Program-made: the position numbers and the translations under genes
Notes under the pieces: generated by a model
What the model saw: the letters and a program-made list of their open reading frames with translations, nothing else
Database searches by the model: none
What the model was told of the DNA's origin: nothing
Assembly: GCA_026120185.1 (NCBI GenBank)
Contig: JANUWF010001636.1
Location: forward strand, 1,302,001 to 1,366,000
Direction: 5' to 3'
Length of the DNA stretch: 64,000 nucleotides
DNA from: Voacanga thouarsii
Lineage: Eukaryota; Streptophyta; Magnoliopsida; Gentianales; Apocynaceae
In this document: piece by piece, positions 1 through 64,000 of the stretch
Layout: each line of letters begins with the position of its first letter
Numbering within the stretch: position 1 is the stretch's first letter

Positions 1-1957
1 TATTCCAGAGGATACCTTTTGTCAGCTGTTAACTTATCTTTCCGGGTTCTGTGATACTATACACCCTTGACACATGTTCTGTTAGCTATCCTTGAAGCAT
101 AATTGTGTTTGTAAATCTGAACATCATCTCTTTGGTTTTGCTGCAGGTTTATTTTGTCAACAGTAATTCAGGTTCGAGGTCTGTAAATTCGTTATATGTC
201 CCTGTCTTATAAGTAAAAATATGTGCAGATAATTATGCCTGGAAGAAGAGCATTCTTCTTGTCAATACCCACTAAAAATGTATCCTTGTCCATATTGGTG
301 CTCCTTTGGGGGCAGTCTCAAAGCTGGCTATTCGTTGACACTGCCTGATTAGGCAGTTGGCTTATAAAGATCCAGAAAAGCCGATTCATCTAATCAAGGC
401 CATTTTATAGAAGCGGCAATTGTTGCTCTTAATGATTTTATGTATTCTTTACGGTGGACTGGTTTAGGTAGTGATCCTTCTTTCCTTGGGTCAAAATCCT
501 TGAATTAATTTCTGCCACGTGAATCAGAAATTTTGGTGAGCTAATAGTCTGAAAATGTCACACATTAACTCTCAATTCATATATTGGTTATATTATAACC
601 AACATTTATTTCAACAGAGATGCTCCTCCCTCCCTCCCTCCCTCTAGCTTTCTGGGACTTGGATCAATTGAAATGGAGAACAATAGAGATGCATGCTTGT
701 GAATTATTATTATTTTTTACCCTTTTAGTATCTCGTATGCTGTCTGTTGTCTTCTAGATCGTTTTGCCCATTGCTAGGCCTCTCGGTTAAGAGGTCTCTT
801 GTTCTTGTTAATCTTATTTCATGGACTGATAAGGAAAGTAGTCTTCTAAAAGTTGAACTCCTTAAATGGTATCTATGTATAAGTATTGGAGGTCCGAGTG
901 TCTGAAAGGCCCGACAACTGCATCCTCCATGGACCATGGTATCAACTATTTTGTGTTCTGTATTAGTGAAACGTAGTAGCTTTTTAACATAATTTTCTTC
1001 ATAAAATTGTGACAGCTATATATAAGATTGGGACTCGTGTATAAATTGGCGTACAATTTAAATTCTCATCCCAAGATCCTTTTGGTCTCATATGTGAACA
1101 AGTAGCATATTCTCATGATCTCATGTTCAAAAGAGCTTGTGATTTTGGACGGATTTGGGCCGTGCAAATCCCGATTGGTATGCTTCAAATAATGCCACAA
1201 GCATGTCTAGGGCACTAACTTTACCCATTCTAGAGTAGGAATGGAACCGGGCTGGATCGGGAATTAGAAAATTCAGTCATGGCCCTATCCCCTATTCCTC
1301 CCTGTTCTTGACATGGAGAAAGGCTCGGGAAGTGTTAAGGGAAGTAGGGGTTGAACAGGGAATTAGATTTAGAGTTAGAAATAAAATAAATTCACCATTA
1401 AAATTCTAATATAATTACTACAAAATGAACTTAAAAAATTATATGAATTACAATAAATTTAGACATAATAAACTTCACAATTTATTCACAACATGATAAT
1501 AAAGTTTTAAACTAAACTCTAAATAATTAAAATTATAGCTATTATGTTTTGATATATATATACATTTAAATTATAAGCTATTATAAAATTAAATATTTTT
1601 TATAATCAAAATTTTAATAAAAATAGATTTATTTATTATATATACATATATATATATATATATATTATTTCTTATACATTAATTATATATACTCATATTT
1701 TGAGTGCACGCATGCTCCACATATACTCACATGCTAATTATAAAAATTTAATAATTATATATGAAATATATATAATTAGTAGATAATTTATAAATGTATA
1801 TATAAATTTATATATATAAGTGTATGTATATATGTACTACATACTTATAATTTTGAATTATAATAATTTATTATATTTTAAATTATGATAGACACACACA
1901 CATACTAATTATAGATATATATTTGTATTTTGTGGTATATATAAAAATATCTTATGC

Positions 1958-1994
<37 letters not shown>

Positions 1995-2819
1995 TATTCA
2001 CTTATGTATACATAGTTATAGACTCACATACTAATTATATTATATATGCATATATAATTAAATATATATATGTATAAATATAATTTATTGTATATAAAAT
2101 CTACTATATATTTAGTTATATATGTGTACATAACAGGATTAGGGTTGAGGCGGGATCATGCAACTGACCCACCCTCGACTGGTAGGATGAGGAATGGAGC
2201 GCGGCTCCAGTCCAATTCAATCTCCGCTTAAATTAGAAAATTTTTAATCTAATAAGATCGAATGTGACCGAATTCTCAATTTAAGTAGAGAAATTATTAT
2301 CCCTCTCTTCTCTTGAGGTGGTTTGTATAGTATAACCAGTGCACTTGGAAAGTTTTTCGAGGGAAGGGGAAAAGAAAGGAAATCAAAAAGGCATTTACCA
2401 AAAAGCTTCTACTAACCATAAGCCGCAAATGTACTAGCATTGTTAGCTGATGACATTAATTTAGGTCACGAGAACATCCTGATCCTGAGCATTGATTGCC
2501 AGAGTGGTCCTCGGTTGAGCAATAATATGCCAACATTTCTAGTCAAAGCTTCATATCATGATGTCTCAATAACTATTCGCATGACCGAGCAACTTAGCGG
2601 TGACAAATCTTATGGACTTCATTAGAATTGAACATGAAAATGCAATTTTACAAAATAATTCACCAATCAACAAGAAAGCTGCCAGATCACAAGCATATAT
2701 TCCCTCCAAAAGGGTATTTAGATGAATTATAAGATTGAAGATTACACAAGAAAGCCAGAGAAAAATTCCAGACAACACTAATTATCAAACATAGAGTTCA
2801 TGAGGTTATCCTACTCATC
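1..2819. other. AT-rich intergenic DNA, no supportable gene
   Basis: No convincing coding region is seen. A ctgcag acceptor near 147 is followed by an open stretch of about 22 codons ending near 211, which could be the last exon of a gene entering from the left, but I do not recognise it. A (TCCC)n tract lies near 630-644. Positions 1380-2140 are extremely AT-rich with several (TA)n runs (around 1640-1665 and 1964-1991). The GC-richer blocks near 1225-1345 and 2140-2230 look like edges of an old dispersed repeat. About 2570-2819 is probably the 3' UTR of the neighbouring minus-strand gene. Confidence 0.4.
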
Positions 2820-5002
2820 CTATCGTTCCTTCAACGACCGATTGCTGGACCGTCGCAACTCCCAGGGTGGTAAGCAGCCCTTTAAGGGTGATTGCAAAAA
2901 TAATGAAGAGGTTGATAACTGCTTCTGCCTCGATGAGATTGATGACAGGCAACTGAAAGAACTTCGAAGCCTTCTCTTTTCGTTATCACATTCTTGGTAA
3001 CTAGGGTCATGTTGTACAGCAGAAATTTTGAGGGATTCAGGTAATATACAATTGAAGGTAGAACCTGGACAGAGAATAACTAATTAGAGACTGCAAGGAC
3101 ATTAGAAGTTGATTACAGATGTCATTAAATGCAGTAACATGGCGAATGCCAGGCTCTCTCATTCTGGTCCCTTGTATCTATGGACAAATGAGAACAAAAA
3201 CTGAAGCTGTAAATCCATGAAAGCGGCCATTGATTCAAGGAGTGCTAACAATATACTTGCTACTGAAAAGGAACCATTTATTCTGGAGAAGTTATGGGGG
3301 TGATTATCCAAAGCACAAAGCAGCAAAAATACGAAATTGGTTATTCTTCTTGCAGAAATTACCAGCCCTATACAGAAGATGGATCTCATAGGTGGTTCAG
3401 GAATGAGGCGTATGGTTTTGGAGTGTAATCTTGCGCAAAACATAACTTCTTAGATTCAAAGATTTGAAAAAATATCAGCCAGAAATGTAATTTGCATGCA
3501 ACAGCAGGATCATATTGCACCAAGTCAGAAGCAGCCAGAAAGACTACCTAGTTTTGCCAATCTGTTGACCCATTTTGGAATTTTTTTCCCGGTAAGCTTG
3601 TAGCATATGTCCTTGCAGAAATGATTGCAGTTTTTGACAATCAAGTGATATGAATCACCGTTGTAGCTTGCAGCTTGCCGCTCAATAAACTCCCTAACCT
3701 GTACGGGATCCAACGATGTGGTTCCAATGAATATCGACTTCCTAAATTTAAAGCCTGGGCATTGCCGAGGTTCAACTTCAAAGACACCACTGGTTGGATA
3801 GTCATGGGCTCCAAATGCATATTCTACACCGTGAACTGTAAAGAAGGAACAAGGTTGATCAGAAAGTTGTCTTTGGCTTGTTTGCTTGGTCTTTAGAGAG
3901 CATTCTTGTATCAATTCTGCAAACAATTTTTAAGCAATTCTGTGGCTAATTAATCAACCAAACTCCTAGGTTAACCAAATGCCTGACTAAATCACCACAA
4001 AGCTTTCCCGTTTTTATTTTTTAGTTTTTTCTCCTTTTGATTGTGCTATCTCACAATGAAACCAGATAAAACAATCATTGGTTGCAACACTAATTAACCA
4101 CTTAACAATGAAACAAATTTGCAAACAGTCGCAAAGCTCTTTCTCGTCCTCACAAACACATAACAAGCATATCCAAAGCATGCACGCTCAAGCATAAACC
4201 AACTTTATCATTATTCAACCTTCCTGTCCCATCAGTCATTCCTCATCTGTAATAACATAGGTCCATATACTGATAACAGTCCATATGCATATCAAACTGC
4301 ACACATGGCTGCATTAATTTACAAATCATTTTAATTCATATTTTCCAACAGCCTATGCAAACAGCTAGAAATGTATAGCCTATAAACAAATCCATCCTTT
4401 ATGTACTGTCACTGAGTAACTAAACAATCAAGACAGAACTTGAAAGTCATTAACTTGTCAAGTTATAGCCACCAGACTATCATATTATTGCTTCGCAACA
4501 AATGCTAGGTACTAAGTTGTGCTTAGTTCTGCAGATAGCTACCTCCTTTGTATGTATTAGGAAAAAATATTATTGCATAAGGAAATCTTTGCATATTAAA
4601 TGTCATAGACTGAACTAGTAACAAGTACTAGAAGCAAAGCTGCAAGGATTAAGAAGCCACAAACAGGAAAGCAAATATGCAAATCAAAAGATATTCACAG
4701 GACCAAGATTCTGCAGTTTATGCATAAATAAATGAGAAGCTTATAAGTAATATCCAAACAGAAATAAAGATCAGAAATGGAAAATGCTTACCTTCAACAC
4801 CAGAATGAAATATACCCAAGCCAGCCCAATAGACATAGCCATTTATTGGCGTCAAATCATACACATTTAGATAAACTGGTGTCTTTCCAGGACCGTAACT
4901 CGCAGGCTTCACTTTTGGGAATAAACAAAATCGGGGGGCAGATTTTCCTTTCAAACGGAGGGGCACTATTGACTTCCACCCCTTCCTTGACACCAGTGTC
5001 AT
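2820..5002 (-). CDS. DeSI-like PPPDE peptidase domain protein
   Basis: Three exons on the minus strand: 5002-4792, 3835-3548 and 3064-2820, 744 bases in all, 247 residues. All introns are GT-AG and the frame is kept. The protein is a plant DeSI-like (deSUMOylating isopeptidase) PPPDE-fold protein of the At4g17486 type. The fold's cysteine-protease dyad is visible: His66 in the GIFHSGVE segment and Cys140 in VKNCNHFCKD. The preceding strand PVYLNVYDLTPINGY is also typical. The C-terminal tail after about residue 165 is Ser/Arg/Leu-rich and low complexity and ends in SLKER, as in plant relatives. There is no signal peptide or membrane segment. Family members remove or bind SUMO or ubiquitin in animals; the plant substrate is not known to me. 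The start at 5002 is the first in-frame Met of the conserved KGWKSIVPLRLKGKS N-terminus; a 5' UTR intron further upstream is possible. Confidence 0.9.
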
Positions 5003-8000
5003 GGTTCTTGTGCTTTAGTAAGTCAGAAAGTCAATCAAAGCCTGAAAGCATCCTGTGTATCTGAGATATGGGGTTAAAAGAATATGTAAATGAAAAATAG
5101 ATCCAGTGTGTCAATGATAAACGACAGTTATAGGAACTATGTAACATAAAATAATAGAAATAGAAGAAAAACAGTACAAGAACAATTCCTGGTTTAATTC
5201 TTCGTCAGATAAAGATAAGACTGAAGAAATAGCATTTATACAGTATTCTTCTTGTTTCCATTTACCAAGCATTGTCCTTTATATAATAGTATGTAATAGA
5301 TAACCCCAAAATAAACAAAAAGGAATCTGCAAAAGGTGAACTCTCCTCCTATGCAGTGACCACCCATGCCCTGGGCACACCGGGGGGGGGGATCATATTA
5401 CCCAACATTATACCTTGCTTTTAAATGAACCTGATTCCAAAGTTTTCCCTGATCATTTTCTGTAAGTATGGTATTTGTAAATGATTCTGGAGCTAAGCAA
5501 TAATGAAACCTCATCACTGGCCATTTAGATGTGTATGATTATTGAACCAGAATTAAACTATAAAGAGGAAGAAGAAAGGTCAAGATAATGCTATTCTCCA
5601 TAGAGTTTGGTTTAGAATTGAAGGAGATAGTAGCTGTTGTGGAATACTAATTGCCATATTTAAGAGATCAAAGTAAGTAAGAAGAAAAACAAACGATGAA
5701 AATAGGAAGTTGTAATAAAGAAAAATCATCTCTGCAAACAAAATCAGTTAGCACCATGCCTTGACACAGAATTGTAAAGATTAACTTCCGTGCTTCCAAA
5801 CAGATAAACCCAAAATAGTATCACCTACATTGTACAATGAACCTCAATATTTATCCAACAATCCTACCCATCACAAAGAATTGCAGTACAACAGACTCAG
5901 ACCAACTAACACTCTGAGCTAGAGTTTACACCAGACCAAAGTTCACTCCCTCTTAAACATATAACTTTAGAGTTCTTCACTTCCACTGCCAGTGAAAAAT
6001 CCTTATGGCTTACTCTGCATTACAGTTAAGAACAGAGTAGAACAGGAAACATCTCTCCAATGTAACAGGTTAATTAATCACTCACCCATGAAAACAACAA
6101 GAAAGATGATATCAAGCTCTTTTAGTTATTTTTGGCAGTTGACCTGCACTTGGTCAACTGATCATTAGCTAACTGTATATAGACTATGTTTAGCCACCTA
6201 GACATTCAGCTAAACTTCTAAATCCAAAAATCAATTTTGCAAAGTTGACCTGAATACATTCACACATGTGCGCGTACATACACACACACACACACAAAAC
6301 ACTTTTTAAGAACTCTCTCCTAAAAGGATGTCAACATAAGGTTACTTTTCCTTTCCCCTTTCTTTCATATGGGGAGGAATAAAGACATGTAGCTAAACTT
6401 CTAAATCCAAAATCAATTTAGCAAAGTTGCCCTGAATACATTCACACACGTGCGCGCGCGCGCGCACACACACACACAAAAACACTTTTTTAAGAACTCT
6501 CTCCTATAAGGATGTCAACATAAGGTTAATTTCCTTTCCCCTTCCTTTCATATGGGGAGGACTAAAGAAGACCAGAGACACTACCAGAGGGCAGTTGTAA
6601 CTTCCAACACCCAGAAGAAGTCAATTGGCATGAGTGGTTAGCCACTAATTTTAATTTTATATGACACCTAACCAGAATGACCTGGACCCTGCCTTCCTAA
6701 GTCTTATTCTTTGTGAATCTGACTAAAAACAAAACTAAGATTCTGAATAACAAAACTCTGCAAAAGGATTGTTTCTTAAACAACACAAATATATGATTAA
6801 CTTCTGGGACTTTCACCCACTAGTTTTATATATCCATTACTGATCATCCAAATTTAGAAAATTTTCATTTGAAGACATAACAAATTTCAACATAGTAAAA
6901 GCAAAAAAATAGAGAGCACACAAAATACATGCAAACATACATCCATTGTTACAAGAACATTGTTTATGCTTGCCCTATGCATTCTGCCTTTTCTTTGGCA
7001 GAAGCGTTTCAAACTGAACATACATGATACATGCCAAAATGTCTAGTTTTCTTGAACCTTTCCTAGAGTATGCTTTTTAGAATATTGTAGAGACTCATTA
7101 ATTGCTATCAAAGAAGAATCAGTTCAACAATTCCACAGCTTATTTCTTCCATCTATCTGATTGCAGAAGTGTGAATTATCTTGTGAAGTCTTTTAACATT
7201 ACACAAATTTGACATAGTTGTCGCTGCTTTTACGGTATAACAAGTGAAACTAAACTCAACCATAGGAAAGAAGAATTAGATGTCCAAACAAGAGCTCACC
7301 CCCCCCCCCACCAACACACACACATCTGAAGGGGAAGAGTAAAGAGGAACAAAATCACCAATATATCTCTCTTAGACAGGCAGAAACACACATAAGTTGA
7401 GTTTAAATCTCAAGTTGAAAGCCAGAGAAGATGTTTATCCAAACTGACAAGACAAAACATCTAACCAATAATGGTTGTTGACTGCATTCAAGTGCTAGTA
7501 GTAGGACCAGAATCATGCAAATCCTCTATTCTGAGATTTCCAGGAGCGAATCGGATAAACTGTGAAATATCCCAGTAAAACTTAAGATGAGCCAACCACT
7601 GCTAAAAATTGGTCCCAAGTATCGACATTGTGATAAAGGGGCTTTTCCACTCGAAATTCTCCTTAAAACCCTTCTAGTGAAAAGCTACATTCATCACTAA
7701 CTAGAAACTATAGAGCAAAAAATTCATAACCGAAAGATCCATGATTTGAACCATTACCTAACGTAATCATGAAAACAAAAAAAGAGTTACCAAAAACGGA
7801 AATTACGTTCAGGTTACTGCTAGAATATTTGCGTAACCTATCAGATCTTGGCGTCAATTTGACATTTGAAGCAAAAAGAAGGAAAAGACAATTTTTGAAA
7901 CAATTCCAGCACACACAGATCAGCTATAGAAAACAAAACACACCACAAGAGCTCAGAAGTACAGCAAGAATTTCTTCATCTCATTAAAACCAAGATAAAT

Positions 8001-9200
8001 GAAAATTACCGTTGAAAAAAGAAAATGTACTCCAGCAGACTCAGAAACCAGAGAATTATGGAGAAGAAGAAACAGCAGAAGCTATGTGGAAGAGAGACTC
8101 AAAGAATCCAAAAGAAACTGACTTTCTTCAACTTCATGTGGAAAGATGAAAAACAACTACTTTCTGGTGTTCCAAAGCAGGCAGGGAGAGAGAGAGAGCA
8201 CCTGGAAATGGGTTTATCAGTTGTGACTGAATTTAGTAGCACACAATCAATTTTCTGACAAAACCCAGATTACGAAACTGCAAAATCTTGAAACTACACC
8301 CAAAAAAAAAAAAAAAGACTCTAAGTACCAGCAACAACAAATTGCTGGTAAAAATAAACAGAAAATTGGAAATGAAGAGACCCCAAGCTTTGGAAGTTAA
8401 AAGAACTGACACAGGACAGAGCCTCCCTCTCTCTCTCCCTCTTTCTCTGTGTTTGCTTCTGCCTTTTTTTATCTTTAATGTGGTACTACAATACATCAGC
8501 TAGAGTAATGAAATTTGCATTTTCATTTTTCTCCATTAACTTCCAGTGCACTGAGAATATAACTTTTGTTATTTCCTTAACTATTTTACTTGTTTGTGTT
8601 TTACTGCTGAGGAATAAAGCAGCATCTGAGAATAACGCAATCACCCCTGGAACGGGGGTATCACTACTCTTTTTAAAATAACTGTTATTTTTATTTTTTT
8701 TAATATTTTGTATTATTTATCATTCCTTAAAAGCAAAAGTATATTTATAATTTTTTAAGTTATATCTTTATTATTTATTATTTTATTAAATCATAACATT
8801 AATTAATTTTTAAATTTAAAACAAATTTACACTTTAAATAAATTCAATATTTTTTTTTCTAAAAACCCCATAGATATTGTAATTTTTTTAATTTGTATTA
8901 TTTGTTAGTACTTATTTTGAGATAAAATATTATTGTTGTTATTATTGTTATAGTCATCTGAATTTAAATTACAAAATAAGATATTTGAATTTAAATAAAT
9001 AAAATATTTTTTTTATGTGAATGAATACTTTATTATTAAATTATTAATCAATGCCTAATCATTAGGTTGTGCGAGATTAATACTCATACTTCAAAATGCG
9101 TCCAACTTTGACTTCGCAGCATGCAAGACAAGAATACTTTGCTCAACAAATCAAGTAATAGTAAACAATTCAAGAAGAGGATAACAACTCTTTCCAAATT
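5003..9200. other. Upstream region of the DeSI gene; probable promoter and 5' UTR intron
   Basis: No conserved coding sequence is seen. The stretch contains a tandem duplication (6208-6565), a C-run near 7302, a poly(A) run near 8300 and a CT-rich tract near 8425-8450. Pyrimidine tracts like the last are common in plant 5' leaders. The transcription start of the minus-strand DeSI gene may lie around 8.0-8.5 kb with an intron in the leader, but this is only inferred. Open frames near 7.7-8.7 kb are short, overlap on both strands and show no known family. Confidence 0.3.
6208..6565. repeat. Tandem duplication, about 183-bp unit with a CA/CG microsatellite
   Basis: The segment starting agctaaacttctaaatcc at 6208 recurs at 6391. 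The copies share the flanks of a purine/pyrimidine run (gcgcgtacatacacac in copy 1, gcgcgcgcgcgcacacac in copy 2) and the following aactctctcctaaaaggatg and catatggggagga blocks. They differ by a few substitutions and by the microsatellite length. Confidence 0.85.
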
Positions 9201-9210
9201 AAAATTATAT

Positions 9211-9496
9211 TACTTCCGTTTTATAATATAAGTCGTGTTAGATGTGTATATAAAAATTAAGAGTTTTAAACTCTACACAATTTTAAAACTAAACTTTTAA
9301 ATATACCCATAATTAAGTCTTTATCTACTTTAATAATTAGAAAGAGTTGGGTCATAGTTAGTGAAAAGGGAGAGATTATAGGGAGAGATAGAGTTGAAAA
9401 AAATAATAATAAATATTTATAAAACTTTGTAAAATAATCTATATTGTGAAAAAACTTTTTAGATTTAAAACGATTTATATTGTGAATTGGATGTAA
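9211..9496. mobile_element. Stowaway-like MITE
   Basis: Imperfect terminal inverted repeats: tacttccgttttataatata at 9211 and the reverse complement of tatattgtgaattggatgta ending near 9500. The termini abut TA, as expected for a Tc1/mariner Stowaway-type MITE. It is about 290 bp, AT-rich and has no coding potential. The exact ends are uncertain by a few bases. Confidence 0.5.
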
Positions 9497-9901
9497 TATT
9501 TTAATTTAAATAAATTTTATTTTTCGAAAAATATCATATACTAATAACACAATATATTTTCTCTCTCTAATCTCGCATATATTCTACAAATTTAATATTT
9601 TTTTATTATATTTATACAACTCATCTTGATCCAATTGTTATCCAAATACAATCTATAAACTTTTAATATCTACTCTTTATCAAATATAAGCATATTTATA
9701 AATCTTTCAAAAATTAGTTCTTTTATGAGGAAATAGAGGAATTTCTTCAAGACGTGTGCCAAACATTGCGGGGAGGGGAGTGGGGTATATCCAAATTGAA
9801 TATTTCAGAAATAAGTGAATAAGAGTTAAATTGATATGATGTTTTTAATAAAATAAAAATTAACTAAATATAAAGAGTGAAAGTATGATTCAAGTGGAGT
9901 T

Positions 9902-9904
<3 letters not shown>

Positions 9905-9946
<42 letters not shown>
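9905..9946. repeat. (TA)n microsatellite
   Basis: Uninterrupted alternating AT over roughly 40 bases within AT-rich intergenic DNA. Confidence 0.9.
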
Positions 9947-9948
<2 letters not shown>

Positions 9949-10854
9949 GTTATTGACAAATAAAAATTATTTATAATTATTTTAGGTTATGGAAAAAACT
10001 CAAAATCAGGATCAAGTTTTTTTTTTTTTTTAATTGATGGCCATGAGGAATAATATTTATTAAGCTGAAATAAGATGGTAGTACGACTTCTTTTTTCAAA
10101 ATCTCATTTTTCACGTTGATGCACTTTCTCTTTTTTCTCTTTAAAAGTGGTACTACTTGGTTAAAGTCTATACATTTATTACCCTCACAAGTCATGATTC
10201 ACACATTATTTTTATTTTTATTTTATACTAATAACTAAAAAATAAAAATATTGACCTAATTCTATAATCCAATAATTCTCAATGATTATAAATTGCAAAG
10301 CTATAAAGTCAACCACAGTTAAAAAAATATATATATATATATATATCTCAAAAGAAAAATGAAAAATGAATTAATAATACTTCCTTTTTTTGGAATATCT
10401 AAAAGACTTTTTTTAATTATTTTTTTAAAACTCATCTCATAACCCGCCATCTACTTTTTCTAACCCAAATTAGTTCAGACAAAACCTAACTGTTGAATGA
10501 CGTTTTTTCAGTCAGTTATGCTGAAATGGGCAGTTGATGTGACCTCATGGTTTAACTATATTCTATCTCAAACATTCATACGCTTTTCTTCTGCAGAAGA
10601 GTTAGGAAATCCATTATTTGAATTTTTTATTTTCTTGGTTTTAAAATAAATATTTTTTAATTTTAATTTAATTTATTTTTTAAAAAATTAATGTTTAATA
10701 TTCTAAATTTAGAATGACACTATTTTCTAAATATATTTAAACACTCAAAAAATTCTTTTTATAAATTTTGTTATTCATACTCATCTCTTAACTTTAAAAA
10801 ATATTAATGACAACTATTACTATTTATTTGAATTAAATAATAAGAAAGACAAAT

Positions 10855-11066
10855 AATTTGATATATATCAAAATTTTGAAATTTGAGTATTTTTTTTACT
10901 TATCTCATTTAATCGATTACTTAAGTATAAATAAAATTTTTCTTTCATTTTTACATTTAAAATTCAATTTATTATATTTCTTTTTCGTTGTCTCCCTCTT
11001 TCTCTTTATTAAGAAATACTCAAATTTCAGAATTTCGATATATTCCAAATTACTCCTCTCCCCTAT
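10855..11066. repeat. Imperfect inverted repeat, MITE-like
   Basis: The left arm near 10858-10895 (tcaaaattttgaaatttgag) matches the reverse complement of the right arm near 11018-11060 (ctcaaatttcagaatttcga). The ~210-bp segment could fold into a hairpin. A related single arm (caaaattttagaatttgagt) recurs near 12177, suggesting a local MITE family. Confidence 0.5.
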
Positions 11067-11974
11067 TATTTAAATGTGAGAAAGAAATTATTTAATATGT
11101 TTAACAAATAGAATACTATTAAATGGGGATAAATTTAGATTGTTGAATCTTAATTTTCTAAAGAAACAGATAATTTGAAATAAAGATTAAACTACAAATG
11201 AGATAGATAATTTGAGATGGAGGGCGTACTTCTTAATAGAAAGCATAAATTAAATTTTAAAAGTAACAATAAAAAAAATACTTAATTAATTAAAAAACTT
11301 ACTTATATTAATACATACGTAAATAATTAAATATGACACTTGTTTTGAAACAGAGAGAATAAATGGAGATCAATTCCAAATTTACATGATTATGGATTTT
11401 AGAAATAATTTATAATCTCCAAAACTAACCAGACAAAATTTAGACACTTAGATTATTTAAAAAAATGGGAAGGAAATCCAAAATCCCTATCCAACTAGCC
11501 AAGTTTCTTTCTTTAATACTGTGTTGGATTACAAAATTACAATATTTCCAATTTTAATTTTTGCTATTTAATGTATTTCATTTACTTAAAATAAATTGTT
11601 TTGAACCTTTTTTATGTGAAAAATTGTTTTTTGTTCCCTCCCATTTGCTTTTCACCATGATCTTAGTTTAAAAGGTTAGAAGATGTGTTCAAGAAATATA
11701 ATTTTGGGAAATATTATTTCACATTTAGTTTATTGCTACATAAAGTGGTGGAGGTACATATGAATAGGATTCATACCTATTTACTTGGTAAAAAATCAAT
11801 GGCATATCTAAGGTGGAGCCGCGTCCACTCTCAAATATTTTTAAAATTATTTTTAAAAATATGAAAATATTATACTCTTTTTATCTGGAATTGAAATTTT
11901 TATATTTCTATTTTGAAATATTCAAATATGAATGTCTCATCTCCTAAAATGAATATATTTTTTCTCTAAACATA

Positions 11975-12336
11975 TACTTTTTACGTCCCAAATTATCTTC
12001 TCATTTCTAACTGTATTTTTGTCTCGAATTATTTATCTTTTTAAGAAATTAAGATTTAATATTCCAAATTTATCCCCATTTAATAACATTTTGTTTTTCA
12101 AATATATTAAATAAAAATTTCCCCAATAAGTTGATCCCATTTAAATAAATAGAGAGGGAAGCAATTGGGAATTTATCAAAATTTTAGAATTTGAGTACTC
12201 CTTAATAACGAAAGTAAGAATAAATTGAATTTAAGGATAAAAATAGAAAAAAAATATTTAATTAACTGAAAAAATATATTTATCTTAATTGCTGCGTAAT
12301 CAATTAAAAAAATAGATAATTAGGATGAACATAGTA
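11975..12336. mobile_element. Stowaway-like MITE
   Basis: The left end tactttttacgtcccaaatt and the reverse complement of the right end (tactatgttcatcctaatta) form imperfect terminal repeats starting with TA. About 360 bp, AT-rich, non-coding. Part of a MITE cluster between 9.2 and 12.9 kb. Confidence 0.45.
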
Positions 12337-12545
12337 CAATTAACATCCTCATTTAAGATATATATACTCTTGAGATATAAATTTCAATAACTCATGGGTC
12401 TTACTTATCTAATAGATAAGTAATGTAGCAATTTACTTATAATTAAATATTTCTTTAAAATTTGATATTTACTCAAAATTAAATATTCAAACTCGAATAA
12501 AATGAATATAATTTTAAAAGTAATTATTTTAATAGTTAAGAAATG

Positions 12546-12842
12546 TATCCCTCCGTCTTAAAAAGGATGTCAATCTAACAAATAGTACACATATTAAGAA
12601 ATTGCTAAAACTTATATAATTATAATAGAAAATGACTATTATATCCCAAAATAAAAGTAAACCTTCATTAATTAGATTGAGAATACACACATATATAACG
12701 AGTAGTTGAAGGAAGGATAAATTAAAAATATACGTAATAAATATATTTCTGATTTGTAAAATTGACAAATATTTTGATACAATAAAAATAGAAAATTTTG
12801 ACATTCTTGGTAGGACACGAAAAGAATAGGACGAAAAGAGTA
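12546..12842. mobile_element. Stowaway-like MITE
   Basis: The left end is close to the well-known Stowaway terminus (CCCTCCGTCTTAAAAAGGAT). The right end, read on the minus strand, runs tactcttttcgtcctattct and later reaches aagaatgtc. Both ends sit at TA. The open frames inside are low-complexity and not a conserved protein. Confidence 0.5.
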
Positions 12843-14442
12843 TAAAGAAAAGAAAGATGGGTATAAGATGCATTTCACCTTTCATTTTTTGATGGCAAAA
12901 TAAATGCCAGACCACTGGCTAAACTGATGTGAAATGGTACCTTACAACCTTAGGGTATTAATTATTGAATTTATTATTGCTATTAAAAATGAAAGGTCTT
13001 CCAATGTAGATTACCATCACAGTGCACCCAATTCAAGCAAAGCTTAACCCAAGAAGACAGCCTCAAACATTTAATTTAGAATAGTCAACTGGCTGTGCAC
13101 GTTTGCAACATCTCCAGCTCTTTTATGCAGACAGATAGCTACTTCTGCCCCTTCCACTGTATCTTCATCATTTTCTGTTAGTCTCACATTAAGACAAAAG
13201 CTTTTACCTTTATTTGAGTGAGGGACACGATAATAAATACGCCCTCTATTTTAAAAGTTTGTGATTGACTGAAATTCGTTTATATTTGTAGGTATATATA
13301 TTTTTAATATTTTAAAATTTTATAAATAAGGAATGAACCGTTTAAATTGAGAATAATTCATTTTCGATATTTATAAAACGGAATATCTTTCAGTATTTTA
13401 ATAGTATCAAGATACATCATTTGATAATAATCTAATTAACTGTATTTCAATTATATCATTTTATTTTTTCGCTTTATAAAAGATTTATTTTGGTAACGAC
13501 CTAATCTAGTAAAAGTCATTTTTCAATTCCAATCGTCAAGTAAAGTTATTATTGTAATAATGTTTTTTTATGTAAAGATTAGAGATATTCTAATTTGAAG
13601 AGTAATAAAAACTAGTCGTATCTTGTCCAAATTGTCTCAAAATTTCAGATTAAAGCAACACAATAGTGGATGGACAATGGGCATTGGCTCAAAATCTAAA
13701 ATTGTATACGGTATTAATTCGATAAAATGGAGTAGATTTGTGCTTGCATTATCCAAAAATCAGAGTCAATAAAGTATCAGTTTCTTGCACTCAATGGTTC
13801 TATCATTTTGGCCACCACCATTATTTTCTAATGCTTGATTTTTATTTATTTATTTTGGGAGATGTAACATTAGTGGGGTAGAGTCCAAAACCCATTATTC
13901 AAAATCCTTGCTGTTACCTGTTGGATATAGTGTCTAATACGAACCTCACTCTCCCATCCTTGATGTTCTTGACCAACCAGACATAGGAGATAAACAAGAA
14001 GAGGGGGTCTCCATATGGAATTCCCTTTGCTGCCGGCCAAATCTTCGGCCTCATGATAATCAAGATATGTGGATAAAGTCTATTATCTACTTATCTTTTG
14101 CACCCAAATCAATGAAAGCAAGTCAATAAAGAGTCTAATCAAAAGTGTGAAACAGTACGTCATTTTCCTGGAGAATGATTTATGCAAAAAACCATAGTGC
14201 TGACCCTGAAAACTTATAACTTGAAAGTCTCAAACTCCTTCACCAAAAAGCTTTAAAATAGGCTATCTATATATATCACCTTTCATTGTACCACTAATAT
14301 GATGTATAGGATTTTGACAGAGGTCTCTTTGCATTTGCTTCTTTAAGAGTGCAACTGGTAGTGGTATATCTTTGTGGGGTATTCAAGTACACGTCTGCAC
14401 AATCGAAATGAATCTGCATCTGTCCACTGGAACATTGAATAG
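12843..14442. other. Intergenic; includes the 3' flank of the JAC1-like gene
   Basis: No conserved coding sequence is seen. A stretch beginning tacgccctctattttaaaag near 13239 resembles another MITE end, but I could not find a convincing partner. About 14280-14442 is probably the 3' UTR of the minus-strand J-domain gene. Confidence 0.35.
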
Positions 14443-17400
14443 CTATATGGCACCAAGTGAAAGGAAATGATCCCATGCTTCCTGGATGAAAAGAACAGCA
14501 CATTCAGCATACAAGAATTAATTTCTTTAACTGCAAAAAGAACGTTCAACAGTTATTTCAGACCAGAATATATTTCCTTAACTTCAGAAAAACATGAACA
14601 GTTATTACAGACGAGAAAATGCCTAGATAAGAAACTAGAATTGCCATGTTATAACATCCGTTTTTGAGTCATTATGAGTCCAGATATTCCACAAAGATAT
14701 TATGGACATTATCAATTGATTTTCCACTTCTTCCAGCAGACTGGTATAGACATCATATTCTGTATGTGGCACCTTAAGCAAAGAAAACAAATTTATTACC
14801 GAAACATTTTATTTTCCTTCGTCTGCTTATCATATAAAGCAGAATCTTGCTTTCCTGAGGGCATAATGAGTTGAAATCCAGCACCTTAAGGCAAAATTAA
14901 GCTAAAATTGCTTCTTCAAGGACATGACAATGAGGTTACATAGTGCAGGGATATTAGTTTTTGACCATCTATTGGCGTAGTGAAACATCAGGAAGACAGC
15001 TAACAGATCAAACTAGCAAACATCCTACTCTTCTGGAGCAAGGCAGTTAAAAAATAGAATTACACTCCTCTTTCCTGGGTCATTCACCAATTAGGATACT
15101 GTTTTATCTACTTTGATCTTGAAATATGAATAAACTGAAGAAAGCAACATGTTTTTAGTCACAACTGGGATGAGTTATAGCTCTGACTCTACCCCTCTTT
15201 CTACATACCTGCAGAATATCAAATACTTTCTCAGCCATATATTTGTGGTCAGATGCAGCACCCTTTTGCTGTAGCTTATCCGGATGCAAGCAAAGCAATG
15301 CTTTCTGATAAGCTCTCTTCACTGCACTTCCTTCAATTATATCAACCAGCGGCACAGGCTTCCATCCACTCTCAGGCCAAAGAACCTATGAGAATAAGCA
15401 TTTGCAGGTACAAGAACAAAAAGATAAATTAGCAGAAGATATTTAATGAATGAACCTACCTTTGTTTCTTTAAATTTTTACAGAACATCAATAAATTGCA
15501 TTAATGGAACTATCTTGGTTCAGAGATCATCAATTGATTTCTTGTTCAACCTAAGAAATAAATAAAAAACATTTCAGTCTGCACAAAAGCAAACTTAGAA
15601 ACTAAAGCATCAACTACCAAAACTAAAATCATTTTCTCAAAATTTGAAGAATTAAAGCAGGAGAACTGCAACTCAAATATATCCATAAAATATGCAAGTT
15701 ATCAGGTCATTTGTAGGGCGGCCATATATAGGTTCTTGGACACCAGAAGTGTTTAATGCTTTTGCTTCCAAGGGCAAGTTTCTGAACGAATGGATCATAG
15801 CTTGACAACAAGATTTCAATAAGGAAATGATAAATAAATTGCATGTCATAGACAAAGTTTTTGAAAAATCAGCTTCTTGCTGTAGGCTTCTGATACTCAA
15901 ACACAGAAGGCGCTAGAACACTGTAGTTTATCAGCACATCTTTTCTGAAATAGAGCATAAAGATAATCAGATATTCAGAAGTATCAAACTGGATTTGATT
16001 CCACATAGTGGAACATCAATGAAATAGGCATGTGCTCCTGTGCAGCTTAATTTCTAGAATTTAATATGGTCTTAGAATTCTTTATCTGTACATTGACAAC
16101 AAAATTGGAAGAAAGATGGAGAGAGAGATCTTACTAATTGTAAAGTTGACAGCAGTGAGCGGATATTTCCTTTCCTACCATTTGACCATTGTTGAATTTT
16201 GGCATCTAAACCCTGCATCAAAAGTTCTAGGATATGAAAATTGATGCTTAGAAGAAAAGTATGAAAGAATGTTCTGCTGAAGAATCCTTACTTTGATGCC
16301 TTCAGAATCTCCTCCAGTTTGTAAATTTTTGTCCAGAACATGAGGCAGTTCTTCTACCTATCAACCAATTTAACAGGATTAACTACTAAGGAACTTACAG
16401 AATACTAGCAGTATTTAAATCACATTCAAAAATAGGGCTGACTTACTCTTTTATAACATAATTTAGAATGGATAATTGCTAGTTCTTGGTATTATTATGG
16501 CCTTATTACTTAAACACAAGGATTTTGGATGGTGCCAATATCACTACATAAAACTATAGGGTACTTATGCATACAGCAACACATTGTATCCATCAAGTAC
16601 AGCGATTCTAGATCATAGGACAAGATAAATAAATAGTGAAATAATCACGTACCAGGAAATGTCCTTCAAAAGATTCATCACCGTTTTCAACTTTAGCTTC
16701 ACAACTATTGGGACGTAAATCTGAGAAAAAAGAAGCATCTCTAGTTAACAAAGCATGTGTGAATACAAACATAATGGAAGACTGGATTACAAGATGCCCG
16801 GAGTTTAGTTTGAGTTATGTTTCCCAATCATCATATGAAGTTTGATATACATGAATAACTTTTTGGCACTCACAAAGTTCAGCTTAAAGATTTGGATAAG
16901 CTTAAGTTGCCACAATTTCCAAGTTTTCCAAGTTAGTTCGTAGACAAACAAAAGAATGATGGTAGTGCTTCACATATTTCCCTGTAAGCAGAAATAAGAA
17001 TCCCCTTTATTGTGTTTATAGGGCTTCTTCATTTGGCTCTTTTACCAAGTCACAAGAAAAGACAGGAAAAGAACCATGCAACATTTGACAGGTAACATAA
17101 ATTTTTGAAAACAAAGATAACTAACCAGGAAAAATCTGAGCATTCTTCTCATTAGTAGATTGTCTCCTAGTTCTATGGGATGAGTTCCTTGAATGGGCAT
17201 CTTGTTTGACTTTATCTGGTTTAAGGTTATCATCCTCCTGCAAGATAGGTACATCAGATAAGCAAAACCACAAAGTAATATTGGGCAAATTTGGGTTTCA
17301 TCCAGGATGTTGAACCCTATGAGCTGCTAAATTGTTAGGAATATGGCTGTTATTAGTACCCTGCAGGAAGCATCCGGCATCTTTTTTGTACTGAGCGCAC

Positions 17401-19410
17401 GAACTTTCTCTTCTCTCTTGGTTGCACTGCTATTTTCATTGCCTTTCCATCTAGAGCTCTGACTTGGGATCTCAGAATTAGTCTGAGGCTTAGCAGAAGT
17501 TTCCTGGTTAAAGATCTTTACGAATTCTCTGACTTTTCCTTTAACTGCACTTTTATCGAAGGCTTCTCCTGGCTTTGTGGCTGAACCTTGCAAGGTAGCA
17601 TTAGCACCTTCTCCTTTATTAAAGTTGCTTCCTTTTGAACTGGTTTTCTTCACACTATTACTAATCTTGGTATGTTCATTAGCTGCAGTTGAAAATTTGA
17701 CCTTGTTTTCTTCTCCATCAGCGGTAGTGCCTAAACATGTGAAATAGAGTTGATGTCAGACACCGTACGGGAAAAATAAATGCTTAATACATCTTACGCA
17801 TTTACCTTGTCCTTGTCTTTCGTCATTGAAAAGTTCAGTCAGGGGCTTCTGCTCGGGCTTTTGAGCTTGCTCATTTTTTATATAAATGCCTTCCTCACTT
17901 TTCTCACATATTCCCTCATGCTTGGAATGCGACTCTTCTGTTTTTCTGTCAGAGAAAACATCACCATTTGGAATGGGATGCCCAGCAGCTTTTGGGTTTG
18001 ATTCTGATATTTCTGGATATGTCTCCTTGACCAGATTTTCAGATTTCGTCTTCCTTTCTTTGCTTCTTGCATCCTGCTTCTCATCTTTTACTTTGGAGGA
18101 CACAGCCTCAGTATTTACAGCTATAATTTCCTCTTCCGCTTCTGGTGAGTCCCTATAAGTACTCTCGCAATGAATTCTCCCACTAGAGCTAGCGCATCTC
18201 TCCATTTTGCTCTTGTATTTAGATCTTGATTTGTTACTCCTCAAAAGAGGCATCAATAACGGCATTCCTTTGCCAGCCCATTTGTAGATAGAGAAGTGAA
18301 ATTGGAAATTGTCAGTTGAAACATTGACATTTTCTGAATTATTTCTCAACTTTTCTCTATCTTTTTCGTTGATGCTTGGAGAAACTTCATGTGATAAGGG
18401 ACTCTGACAGTAGGATGATTGATCTTTTCTTGTTGTCTCCTGTAACTCTGTTGTTGGGCTCGAAAATCGTGATAGAGAAACATTTGAAGACAACGTACGA
18501 TTTGCAGAACCAAAGACAGCAAAGTCCGTTGCTTTTGTCAATTTGGCAGGAAGGCTACAACATTCATTAATACTTCAAGTGAGCATTCAGATTGTTCACA
18601 CAAGAGGAGACTGCAGTAAAAACGGCTCCTAACCACACAGTTTTCAGAAGTTCTGTACAAAATAAGCATACAGTAGTTCACAGATGATGGATATTCAAAA
18701 AGGTAGTTCAAAGTAACGATTATCTCAGCTTGACAAAAGAAGAGTATATATTAGATGAACATGTCAGTTTTAAATGAAAATCAATTCTTGAAAATACAAG
18801 AAAATGAAACGTCAAAACAAGTTGAAGTTCAAAGGAGGCCAACCATTTCTGAATGAATCTAGAGGCGTGCGTTGTATATTAACTATAAGGCACATCTCCA
18901 ACCAATTATGGAAAAAGTTTCAGAAGAAAAATAGATAGGTGGAAACAAAACGAGGTACCTGAACTGAGAAAGAACGGAGGTGCTGAAAGGCTCGGCTCTT
19001 GGTGGCAATGGCCTGGCGGGACTTAAAATCCGAGAACCTGGGCTAGAACCAAAAACATCCCTACTTATCCTTGGTGAACTATATGATTTGGAATGACCTC
19101 TGAATATATCATCAAAGAAATCAGCATTCTGACAGGACCTCCGGTTGACATTTTCTGCTCCAAAAACTGGTTTTTCATCGAATACAGACCAAGAGCTTCC
19201 TGGCAAAACTGCATTCTGCTCAGACTCCGTTGGTTCACCGAAACTGTATCTCATTCTCATTTCTTGCATCGAAAAACGTCTCGGTGGACCACCAAAGACA
19301 TCGCTGAAATCCAAGTCCGAGTCTTCGTTTGTCGATTTTGGGGAGTTCTGAAATTGGGTATGAGGATTATACCCCAGCAAAACATCTCCTCTCCGAGCAA
19401 AACTTTCCAT
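14443..19410 (-). CDS. JAC1: Auxilin-like J-domain protein, JAC1-like (chloroplast accumulation response)
   Basis: Nine exons on the minus strand: 19410-18959, 18554-17806, 17730-17360, 17237-17126, 16720-16653, 16357-16292, 16212-16135, 15385-15209 and 14481-14443. All introns are GT-AG with matching phases, giving 2112 bases and 703 residues. The N-terminus ([16 protein letters not shown], then [14 protein letters not shown]) and the C-terminal auxilin-type J domain match JAC1. The J domain begins about residue 633 ([11 protein letters not shown]), has its HPD motif at about 666-668 and ends EAWDHF in a 13-codon last exon. The middle (about 150-600) is Ser/Lys/Glu-rich and predicted disordered. 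Arabidopsis JAC1 is needed for blue-light chloroplast movement and is cytosolic; the Hsc70 partnership comes from the J-domain family. Family assignment is strong; orthology rests on the N-terminal match. Confidence 0.9.
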
Positions 19411-20239
19411 CTATACAAGATTTTCACTCAAGTATTCAAAACAGCAAAATTTGGCGGGAAAGTTTTCTATCTCCTTCACATTCAAGGTTCAAGATTCTGG
19501 CATGCCATGCCCATCAAAACTGTGCAAACTGAGAAATTAAATGCTGGCTGAAAAACAATGAAATTGAAGAATACGATTTCTCGACAATGAAGTAGCCAAA
19601 CTATATGCAAGAACTTTCAATCTTGAAACATTGGAAGAAAACATGTGGCTATGATCAAAGAACATCCTTGCACGAATGAAGCTTCTGATAATGATGCCCA
19701 GTATTGTCAAGAAGAAATCAGGAGAAGAAGACAGAACAGGGTGGGGTAAACGGGATATCAATGTGTAACTGAAACCACAAATGAGGATGCTGGGGGAGCT
19801 GTAAGTTGGCAAGAAAATGCTGACTGTGGATAAGAAAGGAAATACTCAGACGACAAATGAGAATGCCGCCAATGCAATATCTGCTTAAACTGAGTGATTG
19901 GATATTTAATTTCTAATGGCGTCTGATAGTCTACAATTTTTGTGATTGATTCCAAGTACTGTCAAATTCAGAGGGCCACTTGTCCAAACATGTGAAGGGA
20001 GTTAAGAAGCCTATGATTCCTATGTTGTCTGGTTTTTTGGAAATGTCCACGTTATCCATTTCACGTCTTTATCTTTCTTCTTTTAATTTCCCAAGATTGG
20101 TTGAGAAGATGGGAGGTTTTTGTTTATTGGTCGGATGTTACCTCGCAAATCAAGCTGAGCACAGGTGTAATTATTGGCATTACAATAATATACAAAAAAT
20201 AAATAGTAGTATTAATTATTTAAAAGAAAAGGTTAATAA
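19411..20239. other. Upstream flank of the JAC1-like gene
   Basis: The probable promoter and 5' leader of the minus-strand JAC1-like gene. The short open frames here overlap on both strands and resemble no known protein. The region ends at the AATAA target-site duplication of element A (20235-20239). Confidence 0.35.
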
Positions 20240-20595
20240 TGTTATAAAATTAGAATAGTGTTAGAATAAAATCTACACACTACACATTAAGAAAATTCTA
20301 ACTATTCTTTGCACAAGAATTTTTCTCTTTCTTTTCTCTCACAATTTTCTCTAATCTTTCTTTCACTAATCTTTCTTTCACAAAATAATGGTGTATTACA
20401 AGCTTAGAGAATAGCCCTATTTATAGAGCTCTAATTAGTGGAATACATCATGGCATACATCATCTTCCAATAATCTCAATTAGTGGTGTCTCCACTAAAT
20501 GGTGGACATCCATAAAAATCTTCTATAATAATTCACATAAATCCATAATTAGTGGAGCCTCCACTAATTAATGGAGATTCCAATAATTCATAACA
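20240..20595 (-). repeat. 3' LTR of element A
   Basis: Matches the 5' LTR at 25058-25413 in length (356 bp) and nearly in sequence. On the minus strand it holds a TATAAATAG box (plus 20417-20425). It is preceded on the minus strand by the polypurine tract. Confidence 0.92.
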
Positions 20596-20720
20596 CTCCC
20601 CATTGGATGTCCATCCATTACATAAAGAATATGCCTCGTTAAAACTTTACTAGATAAAAACCCAATGGGAAAAAAAATCTAGTGAAGGAAAAAGAGTACA
20701 CTATTCTATATGTTTGTTTA

Positions 20721-22900
20721 TTACTCTCCCTGATGAGATGATTCCTTTAAATCTTTAAACCGACGCATACCAATTTTATATCTCAACTTCTCAAATGTTG
20801 CAGTCGGTAAAGTCTTCGTGAAAATATCTGCGAGGTTATCACATGACCGAATTTGTAGCACATCAATTTCACATTTCTTCTGGAGTTCATGAGTAAAGAA
20901 GAATTTTGGTGAAATATGTTTTGTCCGATCTCCTTTAATATATCCTCCTCGTAATTGAGCTATGCAAGCTGCATTGTCTTCATAAAAAGGAGTTGGAATA
21001 TCTTTGATTGATGATAATCCACAACTTTCTCGGATATAATGAATCATGGATCTTAACCATACACATTCTCAACTTGCTTCATGAATGGCTATAATTTCTG
21101 CATGATTTAAAGAAGTAGCTGCTATAGATTGTTTCGTAGAACACCATGATATAGCAGTATTTCCACATGTAAATAGATAGCCCGTTTGAGAATGTGCTTT
21201 ATGTGGATCAGATAAATAACCAGCATCTGCATAACCTATCAATGTTGGATTGGTTTTATTTGAATAAAATAATTCGAGATCAATTGTACCTTGGAGATAT
21301 CTAAGGACTTGTTTAATTCCATTCCAATGTCGTCGTGTTGGTGAAGAACTAAATCTTGCTAATAAATTGACAGCAAAAACAATATCAGGTCGTGTATTAT
21401 TAGCAAGATACATCAATGCACCAATTGCACTGAGATATGGTACTTCAGGACCAAGGAGTTCTTCATCATTTTCTTGAGGTCGGAAAGGATCTTTATCCAC
21501 ATTTAATGATCGGACGATCATTGGAATACTCTATGGATGTGCTTTGTCCATGTAAAATCTTTTTAGCACTTTTGCTGTATATGTTGATTGATGAATAAAT
21601 GTTCCACTCTCCAGATGTTCAATTTGTAAACCAAGGCAAAATTTGGTTTTACCAAAATCCTTGATTTCGAATTCTCTTTTTAAATAATCAATTGTTTATT
21701 GGAGCTCTTCAGGAATTCCAATAAGATTAATATCATCAACATATATAGCTAATATCACAAATTTAGAACCAGATTTCTTAATAAAAACACATGGACATAC
21801 CTGGTCATTTTTAAATCCCGCTTTTAATAAATATTCACTAAGACGTGTGAACCACATGCGCCCAGATTGCTTCGAGCCATATAATGATTTCTGCAACTTG
21901 ATGGAGTAATTTTCACGAGGATAATGTTTATATGCTTCGAGCATATAAAATCCTTCGGGATTTTCATGTAAACATCATTTTCTAAATTTCCATACAAGTA
22001 AGCAAGTGACAACATCTAATAGGCACATATCTATCTTTTCATGTATTGCCAAACTGATAAGATATCGGAGTGTAATAGCATCAACAACAGGAGAATAAGT
22101 TTCATCATAATCAATACCTGGTCTTTGTGAAAAACCTTGGGCTACTAATCGCGCTTTATATCGAACGATTTCACTCTTTTCATTGCGCTTTCGCACAAAT
22201 ATCCATTTGTAGCCAACAGGTTTTACACCTTCCGGTGTTCGGATCTGCAGTCCGAAGACTTCACGTTGTGTCGGTGCATTTAACTCCGATTGAATCGCAT
22301 CTTTCCATTGCAGCCAATCTTTTCTATGCCGACATTCATCAACTGATATTGGTTCAGGATCATCACTATCCTGTATAACATCAAGAGATATTATATGCAA
22401 ACATATGATCAATAATTGTTTCTATCCGATTCCAATTTCTATCGAAAGTGGTATAATGGATAGAAATTTCAGTGTTACTTTCATTTATGTCTGGTTCTTT
22501 GTCATAAGTTTTCTCTTGGTCTTTATCATTCTTTGCTTTAATATGATCATCTGGACCATTAATCATCTCTTCTTTCGAGGATTTTTATCTTTAGAACTAA
22601 GAGGTCGGCCATGCTTCTGGCATGCTTTTGGCTCAGCAGTTATATGTAAAATCTTTTGTTCTGTTGGAACTTCAATTAGAATAGGAGCATTTATAGCTGG
22701 CATATGCGATTTTGTTACTCTTCTAGAGTCAACAAAAACGTCTGGCATTTGATTTGCAATGCTTTACAAATGAATTATCTTTTGAACTTCAAGTTCACAC
22801 GCGCTTGTATGCGGATCAAGATAATTTAATGATGTTGTCCAATCACGATCTTTCTTGTACTGTTTCTGTTCTCCCCCTAATTTAGGGAATAATGATTTCA
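20721..22900 (-). pseudogene. Copia reverse transcriptase / RNase H remnant of element A
   Basis: Read from 22900 downwards, this holds the segment just after integrase (LFPKLGGEQ), the Copia RT (KARLVAQGFSQRPGIDYDET, QKSLYGSKQSGRMWF and the catalytic YVDD near 21740) and RNase H (IGYADAGYLSDPHKA, LADIFTKTLPTATFEKLRYK). There are several frameshifts and stops, for example after the LLDVVT segment near 22000, before the YGNLENDVYMKIP block, and a stop before ECVWLRSMIHY near 21070. It cannot make one full polyprotein. Integrase and protease are absent, replaced upstream by the RKD segment. Confidence 0.88.
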
Positions 22901-23062
22901 CAAGAGAATAAGAAAAGAAATATAAGAAAATGATGACAAGCAGGAAATGCCAAGAAAAATATCTCCTTTTTTTTTTCACTCTTCCCGGTACCGACTTTTC
23001 ATCTTCCTCCCTTGTCTTTTCTTCTCCTCCGACCCTCTACCTACCATCTACCTCTTCTTCTT

Positions 23063-23116
<54 letters not shown>

Positions 23117-24475
23117 GTATCGATATATATCTCAGTTATCAGTCATTAGTAAATATTAAAAACAAAAATCACAAAGCAGATATGGAGACTCGTAATTCAT
23201 TTGAGACATGGTCAAATTTTGACTCGGTTTCTGCAGCAGATGTTGATGTATTTTCCTTTCCAAACCAATCGCTTCTGCCTAATTCGAACGCAGAAGATTT
23301 TGATATGTTTTCCTTTCCAAACCAATCGCTTTCTCCTAATTTCAGGTGAGATACCTTTGAGGGCTTCCATTTGTTTTTAGTATGCTTGATAATGAAATTA
23401 AACTCTCTTTTGGTTTGTTTTTTATGTAAATCAGTGGAAGTTTTGAACATACTGTTTTGGACCAAGTTGATCTGCCCCTACAAGAGACTGCTTTTGATAC
23501 TGTTCCTCTTGATGCTCTTCCTTTGAATGAGGATATGCTTGTGCATGATCCTTTCTACTCTCTAATGGATTTTGAACAAAGCTAGAATATGTTTCCAGGT
23601 TATTATACATTTAAACATGGATTTTGAATGGTATTACCTTTACTGATATTATTTTCTTTTTCTAGGAGAAATAATGAGTGGTCTTGGCAACGAAGTCGGA
23701 GTAAGTACTCATGAAATGCATAATATCGAAGTTCAAGATATTATTGCAGACAAAATTCCGGGGAGAAGAAGATGATTAAGAGGCGAGAGAGAGAAGAAGG
23801 GCAATAACTCCCAGACACTATCAAGAGAAATAATTTCGCAGTACTTTTACCTACCAATCAAGAGCGCAGCCAAAGAACTGAATATTGGCATAACCCATCT
23901 CAAGAAAAGATGTAGGGAGTTAGGAATTCATCGATGGCCTCACAGGAAATTGGTGAGCTTGGAGACCATAATCAAGAATGTTCAGGTTCTCTCTTATACA
24001 TACTTATAATTTGCAAGTATGAAACTATGAAAGATTTATAAGTAAATAACCGATTATATCACTTCGATTTACAGGAGACAAGCATGCTTCAAAGCCAAAT
24101 ATAATAAGAAATTTAATTATAATAAACTTAAGGAGATCATAAAATCTTAAGACTCATTTTGCAGTAATTTTACGGCTAATTCTGCTGCTAGTCTCGATGC
24201 TGACTCAAAGGGGAAAGAAAATGAGGAGGATGTCGAAAAAGAGGAGCTGAAGTCCATAATTACTAATTTTTTGTCTTCCTCTAATGTAAATATTGAAAAA
24301 GAACAATTACAAACTTTCATCTTACATTTGTCAGCTCAATTACAAAAGAGCAACTATAAGCATGTATCCTCAAGTTCATATGAACACTAGTGATATGAAT
24401 AAAAGATGTGATGCTTATTATTAATGAAAATATATTTTTCCCTTATTATCTTTTCTGTTCTACTTCAGGTGGCCA
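22900..24475 (+). pseudogene. Captured RWP-RK (RKD-type) transcription factor gene segment in element A
   Basis: Plus strand, opposite to the element. The first exon appears to run 23182-23345 (MET-RNSFETWSNFDS; repeated VFSFPNQS motifs) with a GTGAGA donor. A second runs about 23435-23598 (GSFEHTVLDQVDLPLQETAF; acidic and hydrophobic, as in RKD N-termini). Then come an EWSWQRS segment and the RWP-RK domain (SQYFYLPIKSAAKELNIG, LKKRCRELG, RWPHRK at 23932-23949). RQACFKAKYNKK, a conserved RKD C-terminal motif, follows an intron. Defects are a TAG in the second exon near 23582 (CAAAGCTAG, where element C has CAAAGCCAT), one extra base before the domain near 23783, and loss of about 135 bp present in element C. 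RKDs control egg-cell and embryo programmes. The family call is strong; function here is doubtful. Confidence 0.85.
23066..23115. repeat. (CA)n(TA)n microsatellite 5' of the RKD segment in element A
   Basis: A run of about 18 CA units followed by TA repeats, just upstream of the first RKD exon. Element C has only a (TA)n tract at the equivalent place (about 53984-54010). Confidence 0.9.
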
Positions 24476-25040
24476 GTATTTCTCTGTGATAAGGGAAATA
24501 TCAAGTGTGTCCATGACCATAACCATGGCCACTGCCACAACTACGACTATAACGATGGCTTCTGTTGGAGCCAACAGCATTCACTTCTGGGAGTGCTGTT
24601 GAGCCAGTTCATCTGGCTTCATGATTTCTCAATAATAACTCATGTTAAAGCTGTCAATTTTGGATACCCTTTTTCTCGATATTATTACTGTAGGACATGA
24701 AAAGTGGAGAATGTCTTCTCCAATATAACTTCATCAATAACTTTTTCTCCGTAAAATTTTTAACTAAGATGTAGTTTTATACATCACAGAGTTCACGGTT
24801 TTACAATCTTGCAACTTCAGGTGCAACCATTCATACCGTGCAGTGGGTAGTACGACCATCTTCAGGTGGTCAAATCTTTCTTTTTATCCACATGACATAT
24901 GGATCTCCTTTTTTTTAGCATTTAGATGCATTTCTGTATGACATATAAATTTTTTTTTTTTAGAAATATCAAGGGCTACAAATTCGAATTTAGCGAGATC
25001 AATAAATGCGTACTTGTCTTCTGGTTTTAATAATGGCAGA
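24476..25040 (-). pseudogene. gag remnant of element A
   Basis: On the minus strand the leader runs into a Copia gag start (LAKFEFVALDIS, compare LTKLEFAALDII in element B), then scattered gag pieces (HQKMVVLP-like and LLRNHEA-like) and the Gly/His-rich GHGYGHGH tail. Frameshifts, stops and deletions make it non-coding. The zinc knuckle that should follow is missing because the RKD segment begins there. Confidence 0.75.
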
Positions 25041-25057
25041 GACTCGTGCTGATAACG

Positions 25058-25413
25058 TGTTATAAAATTAGGGTAGTGTTAGAATAAAATCTTCACACTA
25101 CACACTAAGAAAATTCTAACTATTCTTTGCACAAGAATTTTTCTCTTTCTTTTCTCTCACAATTTTCTCTAATCTTTCTTTCACTAATCTTTATTTCACA
25201 AAATAATGATGTATTACAATCTTAGAGAATAGCCCTATTTATAGAGCTCTAATTAGTGGAATACATCATGGCATACATCATCTTCCACTAATCTCAATTA
25301 GTGGTGTCTTCACTAAATGGTGGACATCCATAAAAATCTTCTATAATAATTCACATAAATCCATAATTAGTGAAGCCTCCACTAATTAATAGAGATTCCA
25401 ATAATTCATAACA
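25058..25413 (-). repeat. 5' LTR of element A
   Basis: 356 bp, TG...CA ends on both strands. Followed on the minus strand by CGTTATCAGCACGAG, the putative primer-binding site, and on the plus side by the AATAA duplication. Confidence 0.92.
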
Positions 25414-25430
25414 AATAAATATAAGTATTG

Positions 25431-25731
25431 TATTATGAATCACTATTCACATTCTTAACAATAGTAGGTGGCTATTCATTTTCTTGAAGATAATGTGCCT
25501 GTTCGTATACTGTGACCGTTCGTTTTTTTAAAGTTATTAAATTTATTTCTTAACCTTTCAAATTCTGTAACCTTTCAGATTCTATATCGAAACCTCTATA
25601 AATAGGTCATATGTAAACAAACGAATAATTAATAAAATCGTATCTAAACGATTCTCTCTCTTCTCTCATCTTCTCTCCTCTTTACTTTATTTTTATATTT
25701 ACTAATTCTATTTTGAATCAAATTCACTACA
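25431..25731 (+). repeat. 5' LTR of element B
   Basis: 301 bp with a TATAAATAG box at about 25597-25605. It contains a 15-16-bp internal duplication around aacctttcaaattctgta that the 3' LTR lacks, which explains the length difference. Confidence 0.9.
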
Positions 25732-25830
25732 CGTTATCAGCACGAGGCTCTACTGAAACTGTTTTACTAAAGGTTATCATCACGGGCTATAACAAAAGAG
25801 GATACTTTTCCTATTTGCTTTTGTATTCAC

Positions 25831-26902
25831 GTGGCAAATCTCACCAAACTTGAGTTTGCCGCTCTTGATATTATTGGAAAAAACTATTTATCTTGGACAT
25901 TAGATGCTGAAATGCATTTAGCTGCAATGGGTTTGGCAGATACCATTATAGAAGAAAATCCATCATCATCACAAAATGATGCTAAAGCTATGATTTTCCT
26001 CCGCTATCACCTTCATGATAACTTAAAGGTTGAATATCTTACCGTGAAAAATCTATTTATTTTGTGGACTAATTTAAAAGAAATGTTTGATCACCAGAAG
26101 ATGGTCGTCCTTCCAAAGGCACAGTATGACTAGATACACTTGCGATTACAAGATTTTAAATCCGTTAGTGAGTATAATTCTGTTATTTTTAAAATTAGCT
26201 CGCAGTTAAAACTGTGTGGAGAAAATATTATTGATGAGGATATATTAGAAAAAAATTTCTCTACTTTCATACCTCGAATGTGCTCCTGCAGCAGCAATAT
26301 CGAGAAAAAGAATTCAAAAAGTATGCAGAATTAATATCTTGTCTTCTCGTAGCTGAGCAAAATAATGAGTTATTAATAAAAAATCATGAAACTCGACCAA
26401 CATGTTCTACTCCATTCCCAGAAGTGAATGATGTTAAAACTCGTAATTTTGGCCTTGGAAGAGGTCGTGGTCATGGATATGGCCGTGGCCGTGGACATAT
26501 ATATAATCGTGATAAAAATATTCATTATGATTGCAACAGTCAAACAAAGTTATGAGAAATAATGACAACTACCAGAAGTGGCCAAAGACTAACGTGAAAG
26601 GAAAAGGAAATGATGTTGTTCCTAAAAATTATGAAAATAAATGTTATCGCTGTGGCATAAAAGGTCATTGGTCTCGTACTTGTCGTACTGCAAAACACCT
26701 TATTGATCTGTATCAGGCGTCTATTGAGAAGAAAGGCAAAAATGCTGAAGCAAATTTTACTCTACAACATTCTCTTCATGATAATGATGATATCAACCTT
26801 GACGATGTTGATGTAACTTATTTGGATGTGGCTGATTTCTTTGAGCATCCTAAAGAAAGAATTGAGCATTTGATTGGTGATGGAAATGTCCAAAAGAATT
26901 AG
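25831..26902 (+). pseudogene. gag of element B (broken)
   Basis: The reading begins at 25831 with GTG where the family has ATG (MANLTKLEFAALD context). It continues through a Copia gag with a stop near 26131 and frameshifts near 26280 and 26550. The Gly/Arg-rich RGRGHGYGRGRGH stretch precedes a CCHC zinc knuckle near 26640 (CYRCGIKGHWSRTC). The knuckle residues are intact, but the open frame is split into at least four pieces. Confidence 0.85.
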
Positions 26903-26930
26903 AAATTTACTTTTAATATATTTCTTTTTG

Positions 26931-26933
<3 letters not shown>

Positions 26934-26972
<39 letters not shown>
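26934..26972. repeat. (AT)n microsatellite inside element B
   Basis: About 39 bases of alternating AT between gag and pol of element B, probably expanded after insertion. Confidence 0.85.
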
Positions 26973-26977
<5 letters not shown>

Positions 26978-27052
26978 GTATTGTAATAGTAATTAGCGTT
27001 TAAAGTTTTATTATTTGAATATTTAAATTTATAAATATTTTGTTATGCCCAG

Positions 27053-30000
27053 ATGGCTATTATTCCGCTTACTGGATACACAAGTGGCATTGAAGATATA
27101 TGCCTAATTTATAGTGGTACAACACATACCATATTGAAAGATAGAAAATATTTATCCTACCTGCAGATGGGAGAAACAAATGTTAATACTATAAGTGGTA
27201 GTGTAAAGTTGATTGAAGGCTCCGAAAGAGCTAATATTGTACTACCCGGAGGAACAAATATTGTTATTCCTAAAGCGTTATTTTCTTCCAAATCTCGCAG
27301 AAATTTATTAAGCTTTAAAGATATTCGCCGAAATGAATATCACATTAAAACAATGGAAGAAAATGGTTTTGAGTATCTCTGTATTACTCAAATAATGTCG
27401 GGTAAGAAATCTTTATTAGAAAAGCTACCATCTTTTTCATCTAGCCTATATAGCACAAAAATCCATGCAATTGAAGTGCATCATTCAGTAAATCAAAAGT
27501 TTACTGATCCTACTACATTTATCATTTGGTATGACCATTTGGGTCATTCAGGAGTTATTATGATGCGAAGGATAATTAAAAATACGCATGGTCATCCTTT
27601 GAAAAGTCAAAGGATTTTGACATCTGATAAATTTTCATGTGCTGCATGTTCTCAAGGGAAATTGGTTGTTAAACCATTTCCAACAAAATTGGAGTTTGAG
27701 TCTCCAGTATTTCTAGAAAGAATTCATGGTGATATATGTGGACCAATTAATCCACCATGTGGGCAATTCAGATACTTTATGATTTTAATTGATGCATTGA
27801 CCCGATGGTCGCATGTCAGTTTTTTATCAACTCGCAACTTGGCGTTTGCGAGATTGCTTGCCCAAATAATTCGCTTAAGAGCGCAATTTCCAATTTATCC
27901 TATCAAAATGATCCGTCTAGATAATGCTGGAGAATATTCCTCCCAAGCTTTTGATGCTTATTGCCTGTCAATTGGCATTACTATTGAACATCCAGTAGCT
28001 CATGTTCATACTCAGAATGGTCTAGCTGAATCATTCATTAAATGGTTACAATTAATTTCTAGACCGTTATTAATGAGAACAAATCTCCCGACAACTGCTT
28101 GGGGACATGCTATTTTGCATGCTGCAGCACTTGTACGCCTAAGGCCAACAAGTTATCACAAATTTTCTCCCTTACAATTGGCTTTTGATTCCGAGCCAAA
28201 TATTGCTCATTTGAGAATTTTTGGGTGTGCTATATATGTACCGATAGCGCCAAATCAACGTGCCAAAATGGATCCTCAAAGAAGGTTGGGGATATATGTT
28301 GAATATGATTCTCCCTCTGTAATCAGATACATTGAACCATTGATAGGTGACGTATTCACAGCAAGATTTGCTAATTGTCATTTTGATGAAACTTTGTTTC
28401 CTAAATTAGGGAGAGAACATAAACCACATAAAAAGGAGCTTGCCTGGGCAACATCATTGAATTATTTAGATCCGCGCACAAGCGCAAGTGAACTAGAAGT
28501 TCAAAAGATCATTCATTTGCAAAGACTTACAAATCAACTGCCAGATTCTTTTGCAGACTCTACAAGGGTAACTAAATCGCATATTCCAGCTATCGATGCT
28601 CCTATTCGGATAGAAGTCCCAATAGGACAAAATACAATTCCTATAGCTACTGAATCAAAAACACGTCAGAAATGTGGATGATCCATTGGTTCAAAAGATA
28701 AAAATTCTCGAAAGAAAAGTGGATTAAATGATCAGAATAATCCAATTGAAGAATTAGGAAAAAGAGATCAAGTAGAAACTGATGAAAAGATTCAAATATC
28801 TGAAAATAGTGAACAGAATAGTGAGATGTCCATTAATTATATAACTTCTGGCAGAAGTTGGAATCGGACAGAAATAACTGTTGATAATATTTTTACATAT
28901 AATATATCACTTGAAGTGTTAAAAGATAATGAGGATTCTGAACCAATATCAGTTGAAGAATGTCGTCATAGAAATGATTGGTCAAAATGGAAAGATGCGA
29001 TTCAATCGGAGTTAAACTCACTTGCAGAGTGTGAGGTTTTTGGACTTGTAGTCCGAACACCAGAAGGTGTAAAACCCACTGGTTATAAATAGGTATTTGT
29101 GCGAAAGCGAAATGAAAATAATGAAGTCGTAAGATATAAAGCACGACTTGTGGCACAAGGTTTTTCGCAGAAATCGGGTATCGATTACGATGAAACATAT
29201 TCACCTGTGGTGGATGTAATTACACTCCGATACCTTATGAGTCTAGTAGTACGTGAAAAGATTGACATGCGTTTAATGGATGTTGTGACTGCTTATTTAT
29301 ATGGGAACCTTGATAATGATATTTATATGAAAATCCCATAAGGATTTAGTATGCCTGAAGCATATAATTCTAACCCTCATGAAAATTATTCCATTCGATT
29401 ACAAAAGTCATTATATGGCTTAAAGCAGTTTGGACGCATGTGGTATAATCATTTTAGTGAATATTTATTGAAATTAGGATATAAAAATGATCCACTATGT
29501 CCATGTATTTTTATTAAGAAATCTAGATCTGGTTTTGTAATACTTGCGATATATGTTGATGATATTAACCTTATTAGAACTCCAGAAGAACTACAAAAGG
29601 CAAGAAATAGCCTGAAGTAAGAATTTGAAGTCAAGGATTTTGGCAGAATCAAGTTTTGTTTGGTTTACAAATTGAGCATCTGGAAGATGGTATTTTTATT
29701 CATCAATCAACATACACAACAAAAGTTCTTAAAAGATTTTACATGGACAAAGTACATCCATTAAGTTCTCCAATGGTCGTGAGGTCGTTAGATATAAATA
29801 AAGATCTTTTTCGACCTCGGGAAGATAATGAAAAACTACTTGATCTTGAAGTACCATATCTCAGTGCAATTAGTACATTAATGTACCTTACTAATAATAC
29901 TAGACCTGATATAGCATTTTCTGTGAATTTATTAGCAAGATTCAATTCTTTCCCAACACGTCGACATTAGAATGGGATTAAACATGTCCTAATATATCTC

Positions 30001-30558
30001 CAATGGACAAAGGATCTTGGATTATTTTATTCAAATAGAACCAGTCCAATGTTGATTGGATATGCTGATGCTGGTTATCTATCCGATCCATATAAAGCAC
30101 GTTCTCAAATTGGTTATTTATTTACATGTGGTGGTACTGTTTTATCATGGCGCTCTACAAAATAATCTATAGCAGCTACTTCTTCTAATCATGCTGAAAT
30201 TATAGCTATTCACGAGGTAAGCCGAGAATGTGTGTGGTTGAGATCAATGATCCATTATATCCGAGAAAATTGTGGATTACCTTCTGAAAAGGAAATTTCA
30301 ATACCTCTTTATGAAGATAATGTAGCTTATATAGCTCAATTAAAAGGTGGATATATTAAAGGAGATAGGATAAAACATATTTCACCAAAATTTTTCTTTA
30401 CTCACGAACTCCAGAAGAGAGGTAAAATTGATGTGTAATAGATTCGATCATGTGATAATCTGGCAGATTTACTCACTAAGGCATTGCCGACTGCTTCATT
30501 TGAAAAATTAGTACATAAAATTGAAATGCGTCGGTTGAAAGACATAAATGCATCTTGA
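27053..30558 (+). pseudogene. pol of element B: protease, integrase, reverse transcriptase, RNase H (broken)
   Basis: The longest open piece (27053-28681) holds the protease and integrase. The protease motif reads YSGTTHT where DSG is expected, so the catalytic Asp is lost. Integrase has the HHCC zinc site (WYDHLGHSG ... CAACSQGKL) and the catalytic D, D and E (HGDICGP, RLDNAGEY, GLAESF). After stops near 28681 and 29091 come the RT (KARLVAQGFSQKSGIDYDET; YVDD near 29555) and RNase H (YADAGYLSDP, HISPKFFFTHEL). Further stops lie at about 29341, 29620, 29970, 30165 and 30438. Integrase residues are intact but the polyprotein is not. Confidence 0.9.
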
Positions 30559-30784
30559 AGATGTTATTAAGAGGGGGAGTATGTATACTTTACTCTTTTT
30601 CCCTAACTAAGATTTTTTCCTATTGGGTTTTTTCTTAGTCAGGTTTTTAATGAGGCAGTATTTCCTCCAGAATGGAAAGTGTACTCTTTTCCTTCACTAG
30701 GTTTTTATCCCACAGGGTTTTTCCTATGAAAGTTTTTAACGAGGCATTTTTCGAAATGATTGAAAATGAACATCCAAGGAGGAA

Positions 30785-31070
30785 TGTTATGAATGACTAT
30801 TCATATTCTTAACAATAGTAAATGATTGTTCATTTTCTTGAAGATAATGTGACTGTTCGTATACGGTGACCGTTCGTTTTTTTAAAGTTATTAAATTTAT
30901 TTCTTAACCTTTCAAATTCTATATCGAAACCTTTGTAAATAGGGGTTATATGTAAACAAATGAATAATTAATGAAATCGTATCTAAATGATTCTCTCTCT
31001 TCTCTCATCTTCTAGTATCTTTACTTTATTTTTATATTTACTGATTCTATTTTGAATCAAATTCACAATA
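30785..31070 (+). repeat. 3' LTR of element B
   Basis: 286 bp, starts TGTTATGAATGAC and ends CAATA, followed by the TATTG duplication. Confidence 0.9.
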
Positions 31071-31075
31071 TATTG

Positions 31076-32339
31076 ATCTAATTATTTAAAATTTTGAGTT
31101 AAAATTAAATTATATTGTATGTATTAAGCATATTAACCATTATATGAGTTTTATTCTTATTAGAAATTAAACTCCTACTTTTAATACAAAAGAATTTTTT
31201 TTACAAAAAAATTGATCACATCATTTATTTTATACTATATATATATATATATTTTTTCTGAATCATTCTTCTATGAGTTGTTGAGGTGCTTTATATATTT
31301 GTTTGTACATAATGTGCTTTACTTTCTATGATGATTTTTTTTTTTTTAAAGCCACATATCATTCATTTGTATTAACGAAATTTTAGTGCACATGAAGCAA
31401 TTAAACATTTCCAAGCACTTGTGATTAAGATTTATTACCGGTAAAAGAATCATTAATAGGCCCAAGGCACAACCACCCCTCACCAATATATAATATAATT
31501 ACTTTCGCATTAAGGATTTTTGCTGCCAAACTTTAGCATTGATGATGGTGAGGCGTCATTTTGTTTCCTTGGTATGATTAAGTAGCGTTATGGCCTAAAT
31601 AAATATTATTGACGTCCCCAAACCAGATTTCCAAAGATACTCATGTGGCCTTCTTAAGAGAAAAGGAATCAGCCAAGTATTTTGTTTTCCCCAGAACCGG
31701 AGAGGAACGGAGGATGAGGATACAACCGAGAAAGCATGGCTAAGCCATCATCTGGAAAACAAAATAATTAGTCGGCCAGGCTATTTCCAATATGAAAAAC
31801 AAGTGCTTTCAGTCTTCAGCGCTGTACAATTGTTTCTAGAACACTTAATACAAAGTAATGGGTTGATCACCTTGTCAAAAGTGTGCTGGGCAGTGGGTTA
31901 CACAGGTGACCAGGGCACCTAAAACTGCCTAATTGTTCCATAAATCGTGGCCGTCATGGACACAACTGCTTGAAGAACATTAGACACGAGAGTCGTTCTG
32001 ACCCTGTAAATCTAAAATCCACAAGTCCCCAGAGCAGTCTAACCATCTATAATCTATTTCACTTGGCCAACAGTAATTCGCTAATTGCAAAATGACAAGT
32101 ATAATGATGGCAGCTCATAAAACGTCCTTAACAAATAATCCTTGGAAGGAGAATTTTGACAGACAGATTGTTGCATTTGTACAGCTGCAAGATCTATAGT
32201 AGACAGTCATTCTATACTATTAACAAAAATGATCTTCAAGATTATATATGACTAGAAAAAATGGGGGTGGGTCGATGAACATTGAGAGGATGCTGTTGAT
32301 CTCAACGATGGCCTGCTACACAAGCTTGTATTACGCAAT
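31076..32339. other. Intergenic; 3' flank of the EXS gene
   Basis: AT-rich to about 31.5 kb and then of more ordinary composition. No conserved coding sequence was found. The last few hundred bases are probably the 3' UTR of the minus-strand EXS gene. Confidence 0.35.
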
Positions 32340-35300
32340 TTAAACATTGTGACCATTTGAACCGAGCAGTTTGTCTTCCTCACTTGGCATATCACTCATG
32401 GAAAGCTGAATATTTGATTTAGAAGTCATTTTGTTCCACTCATTTTCCACCCGAAAGAATGCCCACTGGAAACGCCGGACTATCTCTAAAGCTGTTACTG
32501 CAAACACAGTGAGGTAATTATGGCGAAGATGAGCAGATAACTTGTATGTCCACGTGCATCTCAGGATCAGATTACTTCCAAGTACCCAAAAGTAGACCTG
32601 AGAGATGACAGAAAGATAAATTTAGCCCATCAAACTGGAATTAAGAATTGCTTTGTCCAACTTCTTTTAACAAGAACTGAAGATACATTGATACAGAAAG
32701 TAATCAACAAGGGAAAGTATGTGGTTAATTGTTTTACTAAAGAAGAAAAACAGCTCCAAGGTCATGAGAATATAGGCCTTACCCATTTCTGTCCATAAAA
32801 GATATGGGTGAAGACGTGCGGTTTGTTGAACTTGAAAATTCGAGTGAAACAACTGAGAATGAAAAAGAAAGTCACTAATAAAGTGATTGACTAGCCTAAA
32901 GAGAACTTGTAATGTGCTCTGCATAGCCACTTCCAAGTAATTAAATAACTTGATATCCTAGGTCTAATATATGCAATATACCTGCAGAAACTTATACATA
33001 TCCTGATATAGGTTCTTACTTTGAGAAGTTAGTGTGTATGAGGTAAAAGTCATTGACTTGATATACTGAATCAATAGTGCAAAAAGTCAAAAGCCAACAG
33101 AAAGAACCCCTGCATACCTTAAGTCCCAATCTCGCGTCACATCCCAGTAGAATGAGTATAAAGAGTTCACGACACCAGAAAAAAGCCATAGAGGTCGAAA
33201 AACACTGAGCCACTTTTCCGGAAAGACATGGTACTTGAGGGCCGAAAGAAAAATAACTGGTATGGCCGTGGAATATTTTAAGGCTGAAACCATAAGAAAA
33301 TAAATTTATGGCATGGCGAAATAAGGACAAAAAAGCTTCCTAATTTAAAATTGAAAAGAAATGCATCAAAATAATAATGGCATTAGAATAATAATAGCAA
33401 CTGCATTCTGTTAAATGTCACATAATTACAAAACGTTCAAACCACCCAGGAACCAATTCAGTTTTCAAAAAAGTAAAGGAGGGACACCCATTTTTTTTTC
33501 TTTTTAAACAAGGGTGGGGGTTCAGCTCAGGTTAAGGGTTTAAATCAGAGACTGAATTTGAAATAAAGAAAAGTAATAAGTATTACAAAATAACAAATTA
33601 TTCACATAAAAACATAGAGAGTATTATTCCGTAACAAATGTAAAACAAAACTCAATCCATACTTAGGCAAGGATATGTAAACAAAGGAATTTACCGTTCA
33701 ATAGGGAAGTCTTTTCCTTGGTGTCCTTATATTGCCGAAGACATTGAAAGAGACGAAACAGGTAAGGTAGAACAAGAACAATAGGAATTCCAACAGAATG
33801 ACTGCCACAAACAGAGTCAGCTTCAAACCATGCAATAGTGGCAACCTACATACATGATGTACTATCCTCAGAAAAGAGAAGCAGGCACAAAACATAGAGA
33901 TTGCCATTGTTAAAAAGGTCTAATTTGAAATTCAGTTGTTAATCAAGCAGTAAAGATGACATAAAGTTAGTGCAAGATGATTTTGTGATATCAATCACCA
34001 TTTCAAAAATAACAATTCCAGCAACACATGACACAATGGATTACAGGATGCATCTTGCCAAAACTTTCAAGAATGAAGAATTGGTCAAAGGTTTCTCTGC
34101 TGAAAGAATGAGGGGGGAAAAAAAAACTCATCCTTTTCGTGGTTGTAATGAAGATCCACTTTCCGCCCTCATCTAATATAACTTCAGTTTCGACCAAACA
34201 ATAGTACCTTCCCCCTTTAAAATTTATAAATTTAAAAAAAAAAAAAAAAAAACCTTGAAACCACAGACCTTACAATTGATCAACTATTCCCAAATGATTC
34301 TTCCTCCATCATGTAAAAAGTCTCTACACAGGCATGCACTAGGAAAGCAAATGCAAGGATGGTGATTTATACAGATTGAGCACATGAACCACTATTTTTA
34401 AGAATCTTGTATTTCTAGGGGCAGAAGAGGGAAAAAGATGAATAAACAAACACAATCTTTATAATGAACAAAAAGAAAAACATAAACTGACCTGTTGATG
34501 AACCATTCGACAAACCGACCTCTCCAAATCTGAAAATACCTGCATAAAGCTATAAGTTAAGAAGCAGCCCAAGCAAGACCACATTATATTGTCCTATTGA
34601 GAGATATCAAGACACCTATCGTGATGATAGATAAAATTGATAACCTTACGAAACCTTCCATGCAACAAACACATATCACATTTCATGCAAATATATGCAT
34701 ACATGCTTTTACACAAGGATCTCACAGCTTCTCCTGTTTATGCAATTTTGAAGAAATTTTTTTTCATATGGTGACCAGAAACTGATGTGGCTGCCTATGA
34801 TAACTGCAGAAGCATATTAGTCTTCCTATACATTGGGTATATGCAGTTAGTTTGTTTCCACAATAAGAAAAATCAGCAATATCTTCTTCTCCCTTTAACA
34901 ACACGACAAGAACTTTCTTCAGGAAATAACAAATTTGACACCCTAGAAAACCAAATTAGCATAGAACTTAAACTCTTGTCTTTTAGCAAGACATCCAGTT
35001 TCAGACATAAATTTCAGTCAAAATGAATACCCATCCATTTTTCCCTTGTTGAAATGCAAAAGAGGTGCAAAAAGATTCTATGACACTTCCAATTTCGTCA
35101 ATTTTAAACTAGATTTTGAACCAATAATCAAAATTAGAGATGTCTAACTTAAATCAAGAATTAATAAAGAGTTGGATATGTACCTTAGACATTGAGGTTA
35201 ATATATCTCCCAAGAAAAAGTCAGCAAATGATATTGCCTGTAAACAGAAAATATATTAAGAGTAAGACAATATGAAATATCAAAACAAGCATCAGTCAAA

Positions 35301-37890
35301 CCATAAAAATCTGATACCAAGAAAATCTGCATATATAACAAAAGTATCTGTGCCCCATGAAAAGTTTCAAAATATACATGATTGTAAAAGGTAGATAAAA
35401 TGACATTCTTCTGTTCTCTCATAGAGGTACCAAATTGTACTCGAAGACTACAATTGCAAGATATAAGCACCCCAGCTTGCTTCTTGATGACTATTTCTTT
35501 TCAAACAATACCGAACACTCAATTTGAATATGCACACCTTAAGGCTTGTCAAAAACTCACCGTCGAGTTGACATCCCTTATGCTGTCTAAGGCTTTTTTT
35601 TTTTTCCTTTTCTTTAAGACTCTTTATTAACATAAACAAAATAAACCCAACGCATGAGAGTGGCAGGACCGATAACTTGCCTGTAATGGGAAAACAATCC
35701 TCCAAAGTGTCCTCAACAGAAAATAGCGAGATGATAAAAAGAATATATCAAAAGGAAAAATGAAAGTCATAGCAATGGCAGCATACAGTAGCACCTGCAG
35801 CAGATGTGCAATTTTCAGTAATATATAAAGATAGAATAAGAGGTGCTTACCAGCATACATGTTTTGCAATATAACAGCATCATTACGAAAAAAGCTAATT
35901 CAAATGAAAATTTACACAGACGACCACAGTGAAAATGAGAGAATAGGTATCAAAAACCATTTATGTATGGAAAAAACAAATTTTGAGAGAAGAAGCATCT
36001 ATTACACTGGTTGGAATGCAGCTAATGACACTTCTCCATGAGAATAAAGATACAGATATGCCGTCATGCTAGTTGGGACAACGATTGTCATCCACGTGGC
36101 ACACTGCAAAAATGAAAAGGAATATAAGCAGACCTTGACAGCACTTCATGTTTAAAAAAAAAAAGAAAAGGAAATAGTCATCTTTGATCATTTAGATAAT
36201 GCAACTTTCCAAGTCTATGCATATGAATGGTAGACAGTGTTAGCAATTTAGAGAATGAACTTTTGAACTTCAAGCAAATATTACTTTATTATCTGAATAT
36301 TAGCAATAGATTCACAATTGATAAGCAACTGTGTAACAAATAAAATATCATACATATCTTTACCTTCCATATTTCTCTATGAGTAAGATGATTTTGATCA
36401 AGGTCAAATATTTTAGCATAATTGACACTACCCTGTCCAAAAACCCATAGATTCACTCCCCAAAGCCAGACTGCCATAGTCTGCAATAAGTGAGCATAAA
36501 AAGAACAGCATCAATGATACTGACAGGAGAATAGAGATATTAGATTTTCCAACAGCTTGGATAAAGAACTTCACTAACCACAAGTAGAAGAGGATTATAA
36601 TACAGAAAAGCTTCATACAAAAATAAATCCCGCAGATCTGCACTCATTCTCATCACTGAATCCCATCCAATCTACATCAGATAAATGAATCCACCATTAG
36701 CTAACATGTGATCCAGCCACAAATTTCCTTTGCTAACATGTGATGCCAAAAGATCTGTCTAAGGGATAAACCAGTAAATATTTAGAAAGTTGTCAAACTT
36801 ACCTTGCAGCAAGTGAAACCCCAGATGAAAAACAACAATATCTGAAAACAAACCTTCATTAGACTCTTACAAGTATATGCAAAGAAAGTCCAAGATTAAA
36901 ACTAAATCATTAAAGCTCAAAGAAGACAAAGACAGACTCAAAATTGCAAGGTAACTAGTGAAACAAATAGTTAACTTCTCTTTCATACTCTCCAATATAT
37001 GATTAGAGTTTCCAAGTGAATTTCTGTAGGCCATCCTTTCATATGAAGTAGAAAACTCCAAAACAGATAGGATTTCTTAGACAAAATCACTCTGCTTCTC
37101 AGAAAGCAAAGTACCGATTGCTGTCCAATGACCTTCAAGGGCACAGCACTTTTACCTCAGACAAGTTTCTCATACTCTCAGCTTCCAACAACATTGATTA
37201 ATTATTGTAAATCCTTACAAATGTTTCTTAATTAAGACACATACAAAACATCCACTCTCAAGATTTTATGGTACCTTGAATCTCCATAGCAGAACAGGAG
37301 AGGGTAATATTACAGTTGTACTCAATGGTGTAGTCACACCCTTCATTTCATTGGACTCTGAATTCAAGATATCTCCTTCTGCACTATTTACTGCATCACT
37401 TGTATCTGAATTTATTCTATTATAGCAATTCTTTTTGCTTTCTTAACCAATTCACTACATACATTATTTAAGAGCAGTATTACTGCATCAACATTGATTA
37501 ATTATTGTAAATCCTTACAAATGTTTCTTAATTAAGACACATACAAAACATCCACTCTCAAGATTTTATGGTACCTTGAATCTCCATAGCAGAACAGGAG
37601 AGGGTAATATTACAGTTGTACTCAATGGTGTAGTCACACCCTTCATTTCATTGGACTCTGAATTCAAGATATCTCCTTCTGCACTATTTACTGCATCACT
37701 TGTATCTGTAAGTCGATATACTGCTCTTAAATAATGTATGTAGTGAATTGGTTAAGAAAGCAAAAAGAATTGCTATAATAGAATAAATTCAGCAATCAAA
37801 CCCTGTCTTACCAAGATCAAAAACAACTGGTCGGCTACCAGACTTCCGTAAATGCGGACTGTTTGAAGCAGATACAGGACCTCCAAACAT
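32340..37890 (-). CDS. EXS-domain (ERD1/XPR1/SYG1) multi-pass membrane protein without SPX domain
   Basis: Thirteen exons on the minus strand: 37890-37812, 37705-37575, 36841-36803, 36671-36579, 36480-36364, 36103-36008, 35794-35681, 35237-35184, 34539-34492, 33845-33695, 33283-33118, 32852-32783 and 32597-32340. They total 1416 bases, 471 residues, with all phases consistent. The protein is the short plant EXS type (like At5g35730): IGWDSVMRMSADLRDLFLYE, DQNHLTHREIWK, FPFDIFFLSSRYFLLRTLWR, SDLERSVCRMVH, YSFYWDVTRDWDL, ENEWNKM. Several hydrophobic membrane segments are visible. EXS domains occur in phosphate exporters (XPR1/PHO1) and in the yeast Golgi protein Erd1; lack of an SPX domain argues for an Erd1-like Golgi role. 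The intron after exon 7 has a GC donor (CAG|gcaagt). Exon 2 is duplicated nearby; the copy at 37575-37705 is used here. Confidence 0.9.
37189..37790. repeat. Direct repeat (220 bp, exact) plus inverted repeat (~72 bp) around EXS exon 2
   Basis: 37189-37408 and 37489-37708 are identical by eye at an offset of exactly 300. Each contains the whole 131-bp exon 2 with its donor. The spacer 37408-37479 is the reverse complement of 37718-37789. The layout is repeat, X, repeat, short spacer, inverted X. The inner copy keeps the natural cttacag acceptor; the outer copy has gained a possible attcag acceptor from inverted X. Including both exons would shift the frame, since 131 is not a multiple of three. 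Confidence 0.95.
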
Positions 37891-40800
37891 AGATGGAGGC
37901 AACAGATAGATTATCTTACTACTTTCAAGTCACTGTGTACATTTACTACCTGACACCAGAAGAACATATGATATTCTTGAGTTCCATCATCAATTCAGTA
38001 CAGTTAAAACAACTACAGCACACTGGAAATATAATCTGCTTCTACAGTGTACTGGGTTTATGCATGAAACCAGAAAAAGGCAAGATTCAAGTAACACTAT
38101 GAAACACATATACAAAACAGGAACAGAATGAAATTTTCTTCAATTCTATGGACATTTTACATATGCACTTGGTTCTAAATTTAAGTGATAATAAAGATTT
38201 TAATTTCCACCAATTCAAGCATTGTTATGATACTCTCTGGAGTATATCTAAGCCAAAGACAACCAGAAAGAATTTTAAAGTCTTATTCTAGCAGTGAATT
38301 ATGAAATAAGCACCATTTGGTTGGAGATTAAATACTTCCGCAGATTCTACATTTGACAACAATCTAGGCTTTAGAAATTTCCTTACAACTGAAAATAGTT
38401 TGCAAATTTAAAAAGTACCTCACTGTGAGCAAAAAGATGAGTTCTAAACATGAAAACCTGCTTTCACACACATCCATTGCTAAGCTGATTTCACCTCTTA
38501 CCCCTCCCCATTCTCCCACTTACAGCTAAGACAAGATCTCCGAAGCTAATGCCTTAACAGCTATTACCACGCACACCTCACGCCACTTCTGCTATTATTG
38601 CAGCTTATCTACTCGTTACAATTGCAATTTCTGCTACACAGCCCTATAGCTATTTGAATTAATAAATCCATACACTGAAGGATGAAGCTTCTAGAACTAA
38701 ATTAGGGTATGTACAACAATTATAATCTAAGCGAAAAGATCACATTTTTAAGGATGTAAAACATTTTCTGCCCAAACAAATTAAATGCAGTAGTGTTCAC
38801 TTCCAAAACAAATTTATACTTATCAGTCTAAAGATAATAAGAATATATAGAAAAGATAAAGCCAAATTGACCAGATCCAATAATCAAATACATTCGGCGC
38901 CCAAAGAAATCAAAAAATGAGTAATTAACATACGGTTAAAAAAAAATCAAAAGATAACAGCAACAATAATAACAATCTCCAACGAAAATCAAAATCCGGA
39001 GTTCACAATGCAGCGAGGTAAATACTTGGAAAATGAAATCTGCTTGCCAGATTCGACGGAAAATCTTCACTGAATCTGAAAAATGTCAGTAATCTGAAAA
39101 ATCTTTTTTTGAGATCTCATCATTTGGAGATGATGAATGGAGATATAGAAACGCGGAGAGACGAAGAAGGCAAGATCCGATTTCTGCTGAAAACAAAAAA
39201 GAGAGACGCTTGGCAAAGAAGGAATAAGACCCTGCGCAGGGAGTCTGTCTCATACAGGGTCCAAATCCAAATTTGGGGTGTGTTCTAAGGAATTTCAGGT
39301 GTCTCCAAAACGTAATTTTCTTTGTGCATTTTTTAAAAAATAAATACTGTATTATGTATTGTGTACCCAATCCACAAATTCATGGTGAGAAAACTAGTAA
39401 TTTCTACAAGAAATTTTGATTTAAACTGGAAAAGTTTTAAATTTTTTTAAAGACAAAATTTATAGTTAAAAAGGGAGGATGTGTTATTTTATGAATAGAT
39501 GATATTTTTTGAAAATTAAAATTAGTTTTTTGAAATTAAGAATTATTTGATTTTTTTTTCCTAATTGAGTTGAATTTTTTTTTTTTGGGGGTGGGGGTGG
39601 GGGGTGCGGGGGCGAGGGGAACCACTATATAAATACATCTTAATATTTTTTTGGGGGGATTTTTAAAGGTTTTTTTCTTTAAATCTTATTAATTGCCATT
39701 CCCTGAAAGGAAAAATGAAAAAAAAAAACAGTCTTTTCTCAAAAAAAGAAAAAAAAAAGTTGTTGGACCATATTAATCATGTAACATAAATATTATGTAT
39801 CAATATTTTTTAACATGTAAGCCTATTTTTAAATAATTCAATTAATTCTATTAATTATTACGTGCTAATAATTGCTTCAAACTCTCTTACATATTTTTAC
39901 AAAAATTATATTCAACTAAGTATTAACTTTTAGCAAAATTAATTACGTGTCCCGAGCACAACCATAATTTTGTTTCAAACCAAAAAAAAAAAAATCATAC
40001 TATATTGGTTATTGCATTGTGTAATTAAAAATACTATTGATTGTCTAATTATTCAATTTTGATTTAGTAAAAAAAAAATCATATCTAGATAATTGAATCA
40101 ATAAGTAATTTGCTTCATGTGATAATGTGCTTAGTTTTAATTAATTAAAAACATCTTTTATCAAATTATAGATCTTACATGCAATTCTCATTTTCATCTC
40201 CTTATATATAAGAAGAAGCAAGAACATTTATATAGTACACCTTAAATATTGTTAAGGGTTGTGAAGGAAAAAATGAGAATAATTATCTACTAAATACAAA
40301 ATCCTATTTTAAAAAAAATTATTACAATATCATAATTTTTAAACATAAATATTTAAACATTTGAGGAGATTTTTTTTTTTTTGCAAGAGAACTTGCAGTG
40401 ACTATCAAAATATGAATATTAATAAACCCATTATGTGTAACAGGTTTATATCTTTGATAGAGTAGTATAAAATAATACTCTTACTTATCATCGCGGTCAA
40501 TTCAAGTGATCAAAGAAGATTATTTAATTAATTATATTTTTATTTTATTATTTGTATATATAAATTTAAAGAGTAAGTATTATATCATTAAAAAATTAAG
40601 GAAAATACAAAATAATTGGATCGGGCACATTGAATTATTATTCGAACAAGGTCAATCAAAGATTATTAAAAGGAAAAATACACGCTATAAAAAAATGCCT
40701 TACCACATTAGAAATAATTTGGCAGAAGTCACTGAAAAATTTAAAAAATTCAGGGGAGGTCCCCATAATAATACCGAAGTTAGAGGAAAATCTCGTGTTT

Positions 40801-41011
40801 TTGCTAACAATTTTGAAGGAAGCCCAGCCCACAATGCCACGAGCCCAACGAAGTGCCCAGCCTTCATTCCCGTTTACACTTGCCCTCTTGCTTTGCAGTT
40901 GCAGATGCCTTCTCCCAGTCTTCTTCTCCCGAATCTCTGTCTAGATTTTACTGCAGTTTTTCCTGTACATTTCTACACCTTGTAAGCATGCAATAATCGG
41001 AGATTTCAAGA
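37891..41011. other. Shared upstream region between the EXS and APO4-like genes
   Basis: Divergent promoter region of about 3 kb. The minus-strand EXS gene probably has its 5' leader around 39.0-39.25 kb with an intron before the first coding exon. Between 39.5 and 40.4 kb lie G-rich (about 39585-39610) and T/A-rich runs. The open frame over 40506-40985 shows no recognisable protein and is best read as chance plus the 5' leader of the plus-strand gene. Confidence 0.35.
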
Positions 41012-42697
41012 ATGGGTCTGAGGAATTTCGAGCTTCGGTGCTCTCCTAATGTGGTTTTGGAAGGCATGATTGGATTCTACAGATTTTACAGCTCGAAATC
41101 CAAAGTGGTGGATTTGAAGAAGTTAAGACCAATGATTCTGAAGAGAATTGAAGAGCGGGCCAAGGAGTATCCACTCAAGGATATGGTTCCTGTTGCCGGT
41201 GAGGTCCTTAAGGCCCGAAGTGTCCTCTACCAAGGCGTCTCCACCCTTCTCCGACGCTTGCCCGTGATGTCATGCAGGTGATTTCTTCCCTTCCCTTTTG
41301 AGTTTTCCCTGTGCGTGTACTGATACTAATATTTCAAGCATTCAGAGCCACTGATACGGGCATAAAGAATTCATATTTCAAGCATATATAGGACAAACGA
41401 ATGAGCGAGCAATATTAAGAGATGTTTATAAGATCATAATTACCTGTAAAGTTTCGAATTTTAAGCTTCAGCTGCAGGATGGAAACCAAACCATGGTTGT
41501 TTCAAGAAAATCTCGGTGGTACAGTAGGTCTTCTGGAACTTCATTTACAGTTCTTTTCTCCCAGATTTACCATATTTTATTTGTCAAAGGTTAAACAGCA
41601 TGTCAAATTTGGCCGAGGGGAAGGGGGTGAGTATTGAAAATGCAGGGCCTCTAGGAGTTCAGCTGGGATCAATAAAGCATTCAGAGTTTAGAGAATAACT
41701 CTATTGAATACACTAACTGTTGCAAACTCTTAAAAGTAGAGCTTTGACGCATTTGCCAATTTAGCAGCCCTTCTCATGCTTCTTCTATAAGGTTTCTTTC
41801 ATTTGCTTTTAGATAGTAAATGCCCTTAGCTGGGTGTGATGACAATGTCAGTTTTTGCCTCTCAGCCTCATCTTTAGGAAAAGGTTAAAGGTTTTAATTT
41901 CTAATTTCTTATTTTTGAGTTGAAGAAGGCCATTTTTCGATGGATGTTGTTAAATCGTTCACTCTCTTTGCAGGTACTGCCCTGAAGTATATATTGGAGA
42001 TAGTGGTCATCTAATTCGAACTTGTGTTGGTTACAGGCGTCTCCGGAAGGTTCATATTCATGAGTGGACTAAGGGTAGCTTGGCTGACATACTAGTCCCT
42101 GTGGAAACATATCATCTGCACAATATGTTTCAGAAAGAAATTAAACATAATGAAAGATTTGATTATGATCGTATTCCAGCAGTTCTTGAGTTATGCATTC
42201 AGGCAGGGGTTTATCCAGGTGATCAAATGCAATACTCCAGCAGTTCGTGTCTGAATCGTGTTGATGATGCTGTTGCTGGGGCTCAGTCTCCATCAGATCA
42301 TGATATGAGGCTGATAGCCATTGAAACTCTGAAGGCCTGGGAGACCCTTAGATCTGGAGTACAGAAATTGTTGTTGGTTTATCCTGCAAAAGTCTGTAAA
42401 GACTGTTCAGAAGTTCATGTGGGGCCATCTGGGCACAAGGCTCGCCTTTGTGGGATATTTAAGTATCAAAGTTGGCGTGGGACTCACTTTTGGAGGAAAG
42501 CAGATGTTGATGATTTGATCCCTCCAAAGATAGTATGGTTTCGACGACCTCAAGATCCTCTTGTACTTAAGGATGAAGGTCGGAACTATTATGGTCATGC
42601 TCCAGCTGTGGTGGATCTTTGCACAAAAGCTGGTGCAATTGCACCGTCAAAATACCATTGTTTGATGAAAGTGGAGGGATTATCAGCTCCTGTTTAG
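41012..42697 (+). CDS. APO4: APO-domain protein, APO4-like (organelle RNA splicing factor family)
   Basis: Two exons: 41012-41277 and 41974-42697, GT-AG intron, 990 bases, 329 residues. It carries the [22 protein letters not shown] start of mature APO4 proteins and two APO repeats with Cys/His zinc-type motifs. The first straddles the intron ([14 protein letters not shown] ... C ... HEW), the second is [19 protein letters not shown] followed by a Trp-rich stretch ([19 protein letters not shown]). Arabidopsis APO1 promotes chloroplast group II intron splicing and APO4 is annotated as mitochondrial; the family binds RNA. The first about 30 residues ([15 protein letters not shown]) are compatible with an organelle presequence. 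The length is close to APO4. Targeting is inferred. Confidence 0.9.
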
Positions 42698-44432
42698 TCC
42701 AAGCTGGCGTTGTCCTTGGGAATTTTGGGAGCTTAATATTGTTCCATCCGGTATGTGGAGTTGTCCATATTCTGCTTTGGGGCAGAACTTGATCAACTTG
42801 ATATCACTTGACTGAGGATTATTCTGGTATGTTGCGATTATTAGTACCTTGATAATAGAAATTTAAATTGAGGTCGTCGAAACCAAGGCGGATATTGTAA
42901 ATTTTGTTATTAATATGCTGTATTAGTAGAACCTCGACTATGACTATACACCATCATGTTAAGTACTGTCTTATAGTAGTGATGAGTGGAAATTCACTTT
43001 GATCTTCTCCTGATTTCTTGCTTTTCCAACCTAACATCAAGAATGACAACAGTACCTACTGTGAAGATTAGATATTGTAGTTTGATGAACTGATTGGCAA
43101 TTGGAAATCTTTGGGCTTACAGTTTATTCAAACCTCAGAATCTCTGGTTTGGTGAACTAGAAGTTTCCTGGATTTCCATACTTGCAAATGTACTCATCCA
43201 ATCTTGTTTTGTTCCAGAACTCCCAATATATTGCCTCACATGGGATTTGCATGGTGGGGCAGATGGAAGATCGGGGACGAAAAAGGAGTGTGGTGGATAC
43301 CAAGAACTGAAAAGATTTTCACTGATTGAGCATTGTAGTGAAAGCACTTTTTGAGCATTATGGTGAAAATACTAGCAGAGCATTACGGGGGATATCCTTG
43401 GTTCATCTTGACCACCATAACAGGGAAAAACACCTTTCACATGTTAACTTGAGAATGCTGTCTTAGAAAACGGATATTTGATGGAAGTTCAAAATTATCA
43501 GCTTCCTAGGTCTGTGAAATTACTTATTATAAGGTGTTCCTGATGTTTCTTCATTATAATTTTAGCAATTCATAACAGAACTGATTTTACTTTTGATCGA
43601 ATTAAACTCATGTCTTTGCAAGAGGATAATTAGGTTGGGGGATGAATGTGGATTCTTGCAAGTTAGAAAACTCCCTCTACACGGGAGATGATCCTTCATT
43701 TACTTATTAAGGATTACCCTGCTGTTTATAAACACTCCATTTAAATTGGGAGTTTATTTTGTTCTGGTTTACTGCTTGTTTGATTCCTGCTTGTCTTGTG
43801 TTTCAGGCTTTCAGCTTCGATTGCATGTACTTGCGTTATTTACACATATGATATGTCAGAATATGCAATGGGAAGGATCCTAGTTACTCTGCAGAAGCTG
43901 TGCAGCCAGAGTTTCAGTTTTAAGCTCTCCAGAATGCTTTATAAAGATGGGCTTTCTCTGAGCTTTCTTCACACCTTTCCATATACAAGTTCAATTGGGA
44001 AGTTTCATTCAATTGTAAAATTATACTTGTGTGTAAATTCTTTGGCTATCAACTTACAATTGGAGATGTAATAACGGACTTCATGCTTGGAGATTCCAAA
44101 TAGTACCACTAAAATATCTTCCCAAAATGAAAATTGAAAGCAGGCTTCTTGTGCTACAGACATGATGGGATGAAACCAAGTCTTGGGTTTACCTACGTAT
44201 AGCCATTAGTTGTTTGTGTTCTCTTTTGTTGAACTTGTATCTCAGAGATGGTGTAATTGCTTTTCTAATTTCCCTTTTTTGTTCTGAAAGATTCCTGATC
44301 CCTCATACCTATTGGCTTTCTCTTTTGTTTTGCAAATGCATAGGGCATAAAAGACTCACATTAGCTAATAGAAGATTGTCCTCTCCCATCATGATCCATC
44401 ATGCGTATTAGCTTTCTCTCTACTTACTTTTA
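42698..44432. other. 3' flank of the APO4-like gene
   Basis: Ordinary-composition DNA without a conserved reading frame. A long or spliced 3' UTR is possible; short frames near 43.1 and 43.8 kb are not recognisable. Confidence 0.3.
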
Positions 44433-45370
44433 AGTTTGGTTTGGATGGACTGTTTTGTGGAAGTAAATGAGGAGGGAAAGTAAATATGAAGATAAATGAG
44501 ACATTTATCTCGTTTGGTTGGATGTAGATGTGGAAGGAAAGTAAATCATGAGGAGGTACTATTCTCCTTCCACATTAGTATTTCTTCTCCTCCCAATTTG
44601 GAGGGATTGAGAAAGAGAAAATGCAGTGGGAATAATAATGATAATATTAATAACATTTTTAATATTAAAAATTATAATAAAATAAATAATTATGGATAAA
44701 ATAGTAAATTAAATTAATTATTCTTTCTCTTCTTCCCTGATAAGAGTAAATATATTAATTTGTCATGGTAAAAGTAAAATGTGTCACTCCTCTATTTTTC
44801 TCTCCCCCTCCCCTTCGCGAATCAAAACAAGCCTTAGGCTTGGTTTGGTTGGAGTGAAAATATGAATGTGTTATTCCTGCTCATTCCCTTTCCTCTCCCT
44901 CTCTCTCTCCCATCTTCACTTCGTTTGGTTGAAGTGAAAATATGAATGTGTTACTCCTCATTCCCTTTCCTCTCCCCCATCTCACGAACAAAACAAGCCT
45001 TAGGCGTGGTTGGTTTGGTTGGAATGAAAAAATGAATGTGTCACTTCTCTTTTCCTTTTCTCTGCCCCTCCTCTTCACGAACCAAAACAAAGGTTGGAGT
45101 GAAAATAGAAAGAAAAATAAGGGAGGAAGTAAATTAGGAGGTAATTTCAAGATTTATTTCGTTTGGTTGGGGTGTGAATTAAATGTGGAAGGGGAGTAGT
45201 TCCTTTCTACGTCAGCAAATCTCTTTCTTTCGATTTAGACAGAAATTACATTTATTTCTTATTTTTATTCCAATTAAATAGGATGAAAGTAAATACATTT
45301 ACTTCTTCTAATAAAAATAAAATGTGCCACTTTTCTTTCCCTCGGTGAACCAAAAATTAAGATGGCGCAA
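44433..45370. mobile_element. Cluster of tandem Tourist-like (PIF/Harbinger type) MITEs
   Basis: Repeated units start (a)gtttggtttgg / ggcttggtttggttgg and end in the near inverse aaaacaagcc. Neighbouring units are separated by a single TTA: tails and heads meet as aacaagccTTAggcttgg at 44834-44836 and aacaagccTTAggcgtgg at 45000-45002. The unit 44837-44999 is 163 bp. Within and after these, gtttggttg...gtgaaaatatgaatgtgt blocks recur near 44842, 44925 and 45010, and a gtttggttgg...atgtggaagg block near 44511 and 45161. A 3-bp TTA site and such ends are typical of Tourist MITEs. The outer limits are approximate. Confidence 0.6.
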
Positions 45371-46213
45371 ACAAACTTGTATTGGGAGGGTTAATAAAAG
45401 TTAATAACCTGCTCAAATTATGTCAAATAGAACCGAAATAAATGTGTTTGGTTTGGCTTGATGTCGATTTGAAGAAACTTTAAATTACAAAATTAGTATT
45501 AATAAATTTTTATAAAATATTATATATAATTAAAAATTTATTTTAAGTTAAGAGACATGTTTATAATTTGTAAACTTATAATATTATGAATTATTCCTAT
45601 TCTTGCTCTTATTTAAAGGTTTTATTTTTTAATCTTTTCCTTCTCTCTCCTTTAGTTTATCATCATCATCATCATCATCATCATTCTCTCTCTCATTACA
45701 ATATCCCTTATTTATATTTACTCAGTAAAATTTTTATTTCATAATTTGATTGATATTTTATTTAATTTTAGTATTAAATAAAGGAACATATTTACACAAG
45801 AATCTGTTGTACAGGGATCGGTGCACAGCCATTTATAAATAATTCTTAAGATTGTAAAAATATTACTCACAATTTGTAAAAATAATTATGATTATATGAA
45901 TAAACGATTTAATAAATAAAATTCAGTACCATAAAAATATTATTTTGCTAAAAAAAAAAATTTAATATGCAGTTTACATTTGCGAGTAAGGCAATTTGTG
46001 TGATTCAGTATATTCAAACATCCAATGCAGTTGGAACTCTTCCAAAGATCCCATTTTGTAGGCATGCTTCAAACTAACCGTCGAGAATGCAGTCTACATG
46101 AGAACACCTTCCCTATTGTGCGTGGCTCTCTCTCTCCCTCCAAGCACAATACAGAAACCTTGGCAGGAAAACGAGAAGAGAATTCAATACAAAAATCTTG
46201 TATAGTCTTGAAA
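45371..46213. other. AT-rich intergenic DNA with a (CAT)n microsatellite
   Basis: No gene is seen. About eight CAT/ATC units lie at 45660-45684. The final stretch (about 46000-46213) is probably the 5' leader of the ubiquitin-like gene; an in-frame ATG at 46025 exists but gives a 63-residue extension with no resemblance to the family. Confidence 0.4.
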
Positions 46214-46534
46214 ATGAGAGTGGCAGTAGAGATATTGACTGGGAGATTATTCTACGTTGATTTAGAAGATGATGCCACAGTAGCAGACTTGAAGAAGGAG
46301 ATCGGAGAACAGGAAAAGCTTCCTTCTGATCGACTCATTTTGGTGTTTCATGGCCATGGAAATTTTCTCATGACAGACAACGAACTCTCCCTCCTTGACT
46401 ATGGCGTCCACAATGGCTCCCTCATCTACCTCTTCCTTAACCCCCCTGAAAATGGCTCCTCCTATTTTCCTTTTACCTCTAAAGATTCCACCTTCTGTCA
46501 CGCCTCACCCTTCATCGGCCAACAAAGTGGCTGA
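46214..46534 (+). CDS. Small single-domain ubiquitin-like protein
   Basis: A single exon of 106 residues from the Met of MRVAVEILTGRLFYVDLEDD. Residues 1-76 form a ubiquitin-like beta-grasp domain: TGRLFYVDLEDDATVADLKK aligns with the ubiquitin segment TGKTITLEVEPSDTIENVK, then LPSDRLILVFHG, LSLLDYGVHNGSLIYLFL. The C-terminal Gly-Gly needed for conjugation is absent (the domain runs into LNPPENGSS), and the tail is Ser/Phe-rich. It is therefore likely a type II ubiquitin-like domain protein used for binding, not a modifier. The Met at 46214 is chosen because the domain begins there, as in homologous domains. It is convergent with the RRA gene on the right. Confidence 0.75.
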   Translation: MRVAVEILTGRLFYVDLEDDATVADLKKEIGEQEKLPSDRLILVFHGHGNFLMTDNELSLLDYGVHNGSLIYLFLNPPENGSSYFPFTSKDSTFCHASPFIGQQSG

Positions 46535-48149
46535 CTCGAGATATGCCTCCTCAAGTTCAGCAATTTCTCCGTTCGCCCCTTTCTTCAATTTAACAGCAGA
46601 GTTTCTTTTCAGTTATTCAAATTGTTCCTCCTTAATATGGAGAATGTTTAGATTAGAACAAAACCTGTAATCTGGAAATTGTTGCTTTGTAGGTGCTTTC
46701 TAAATAGTTATGGTGTCCTGATTTTCTTATCAATCACAAGGTATTCCTTTTATCAGTTTCCAAACTGGAATCTTATTTTTTTTTCAATTGAGGAGGAAAC
46801 ATACAGTTACTGGATATCTAAATCATTATGTTTCAGTATTTTAAAATAGGACGAAATAGCCAGGCCTCAGTCTCTGCTGTATAATGACAAAAAAAGAGCT
46901 CACAGAATAGAGATGTCAGAGCAATGGTACGTTTGCAATGCTGCTTTCTTTCAGTGCCTCTACCTAATGTGTACTGTGTAGCCAGCAGTATTGTTTAACT
47001 GCATTTTGAACTAGTGAATTCAAAACACAGGGCACATACCAACTGAGAACTACAGAACAAACTTTTGTTTGTTGAGAGTACAGAAGACAAAAGTCAACAA
47101 ACAAAAGTTTGATGAAAGTAGCATGATTATACTTGGCCACAGATAACAACTATGTTCTAATTTTCATCCCTGGTAGAGCACCGTCACAAATAACCAAAAT
47201 TTCCAGACACATGCAATCACAAGCTGAACAGTGAAGACACAATTTAAAAACTTAAACATTTGTGACATTAGAAACTTTCTTCAAATATAAATTGGCATTC
47301 AACTTTTTGACAATTTTGAACTGAATCTGGACTTTCATCATAACAAATACTCTCTCTTGAATAGAATTAAATGCATATATATATGGCTGTTTACAGTAGG
47401 ATGTATGCTGGAAACACACTTTTGGGGACATACAGGAGAACTCGCTGCTTAAGAAAGAATAATATGCCATGGAGGAAAAAAAAAAGAGAGAAAAAAAGCA
47501 CACAGATTAACAAGAGACAGCTTTCAGAAGGATGAAGAAGACAATGTGCGCACATATCGACAGTTGTCTCCCAACAAACAGAAGTGTACTATGTTGCAAA
47601 AAAAGATGCACCATGAACCTAAAAAACTATATAACTAACCTTCTTCTGCTTCAGGTATCAATAATAAGAAATCATCTTTCCTAATGGTAATTCAGCCTTG
47701 AAGCAATAGTAGACTCAGGGAATACTTCACAATCCCAAAAGTGAAACTTCAAAATGGCATCTGGTGGACATTTCAGGTGAAGACTCACCAAAGGCAGGAA
47801 TAACTTCCATGCACCCGGAAAGATAGCACTAAAGCATAGAAGTATAACTTCATAAAGTATCACAGGGAAGAAAAAAAACCAATATTCAAGCAGGCTGTAG
47901 AATTTGAGGGAGGAATTCATCAAGTTTGCAATTAAAACTGATAACTAAAAGAACTTAGGGCAGCAGGAGAAAGCACCGTAAAAAAGAAACAAAGCACTGA
48001 AGACAAACAATGAAGAACAGTTGAAGTAAATCAGTAAGGCACTACTCATAAAAAGTTGCTGCCAGTACAACAGAACCTGTATGACAGAGGTACAAAAAAG
48101 ACACAGAAAATTCTGGTAGCCTCTGCAATAGCATGATTTTCAATAGATG
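46535..48149. other. Intergenic between two convergent genes
   Basis: It contains the 3' flanks of the ubiquitin-like gene and the RRA-like gene. An inverted repeat is visible near 47060-47110 (acaaacttttgtttgttgag against its reverse complement). No conserved coding sequence is seen. Confidence 0.35.
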
Positions 48150-49937
48150 CTACCAATCAGAACCAAATGGGAATGGATCTAGGGCATCTTGCTTGCCATC
48201 AACATAGAACTCAACCACTGCTCTCATTCTCGAGAGTTTATCTGGGTGGTAGTTTAGATGAACAATGACTGGCTTGAGTTTCTTTAGTGCAGGATCCTTC
48301 CTCACGGTCTTGAAAAGAACCTTGCTATTCATGAAAAGATAGAAATCCAATGTTCTCCTTGAAGCATGAAGCCCAACATAACCTGGATGAGAAGGGAAGA
48401 AGAGTTCCTCATTGAACACTGCCTGATCCCATGCCTTTTCCTGAGAAAGCCGATCAGCAACTCTATCCAAGAGCTCAATTGAAGGAATGGTAGGCCTAAT
48501 ATAGAAGAAACCGGAATTATAAACCCAAATCCTCATTGTATGAGCATAACGTGCCCAACCCATTGCAGGTTCATCAAAAACATCATTATATCCATAAGCC
48601 GTCATATTGTCATGACCATCTGTCATGGACTCCACATCTGAATCTCTATGCAGATAATTGAATGGATTCTGGAGATACACTATATCAACATCAGAAAGAA
48701 GAACGCTGTAGCCCAGTTGCAGAAACTCTCTCAAGATTCTGAACTTCAAACTTGACACTACATGATTACCTCCTTCTTTTCCAATTGAATCAACAACTTG
48801 ATCAGGGTCTCTCTTATATACTGGAACGTCATTTGACTTACAATAGTCCACAATAGCATCATCCAGTGCCACAACCAGATAATTTGATATACCTGCCCTT
48901 TTAATGCTAGTGAACCATACCTCAAGCATGGCTTTTACATTTGAATTGGCAAGTGCAACTATAAGTTCCTTCCTAACAGCAACCTCTTCCAAGATCTTTG
49001 CTAGTCTTGGATTCACTGATTCATCCGGAAGGACAGTGGGATTAGTTCTCAATCCCTTGACAGTACCAAAAGGTCCAGCTTTGTGTGGTTTGCCCAGTGC
49101 CATGAACTGCTCCTGAGCCTGACCTTTTCCTCGCTCTGCCAACTGTAGCTTTTCATTCAGCTCCCTCACCTGTTTCTTCAACTCAGCATTCTTCTCTAAC
49201 AAATTATTGACGTCTGATTTTAACTTGCCTATCCGTTCTGTAGATTCACATGATGATGAATCAACCTAACAACCAAAGCAACCAAAACTAAGTGCACACA
49301 GCGGCTTCAGACCCATCAACAAAGTTCATAAAATTCAATCAGGTCAAGAATTTGACAGCATAAGTCCTATGCCAAAAATGATTACATATTTCCAGATAGT
49401 GGGATTTTATGATGCTAATTTATATCCATATGAACATCAACTTAACAGAAATTGATTGTTTGACCACATCGCAAGCACAATCAACTCTAAGCCCTTATAG
49501 TTTATCCTGTGACCAGTTAAAACTATCCTTTCCATTTTTTCAGCTGAAACATAGAGATAAAGCAACCAACTTTTGAACCTTCAATTAATTACTTCAGAGT
49601 ATGATGCAATTCCAACAAAGGTACAAATCCCGTTTCATGTATTTGTAGACCCCAAACCCACCATTCATAGCCGCAGAAGGTAATTTGAATCAAGAACGGT
49701 TCAATTCGGTTCGAATTTTACAAACAAGAAACAACAAAAGCAAGTCATTTGCGCACCAGTACGTACCTGGAGAGTTGATTTCTCAAAAGGGCGATCTTTG
49801 GTGCGCGAAACGGGGGAAAAGAATCCACGGGGAAACAAGAAAGCGAAGACACAGCCCAGAAGAACACCGACGGCTATCGCGATTGCGATTCTCGATCCGC
49901 GAAAGGCAGCACCGTTCTTGTCTTTACGACCGGCCAT
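48150..49937 (-). CDS. Arabinosyltransferase RRA family (GT77), extensin O-arabinosylation
   Basis: Two exons on the minus strand: 49937-49767 and 49265-48150, 1287 bases, 428 residues, GT-AG intron at phase 0. It is a type II Golgi protein: a short cytosolic Lys/Arg-rich N-terminus, one membrane anchor at about residues 17-36 ([19 protein letters not shown]), a coiled-coil stem at about 66-105, then a nucleotide-diphospho-sugar transferase domain. The DXD-type motif is SDVDIVYL at about residues 248-255. Other matches are [45 protein letters not shown] and [11 protein letters not shown] enzymes add a beta-1,2-arabinose to hydroxyproline-linked arabinose on cell-wall extensins. The length equals typical RRA proteins. 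Which RRA paralogue it is cannot be told. Confidence 0.92.
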
Positions 49938-51139
49938 TTCAAGAATATCTCATCAAAGCAAGAGAAACAGGTTCCCTAGACCCTTTCCTATCTATACCAG
50001 GAAGTCAAGAACACTCTTTAAGTATATACAAGCAAGAATTTTCTATTTCTCCACCTCGGTCTCTTTCTTTTCTGTAGGGTCGTTCATTTAGCTTTTCTTG
50101 GTACAGTGCAGAGTTTGGTGTACAGTGAAGGGTCCCTAGAGACAAAAATAAAAGCATCCAGGCTCATTTTTCCATTCATTTGTAAGAAAAAGGTTTTGTC
50201 TTGCAATAAAATAATGCTCCGAAATGGATTTTTATATTTTAAAATAAATATATTTTTAATTAATTTTTTTTAAAAGAACACAAATTACACTCATCTTAAA
50301 CTTTTTCAGATATTGAAAGTCAACTAAGAAAAATATTTACCATTATATAATTACTTGAGAAGGAATGGTGATAGAGATGGTGGGGAATATTTCAACCAGT
50401 AGTAAATGCTACGTAGGGGTAGGGGCTCAGCCTTTGGATTGAGGGAAGCGCCAAGCGAGGGGCGAAAGGAGATGGAGAATTTAAGTTTTATGTTTTATGT
50501 TTTTTTTTTAGTTTTTAAAAAAATAGTAAAAGAATAGAAAGAGAATAGAGAAATTAAATTTAATATAAAATTTTAATTTTTTCATTTAAAAATGAATAAA
50601 GATAGAAGGAAAAATATTTTATTTAATAAATATTTAGTAAACGAATTAAAATATTTTAAATAAAAATATTTAATATTATTACATAATAAAAATATAAATT
50701 TAAATAGTATTATTTATTTTTTTCTCTTCATTCCTTTTTCTAAACCCTATATATAATATTTTTCATTTATATATAATTAAATATCATAAATAATTATTAA
50801 TCTCCTCTCTATTTCTTTTTTTTTTTATCTGTCGTACCCCTCCTCTAACTTTTTCTTTTCTTTTTGTCAATCCAAACAGGAACGTTGCAGAGGAAGGAAT
50901 AAAGAAGATGAAAAAAAAAAAAAAAAGAAAAGCTACAGGGGAAAAGTCAAAGGAAAGCAGAGAAGGTTGACTAATTCCCCAGCTGAGATTTATGCCAGCC
51001 AAGATGAAGGATGCAGCCAGCTGTTACCTACTTCGGTTGACTGCTATCCTGTATGAACTAACAATTAATAAAAGGAGCATACACCACTTCTACTACTATT
51101 TCATAAAAAAAAATTAAAAAAATATTTACCTAAAAATAA
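49938..51139. other. Upstream flank of the RRA-like gene and AT-rich intergenic DNA
   Basis: Probable promoter and leader of the RRA-like gene up to about 50.2 kb, then AT-rich sequence without genes. It ends at the ACTAT duplication (51140-51144) of element C. Confidence 0.35.
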
Positions 51140-51144
51140 ACTAT

Positions 51145-51501
51145 TGTTATAAAATTAGGGTAGTGTTAGAATAAAATCTACACACTACACACTAAGAAAA
51201 TTCTAACTATTCTTTGCACAAGAATTTCTCTTCAAACTTCTCTCTTTCTTTCTCTCACAATTCTTTCTCTAATTTTTCTTTCACTAATCTTTCTTTCACA
51301 AAATGATGGTGTATTACAAGCTTAGAGAATAGCTCTATTTATAGAGCTCTAATTAGTGAAATACATCATGGCATACATCATCTTCAATTAATGGTGTCTC
51401 CACTAAATGGTGGACATCCATAAAAATCTTCTAATAATTCACATAAATCCATAATTAGTGGAGCCTCCACTAATTAATGGAAATTCCAATAATTCATAAC
51501 A
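51145..51501 (-). repeat. 3' LTR of element C
   Basis: 357 bp, TGTTATAAAATTAGGG start and ATTCATAACA end, close to the LTRs of element A. A minus-strand TATAAATAG box is present. Confidence 0.92.
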
Positions 51502-51609
51502 CTCCCCTTGGATGTCCATCCATTACATAAAGAATATGCCTCGTTAAAACCTTACTAGATAAAAACCCAAGTGGGAAAAAAATCTAGTGAAGGAAAAAGA
51601 GTACACTAT

Positions 51610-53815
51610 TCTATATGTATGTTTATTACTCCCCCGATGAGATGATTCCTTTAAATCTTTAAACCGACGCATACCGATTTTATATCTCAACTTTTCAAAT
51701 GTTGCCGTCGGTAAAGTCTTCGTGAAAATATCTCGCGAGGTTGTCACATGACCGAATTTGTAGCACATCAATTTCACCTTTCTTCCGGAGTTCATGAGTA
51801 AAGAAGAATTTTGGTGAAATATGTTTTGTCCGATCTCCTTTAATATATCCTCCTCGTAATTGAGCTATGCAAGCTGCATTGTCTTCATAAAGAGGAGTTG
51901 GAATACCTTTGATTGATGATAATCCACAACTTTCTCGGATATAATGAATCATGGATCTTAGCCATACACATTCTCGACTTGCTTCATGAATGGCTATAAT
52001 TTCAAGATGATTTGAAGAAGTAGTCGCTATAGATTGTTTCGTAGAACGCCATGATATAGCAAGATTTCCACATGTAAATAGATAGCCCGTTTGAGAACGT
52101 GCTTTATGTGGATCGATAAATAACCAAAGATCTCGCATAACCTATCAATGTTGGACTGGTTTTATTTGAATAAAATAATCCGAGATCAATTGTACCTTGG
52201 AGATATCGAAGGACTTGTTTAATTCCATTCCAATGTCGTCGTGTTGGTGAAGAACTAAATCTTGCTAATAAATTGACAAATAAAGCAATATCAGTGCCGT
52301 GTGTTATTAGCAAGATACATCAATGCACCAATTGCACCGAGATATGGTACTTCAGACCAAGGAGTTCTTCATCATTTTCTTGAGGTCTGAAAGGATCTTT
52401 ATCCACATTTAATGATCTGACGATCATTGGAATACTCAATGGATGTGCTTTGTCCATGTAAAATCTTTTTAGCACTTTTGTCGTATATGTTGATTGATGA
52501 ATAAATGTTCCACTCTCCAAATGTTCAATTTGTAAACCAAGGCAAAATTTGGTTTTACCAAAATCCTTGATTTCGAATTCTCTTTTAAATAATCAATTGT
52601 TTCTTGGAGCTCTTCAGAGTTCCAATAAGATTAATATCATCAACATATATAGCTAATATCACAAATTTAGAACCAGATTTCTTAATAAAAACGCATGGAC
52701 ATACCTGGTCATTTTTAAATCCCGCTTTCAATAAATATTCACTAAGACGTGTGAACCACATGCGCCTGCATTGCTTCAGTGCCATATAATGATTTCTGCA
52801 ACTTGATGGAGTAATTTTCACGAGGATAATGTTTATATGCTTCGTGCATATGAAATCCTTCGGGATTTTCATGTAAACATCATTTTCTAAATTTCCATAC
52901 AAGTAAGCAAAGTGACAACATCTAATAGGCGCATATCTATCTTTTCATGTACTCGCCAAACCGATAAGATATCTGAGTGTAATAGCATCAACAACAGGAG
53001 AATAAGTTTCATCATAATCAATACCTGGTCTTTGTGAAAAACCTTGGGCTACTAATCGCGCTTTATATCGAACGATTTCACTCTTTTCATTGCGCTTTCG
53101 CACAAATATCCATTTGTAGCCAACAGGTTTTATACCTTTCCGGTGTTCGGACCGCAGTCCGAAGACTTCACGTTTTGCCGTTGCATTTAACTCCGATTGA
53201 ATCGCATCTTTCCATTGCAGACCAATCTTTTCTATGCCGACATTCATCAATCGATATTGGTTCAGGATCATCATTATCCCGTGTAACATCAAGAGATATA
53301 TTGTATGCAAATATATTATCAATAACAGCTTTCTATCCGATTCCAACTTCTACCTAAGTGGTATAATTGATAGAAATTTCAGTGTTACTTTCATCAACTT
53401 CTGGTTCTTTGTCATCGCTCTCTCTTGGTCTTTATCATTCTTTTCTTCAATATGATCTTCTGGATCATTTAATCCTCTTTTCTTTCGAGGATTTTTATCT
53501 TTAGAACCAAGAGGTCGGCCATGCTTCCGGCATGCTTTTGGCTCACAGACCTATAGGTATAATATTTTGTTCTCACTGGAACTTCAATTCGAATAGGAGC
53601 ATTTATAGTCGGCATATGCGATTTTGTTACTCTTCTAGAGTCAACAAAAGCGTGCTCGGCATTTGATTTGCAATGCTTTACAAATGAATTATCTTTTGAA
53701 CTTCAAGTTCACATGCGCTTGTATGCGGATCAAGATAATTTAATGATGTTGTCCAATCACGATCTTTCTTGTACTGCTTCTCGTTTCTCCCCTTAATTTA
53801 GGGAATAATGATTTC
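51610..53815 (-). pseudogene. Copia reverse transcriptase / RNase H remnant of element C
   Basis: Same content as the pol remnant of element A (KARLVAQGFSQRPGIDYDET, YVDD near 52650, TGYLFTCGN, HISPKFFFTHEL) but with more frameshifts. For example, LADIFTK is broken near 51732 by an extra base and GYADAGYLSDP is scrambled near 52120-52140. It is non-coding as read. Confidence 0.85.
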
Positions 53816-55470
53816 ATAAGAGAATAAGAAAATAAATATAAGAAAATGATGACAAGCAGAAATGCCAAGAAAAATATCTATTTTTTTTTCACTCTTCCCT
53901 GCACCGACTTTTCATCTTCCTCTCTTGTCTTTTCTTCTCCTCCGACCCTCTACCTACCATCTACCTCTTCTTCTTCCTCATACGTATATATATATATATA
54001 TATATATATGTATCGATATATATATCAGCTTATCAATCATTAGTAAACATCAAAAACAAAAATCACAAAGCAGTATATGGAGACTCGTAATTCATTTGAG
54101 ACATGGTCAAATTTTGACTTAGTTTCTGCAGCAGATGTTGATGTATTTTCATTTCCAAACCAACCGCTTCGCCTAATTCGAACACGTAAGATTTTGATAT
54201 GTTTTCCTTTCCAAACCAACCACTTCCTCCTAATTTCGTGTGAGATACCTTTGATGGCTTCCATTTGTTTTTAGTGTGCTTGATAATGAAATTAAACTCT
54301 CTTTTGATTTGTTTTTGATGTAAATCAATGGAAGTTTTGAACATACCGCTTTGGACCAAGTTGATCTCGCCCCTACAAGAGACTCGCTTTTGATACTCGT
54401 TCTTCTTGATGCTATTCCTTTGAATGAGGATATGCTTGTGCATGATCCTTTCTACTCTCTAATGGATTTTGAACAAAGCCATAATATGTTTCCAGTGTTA
54501 TTATACATTTAAACATGGATTTTGAATGGTATTACCTTTATCGATATTATTTTCTTTTTCTAGGAGAAATAATGAGTGGTCTTGGCAACGAAGTCTGAGT
54601 AAGTACTCATGAAATGCATAATATCGAAGTTCAAGATATTATTGCAGATAAAATTCCCTGGGAAGAAGAAGATGATTAAGAGGCAGAGAGAGAAGAAGGG
54701 CAATAACTCCCGGACACTATCAAGAGAAACAATTTCGCAATACTTTTACCTACCAATCAAGAGCGCAACCAAAGAATCGAATATTGGCATAACCCGTCTC
54801 AAGAAAAGATGTAGGGAGTTAGGAATTCGTCGATGGCCTCACAGGAAATTGGTGAGCTTGGAGACCATAATCAAGAATGTTCGTGTTCTCTCTCATACAT
54901 ACTTATAATTTGTAAGTATGAAACTATGAAAGATTTATAAGTAAATAACCGATGATATCACTTCGATTTACAGGATATGCAAAATAAAGAAGAAGGAGGA
55001 CATATGGCCGAGAAGAAATTACAAGAAGCCATTGCGATATCGGAATGTGAAAAACAAGCTAGTGGAAGAAAGTCCTAATACGCAGCTAGAGGACCAAACA
55101 CGTAAATTGAGACAAGCATGTTTCAAGGCCAAATATAATAAGAAATATAATAAACTTAAGGAGATCATAAAATCTCAAGACTCATTTCGCAAGAATTTTA
55201 CTGGCTACTTCGCCGCTAGTCTCGATGCCGGCTCAAAAGGGAAAGAAAAGGAGGAGGATGTCGAAAAAGAGGAGTTGAAGTCCATAATTACTAATTGTTT
55301 GTCGTCCTCTAATGTAAATATTGAAAAAGAACAATTACAAACCTTCATCTTACATTTGTCACTCAATTACAAAAGAGCAACTATAAGCATGTATCATTAA
55401 GTTCATATGAACACTAGTGCTATGAATAAAAGATGTGATGCTTATTATTAATGGAAATATCTTTTTCCCT
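53815..55470 (+). pseudogene. Captured RWP-RK (RKD-type) gene segment in element C
   Basis: Plus strand, antisense to the element. The first exon starts at 54077 (METRNSFETWSNFD) and is frameshifted near 54170-54190. The RWP-RK domain is intact in one frame at about 54674-54890 (ISQYFYLPIKSATKESNIGI, LKKRCRELGIRRW, RWPHRK at 54831-54848). After an intron (acceptor tttacag before 54974) this copy keeps the RKD C-terminal region missing from element A: MAEKKLQEAIAISECEKQ, then, one base out of frame, LVEESPNTQLEDQTRKLRQ and ACFKAKYNKK. A further tail rich in Lys/Glu/Ser runs to about 55397. A region-wide open frame does not exist, and one frame break just before the domain (DD then stop, near 54678) lies at the same place as a break in element A. 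Confidence 0.85.
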
Positions 55471-56070
55471 TATTATCTTTTCTCGTTCCACTTCGGTGGC
55501 CAGTATTTCTCCGTGATAAGGGAAATATCGAGTGTGTCCATGACCATAACCACGGCCACCGCCACAACTACGACTATAACGATGGCTTTCGTCGGAGCCA
55601 ACAAGCATTCACTTCGGGAGTGCCGTTGAGCCGCTTCATCCGGCTTCATGATTTCTCAATAATAACTCATGTTAAAGTTGTCAATTTTGGATACCCTTTT
55701 TCTCGATATTGTTACTCGTAGAACATGAAAAGTGGAGAATGTCTTCTCCAATATAACTTCATCAAGCAACTTTTTCTCCGTAAAATTTTTAACTAAGATG
55801 TAGTTTTATACATCACGGAGTTCACGGTTTTACAATCTTGCAACTTCGTGTGCAACCATTCATACCGTGCATAGGTAGTACGACCATCTTCGAGTGGTCA
55901 AATCTTTCTTTTTATCCACATGACATATGGATCTCCTTTTTTTTTTAGCATTTAGATACATTTCTGTATGACATATAATTTTTTTTTCGTAAATATCAAG
56001 GGCTACAAATTCGAATTTAGCGAGATCAATAAATGCGTACTCGTCTTCTCGGCTTTAATAACTGTAGAGA
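55471..56070 (-). pseudogene. gag remnant of element C
   Basis: Minus-strand pieces of Copia gag (GYGHGHTR near 55550, LAKFEF near 56010), like those in element A, interrupted by stops and frameshifts. No zinc knuckle is present. Confidence 0.7.
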
Positions 56071-56085
56071 CTCGTGCTGATAACG

Positions 56086-56452
56086 TGTTATAAAATTAGG
56101 GTAGTGTTAGAATAAAATCTACAAACTACACACTAAGAAAATTCTAACTATTCTTTGCACAAGAATTTCTCTTCAAACTTCTCTCTTTCTTTCTCTCACA
56201 ATTCTTTCTCTAATCTTTCTTTCACTAATCTTTCTTTCACAAAATGATGGTGTATTACAAGCTTAGAAAATAACTCTATTTATAGAGCTCTAATTAGTGA
56301 AATACATCATGGCTTACATCATCTTCAACTAATCTCAATTAATGGTGTCTCCATTAAATGGTGGACATCCATAAAAATCTTCTAATAATTCACATAAATC
56401 CATAATTAGTGGAGCCTCCACTAATTAATGAAAATTCCAATAATTCATAACA
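56086..56452 (-). repeat. 5' LTR of element C
   Basis: 367 bp, followed on the minus strand by CGTTATCAGCACGAG and on the plus side by the ACTAT duplication. Confidence 0.92.
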
Positions 56453-56457
56453 ACTAT

Positions 56458-57706
56458 CATTTTCTCCCCTCCAATTGCTAAAACAAGAATCTTTGAACTT
56501 TATGTCTATTGCTTCAGTTGGATCACGGATGATGAATTTTGGATTTTCGACTTGTAATCTCTGATATTTCTATTGTTATATTAATAATGGAGTGTCCATT
56601 TAGAAAAGATAGACTCCTTAATTTTTTTTTTTTTTAAAAAAGACCAATTCTTAAGATTAACAAGACAAGACTGCACTAAAAGCCCGATTAAAACGTCAGG
56701 AAAACCCCAGAGGCCTCATTGGCTGACTCAATATGCACGGTTTTAACACGCCTGACTCGACAGAAGCTGGAGGGGTAGACGGATAGAGGGAACAAAACAG
56801 ACCATACAATGGAGAGGGGAAGAAAGTTTCAAGGAACAACTTTCCCTTAATCACTGAACATTTCTAAAAGGTATTATGTGGTTGTTAGTTAGTGGCTTAA
56901 CAACATGGTCACAAGCTCATTATATGACTTGGTTTACACCTTCTTCCCTGCCCTCATACAGTCTTTTGTACAGCCAGCCCCTTACAAGGAAGAAAATGCC
57001 ATTTCTATATAGCCCTCCAGTTCTAAGCACAAAAGCTAAAGAATGTCAAAATTATTATGTACACAACAAAAGCGACGGCTAGCATCAGCCTTCACAGAAG
57101 ATATGACAAACAAGTTTGTTAAATCATTCGCCACATGATAGCTGAAGCTTTCCTCTTGAACCCAAAGATTCTCGACATATACCAGTTACTGAAGACGAGG
57201 TGCAAAATAATCTCTAGCTGGATCCATTTGCTCGTGTTTTTTCCTGCAAAAATAACCATATCTGTGTCAGATATACTTTCGTGCAACATATGACCAGACT
57301 AGATGATATCTCATGCTGCTGACAAGCCTAGTTCCCATGCCATGTAGAGTCGTATTCTGATAAGGGCAGGAAACAATGAAAAATAGACAATTGCAGGCTA
57401 TTAATTCCTCCGTAAGTCCATATTCACAATCTTGCTATCAACTGAAGTTAAATGAACATGAGAAAAAATCAATAGCCGGATGCAACCAGACATAATCGCC
57501 ATGAAAAGGGAGAAAAAGGAAAAAAAATGCAGTGTGAAATGCCATTCAAAACTAGGCATAGATAGAGGCGCCTCTTGCTGAAACCTAACAGAAATTCATA
57601 ATGAATAGCAAATGAGGACATGAGTAGAACCTAAAACTATTAGAACCCCCCTCCAGAAAAAAGAATAAGGAAGGAAAAACAGAGAGAGAGAGAGGGAGAG
57701 AGAGAT
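56458..57706. other. Intergenic; 3' flank of the PP2C gene
   Basis: No conserved coding sequence. A plus-strand frame near 56876-57082 is not recognisable. A (GA)n tract at 57680-57702 lies just beyond the PP2C stop and would be in its 3' UTR. Confidence 0.35.
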
Positions 57707-60511
57707 TCATACATTATTGTCACTTGTAACATATGAAACTACTACAGTAATGTCATCAAGCTTCCCACCATAATAACGGATGCCGGCATCCTGGGCTGCA
57801 GAAGAGAAAGGTGTCTGCCTGTTTCTATCTTGTGCTCGTTGCCGTGCCAATGCTGCTATCTTCTGAGCTGTCACCTGAGGCCCTAATCCAGCTCTAACAG
57901 CATGAACCACCACTGCTGTAATATCATTGTTATACAAATTATCGAAAAGTCCATCAGTACCAGCAACTATTACATCTCCTGGAGCAACAGGGATTGTGAA
58001 GATCTGAAGGAAAGCAGAGGCCAGCCATCCCACATGGTTATGGTCAACAAACAGAAGTCAGTTGCATTTGCATGAAGAACTATTACTTCTACTTCATTTA
58101 CCAATTAACTATCAGATCAGGAACCAACCAAGCTAGTAACTACAAGTGCATGATATCCAAATATATATGAAAACTAAAGCATATCTAGAAAGAAATGGGT
58201 TTTATAAATTGCTCTGCCCAATATCGGGCTAGCTTGCAATAACTTTTTCTCATTTGAAACCAGGCGTGTCTAACCAATTTCTGTAACAAAAGCAAAAGGC
58301 CGAGGCACATCACACCATAAAAATACAGCAGAACATAGAGGAAAACACAGCCTAGATTCCCATACTTTGAATCAAACTTCTTTTATTTTATTTTAGGTGA
58401 CATCAGGCTGAAATTGACAGCACAACCAGCACCTTAATGTAATTCTGTCACCTTAGGAAACTAATACAAGATATAGAAAAACCAAGCATCTTATGACGAC
58501 TTTGGGAAACCTAAGAGAATCACTGTCCTCATCATATTAGATCAGTCTGGATGACTAGCCTCAAGGAAACAGATTTACTTATTAAAAAGCTAAGGTCAAT
58601 CTCTTATTGGCCGGTGGATCTAATCAAATAGGAGCCTATACAACTAGATGTATATGAAAGGTTTACCTGCCCTGAACTAGGCAAATCACCTGCATTACCA
58701 CTCTCCAATTGATATGTAAAATTGAAATCATGCTGCTGAGCAGGAGATCTAAAAACAGTGCATCCATCCCTGACCACCATAAATCCACTGTCACCTAGAT
58801 TGATGGCATTTAGGCCCTGCATGAAGAGATGGATTATAAGCATCCTTAACTCATGCATTGCAATCAACTTGTGACAATCTTGTAATCTTAAGAAATACAA
58901 TCGTTAGCAGTTCAATTAAATTAATCCTTACTCACATTTGTAAACTATCAGGTTTACAAAACCTTCAGCATTGCCAGATCCAAGATCAGGTTTTGCTAAA
59001 ACCATTGCTTAGAGACATAAGATTATGTTAGCATTGAATACCTGATCCGTAAGTGCAACAATACAAGCAGTTGAAGAGCCTCTGGCTTTTGTGCTGATGT
59101 AAGCTTTCTCTAGGACCCTTGCAGGGTCAACAGAACCTTCTGGTTCCTCTTGCACCGCTGATACTGAATTAGACATAAGCTCACGTGCATACTGCCCTGC
59201 ATCAACACCAAAATCAGCCCATCCACCAACACCATCAGCCACACCAATTGCATGCTTATCCAAACAGATAAAATGGGCATCCTCTCCTCCAGTTTCTTCT
59301 TTGTCAGGATGAGGCAGGTAACAAGATCCAGAATTAAGTTTGAGGGTTCTGTCAGATGGGATCTTCCTGTAAATCATCAACCAAAATGATTGGAAGCACA
59401 TAATTCCAAGGACATGTCAATTTTTTTTGTTGTTTTATTTTACAGGAACTTGAATATTTTTTAACCCGGGGGTTTAATAAAAACTTAAATATTTTAATTC
59501 AGTTACTTCTTTAATCCAACCACACAACTCTCACTGGTCACTACTCATTTTCAGGTGCCGTAACAACTAGTTACCGTAGTCAGATGAAATATATGCACAA
59601 TTTCTATAAGCTACCAAAACTAGAAATCAACAAACTCATACATATTGGTCTGTCAAACTAAGGAAGGGGGCTAATATTTTGTTTTTATCCTCCCCTCAAT
59701 GCAGGCCAACTGGTCGTGGTGGCTTAGAAAATAACTACACAGAGAAGCATAATGAGTATGCATACTCTGTTGAAGAATCTGCAGAATGTGAAAGCTGTTC
59801 ATCGCGTGCAGAGTTATCATAGGACACATCAGGAGCAGTTCCAGCAGAGGAAAATGCTGGAGATGAGGTGTGGAAACTCTTCAGTCCAAATTCAGTGTAT
59901 GAACCAAAATTTCCCTTCCTCTTTGCCGCATTGTAAATGAAATAACCATAAACCAAGAAATTATTGGGCCGTTCTTTGTTTCGCAAACTCATGCTGGCAT
60001 TCCTACAGTTTTCAGAACTTCTACAAGTGTAAGTCGTGGAAGAATTGCTTGTTGAGAGAGAAGGTTGAATTTGACTGGAAGACAAATTACGCAAAGAACA
60101 GTCTGCAATGGACATTCTAGAACCACAAACTGCCATTGACGACTTCTGCGAGTTCACAGGCAAAGAAATCTGAGTAGGATCTGAAAGCAAGCGTTCAATG
60201 TGATACCCACAAGCCTGGAATGAAGGCCCCGAAACAGATGGAAGAGAGACTGCACGAGAAAATGCTCCAACAAATGAAATATTCTTTCTCTGATTAGCTA
60301 TGTAGAAATTAGCTTGAGCTGCAGCAAGTGTGCCAGGCCATACAAAACCATGTAAGTCGGCCAGCGTTCTAGATGGTAGGTCAAACAACCGTTTTGCCTG
60401 ATTTATTGGATGCTCCACCAAACCTAGTAGCCCACTTTCTTGCCCAGATATTGATCTGTGGACTCCCTGCCAGAATACACCACCAAGTCTGGAGAATTTC
60501 TTAGATGGCAT
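57707..60511 (-). CDS. Protein phosphatase 2C, PP2C55-like (PPTC7/SpoIIE-type subfamily)
   Basis: Four exons on the minus strand: 60511-59739, 59366-59042, 58816-58667 and 58003-57707, 1545 bases, 514 residues, GT-AG introns in phase. The catalytic part (about residues 260-514) has the PP2C metal-binding and core motifs: GGEDAHF, GVADGVGGWADFGVDAG, LGDSGFMVVRDG, GTDGLFDNLYNNDI and the final DDITVVV. The spacing matches the plant PP2C55 group, related to mitochondrial PPTC7. The N-terminal 250 residues are Ser-rich and poorly conserved, compatible with an organelle presequence (inferred). The start at 60511 (MPSKKFSRL) is chosen because related proteins begin MPS..FSRL and no ATG lies in frame further upstream before a stop near 60601. 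A 5' UTR intron is likely, since a ctttcag acceptor lies near 60690. Confidence 0.9.
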
Positions 60512-61929
60512 CTTGGGCACCCCAACAAAGCAGATTTTCTTGCACCCAGTAATTGGAGAGAATGTGGCCACTAGCACAGAGTGCAAAAGATAATCTCATA
60601 ACTGTATGTACATCTACCTACAATAGGTAGATCAGGAAACCCCTCCTCTTCTCTATGAAATGATTCAGTGGAATCCCAGCAACCTTCCTGAAAGGTGGAA
60701 GAGTAAAAAGGGGATAATCAGCAGAGCTAGCACAGTCTTTTCATGGATTGGACTCCCCAACTAATGTTCACAAGTATCAAGAATCCCCAATTCTTTAAAT
60801 ATTTACTTAATAAATCAAATCTATTAGGATTTCCCAAAATAAAGGTTCAGATAGGAGAAAAATGAAACTTTATATATAGATGTTTACAAAACAAAATAAA
60901 CTCGAATATCTCCAGGAAATATACTCTTTACACCCCTCAGAACACGAGGAAAGAAGGTAAAATCTAACATAGATGGTTAAAACTTTCCAACTCCAGTGAT
61001 CTTATATCTTACAGGTATCATTTAAACCAAATAATGCACAAATCCAAGTTGGTCAAACCCAATAACCACATACAATCATAACCCAACCCAACCCAATCAC
61101 AGCAAACACGCAACCACAAAATATAATGTAAGGCTTAGCTAAGACGGATTGCTTGCATCAAAAGTAACAAAAAAATAAGTAAAAAAATCGAACCTTTATT
61201 GAAGAAAAACAATAACCCTAAAAAACCCAGCTGGGTTCCAATATATACAACCCAAAAGCTCCCAACTTTACTAACAATCCACACAAAACAAACCCTTTAG
61301 AATACAAACTGGAAAAGCACCTTGTGATTTATATCCCTCGATCATCAGCCACCCCAGAAGTTTGGTGTCTCTTTCTCCCTTCTATCGGCCTTGACTCTTT
61401 GGTGGCTGTTGGGTTTGCCCAAACGGTAAAACTCCAAAAAACTTGGTGTCAGCTTTTGAAAGTTGAGTTTGGCTAACAACACCAACACCACCAGATCAAG
61501 CCCTAAAATTCCACCAAGAAAATTGGGATCTTGAGTAATTGCTCCAGCAACAATCTTCTGGGAAAGAGACTTCAAATGATGAATACTTGAAATCCATTAA
61601 ATATCGTGGATAATGCCCCGAACGAATAGGGAATGTACGGCTCATTTCTTTAACAGACTCTAATACCCTTGTCGTCGACCTTGATATTGGTTATCGTTTT
61701 GGAAGTTTAGTCAGGGCGAACGAGACATTTGATTTTGTGAGTGAACGGGTCGGGTCGGTTCGCGACTAACTTTTCGTTATTACTGGTTTGACATGTGGAC
61801 GATTATCTCTTCGGTCCAATTTTGTTGGACTATGGAACAGTACAGGAGAAAGCTCCTCCCCACGAGTTTATGGACCCTACCTTGACCAGTTTAGTACTTT
61901 TATTTATTTATTTTTTCGGAAATGATAAA
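60512..61929. other. 5' leader and promoter region of the PP2C gene
   Basis: No conserved protein. The leader probably starts around 61.3-61.6 kb and is spliced. A minus-strand frame at 61345-61575 has no family resemblance and is likely leader sequence. Confidence 0.35.
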
Positions 61930-61944
61930 GTTAATATGTTATCT

Positions 61945-62101
61945 TGGATTAAGGAGAGAGTCTCGAAGTTGAACCTCTCTCACCCGTAACGTCGAGGTTT
62001 GAAGAGGATTCGAACCCGCGACGATCGAGTCCATCACAGGCTCTATCACTCTCGCTTTGCCAATCGGTCGGTTGCCAGTCGGTCTATGTCCCGAGAGCTA
62101 C
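61945..62101 (-). mobile_element. tRNA-derived SINE-like insertion with 15-bp target-site duplication
   Basis: The exact 15-mer gttaatatgttatct occurs at 61930-61944 and 62102-62116, bracketing a 157-bp insertion. On the minus strand the insert carries a tRNA-like D-arm / A-box region (TTGGCAAAGC...GTGATAGAGCC) and a perfect B box (GGTTCGAATCC), the internal Pol III promoter layout of SINEs. The 3' end is short and not an obvious A or T tail. It does not fold into a proper tRNA by eye, so a functional tRNA gene is unlikely. Confidence 0.65.
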
Positions 62102-62116
62102 GTTAATATGTTATCT

Positions 62117-63041
62117 AAATCTAGTAGTGGACATTTGTGCGCGTGCGAGGGGAAGTGAGATGCCACAAACGTGGGTAAAAATTTATTTGAAATGAGTTTT
62201 ATAAAAAATTATTAAATATATAGAGTTAGATGGATTTAAAAAAATAATGTGTTGTGAATATATAATATTTTTTAAAAAATAAAAATTATATAAAATAATA
62301 ATATATTTGAATTAAAATGAAATTTTAATTTGGGATGAAAGAGTAAAATTCCAATTCAAATATGTCCTAAGTGACAAATTTAAGTAGATTCCAAATTACT
62401 CAAAAATAGTTCTTTTAAGTTATCTATACAAATCTAAATGTATGGCATGGTAATAATTTAACTAAGTAAAAATAAATTTATTATAAAAAGAAGTCGAGAA
62501 AATCTTAAATTTTATTTGTCTTTGAAATTATAGTTTAGCATTCATAATGTTTATTTCAGTGAACAACAAAAAATATGTAAAATATGGAATTGACAAGATA
62601 TAAATTTTTTTTTTCTCAGTCTCATTTTTTTCCTTATCAATAACAAATAAAAAATTTTATTTAATTATTTTTGTTGGTTAGCCATTAATTTGATTTAGAT
62701 ACATTGGATTAGTGATACCAATGATTCAAGTAATTATTCAATTTTGTAATAAAAGACTTATTAATTATTAATAGGACTAATAACTCATAAAAAGAATAAC
62801 ATATTTTATATTGAAAGGAAGCACGATAAATAAATTATTTATACAATTATTCATCTAATTAATTACTTGGCATATATAGACAAAAATGTAGTGTATGTAT
62901 AAAAAAATTAAAATTATAAACTACTTTCGTCCATTGCCGTTACATTATCATTCTTCAAAGGTAATGCAGCAAACTGAAAGTTGAAGATGTATTTGCATTG
63001 GGCACATCCAGACCAAACTGGTCAATTTTGCACAGCAGCCC
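62117..63041. other. AT-rich intergenic DNA; 3' flank of the P450 gene
   Basis: No gene recognised. Very AT-rich from 62170 to about 62900. Confidence 0.4.
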
Positions 63042-63461
63042 TTAACCTAAAACTTTCCTCAAAAGGATGTGGGCACCATATTGAGGCTGCAAAGTGAGGA
63101 ATGCTGCAGGAGCATGAACATAAGATGGTGATACTGCAAGAGAAAAATGTCTGACAATCATAGCCAAGACAATTTTTGCTTCAACCATGGCAAGATTTTG
63201 CCCTACACAGACTCGAGGACCTAAACCAAATGGGAAAAATGACGCCAGATGCTTCCGAGGTTCAAGAAACCGCAATGGATTAAATTCATTTGCATCCTCT
63301 CCCCATATTTCAGTGTCATGATGAACAGCAGTTAAGGCCACATAGAACTGTGTATCAGCTGGAACATTTAGCTTTCCCAACTTGATATCCTTTGATGTTT
63401 TCCTTATCTGTTGAAATACTGGTGGATAGAGCCGAAGTGTTTCATTCAAGATCATGGTCAC
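63042..63461 (-). CDS. Cytochrome P450, CYP72-clan, last exon (partial)
   Basis: The C-terminal exon of a P450 on the minus strand, 140 residues, entered through a gaaaag acceptor just above 63461 and ending in TAA at 63042. It contains the K-helix ExxR (NETLRLYPP), the PERF-type region ([11 protein letters not shown]) and the haem-binding loop [10 protein letters not shown] with the ligand Cys. The tail ([20 protein letters not shown]) is typical of the CYP72 clan (CYP709/CYP749-like). Those enzymes are ER-anchored mono-oxygenases acting on terpenoids, fatty acids or hormones; the substrate cannot be told. The upstream exons should lie further right, towards or beyond the window end; I found none of them in 63.5-64.0 kb. 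Confidence 0.88.
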
Positions 63462-64000
63462 CTTTTCACAGAACACAAAAACATGGCAAACTCAGTGGAT
63501 GTATAAGCATAGCAAGTAGTAGTAGCATGACTGAAGATTTGAAGGTTAGGGAATCACTCTGCAAGACTTCATCCCCTCCCCTGCGATTAACCAAACACAG
63601 ACCAATAACCTTTATCCTAAGAAAGATTAAGATACGGGAATAAAGTGAACAGGCCTGGTAAACATTTCACGTTTAGGAGGTGTATCCGTGTGTGTTTTTT
63701 CCATCCTTTCCGTGAAGTAAGGCAAATATCTGCTTTGTACTCGTCTCTATAGTAGTACACAAAATCAGCGTATAACTCTAAAATTAGAGTTTCCCCTAGG
63801 GGAATAAAGTGAACAGGCAACCAATTGACAGAGGTAGTCAGAATGTGTCCAAACTCTTCTTCTCTAAACATCTCCGAGTACTCAATATGAGAAGGGAAAC
63901 TCTACCGGGCAGTTCTAGTTCCTACTTCCTAATAATCTCAGCTTCATGCCTCTGCGCAGAACTGTCAGTTATCTTTCAATGTTTACACATGAGGCTGGAA
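63462..64000. other. Probable P450 intron
   Basis: Expected to be intron of the P450 gene. A minus-strand open frame at 63617-63871 does not look like P450 sequence, and no other gene is seen. Confidence 0.35.

Follow-up and report, generated by a model that had tools for sequence, protein, structure and literature searches.

In the genome of Voacanga thouarsii, an LTR retrotransposon that carries a captured RKD-like RWP-RK gene forms a high-copy family, in which the composite has transposed as a whole, more than once and up to recent times. Two of its copies lie in the 64,000-nucleotide stretch of DNA analysed here (hereafter the window). The explanation that we favour as a whole, with a probability of about 0.7, combines the capture of the RKD gene, its spread to high copy number in an element mobilised in trans, and the keeping of the RKD reading frame.

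Two copies of the chimera and a related element in the window

Element A is a Copia element on the minus strand (20240-25413), with the following features:

20235..20239: target-site duplication of A, left copy AATAA, read directly
20240..20595, minus strand: 3' LTR (96.9% identity to 25058-25413 over 356 bp; 11/356 differences)
20606..22900, minus strand: RT/RNase H remnant with broken frame (RVT_2 matches; alignment to element B from 28387)
22905..23181, plus strand: 5' flank captured along with the RKD gene, comprising its promoter region and a CA/TA microsatellite
23182..24389, plus strand: captured RKD gene, broken (exons 23182-23345, 23435-23598, 23666-23985, 24075-24389)
23782..23997, plus strand: RWP-RK domain region (Pfam PF02042, E 4.4e-23; score 81.4 bits, cut-off 29.3)
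24390..24475, plus strand: captured 3' flank of the RKD gene and gag-side junction
24476..25057, minus strand: gag remnant without a long ORF (66% match to the gag of B)
25058..25413, minus strand: 5' LTR (pairs with 20240-20595, 96.9%)
25414..25418: target-site duplication of A, right copy AATAA, read directly

In A, an insert of about 1.55 kb, consisting of the RKD-like RWP-RK gene with its flanks, stands in place of protease and integrase. RVT_2 (PF07727) was recovered in the RT of A as two pieces (Pfam, E 3.4e-21 and 3.2e-15), and a Pfam search of the pieces at 21069-21530 and 20721-21068, the two closest to the 3' LTR, gave zero matches. The longest open stretch of the gag remnant is 57 aa, and a putative primer-binding-site-like sequence adjoins the 5' LTR. 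The captured 5' flank matches element B in simple repeats only and aligns in part with the 5' side of a non-element RKD locus, L031, described below.

Element C (51145-56452) is a second, independent insertion of the RT/RKD chimera. Element B, a related Copia element, was used as the yardstick for the losses in A and C:

51145..51501, minus strand: 3' LTR of C (LTR pair alignment)
51530..53817, minus strand: RT/RNase H remnant of C (alignment)
54077..55416, plus strand: captured RKD gene of C, including 135 bp missing from A (aligned to A)
55490..56085, minus strand: gag remnant of C
56086..56452, minus strand: 5' LTR of C (LTR pair alignment)
25433..31066, plus strand: element B, with a different LTR and integrase retained

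The LTRs of A and C have TG...CA ends, and each element has its own 5-bp target-site duplication (AATAA in A, ACTAT on either side of C), the flanks being unrelated. The LTRs also pair by element, with 25 alignment columns separating A from C and none joining 5' with 5' LTRs. The RWP-RK domain was likewise detected in C (Pfam, E 6.5e-20). Element C carries assembly-type errors at CTG/CAG sites; because of these, the difference between A and C in their non-LTR parts is no measure of age, and we rejected such a reading. Past the point where A departs from B, the latter shows the integrase-type domains SH3_retrovirus (42.8 bits, above the cut-off), rve (30.7 bits) and gag_pre-integrs (23.5 bits), the last two slightly under it. 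This integrase region is absent from A and C in both the alignment and the Pfam search.

Structure and identity of the captured gene

The captured gene of A is composed of four exons and three GT-AG introns (89, 67 and 89 nt), and lies between gag and RT rather than between pol and the 3' LTR. It is antisense to its host element, an orientation shared by C and 39 fetched copies. A retains the introns, as do most copies in an alignment of 46, and so the intron loss that marks a retrogene is not observed; a start codon and the GT-AG sites were also found in most of these copies. The RKD gene of A is interrupted by an in-frame TAG in exon 2 and a frame break in exon 3, and lacks 135 bp at the start of exon 4.

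The first-pass annotation had described A as an LTR retrotransposon with clear LTRs, a target-site duplication and an RKD-like gene, bearing an RWPHRK motif, in the place of protease and integrase. All of these claims are borne out; the RWPHRK codons are found at 23932-23949 and the profile search confirms the RWP-RK identity of the domain. That annotation saw one element only and missed the antisense orientation, the kept introns, copy C, the family and the broken state of the RKD gene. The effects that it proposed, namely a spreading of RKD regulatory sequence and small RNAs directed at the parent gene, may apply.

NLP proteins contain a PB1 domain; in the 384-aa frame of the copy L041, RWP-RK is the sole Pfam domain at E up to 0.1. 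A search of solved structures returned no matches at E up to 0.01. The name RKD, which we assume here for both the captured gene and the host locus L002, is based on motifs and on a 59-aa stretch in which the two are 58% identical. RKD-type genes control egg-cell identity. The link of RWP-RK genes to Citrus is context only. Among the loci seen, only L002 is clearly a host RKD gene, and the captured gene matches it at 69% over 146 bp. The non-element locus L031 is homologous at 74-78% in the main blocks, with no element pieces within 6.8 kb around it and its own frame broken. The donor RKD gene to which the first-pass annotation had referred was not recovered, L031 being a relative only.

Junctions, copy number and recent movement

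The RT side of A matches B up to 22900 (28387 in B), placing the RT/RKD junction at about 22898-22905, where it had been annotated. For the gag-side junction, annotated near 24475, the resemblance to B can be followed to about 24510 and is weak past there, and hence the junction is placed only within about 24435-24475 instead of at an exact point.

A search with the 126-bp RT/RKD junction gave 1,581 first-look candidates, and the 40 places scored, A included, all showed 100% identity. Allowing up to three mismatches, the 31-nt junction was found at 2,508 places in the 1.35 Gb genome (control 0). From 150 listed RWP-RK places, 40 were retrieved, and the chimera accounts for 39 of these. In all 39, LTR, RT and RKD follow one another in that order and in the same orientation, and 35 also have a long gag stretch. 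LTR divergence ranges from 0 to 0.103 in 38 datable copies, and therefore the chimera was mobile until recently; a strict search recovered the target-site duplication in 20 of the 38 two-LTR copies. A single capture or misassembly was dropped as a reading in view of the second copy in the window, the 40 identical junctions and the genome-wide count.

Reading frames of RKD, gag and RT

Reading frames were compared in an alignment of 46 copies, from which L003 (a short match) and L001, L002 and L031 (not the element) were left out. The copies were taken from places ranked on their RWP-RK domain, and dead lineages are therefore under-sampled; exons 1, 2 and 4 lie outside the ranking. An RKD frame of 382-401 aa is open in five copies, three of them without caveats (L015, L036 and L041), whereas part of exon 1 is read in a different frame in L014 and a shifted splice site is required in L033. 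The other 41 copies, including A and C, have no uninterrupted RKD frame under the gene model used. The RT region is fully open in none of 41 copies, and the longest open stretch of gag is at most 67 aa in 33 of 37 copies and 93-245 aa in the remaining four.

Indels were called shared when present in three or more copies, and counted at 2 bp or more. In the RKD exons, all nine shared indels are multiples of three with L041, L036 or L015 as reference, compared with 5/16, 6/18 and 5/18, respectively, in the RKD introns and flanks, and with 2/13 or 3/12 in RT. With L014 as reference, the contrast is reduced to 7/10 against 7/19 (p 0.13). Among single-copy exon indels, 13 of 26 are multiples of three, more than one third.

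Outside the domain, the context-matched nonsynonymous/synonymous ratio (N/S) between subfamilies is 0.69-0.79 for RKD against 0.98 for RT, and within the young subfamily it is close to 1 (0.81-1.06). The shifted-frame controls spread widely (0.78-1.63 outside the domain), one RT control frame giving an odds ratio of 2.57 (p 0.007), and the fixed-versus-singleton test outside the domain did not reach significance, with an odds ratio of 0.57 (p 0.064). Two further ratios were dropped as evidence: the N/S of 0.15-0.36 inside the RWP-RK domain, since the sample was ranked by that same domain, and the raw uncorrected N/S of about 0.5 outside it, since close pairs yield the same figure, a sign of mutation bias. 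Taken together, the comparison of frames gives statistical support, short of proof, to the idea that the RKD frame was kept in the spreading lineages while the gag and RT frames decayed. In our reading, the family is non-autonomous, and the captured RKD would be the only gene that it has maintained.

Proposed explanation and alternatives

In the scenario that we favour, a Copia-type element would have taken up a whole genomic RKD-like gene in reverse orientation, comprising the 5' flank, four exons, three introns and a short 3' flank, where the last part of gag, the protease and the integrase had been. Because RKD is antisense to the element, its introns should not be spliceable from the element RNA and would survive each round of reverse transcription. 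Related autonomous elements would move the chimera in trans, as seems required by the absence of integrase, a usable gag and an open RT from the copies read, and the captured promoter region may drive RKD transcription against that of the element. If the RKD frame has been kept, its protein has probably benefited the element, the survival of the element in the host, or both. A bolder version, which we regard as speculative and rather unlikely, is that RKD, produced under the captured promoter in the egg or early embryo, gives access to the very cells whose new insertions are inherited, perhaps via the TTAGTGG/CCACTAA sites that are repeated ahead of the TATA box in the LTR. The element would then have traded gag-pol for control over host cell identity, like viruses with host regulators.

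The strongest competitor, although still improbable in our view, is that RKD is inert cargo, spread by the retained LTRs and packaging signals, and that the frame signal arises from few sources and a domain-ranked sample. The ranking itself, the 41 broken copies, the ratios near 1 within the young subfamily and the p of 0.064 are all in its favour. Nevertheless, exons 1, 2 and 4 were unranked, yet the shared exon indels preserve the frame with three of four references, against 2/13 in the RT of the same copies, and that RT appears neutral.

A cargo acting as RNA appears less probable again: RNA driven by the LTR would run antisense to the mRNA of host RKD and would pair with sense transcripts of the captured promoter, giving rise to small RNAs that keep the element in check or affect host RKD genes. 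In its favour are the antisense orientation of RKD, seen in both window elements and in the 39 copies fetched, and the existence of the homologous locus L031; for other plant LTR elements, antisense transcription has been reviewed (PMC7264820). However, it offers no reason for preservation of a reading frame, and the short 69% match to L002 is poor for direct targeting. Finally, an assembly artefact or a chance joining of an RKD gene with Copia fragments, for which the assembly-type errors in C might be invoked, is refuted by the junction recurring identically in all 40 scored places and at 2,508 places with no control match; A and C, moreover, each have their own target-site duplication.

Comparison with known systems

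Host gene sequences in LTR elements have been reported before. Maize Bs1 and tomato Rider/SUN, as presented in PMC13317346, concern gene segments or single events, whereas the chimera is an antisense, intron-bearing transcription factor gene in thousands of copies. The pepper NLR retrogenes resemble it in that a host gene of a regulatory or defence family is amplified between LTRs, but according to PMC5664825 they originate in spliced mRNA, and it is the loss of introns that identifies them, while the chimera retains introns and promoter region. An orchid Ty3/Gypsy lineage has similarly fixed an extra host-type gene, an AlkB RNA demethylase, although this gene has another function and its carrier, according to PMC9289625, is a 25-kb Gypsy element, and the chimera is a 5.3-kb Copia derivative without integrase.

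Closer in orientation are Grande, RIRE2, Retand and PvRetro13, which carry an antisense extra gene in many family copies; in PMC7264820, the origin and function of these ORFs are called unknown, they lie between pol and the 3' LTR with no relatives known outside elements, and that of Grande is under a promoter of its own and codes for a nuclear protein. In contrast, the chimera has its extra gene between gag and RT, in place of protease and integrase. This gene can be recognised as an RKD-like host gene that was taken up together with its promoter region and introns and is present in thousands of places; it is also apparently the sole gene retained by the family. The family further calls for caution with RWP-RK counts, which in V. 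thouarsii, and possibly elsewhere, may consist mostly of mobile DNA.

The nearest parallel is pearl millet, in which RWP-RK genes overlap intact LTR elements and the expansion of the RWP-RK family is tied to that of LTR elements (PMC10011142). This case is from a grass, and the text consulted is silent on orientation, introns, RKD type, thousands of copies and decay of the element genes. Together with the V. thouarsii family, it suggests that RWP-RK genes entered LTR elements more than once, and such repeated uptake makes it testable whether elements gain by carrying egg-cell regulators.

Structure of element A

As the first-pass annotation had claimed, the LTR element A contains a captured RKD-like RWP-RK transcription factor gene: about 1.55 kb with an RWP-RK domain (Pfam, E 4.4e-23), exons and three introns, all GT-AG, lies inside the LTRs on the plus strand, antisense to the minus-strand element.

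20240-25413, minus strand: element A, with LTRs 96.9% alike, target-site duplication AATAA, Copia reverse transcriptase (RT) and a gag remnant
23182-23345, 23435-23598, 23666-23985 and 24075-24389, plus strand: RKD exons in A, joined in phase
51145-56452: element C, second copy of the chimera, with its own target-site duplication ACTAT and flanks unrelated to those of A

The Copia RT of A gave two RVT_2 matches (Pfam, E 3.4e-21 and 3.2e-15), and integrase-type domains are still found (Pfam) in the neighbouring Copia element B (25433-31066). The two elements align in step from the 3' side to 22900 (B 28387), beyond which A holds the unrelated sequence. Of the two junctions that the first-pass annotation proposed to align, comparison with B puts the RT side at about 22900; the gag side can be placed no more finely than about 24435-24475. 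A gap of about 20 bp (25413-25433) separates the end of A from the start of B, which runs in the opposite orientation and has a different LTR but the same primer-site-like sequence as A. Elsewhere in the window, a 223-bp direct repeat (99.6-100%) with a 75-bp inverted copy nearby occupies 37186-37792.

Two insertions of one chimera

The four LTRs of A and C cluster per element, with 25 columns separating A from C and none pairing like ends; the LTR pair differs at 11/356 sites in A and 7/357 in C. Since A and C are separate insertions of one chimera, the chimera formed before both. The RKD gene of A is broken: exon 2 contains a TAG, the frame is interrupted in exon 3, and exon 4 lacks 135 bp at its start and has a stop. 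That of C is broken at several points, some of them at CTG/CAG sites resembling read errors. Without CAG/CTG contexts, A and C diverge by 3.6% in RT, 3.6% in RKD exons (30/829) and 3.1% in introns (7/227), a similarity indicating no constraint after insertion, as for dead copies. The captured 5' flank contains a CA repeat (23066-23110) in which A exceeds C by about 20 bp.

CTG and CAG are strongly depleted in C (observed/expected 0.36 and 0.47, against 1.05-1.23 for window sequence lying outside elements), as in the genomic copies L040, L034 and L047. Their place is taken by CCG, TCG, CTCG or CGT rather than by C-to-T changes of the methylated-C type. This depletion is best read as long-read errors at CHG-methylated sites, making the frames and divergence of these four copies unreliable.

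The family in the genome and relatives of the donor

The window's own assembly (1,345,666,469 bases) was searched with the RWP-RK profile, giving 3,618 first-look candidates; all of the best 150, which were scored, exceeded the Pfam cut-off with no stop inside the match. Forty-eight of these were fetched, L001-L008 in a short form and 40 in a 6.8-kb form. LTR, RT and RKD occur in the same order and orientation in 39 of the 40 longer loci, the exception being L031, and 35 of these 39 have a long gag stretch; chimera parts are present in 6/8 of the short loci and in neither L001 nor L002. The 126-bp RT/RKD junction is 100% identical at 40/40 scored places, A among them, and a complete genome-wide count of its 31-nt word (up to 3 mismatches) gave 2,508 matches, against 0 for the reversed control. 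If all copies were 5.3 kb, the family would total about 13 Mb, or 1% of the genome, an upper figure because truncated copies exist.

The genome search proposed in the first-pass annotation thus recovered chimera copies in abundance, but of the donor RKD gene only kin, L031. This RKD locus, with no element part within 6.8 kb, is 74-78% identical to the captured DNA in the main blocks, intron 3 included, with short similarity in the 5' flank; it lacks intron 2 and its frame is broken. L031 is kin of the donor rather than a demonstrated donor. By its RKD-type motifs, L002 resembles an ordinary host RKD gene, and it is 58% identical to the element RKD protein over 59 aa. On contig C1026, the chimera copy L035 lies about 5 kb from this ordinary-looking gene.

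Probable retention of the RKD reading frame

The start codon and splice sites are retained in most of the 46 aligned RKD copies. Allowing small splice-site shifts, the frame is open from ATG to the native stop (382-401 aa) in 5/46 copies (L014, L015, L033, L036 and L041), three of them without caveats, as the frame of L033 depends on moving a splice site and that of L014 differs over a portion of exon 1. A fully open RT region was found in 0/41 copies examined (longest stretch 103-565 aa), and the longest open gag stretch is at most 67 aa in 33/37 copies and 93-245 aa in 4/37. The gag stretches of L027 and L012 (245 and 147 aa) exceed those of other copies and may stem from recombination with a more complete relative. 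Exon 1 contains a 57-bp (19-aa) in-frame repeat, variable in number among copies (e.g., L015, L041, L014).

The clearest sign of RKD retention comes from the shared indels (present in at least three copies). Considering all lengths, multiples of three account for 9/13 in RKD exons, 1/7 in RKD introns, 5/20 in flanks, 2/29 in RT and 6/21 in gag. The four exon indels of other lengths all insert a single base; the extra base lies at CTG, a known weak spot of the assembly, in 11/13 listed rows and at or beside CTG in the other two (L035, L011). For shared indels of at least 2 bp, using L041, L036 and L015 as references, 9/9 are multiples of three in exons against 5/16, 6/18 and 5/18 in introns plus flanks, respectively (p 0.0006-0.001); in RT they are 2/13 or 3/12. 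Two observations count against frame retention: multiples of three make up 13/26 of the exon indels confined to one copy, more than a third, and with L014 as reference the contrast weakens (7/10 against 7/19, p 0.13), because L014's own exon 1 frame changes are counted as shared.

Substitutions point less sharply. Outside the domain, context-matched N/S between subfamilies is 0.69-0.79 for RKD and 0.98 for RT; RKD values are 0.81-1.06 in the young subfamily and 0.94-1.06 in the three most divergent copies, with a wide spread among the shifted-frame controls. When fixed changes were compared with singletons, the odds ratio was 0.57 (p 0.064) for the RKD sequence beyond the domain and 1.00 for RT; as the sample was ranked by the RWP-RK domain, the tests show the existence of constrained lineages, not their share of the family.

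Age, capture and movement

LTR divergence K in 38 two-LTR copies, A and C included, ranges from 0 to 0.103 (median 0.030). Assuming for this host the rate of 1.3e-8 quoted in PMC10011142 and PMC5664825, the median copy is about 1.2 million years old, and A about equal. In their tree, the 46 RKD segments fall into several subfamilies, and one young burst has a star-like shape; the grouping of C, L047, L034 and L040 may derive partly from shared read errors.

A spliced RKD mRNA cannot have been what was captured, as both introns and promoter region are retained. Instead, template switching could have joined a packaged antisense read-through RNA over the RKD locus to the element; alternatively, two truncated elements around an RKD gene could have been transcribed as a single unit. 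The antisense placement would shield the RKD introns from splicing in the element RNA. Since integrase is absent and gag and RT are unusable in the copies read, movement would have had to occur in trans. Each of 16 LTRs, taken from 8 copies, holds 3-6 TTAGTGG/CCACTAA words, where 0.045 would be expected from the remainder of the window, and the 5' LTR of A has 4. The words cluster upstream of a TATA-like CTATAAATA (A LTRs at 25058-25413 and 20240-20595).

Relation to known systems

No description of RKD within a Copia element was found in open-licence PMC titles and listings. RWP-RK expansion in pearl millet is tied to LTR elements (PMC10011142), antisense extra ORFs of LTR elements are reviewed and their origin called unknown (PMC7264820), and intron loss is presented as a hallmark of genes captured by LTR elements (PMC5664825).
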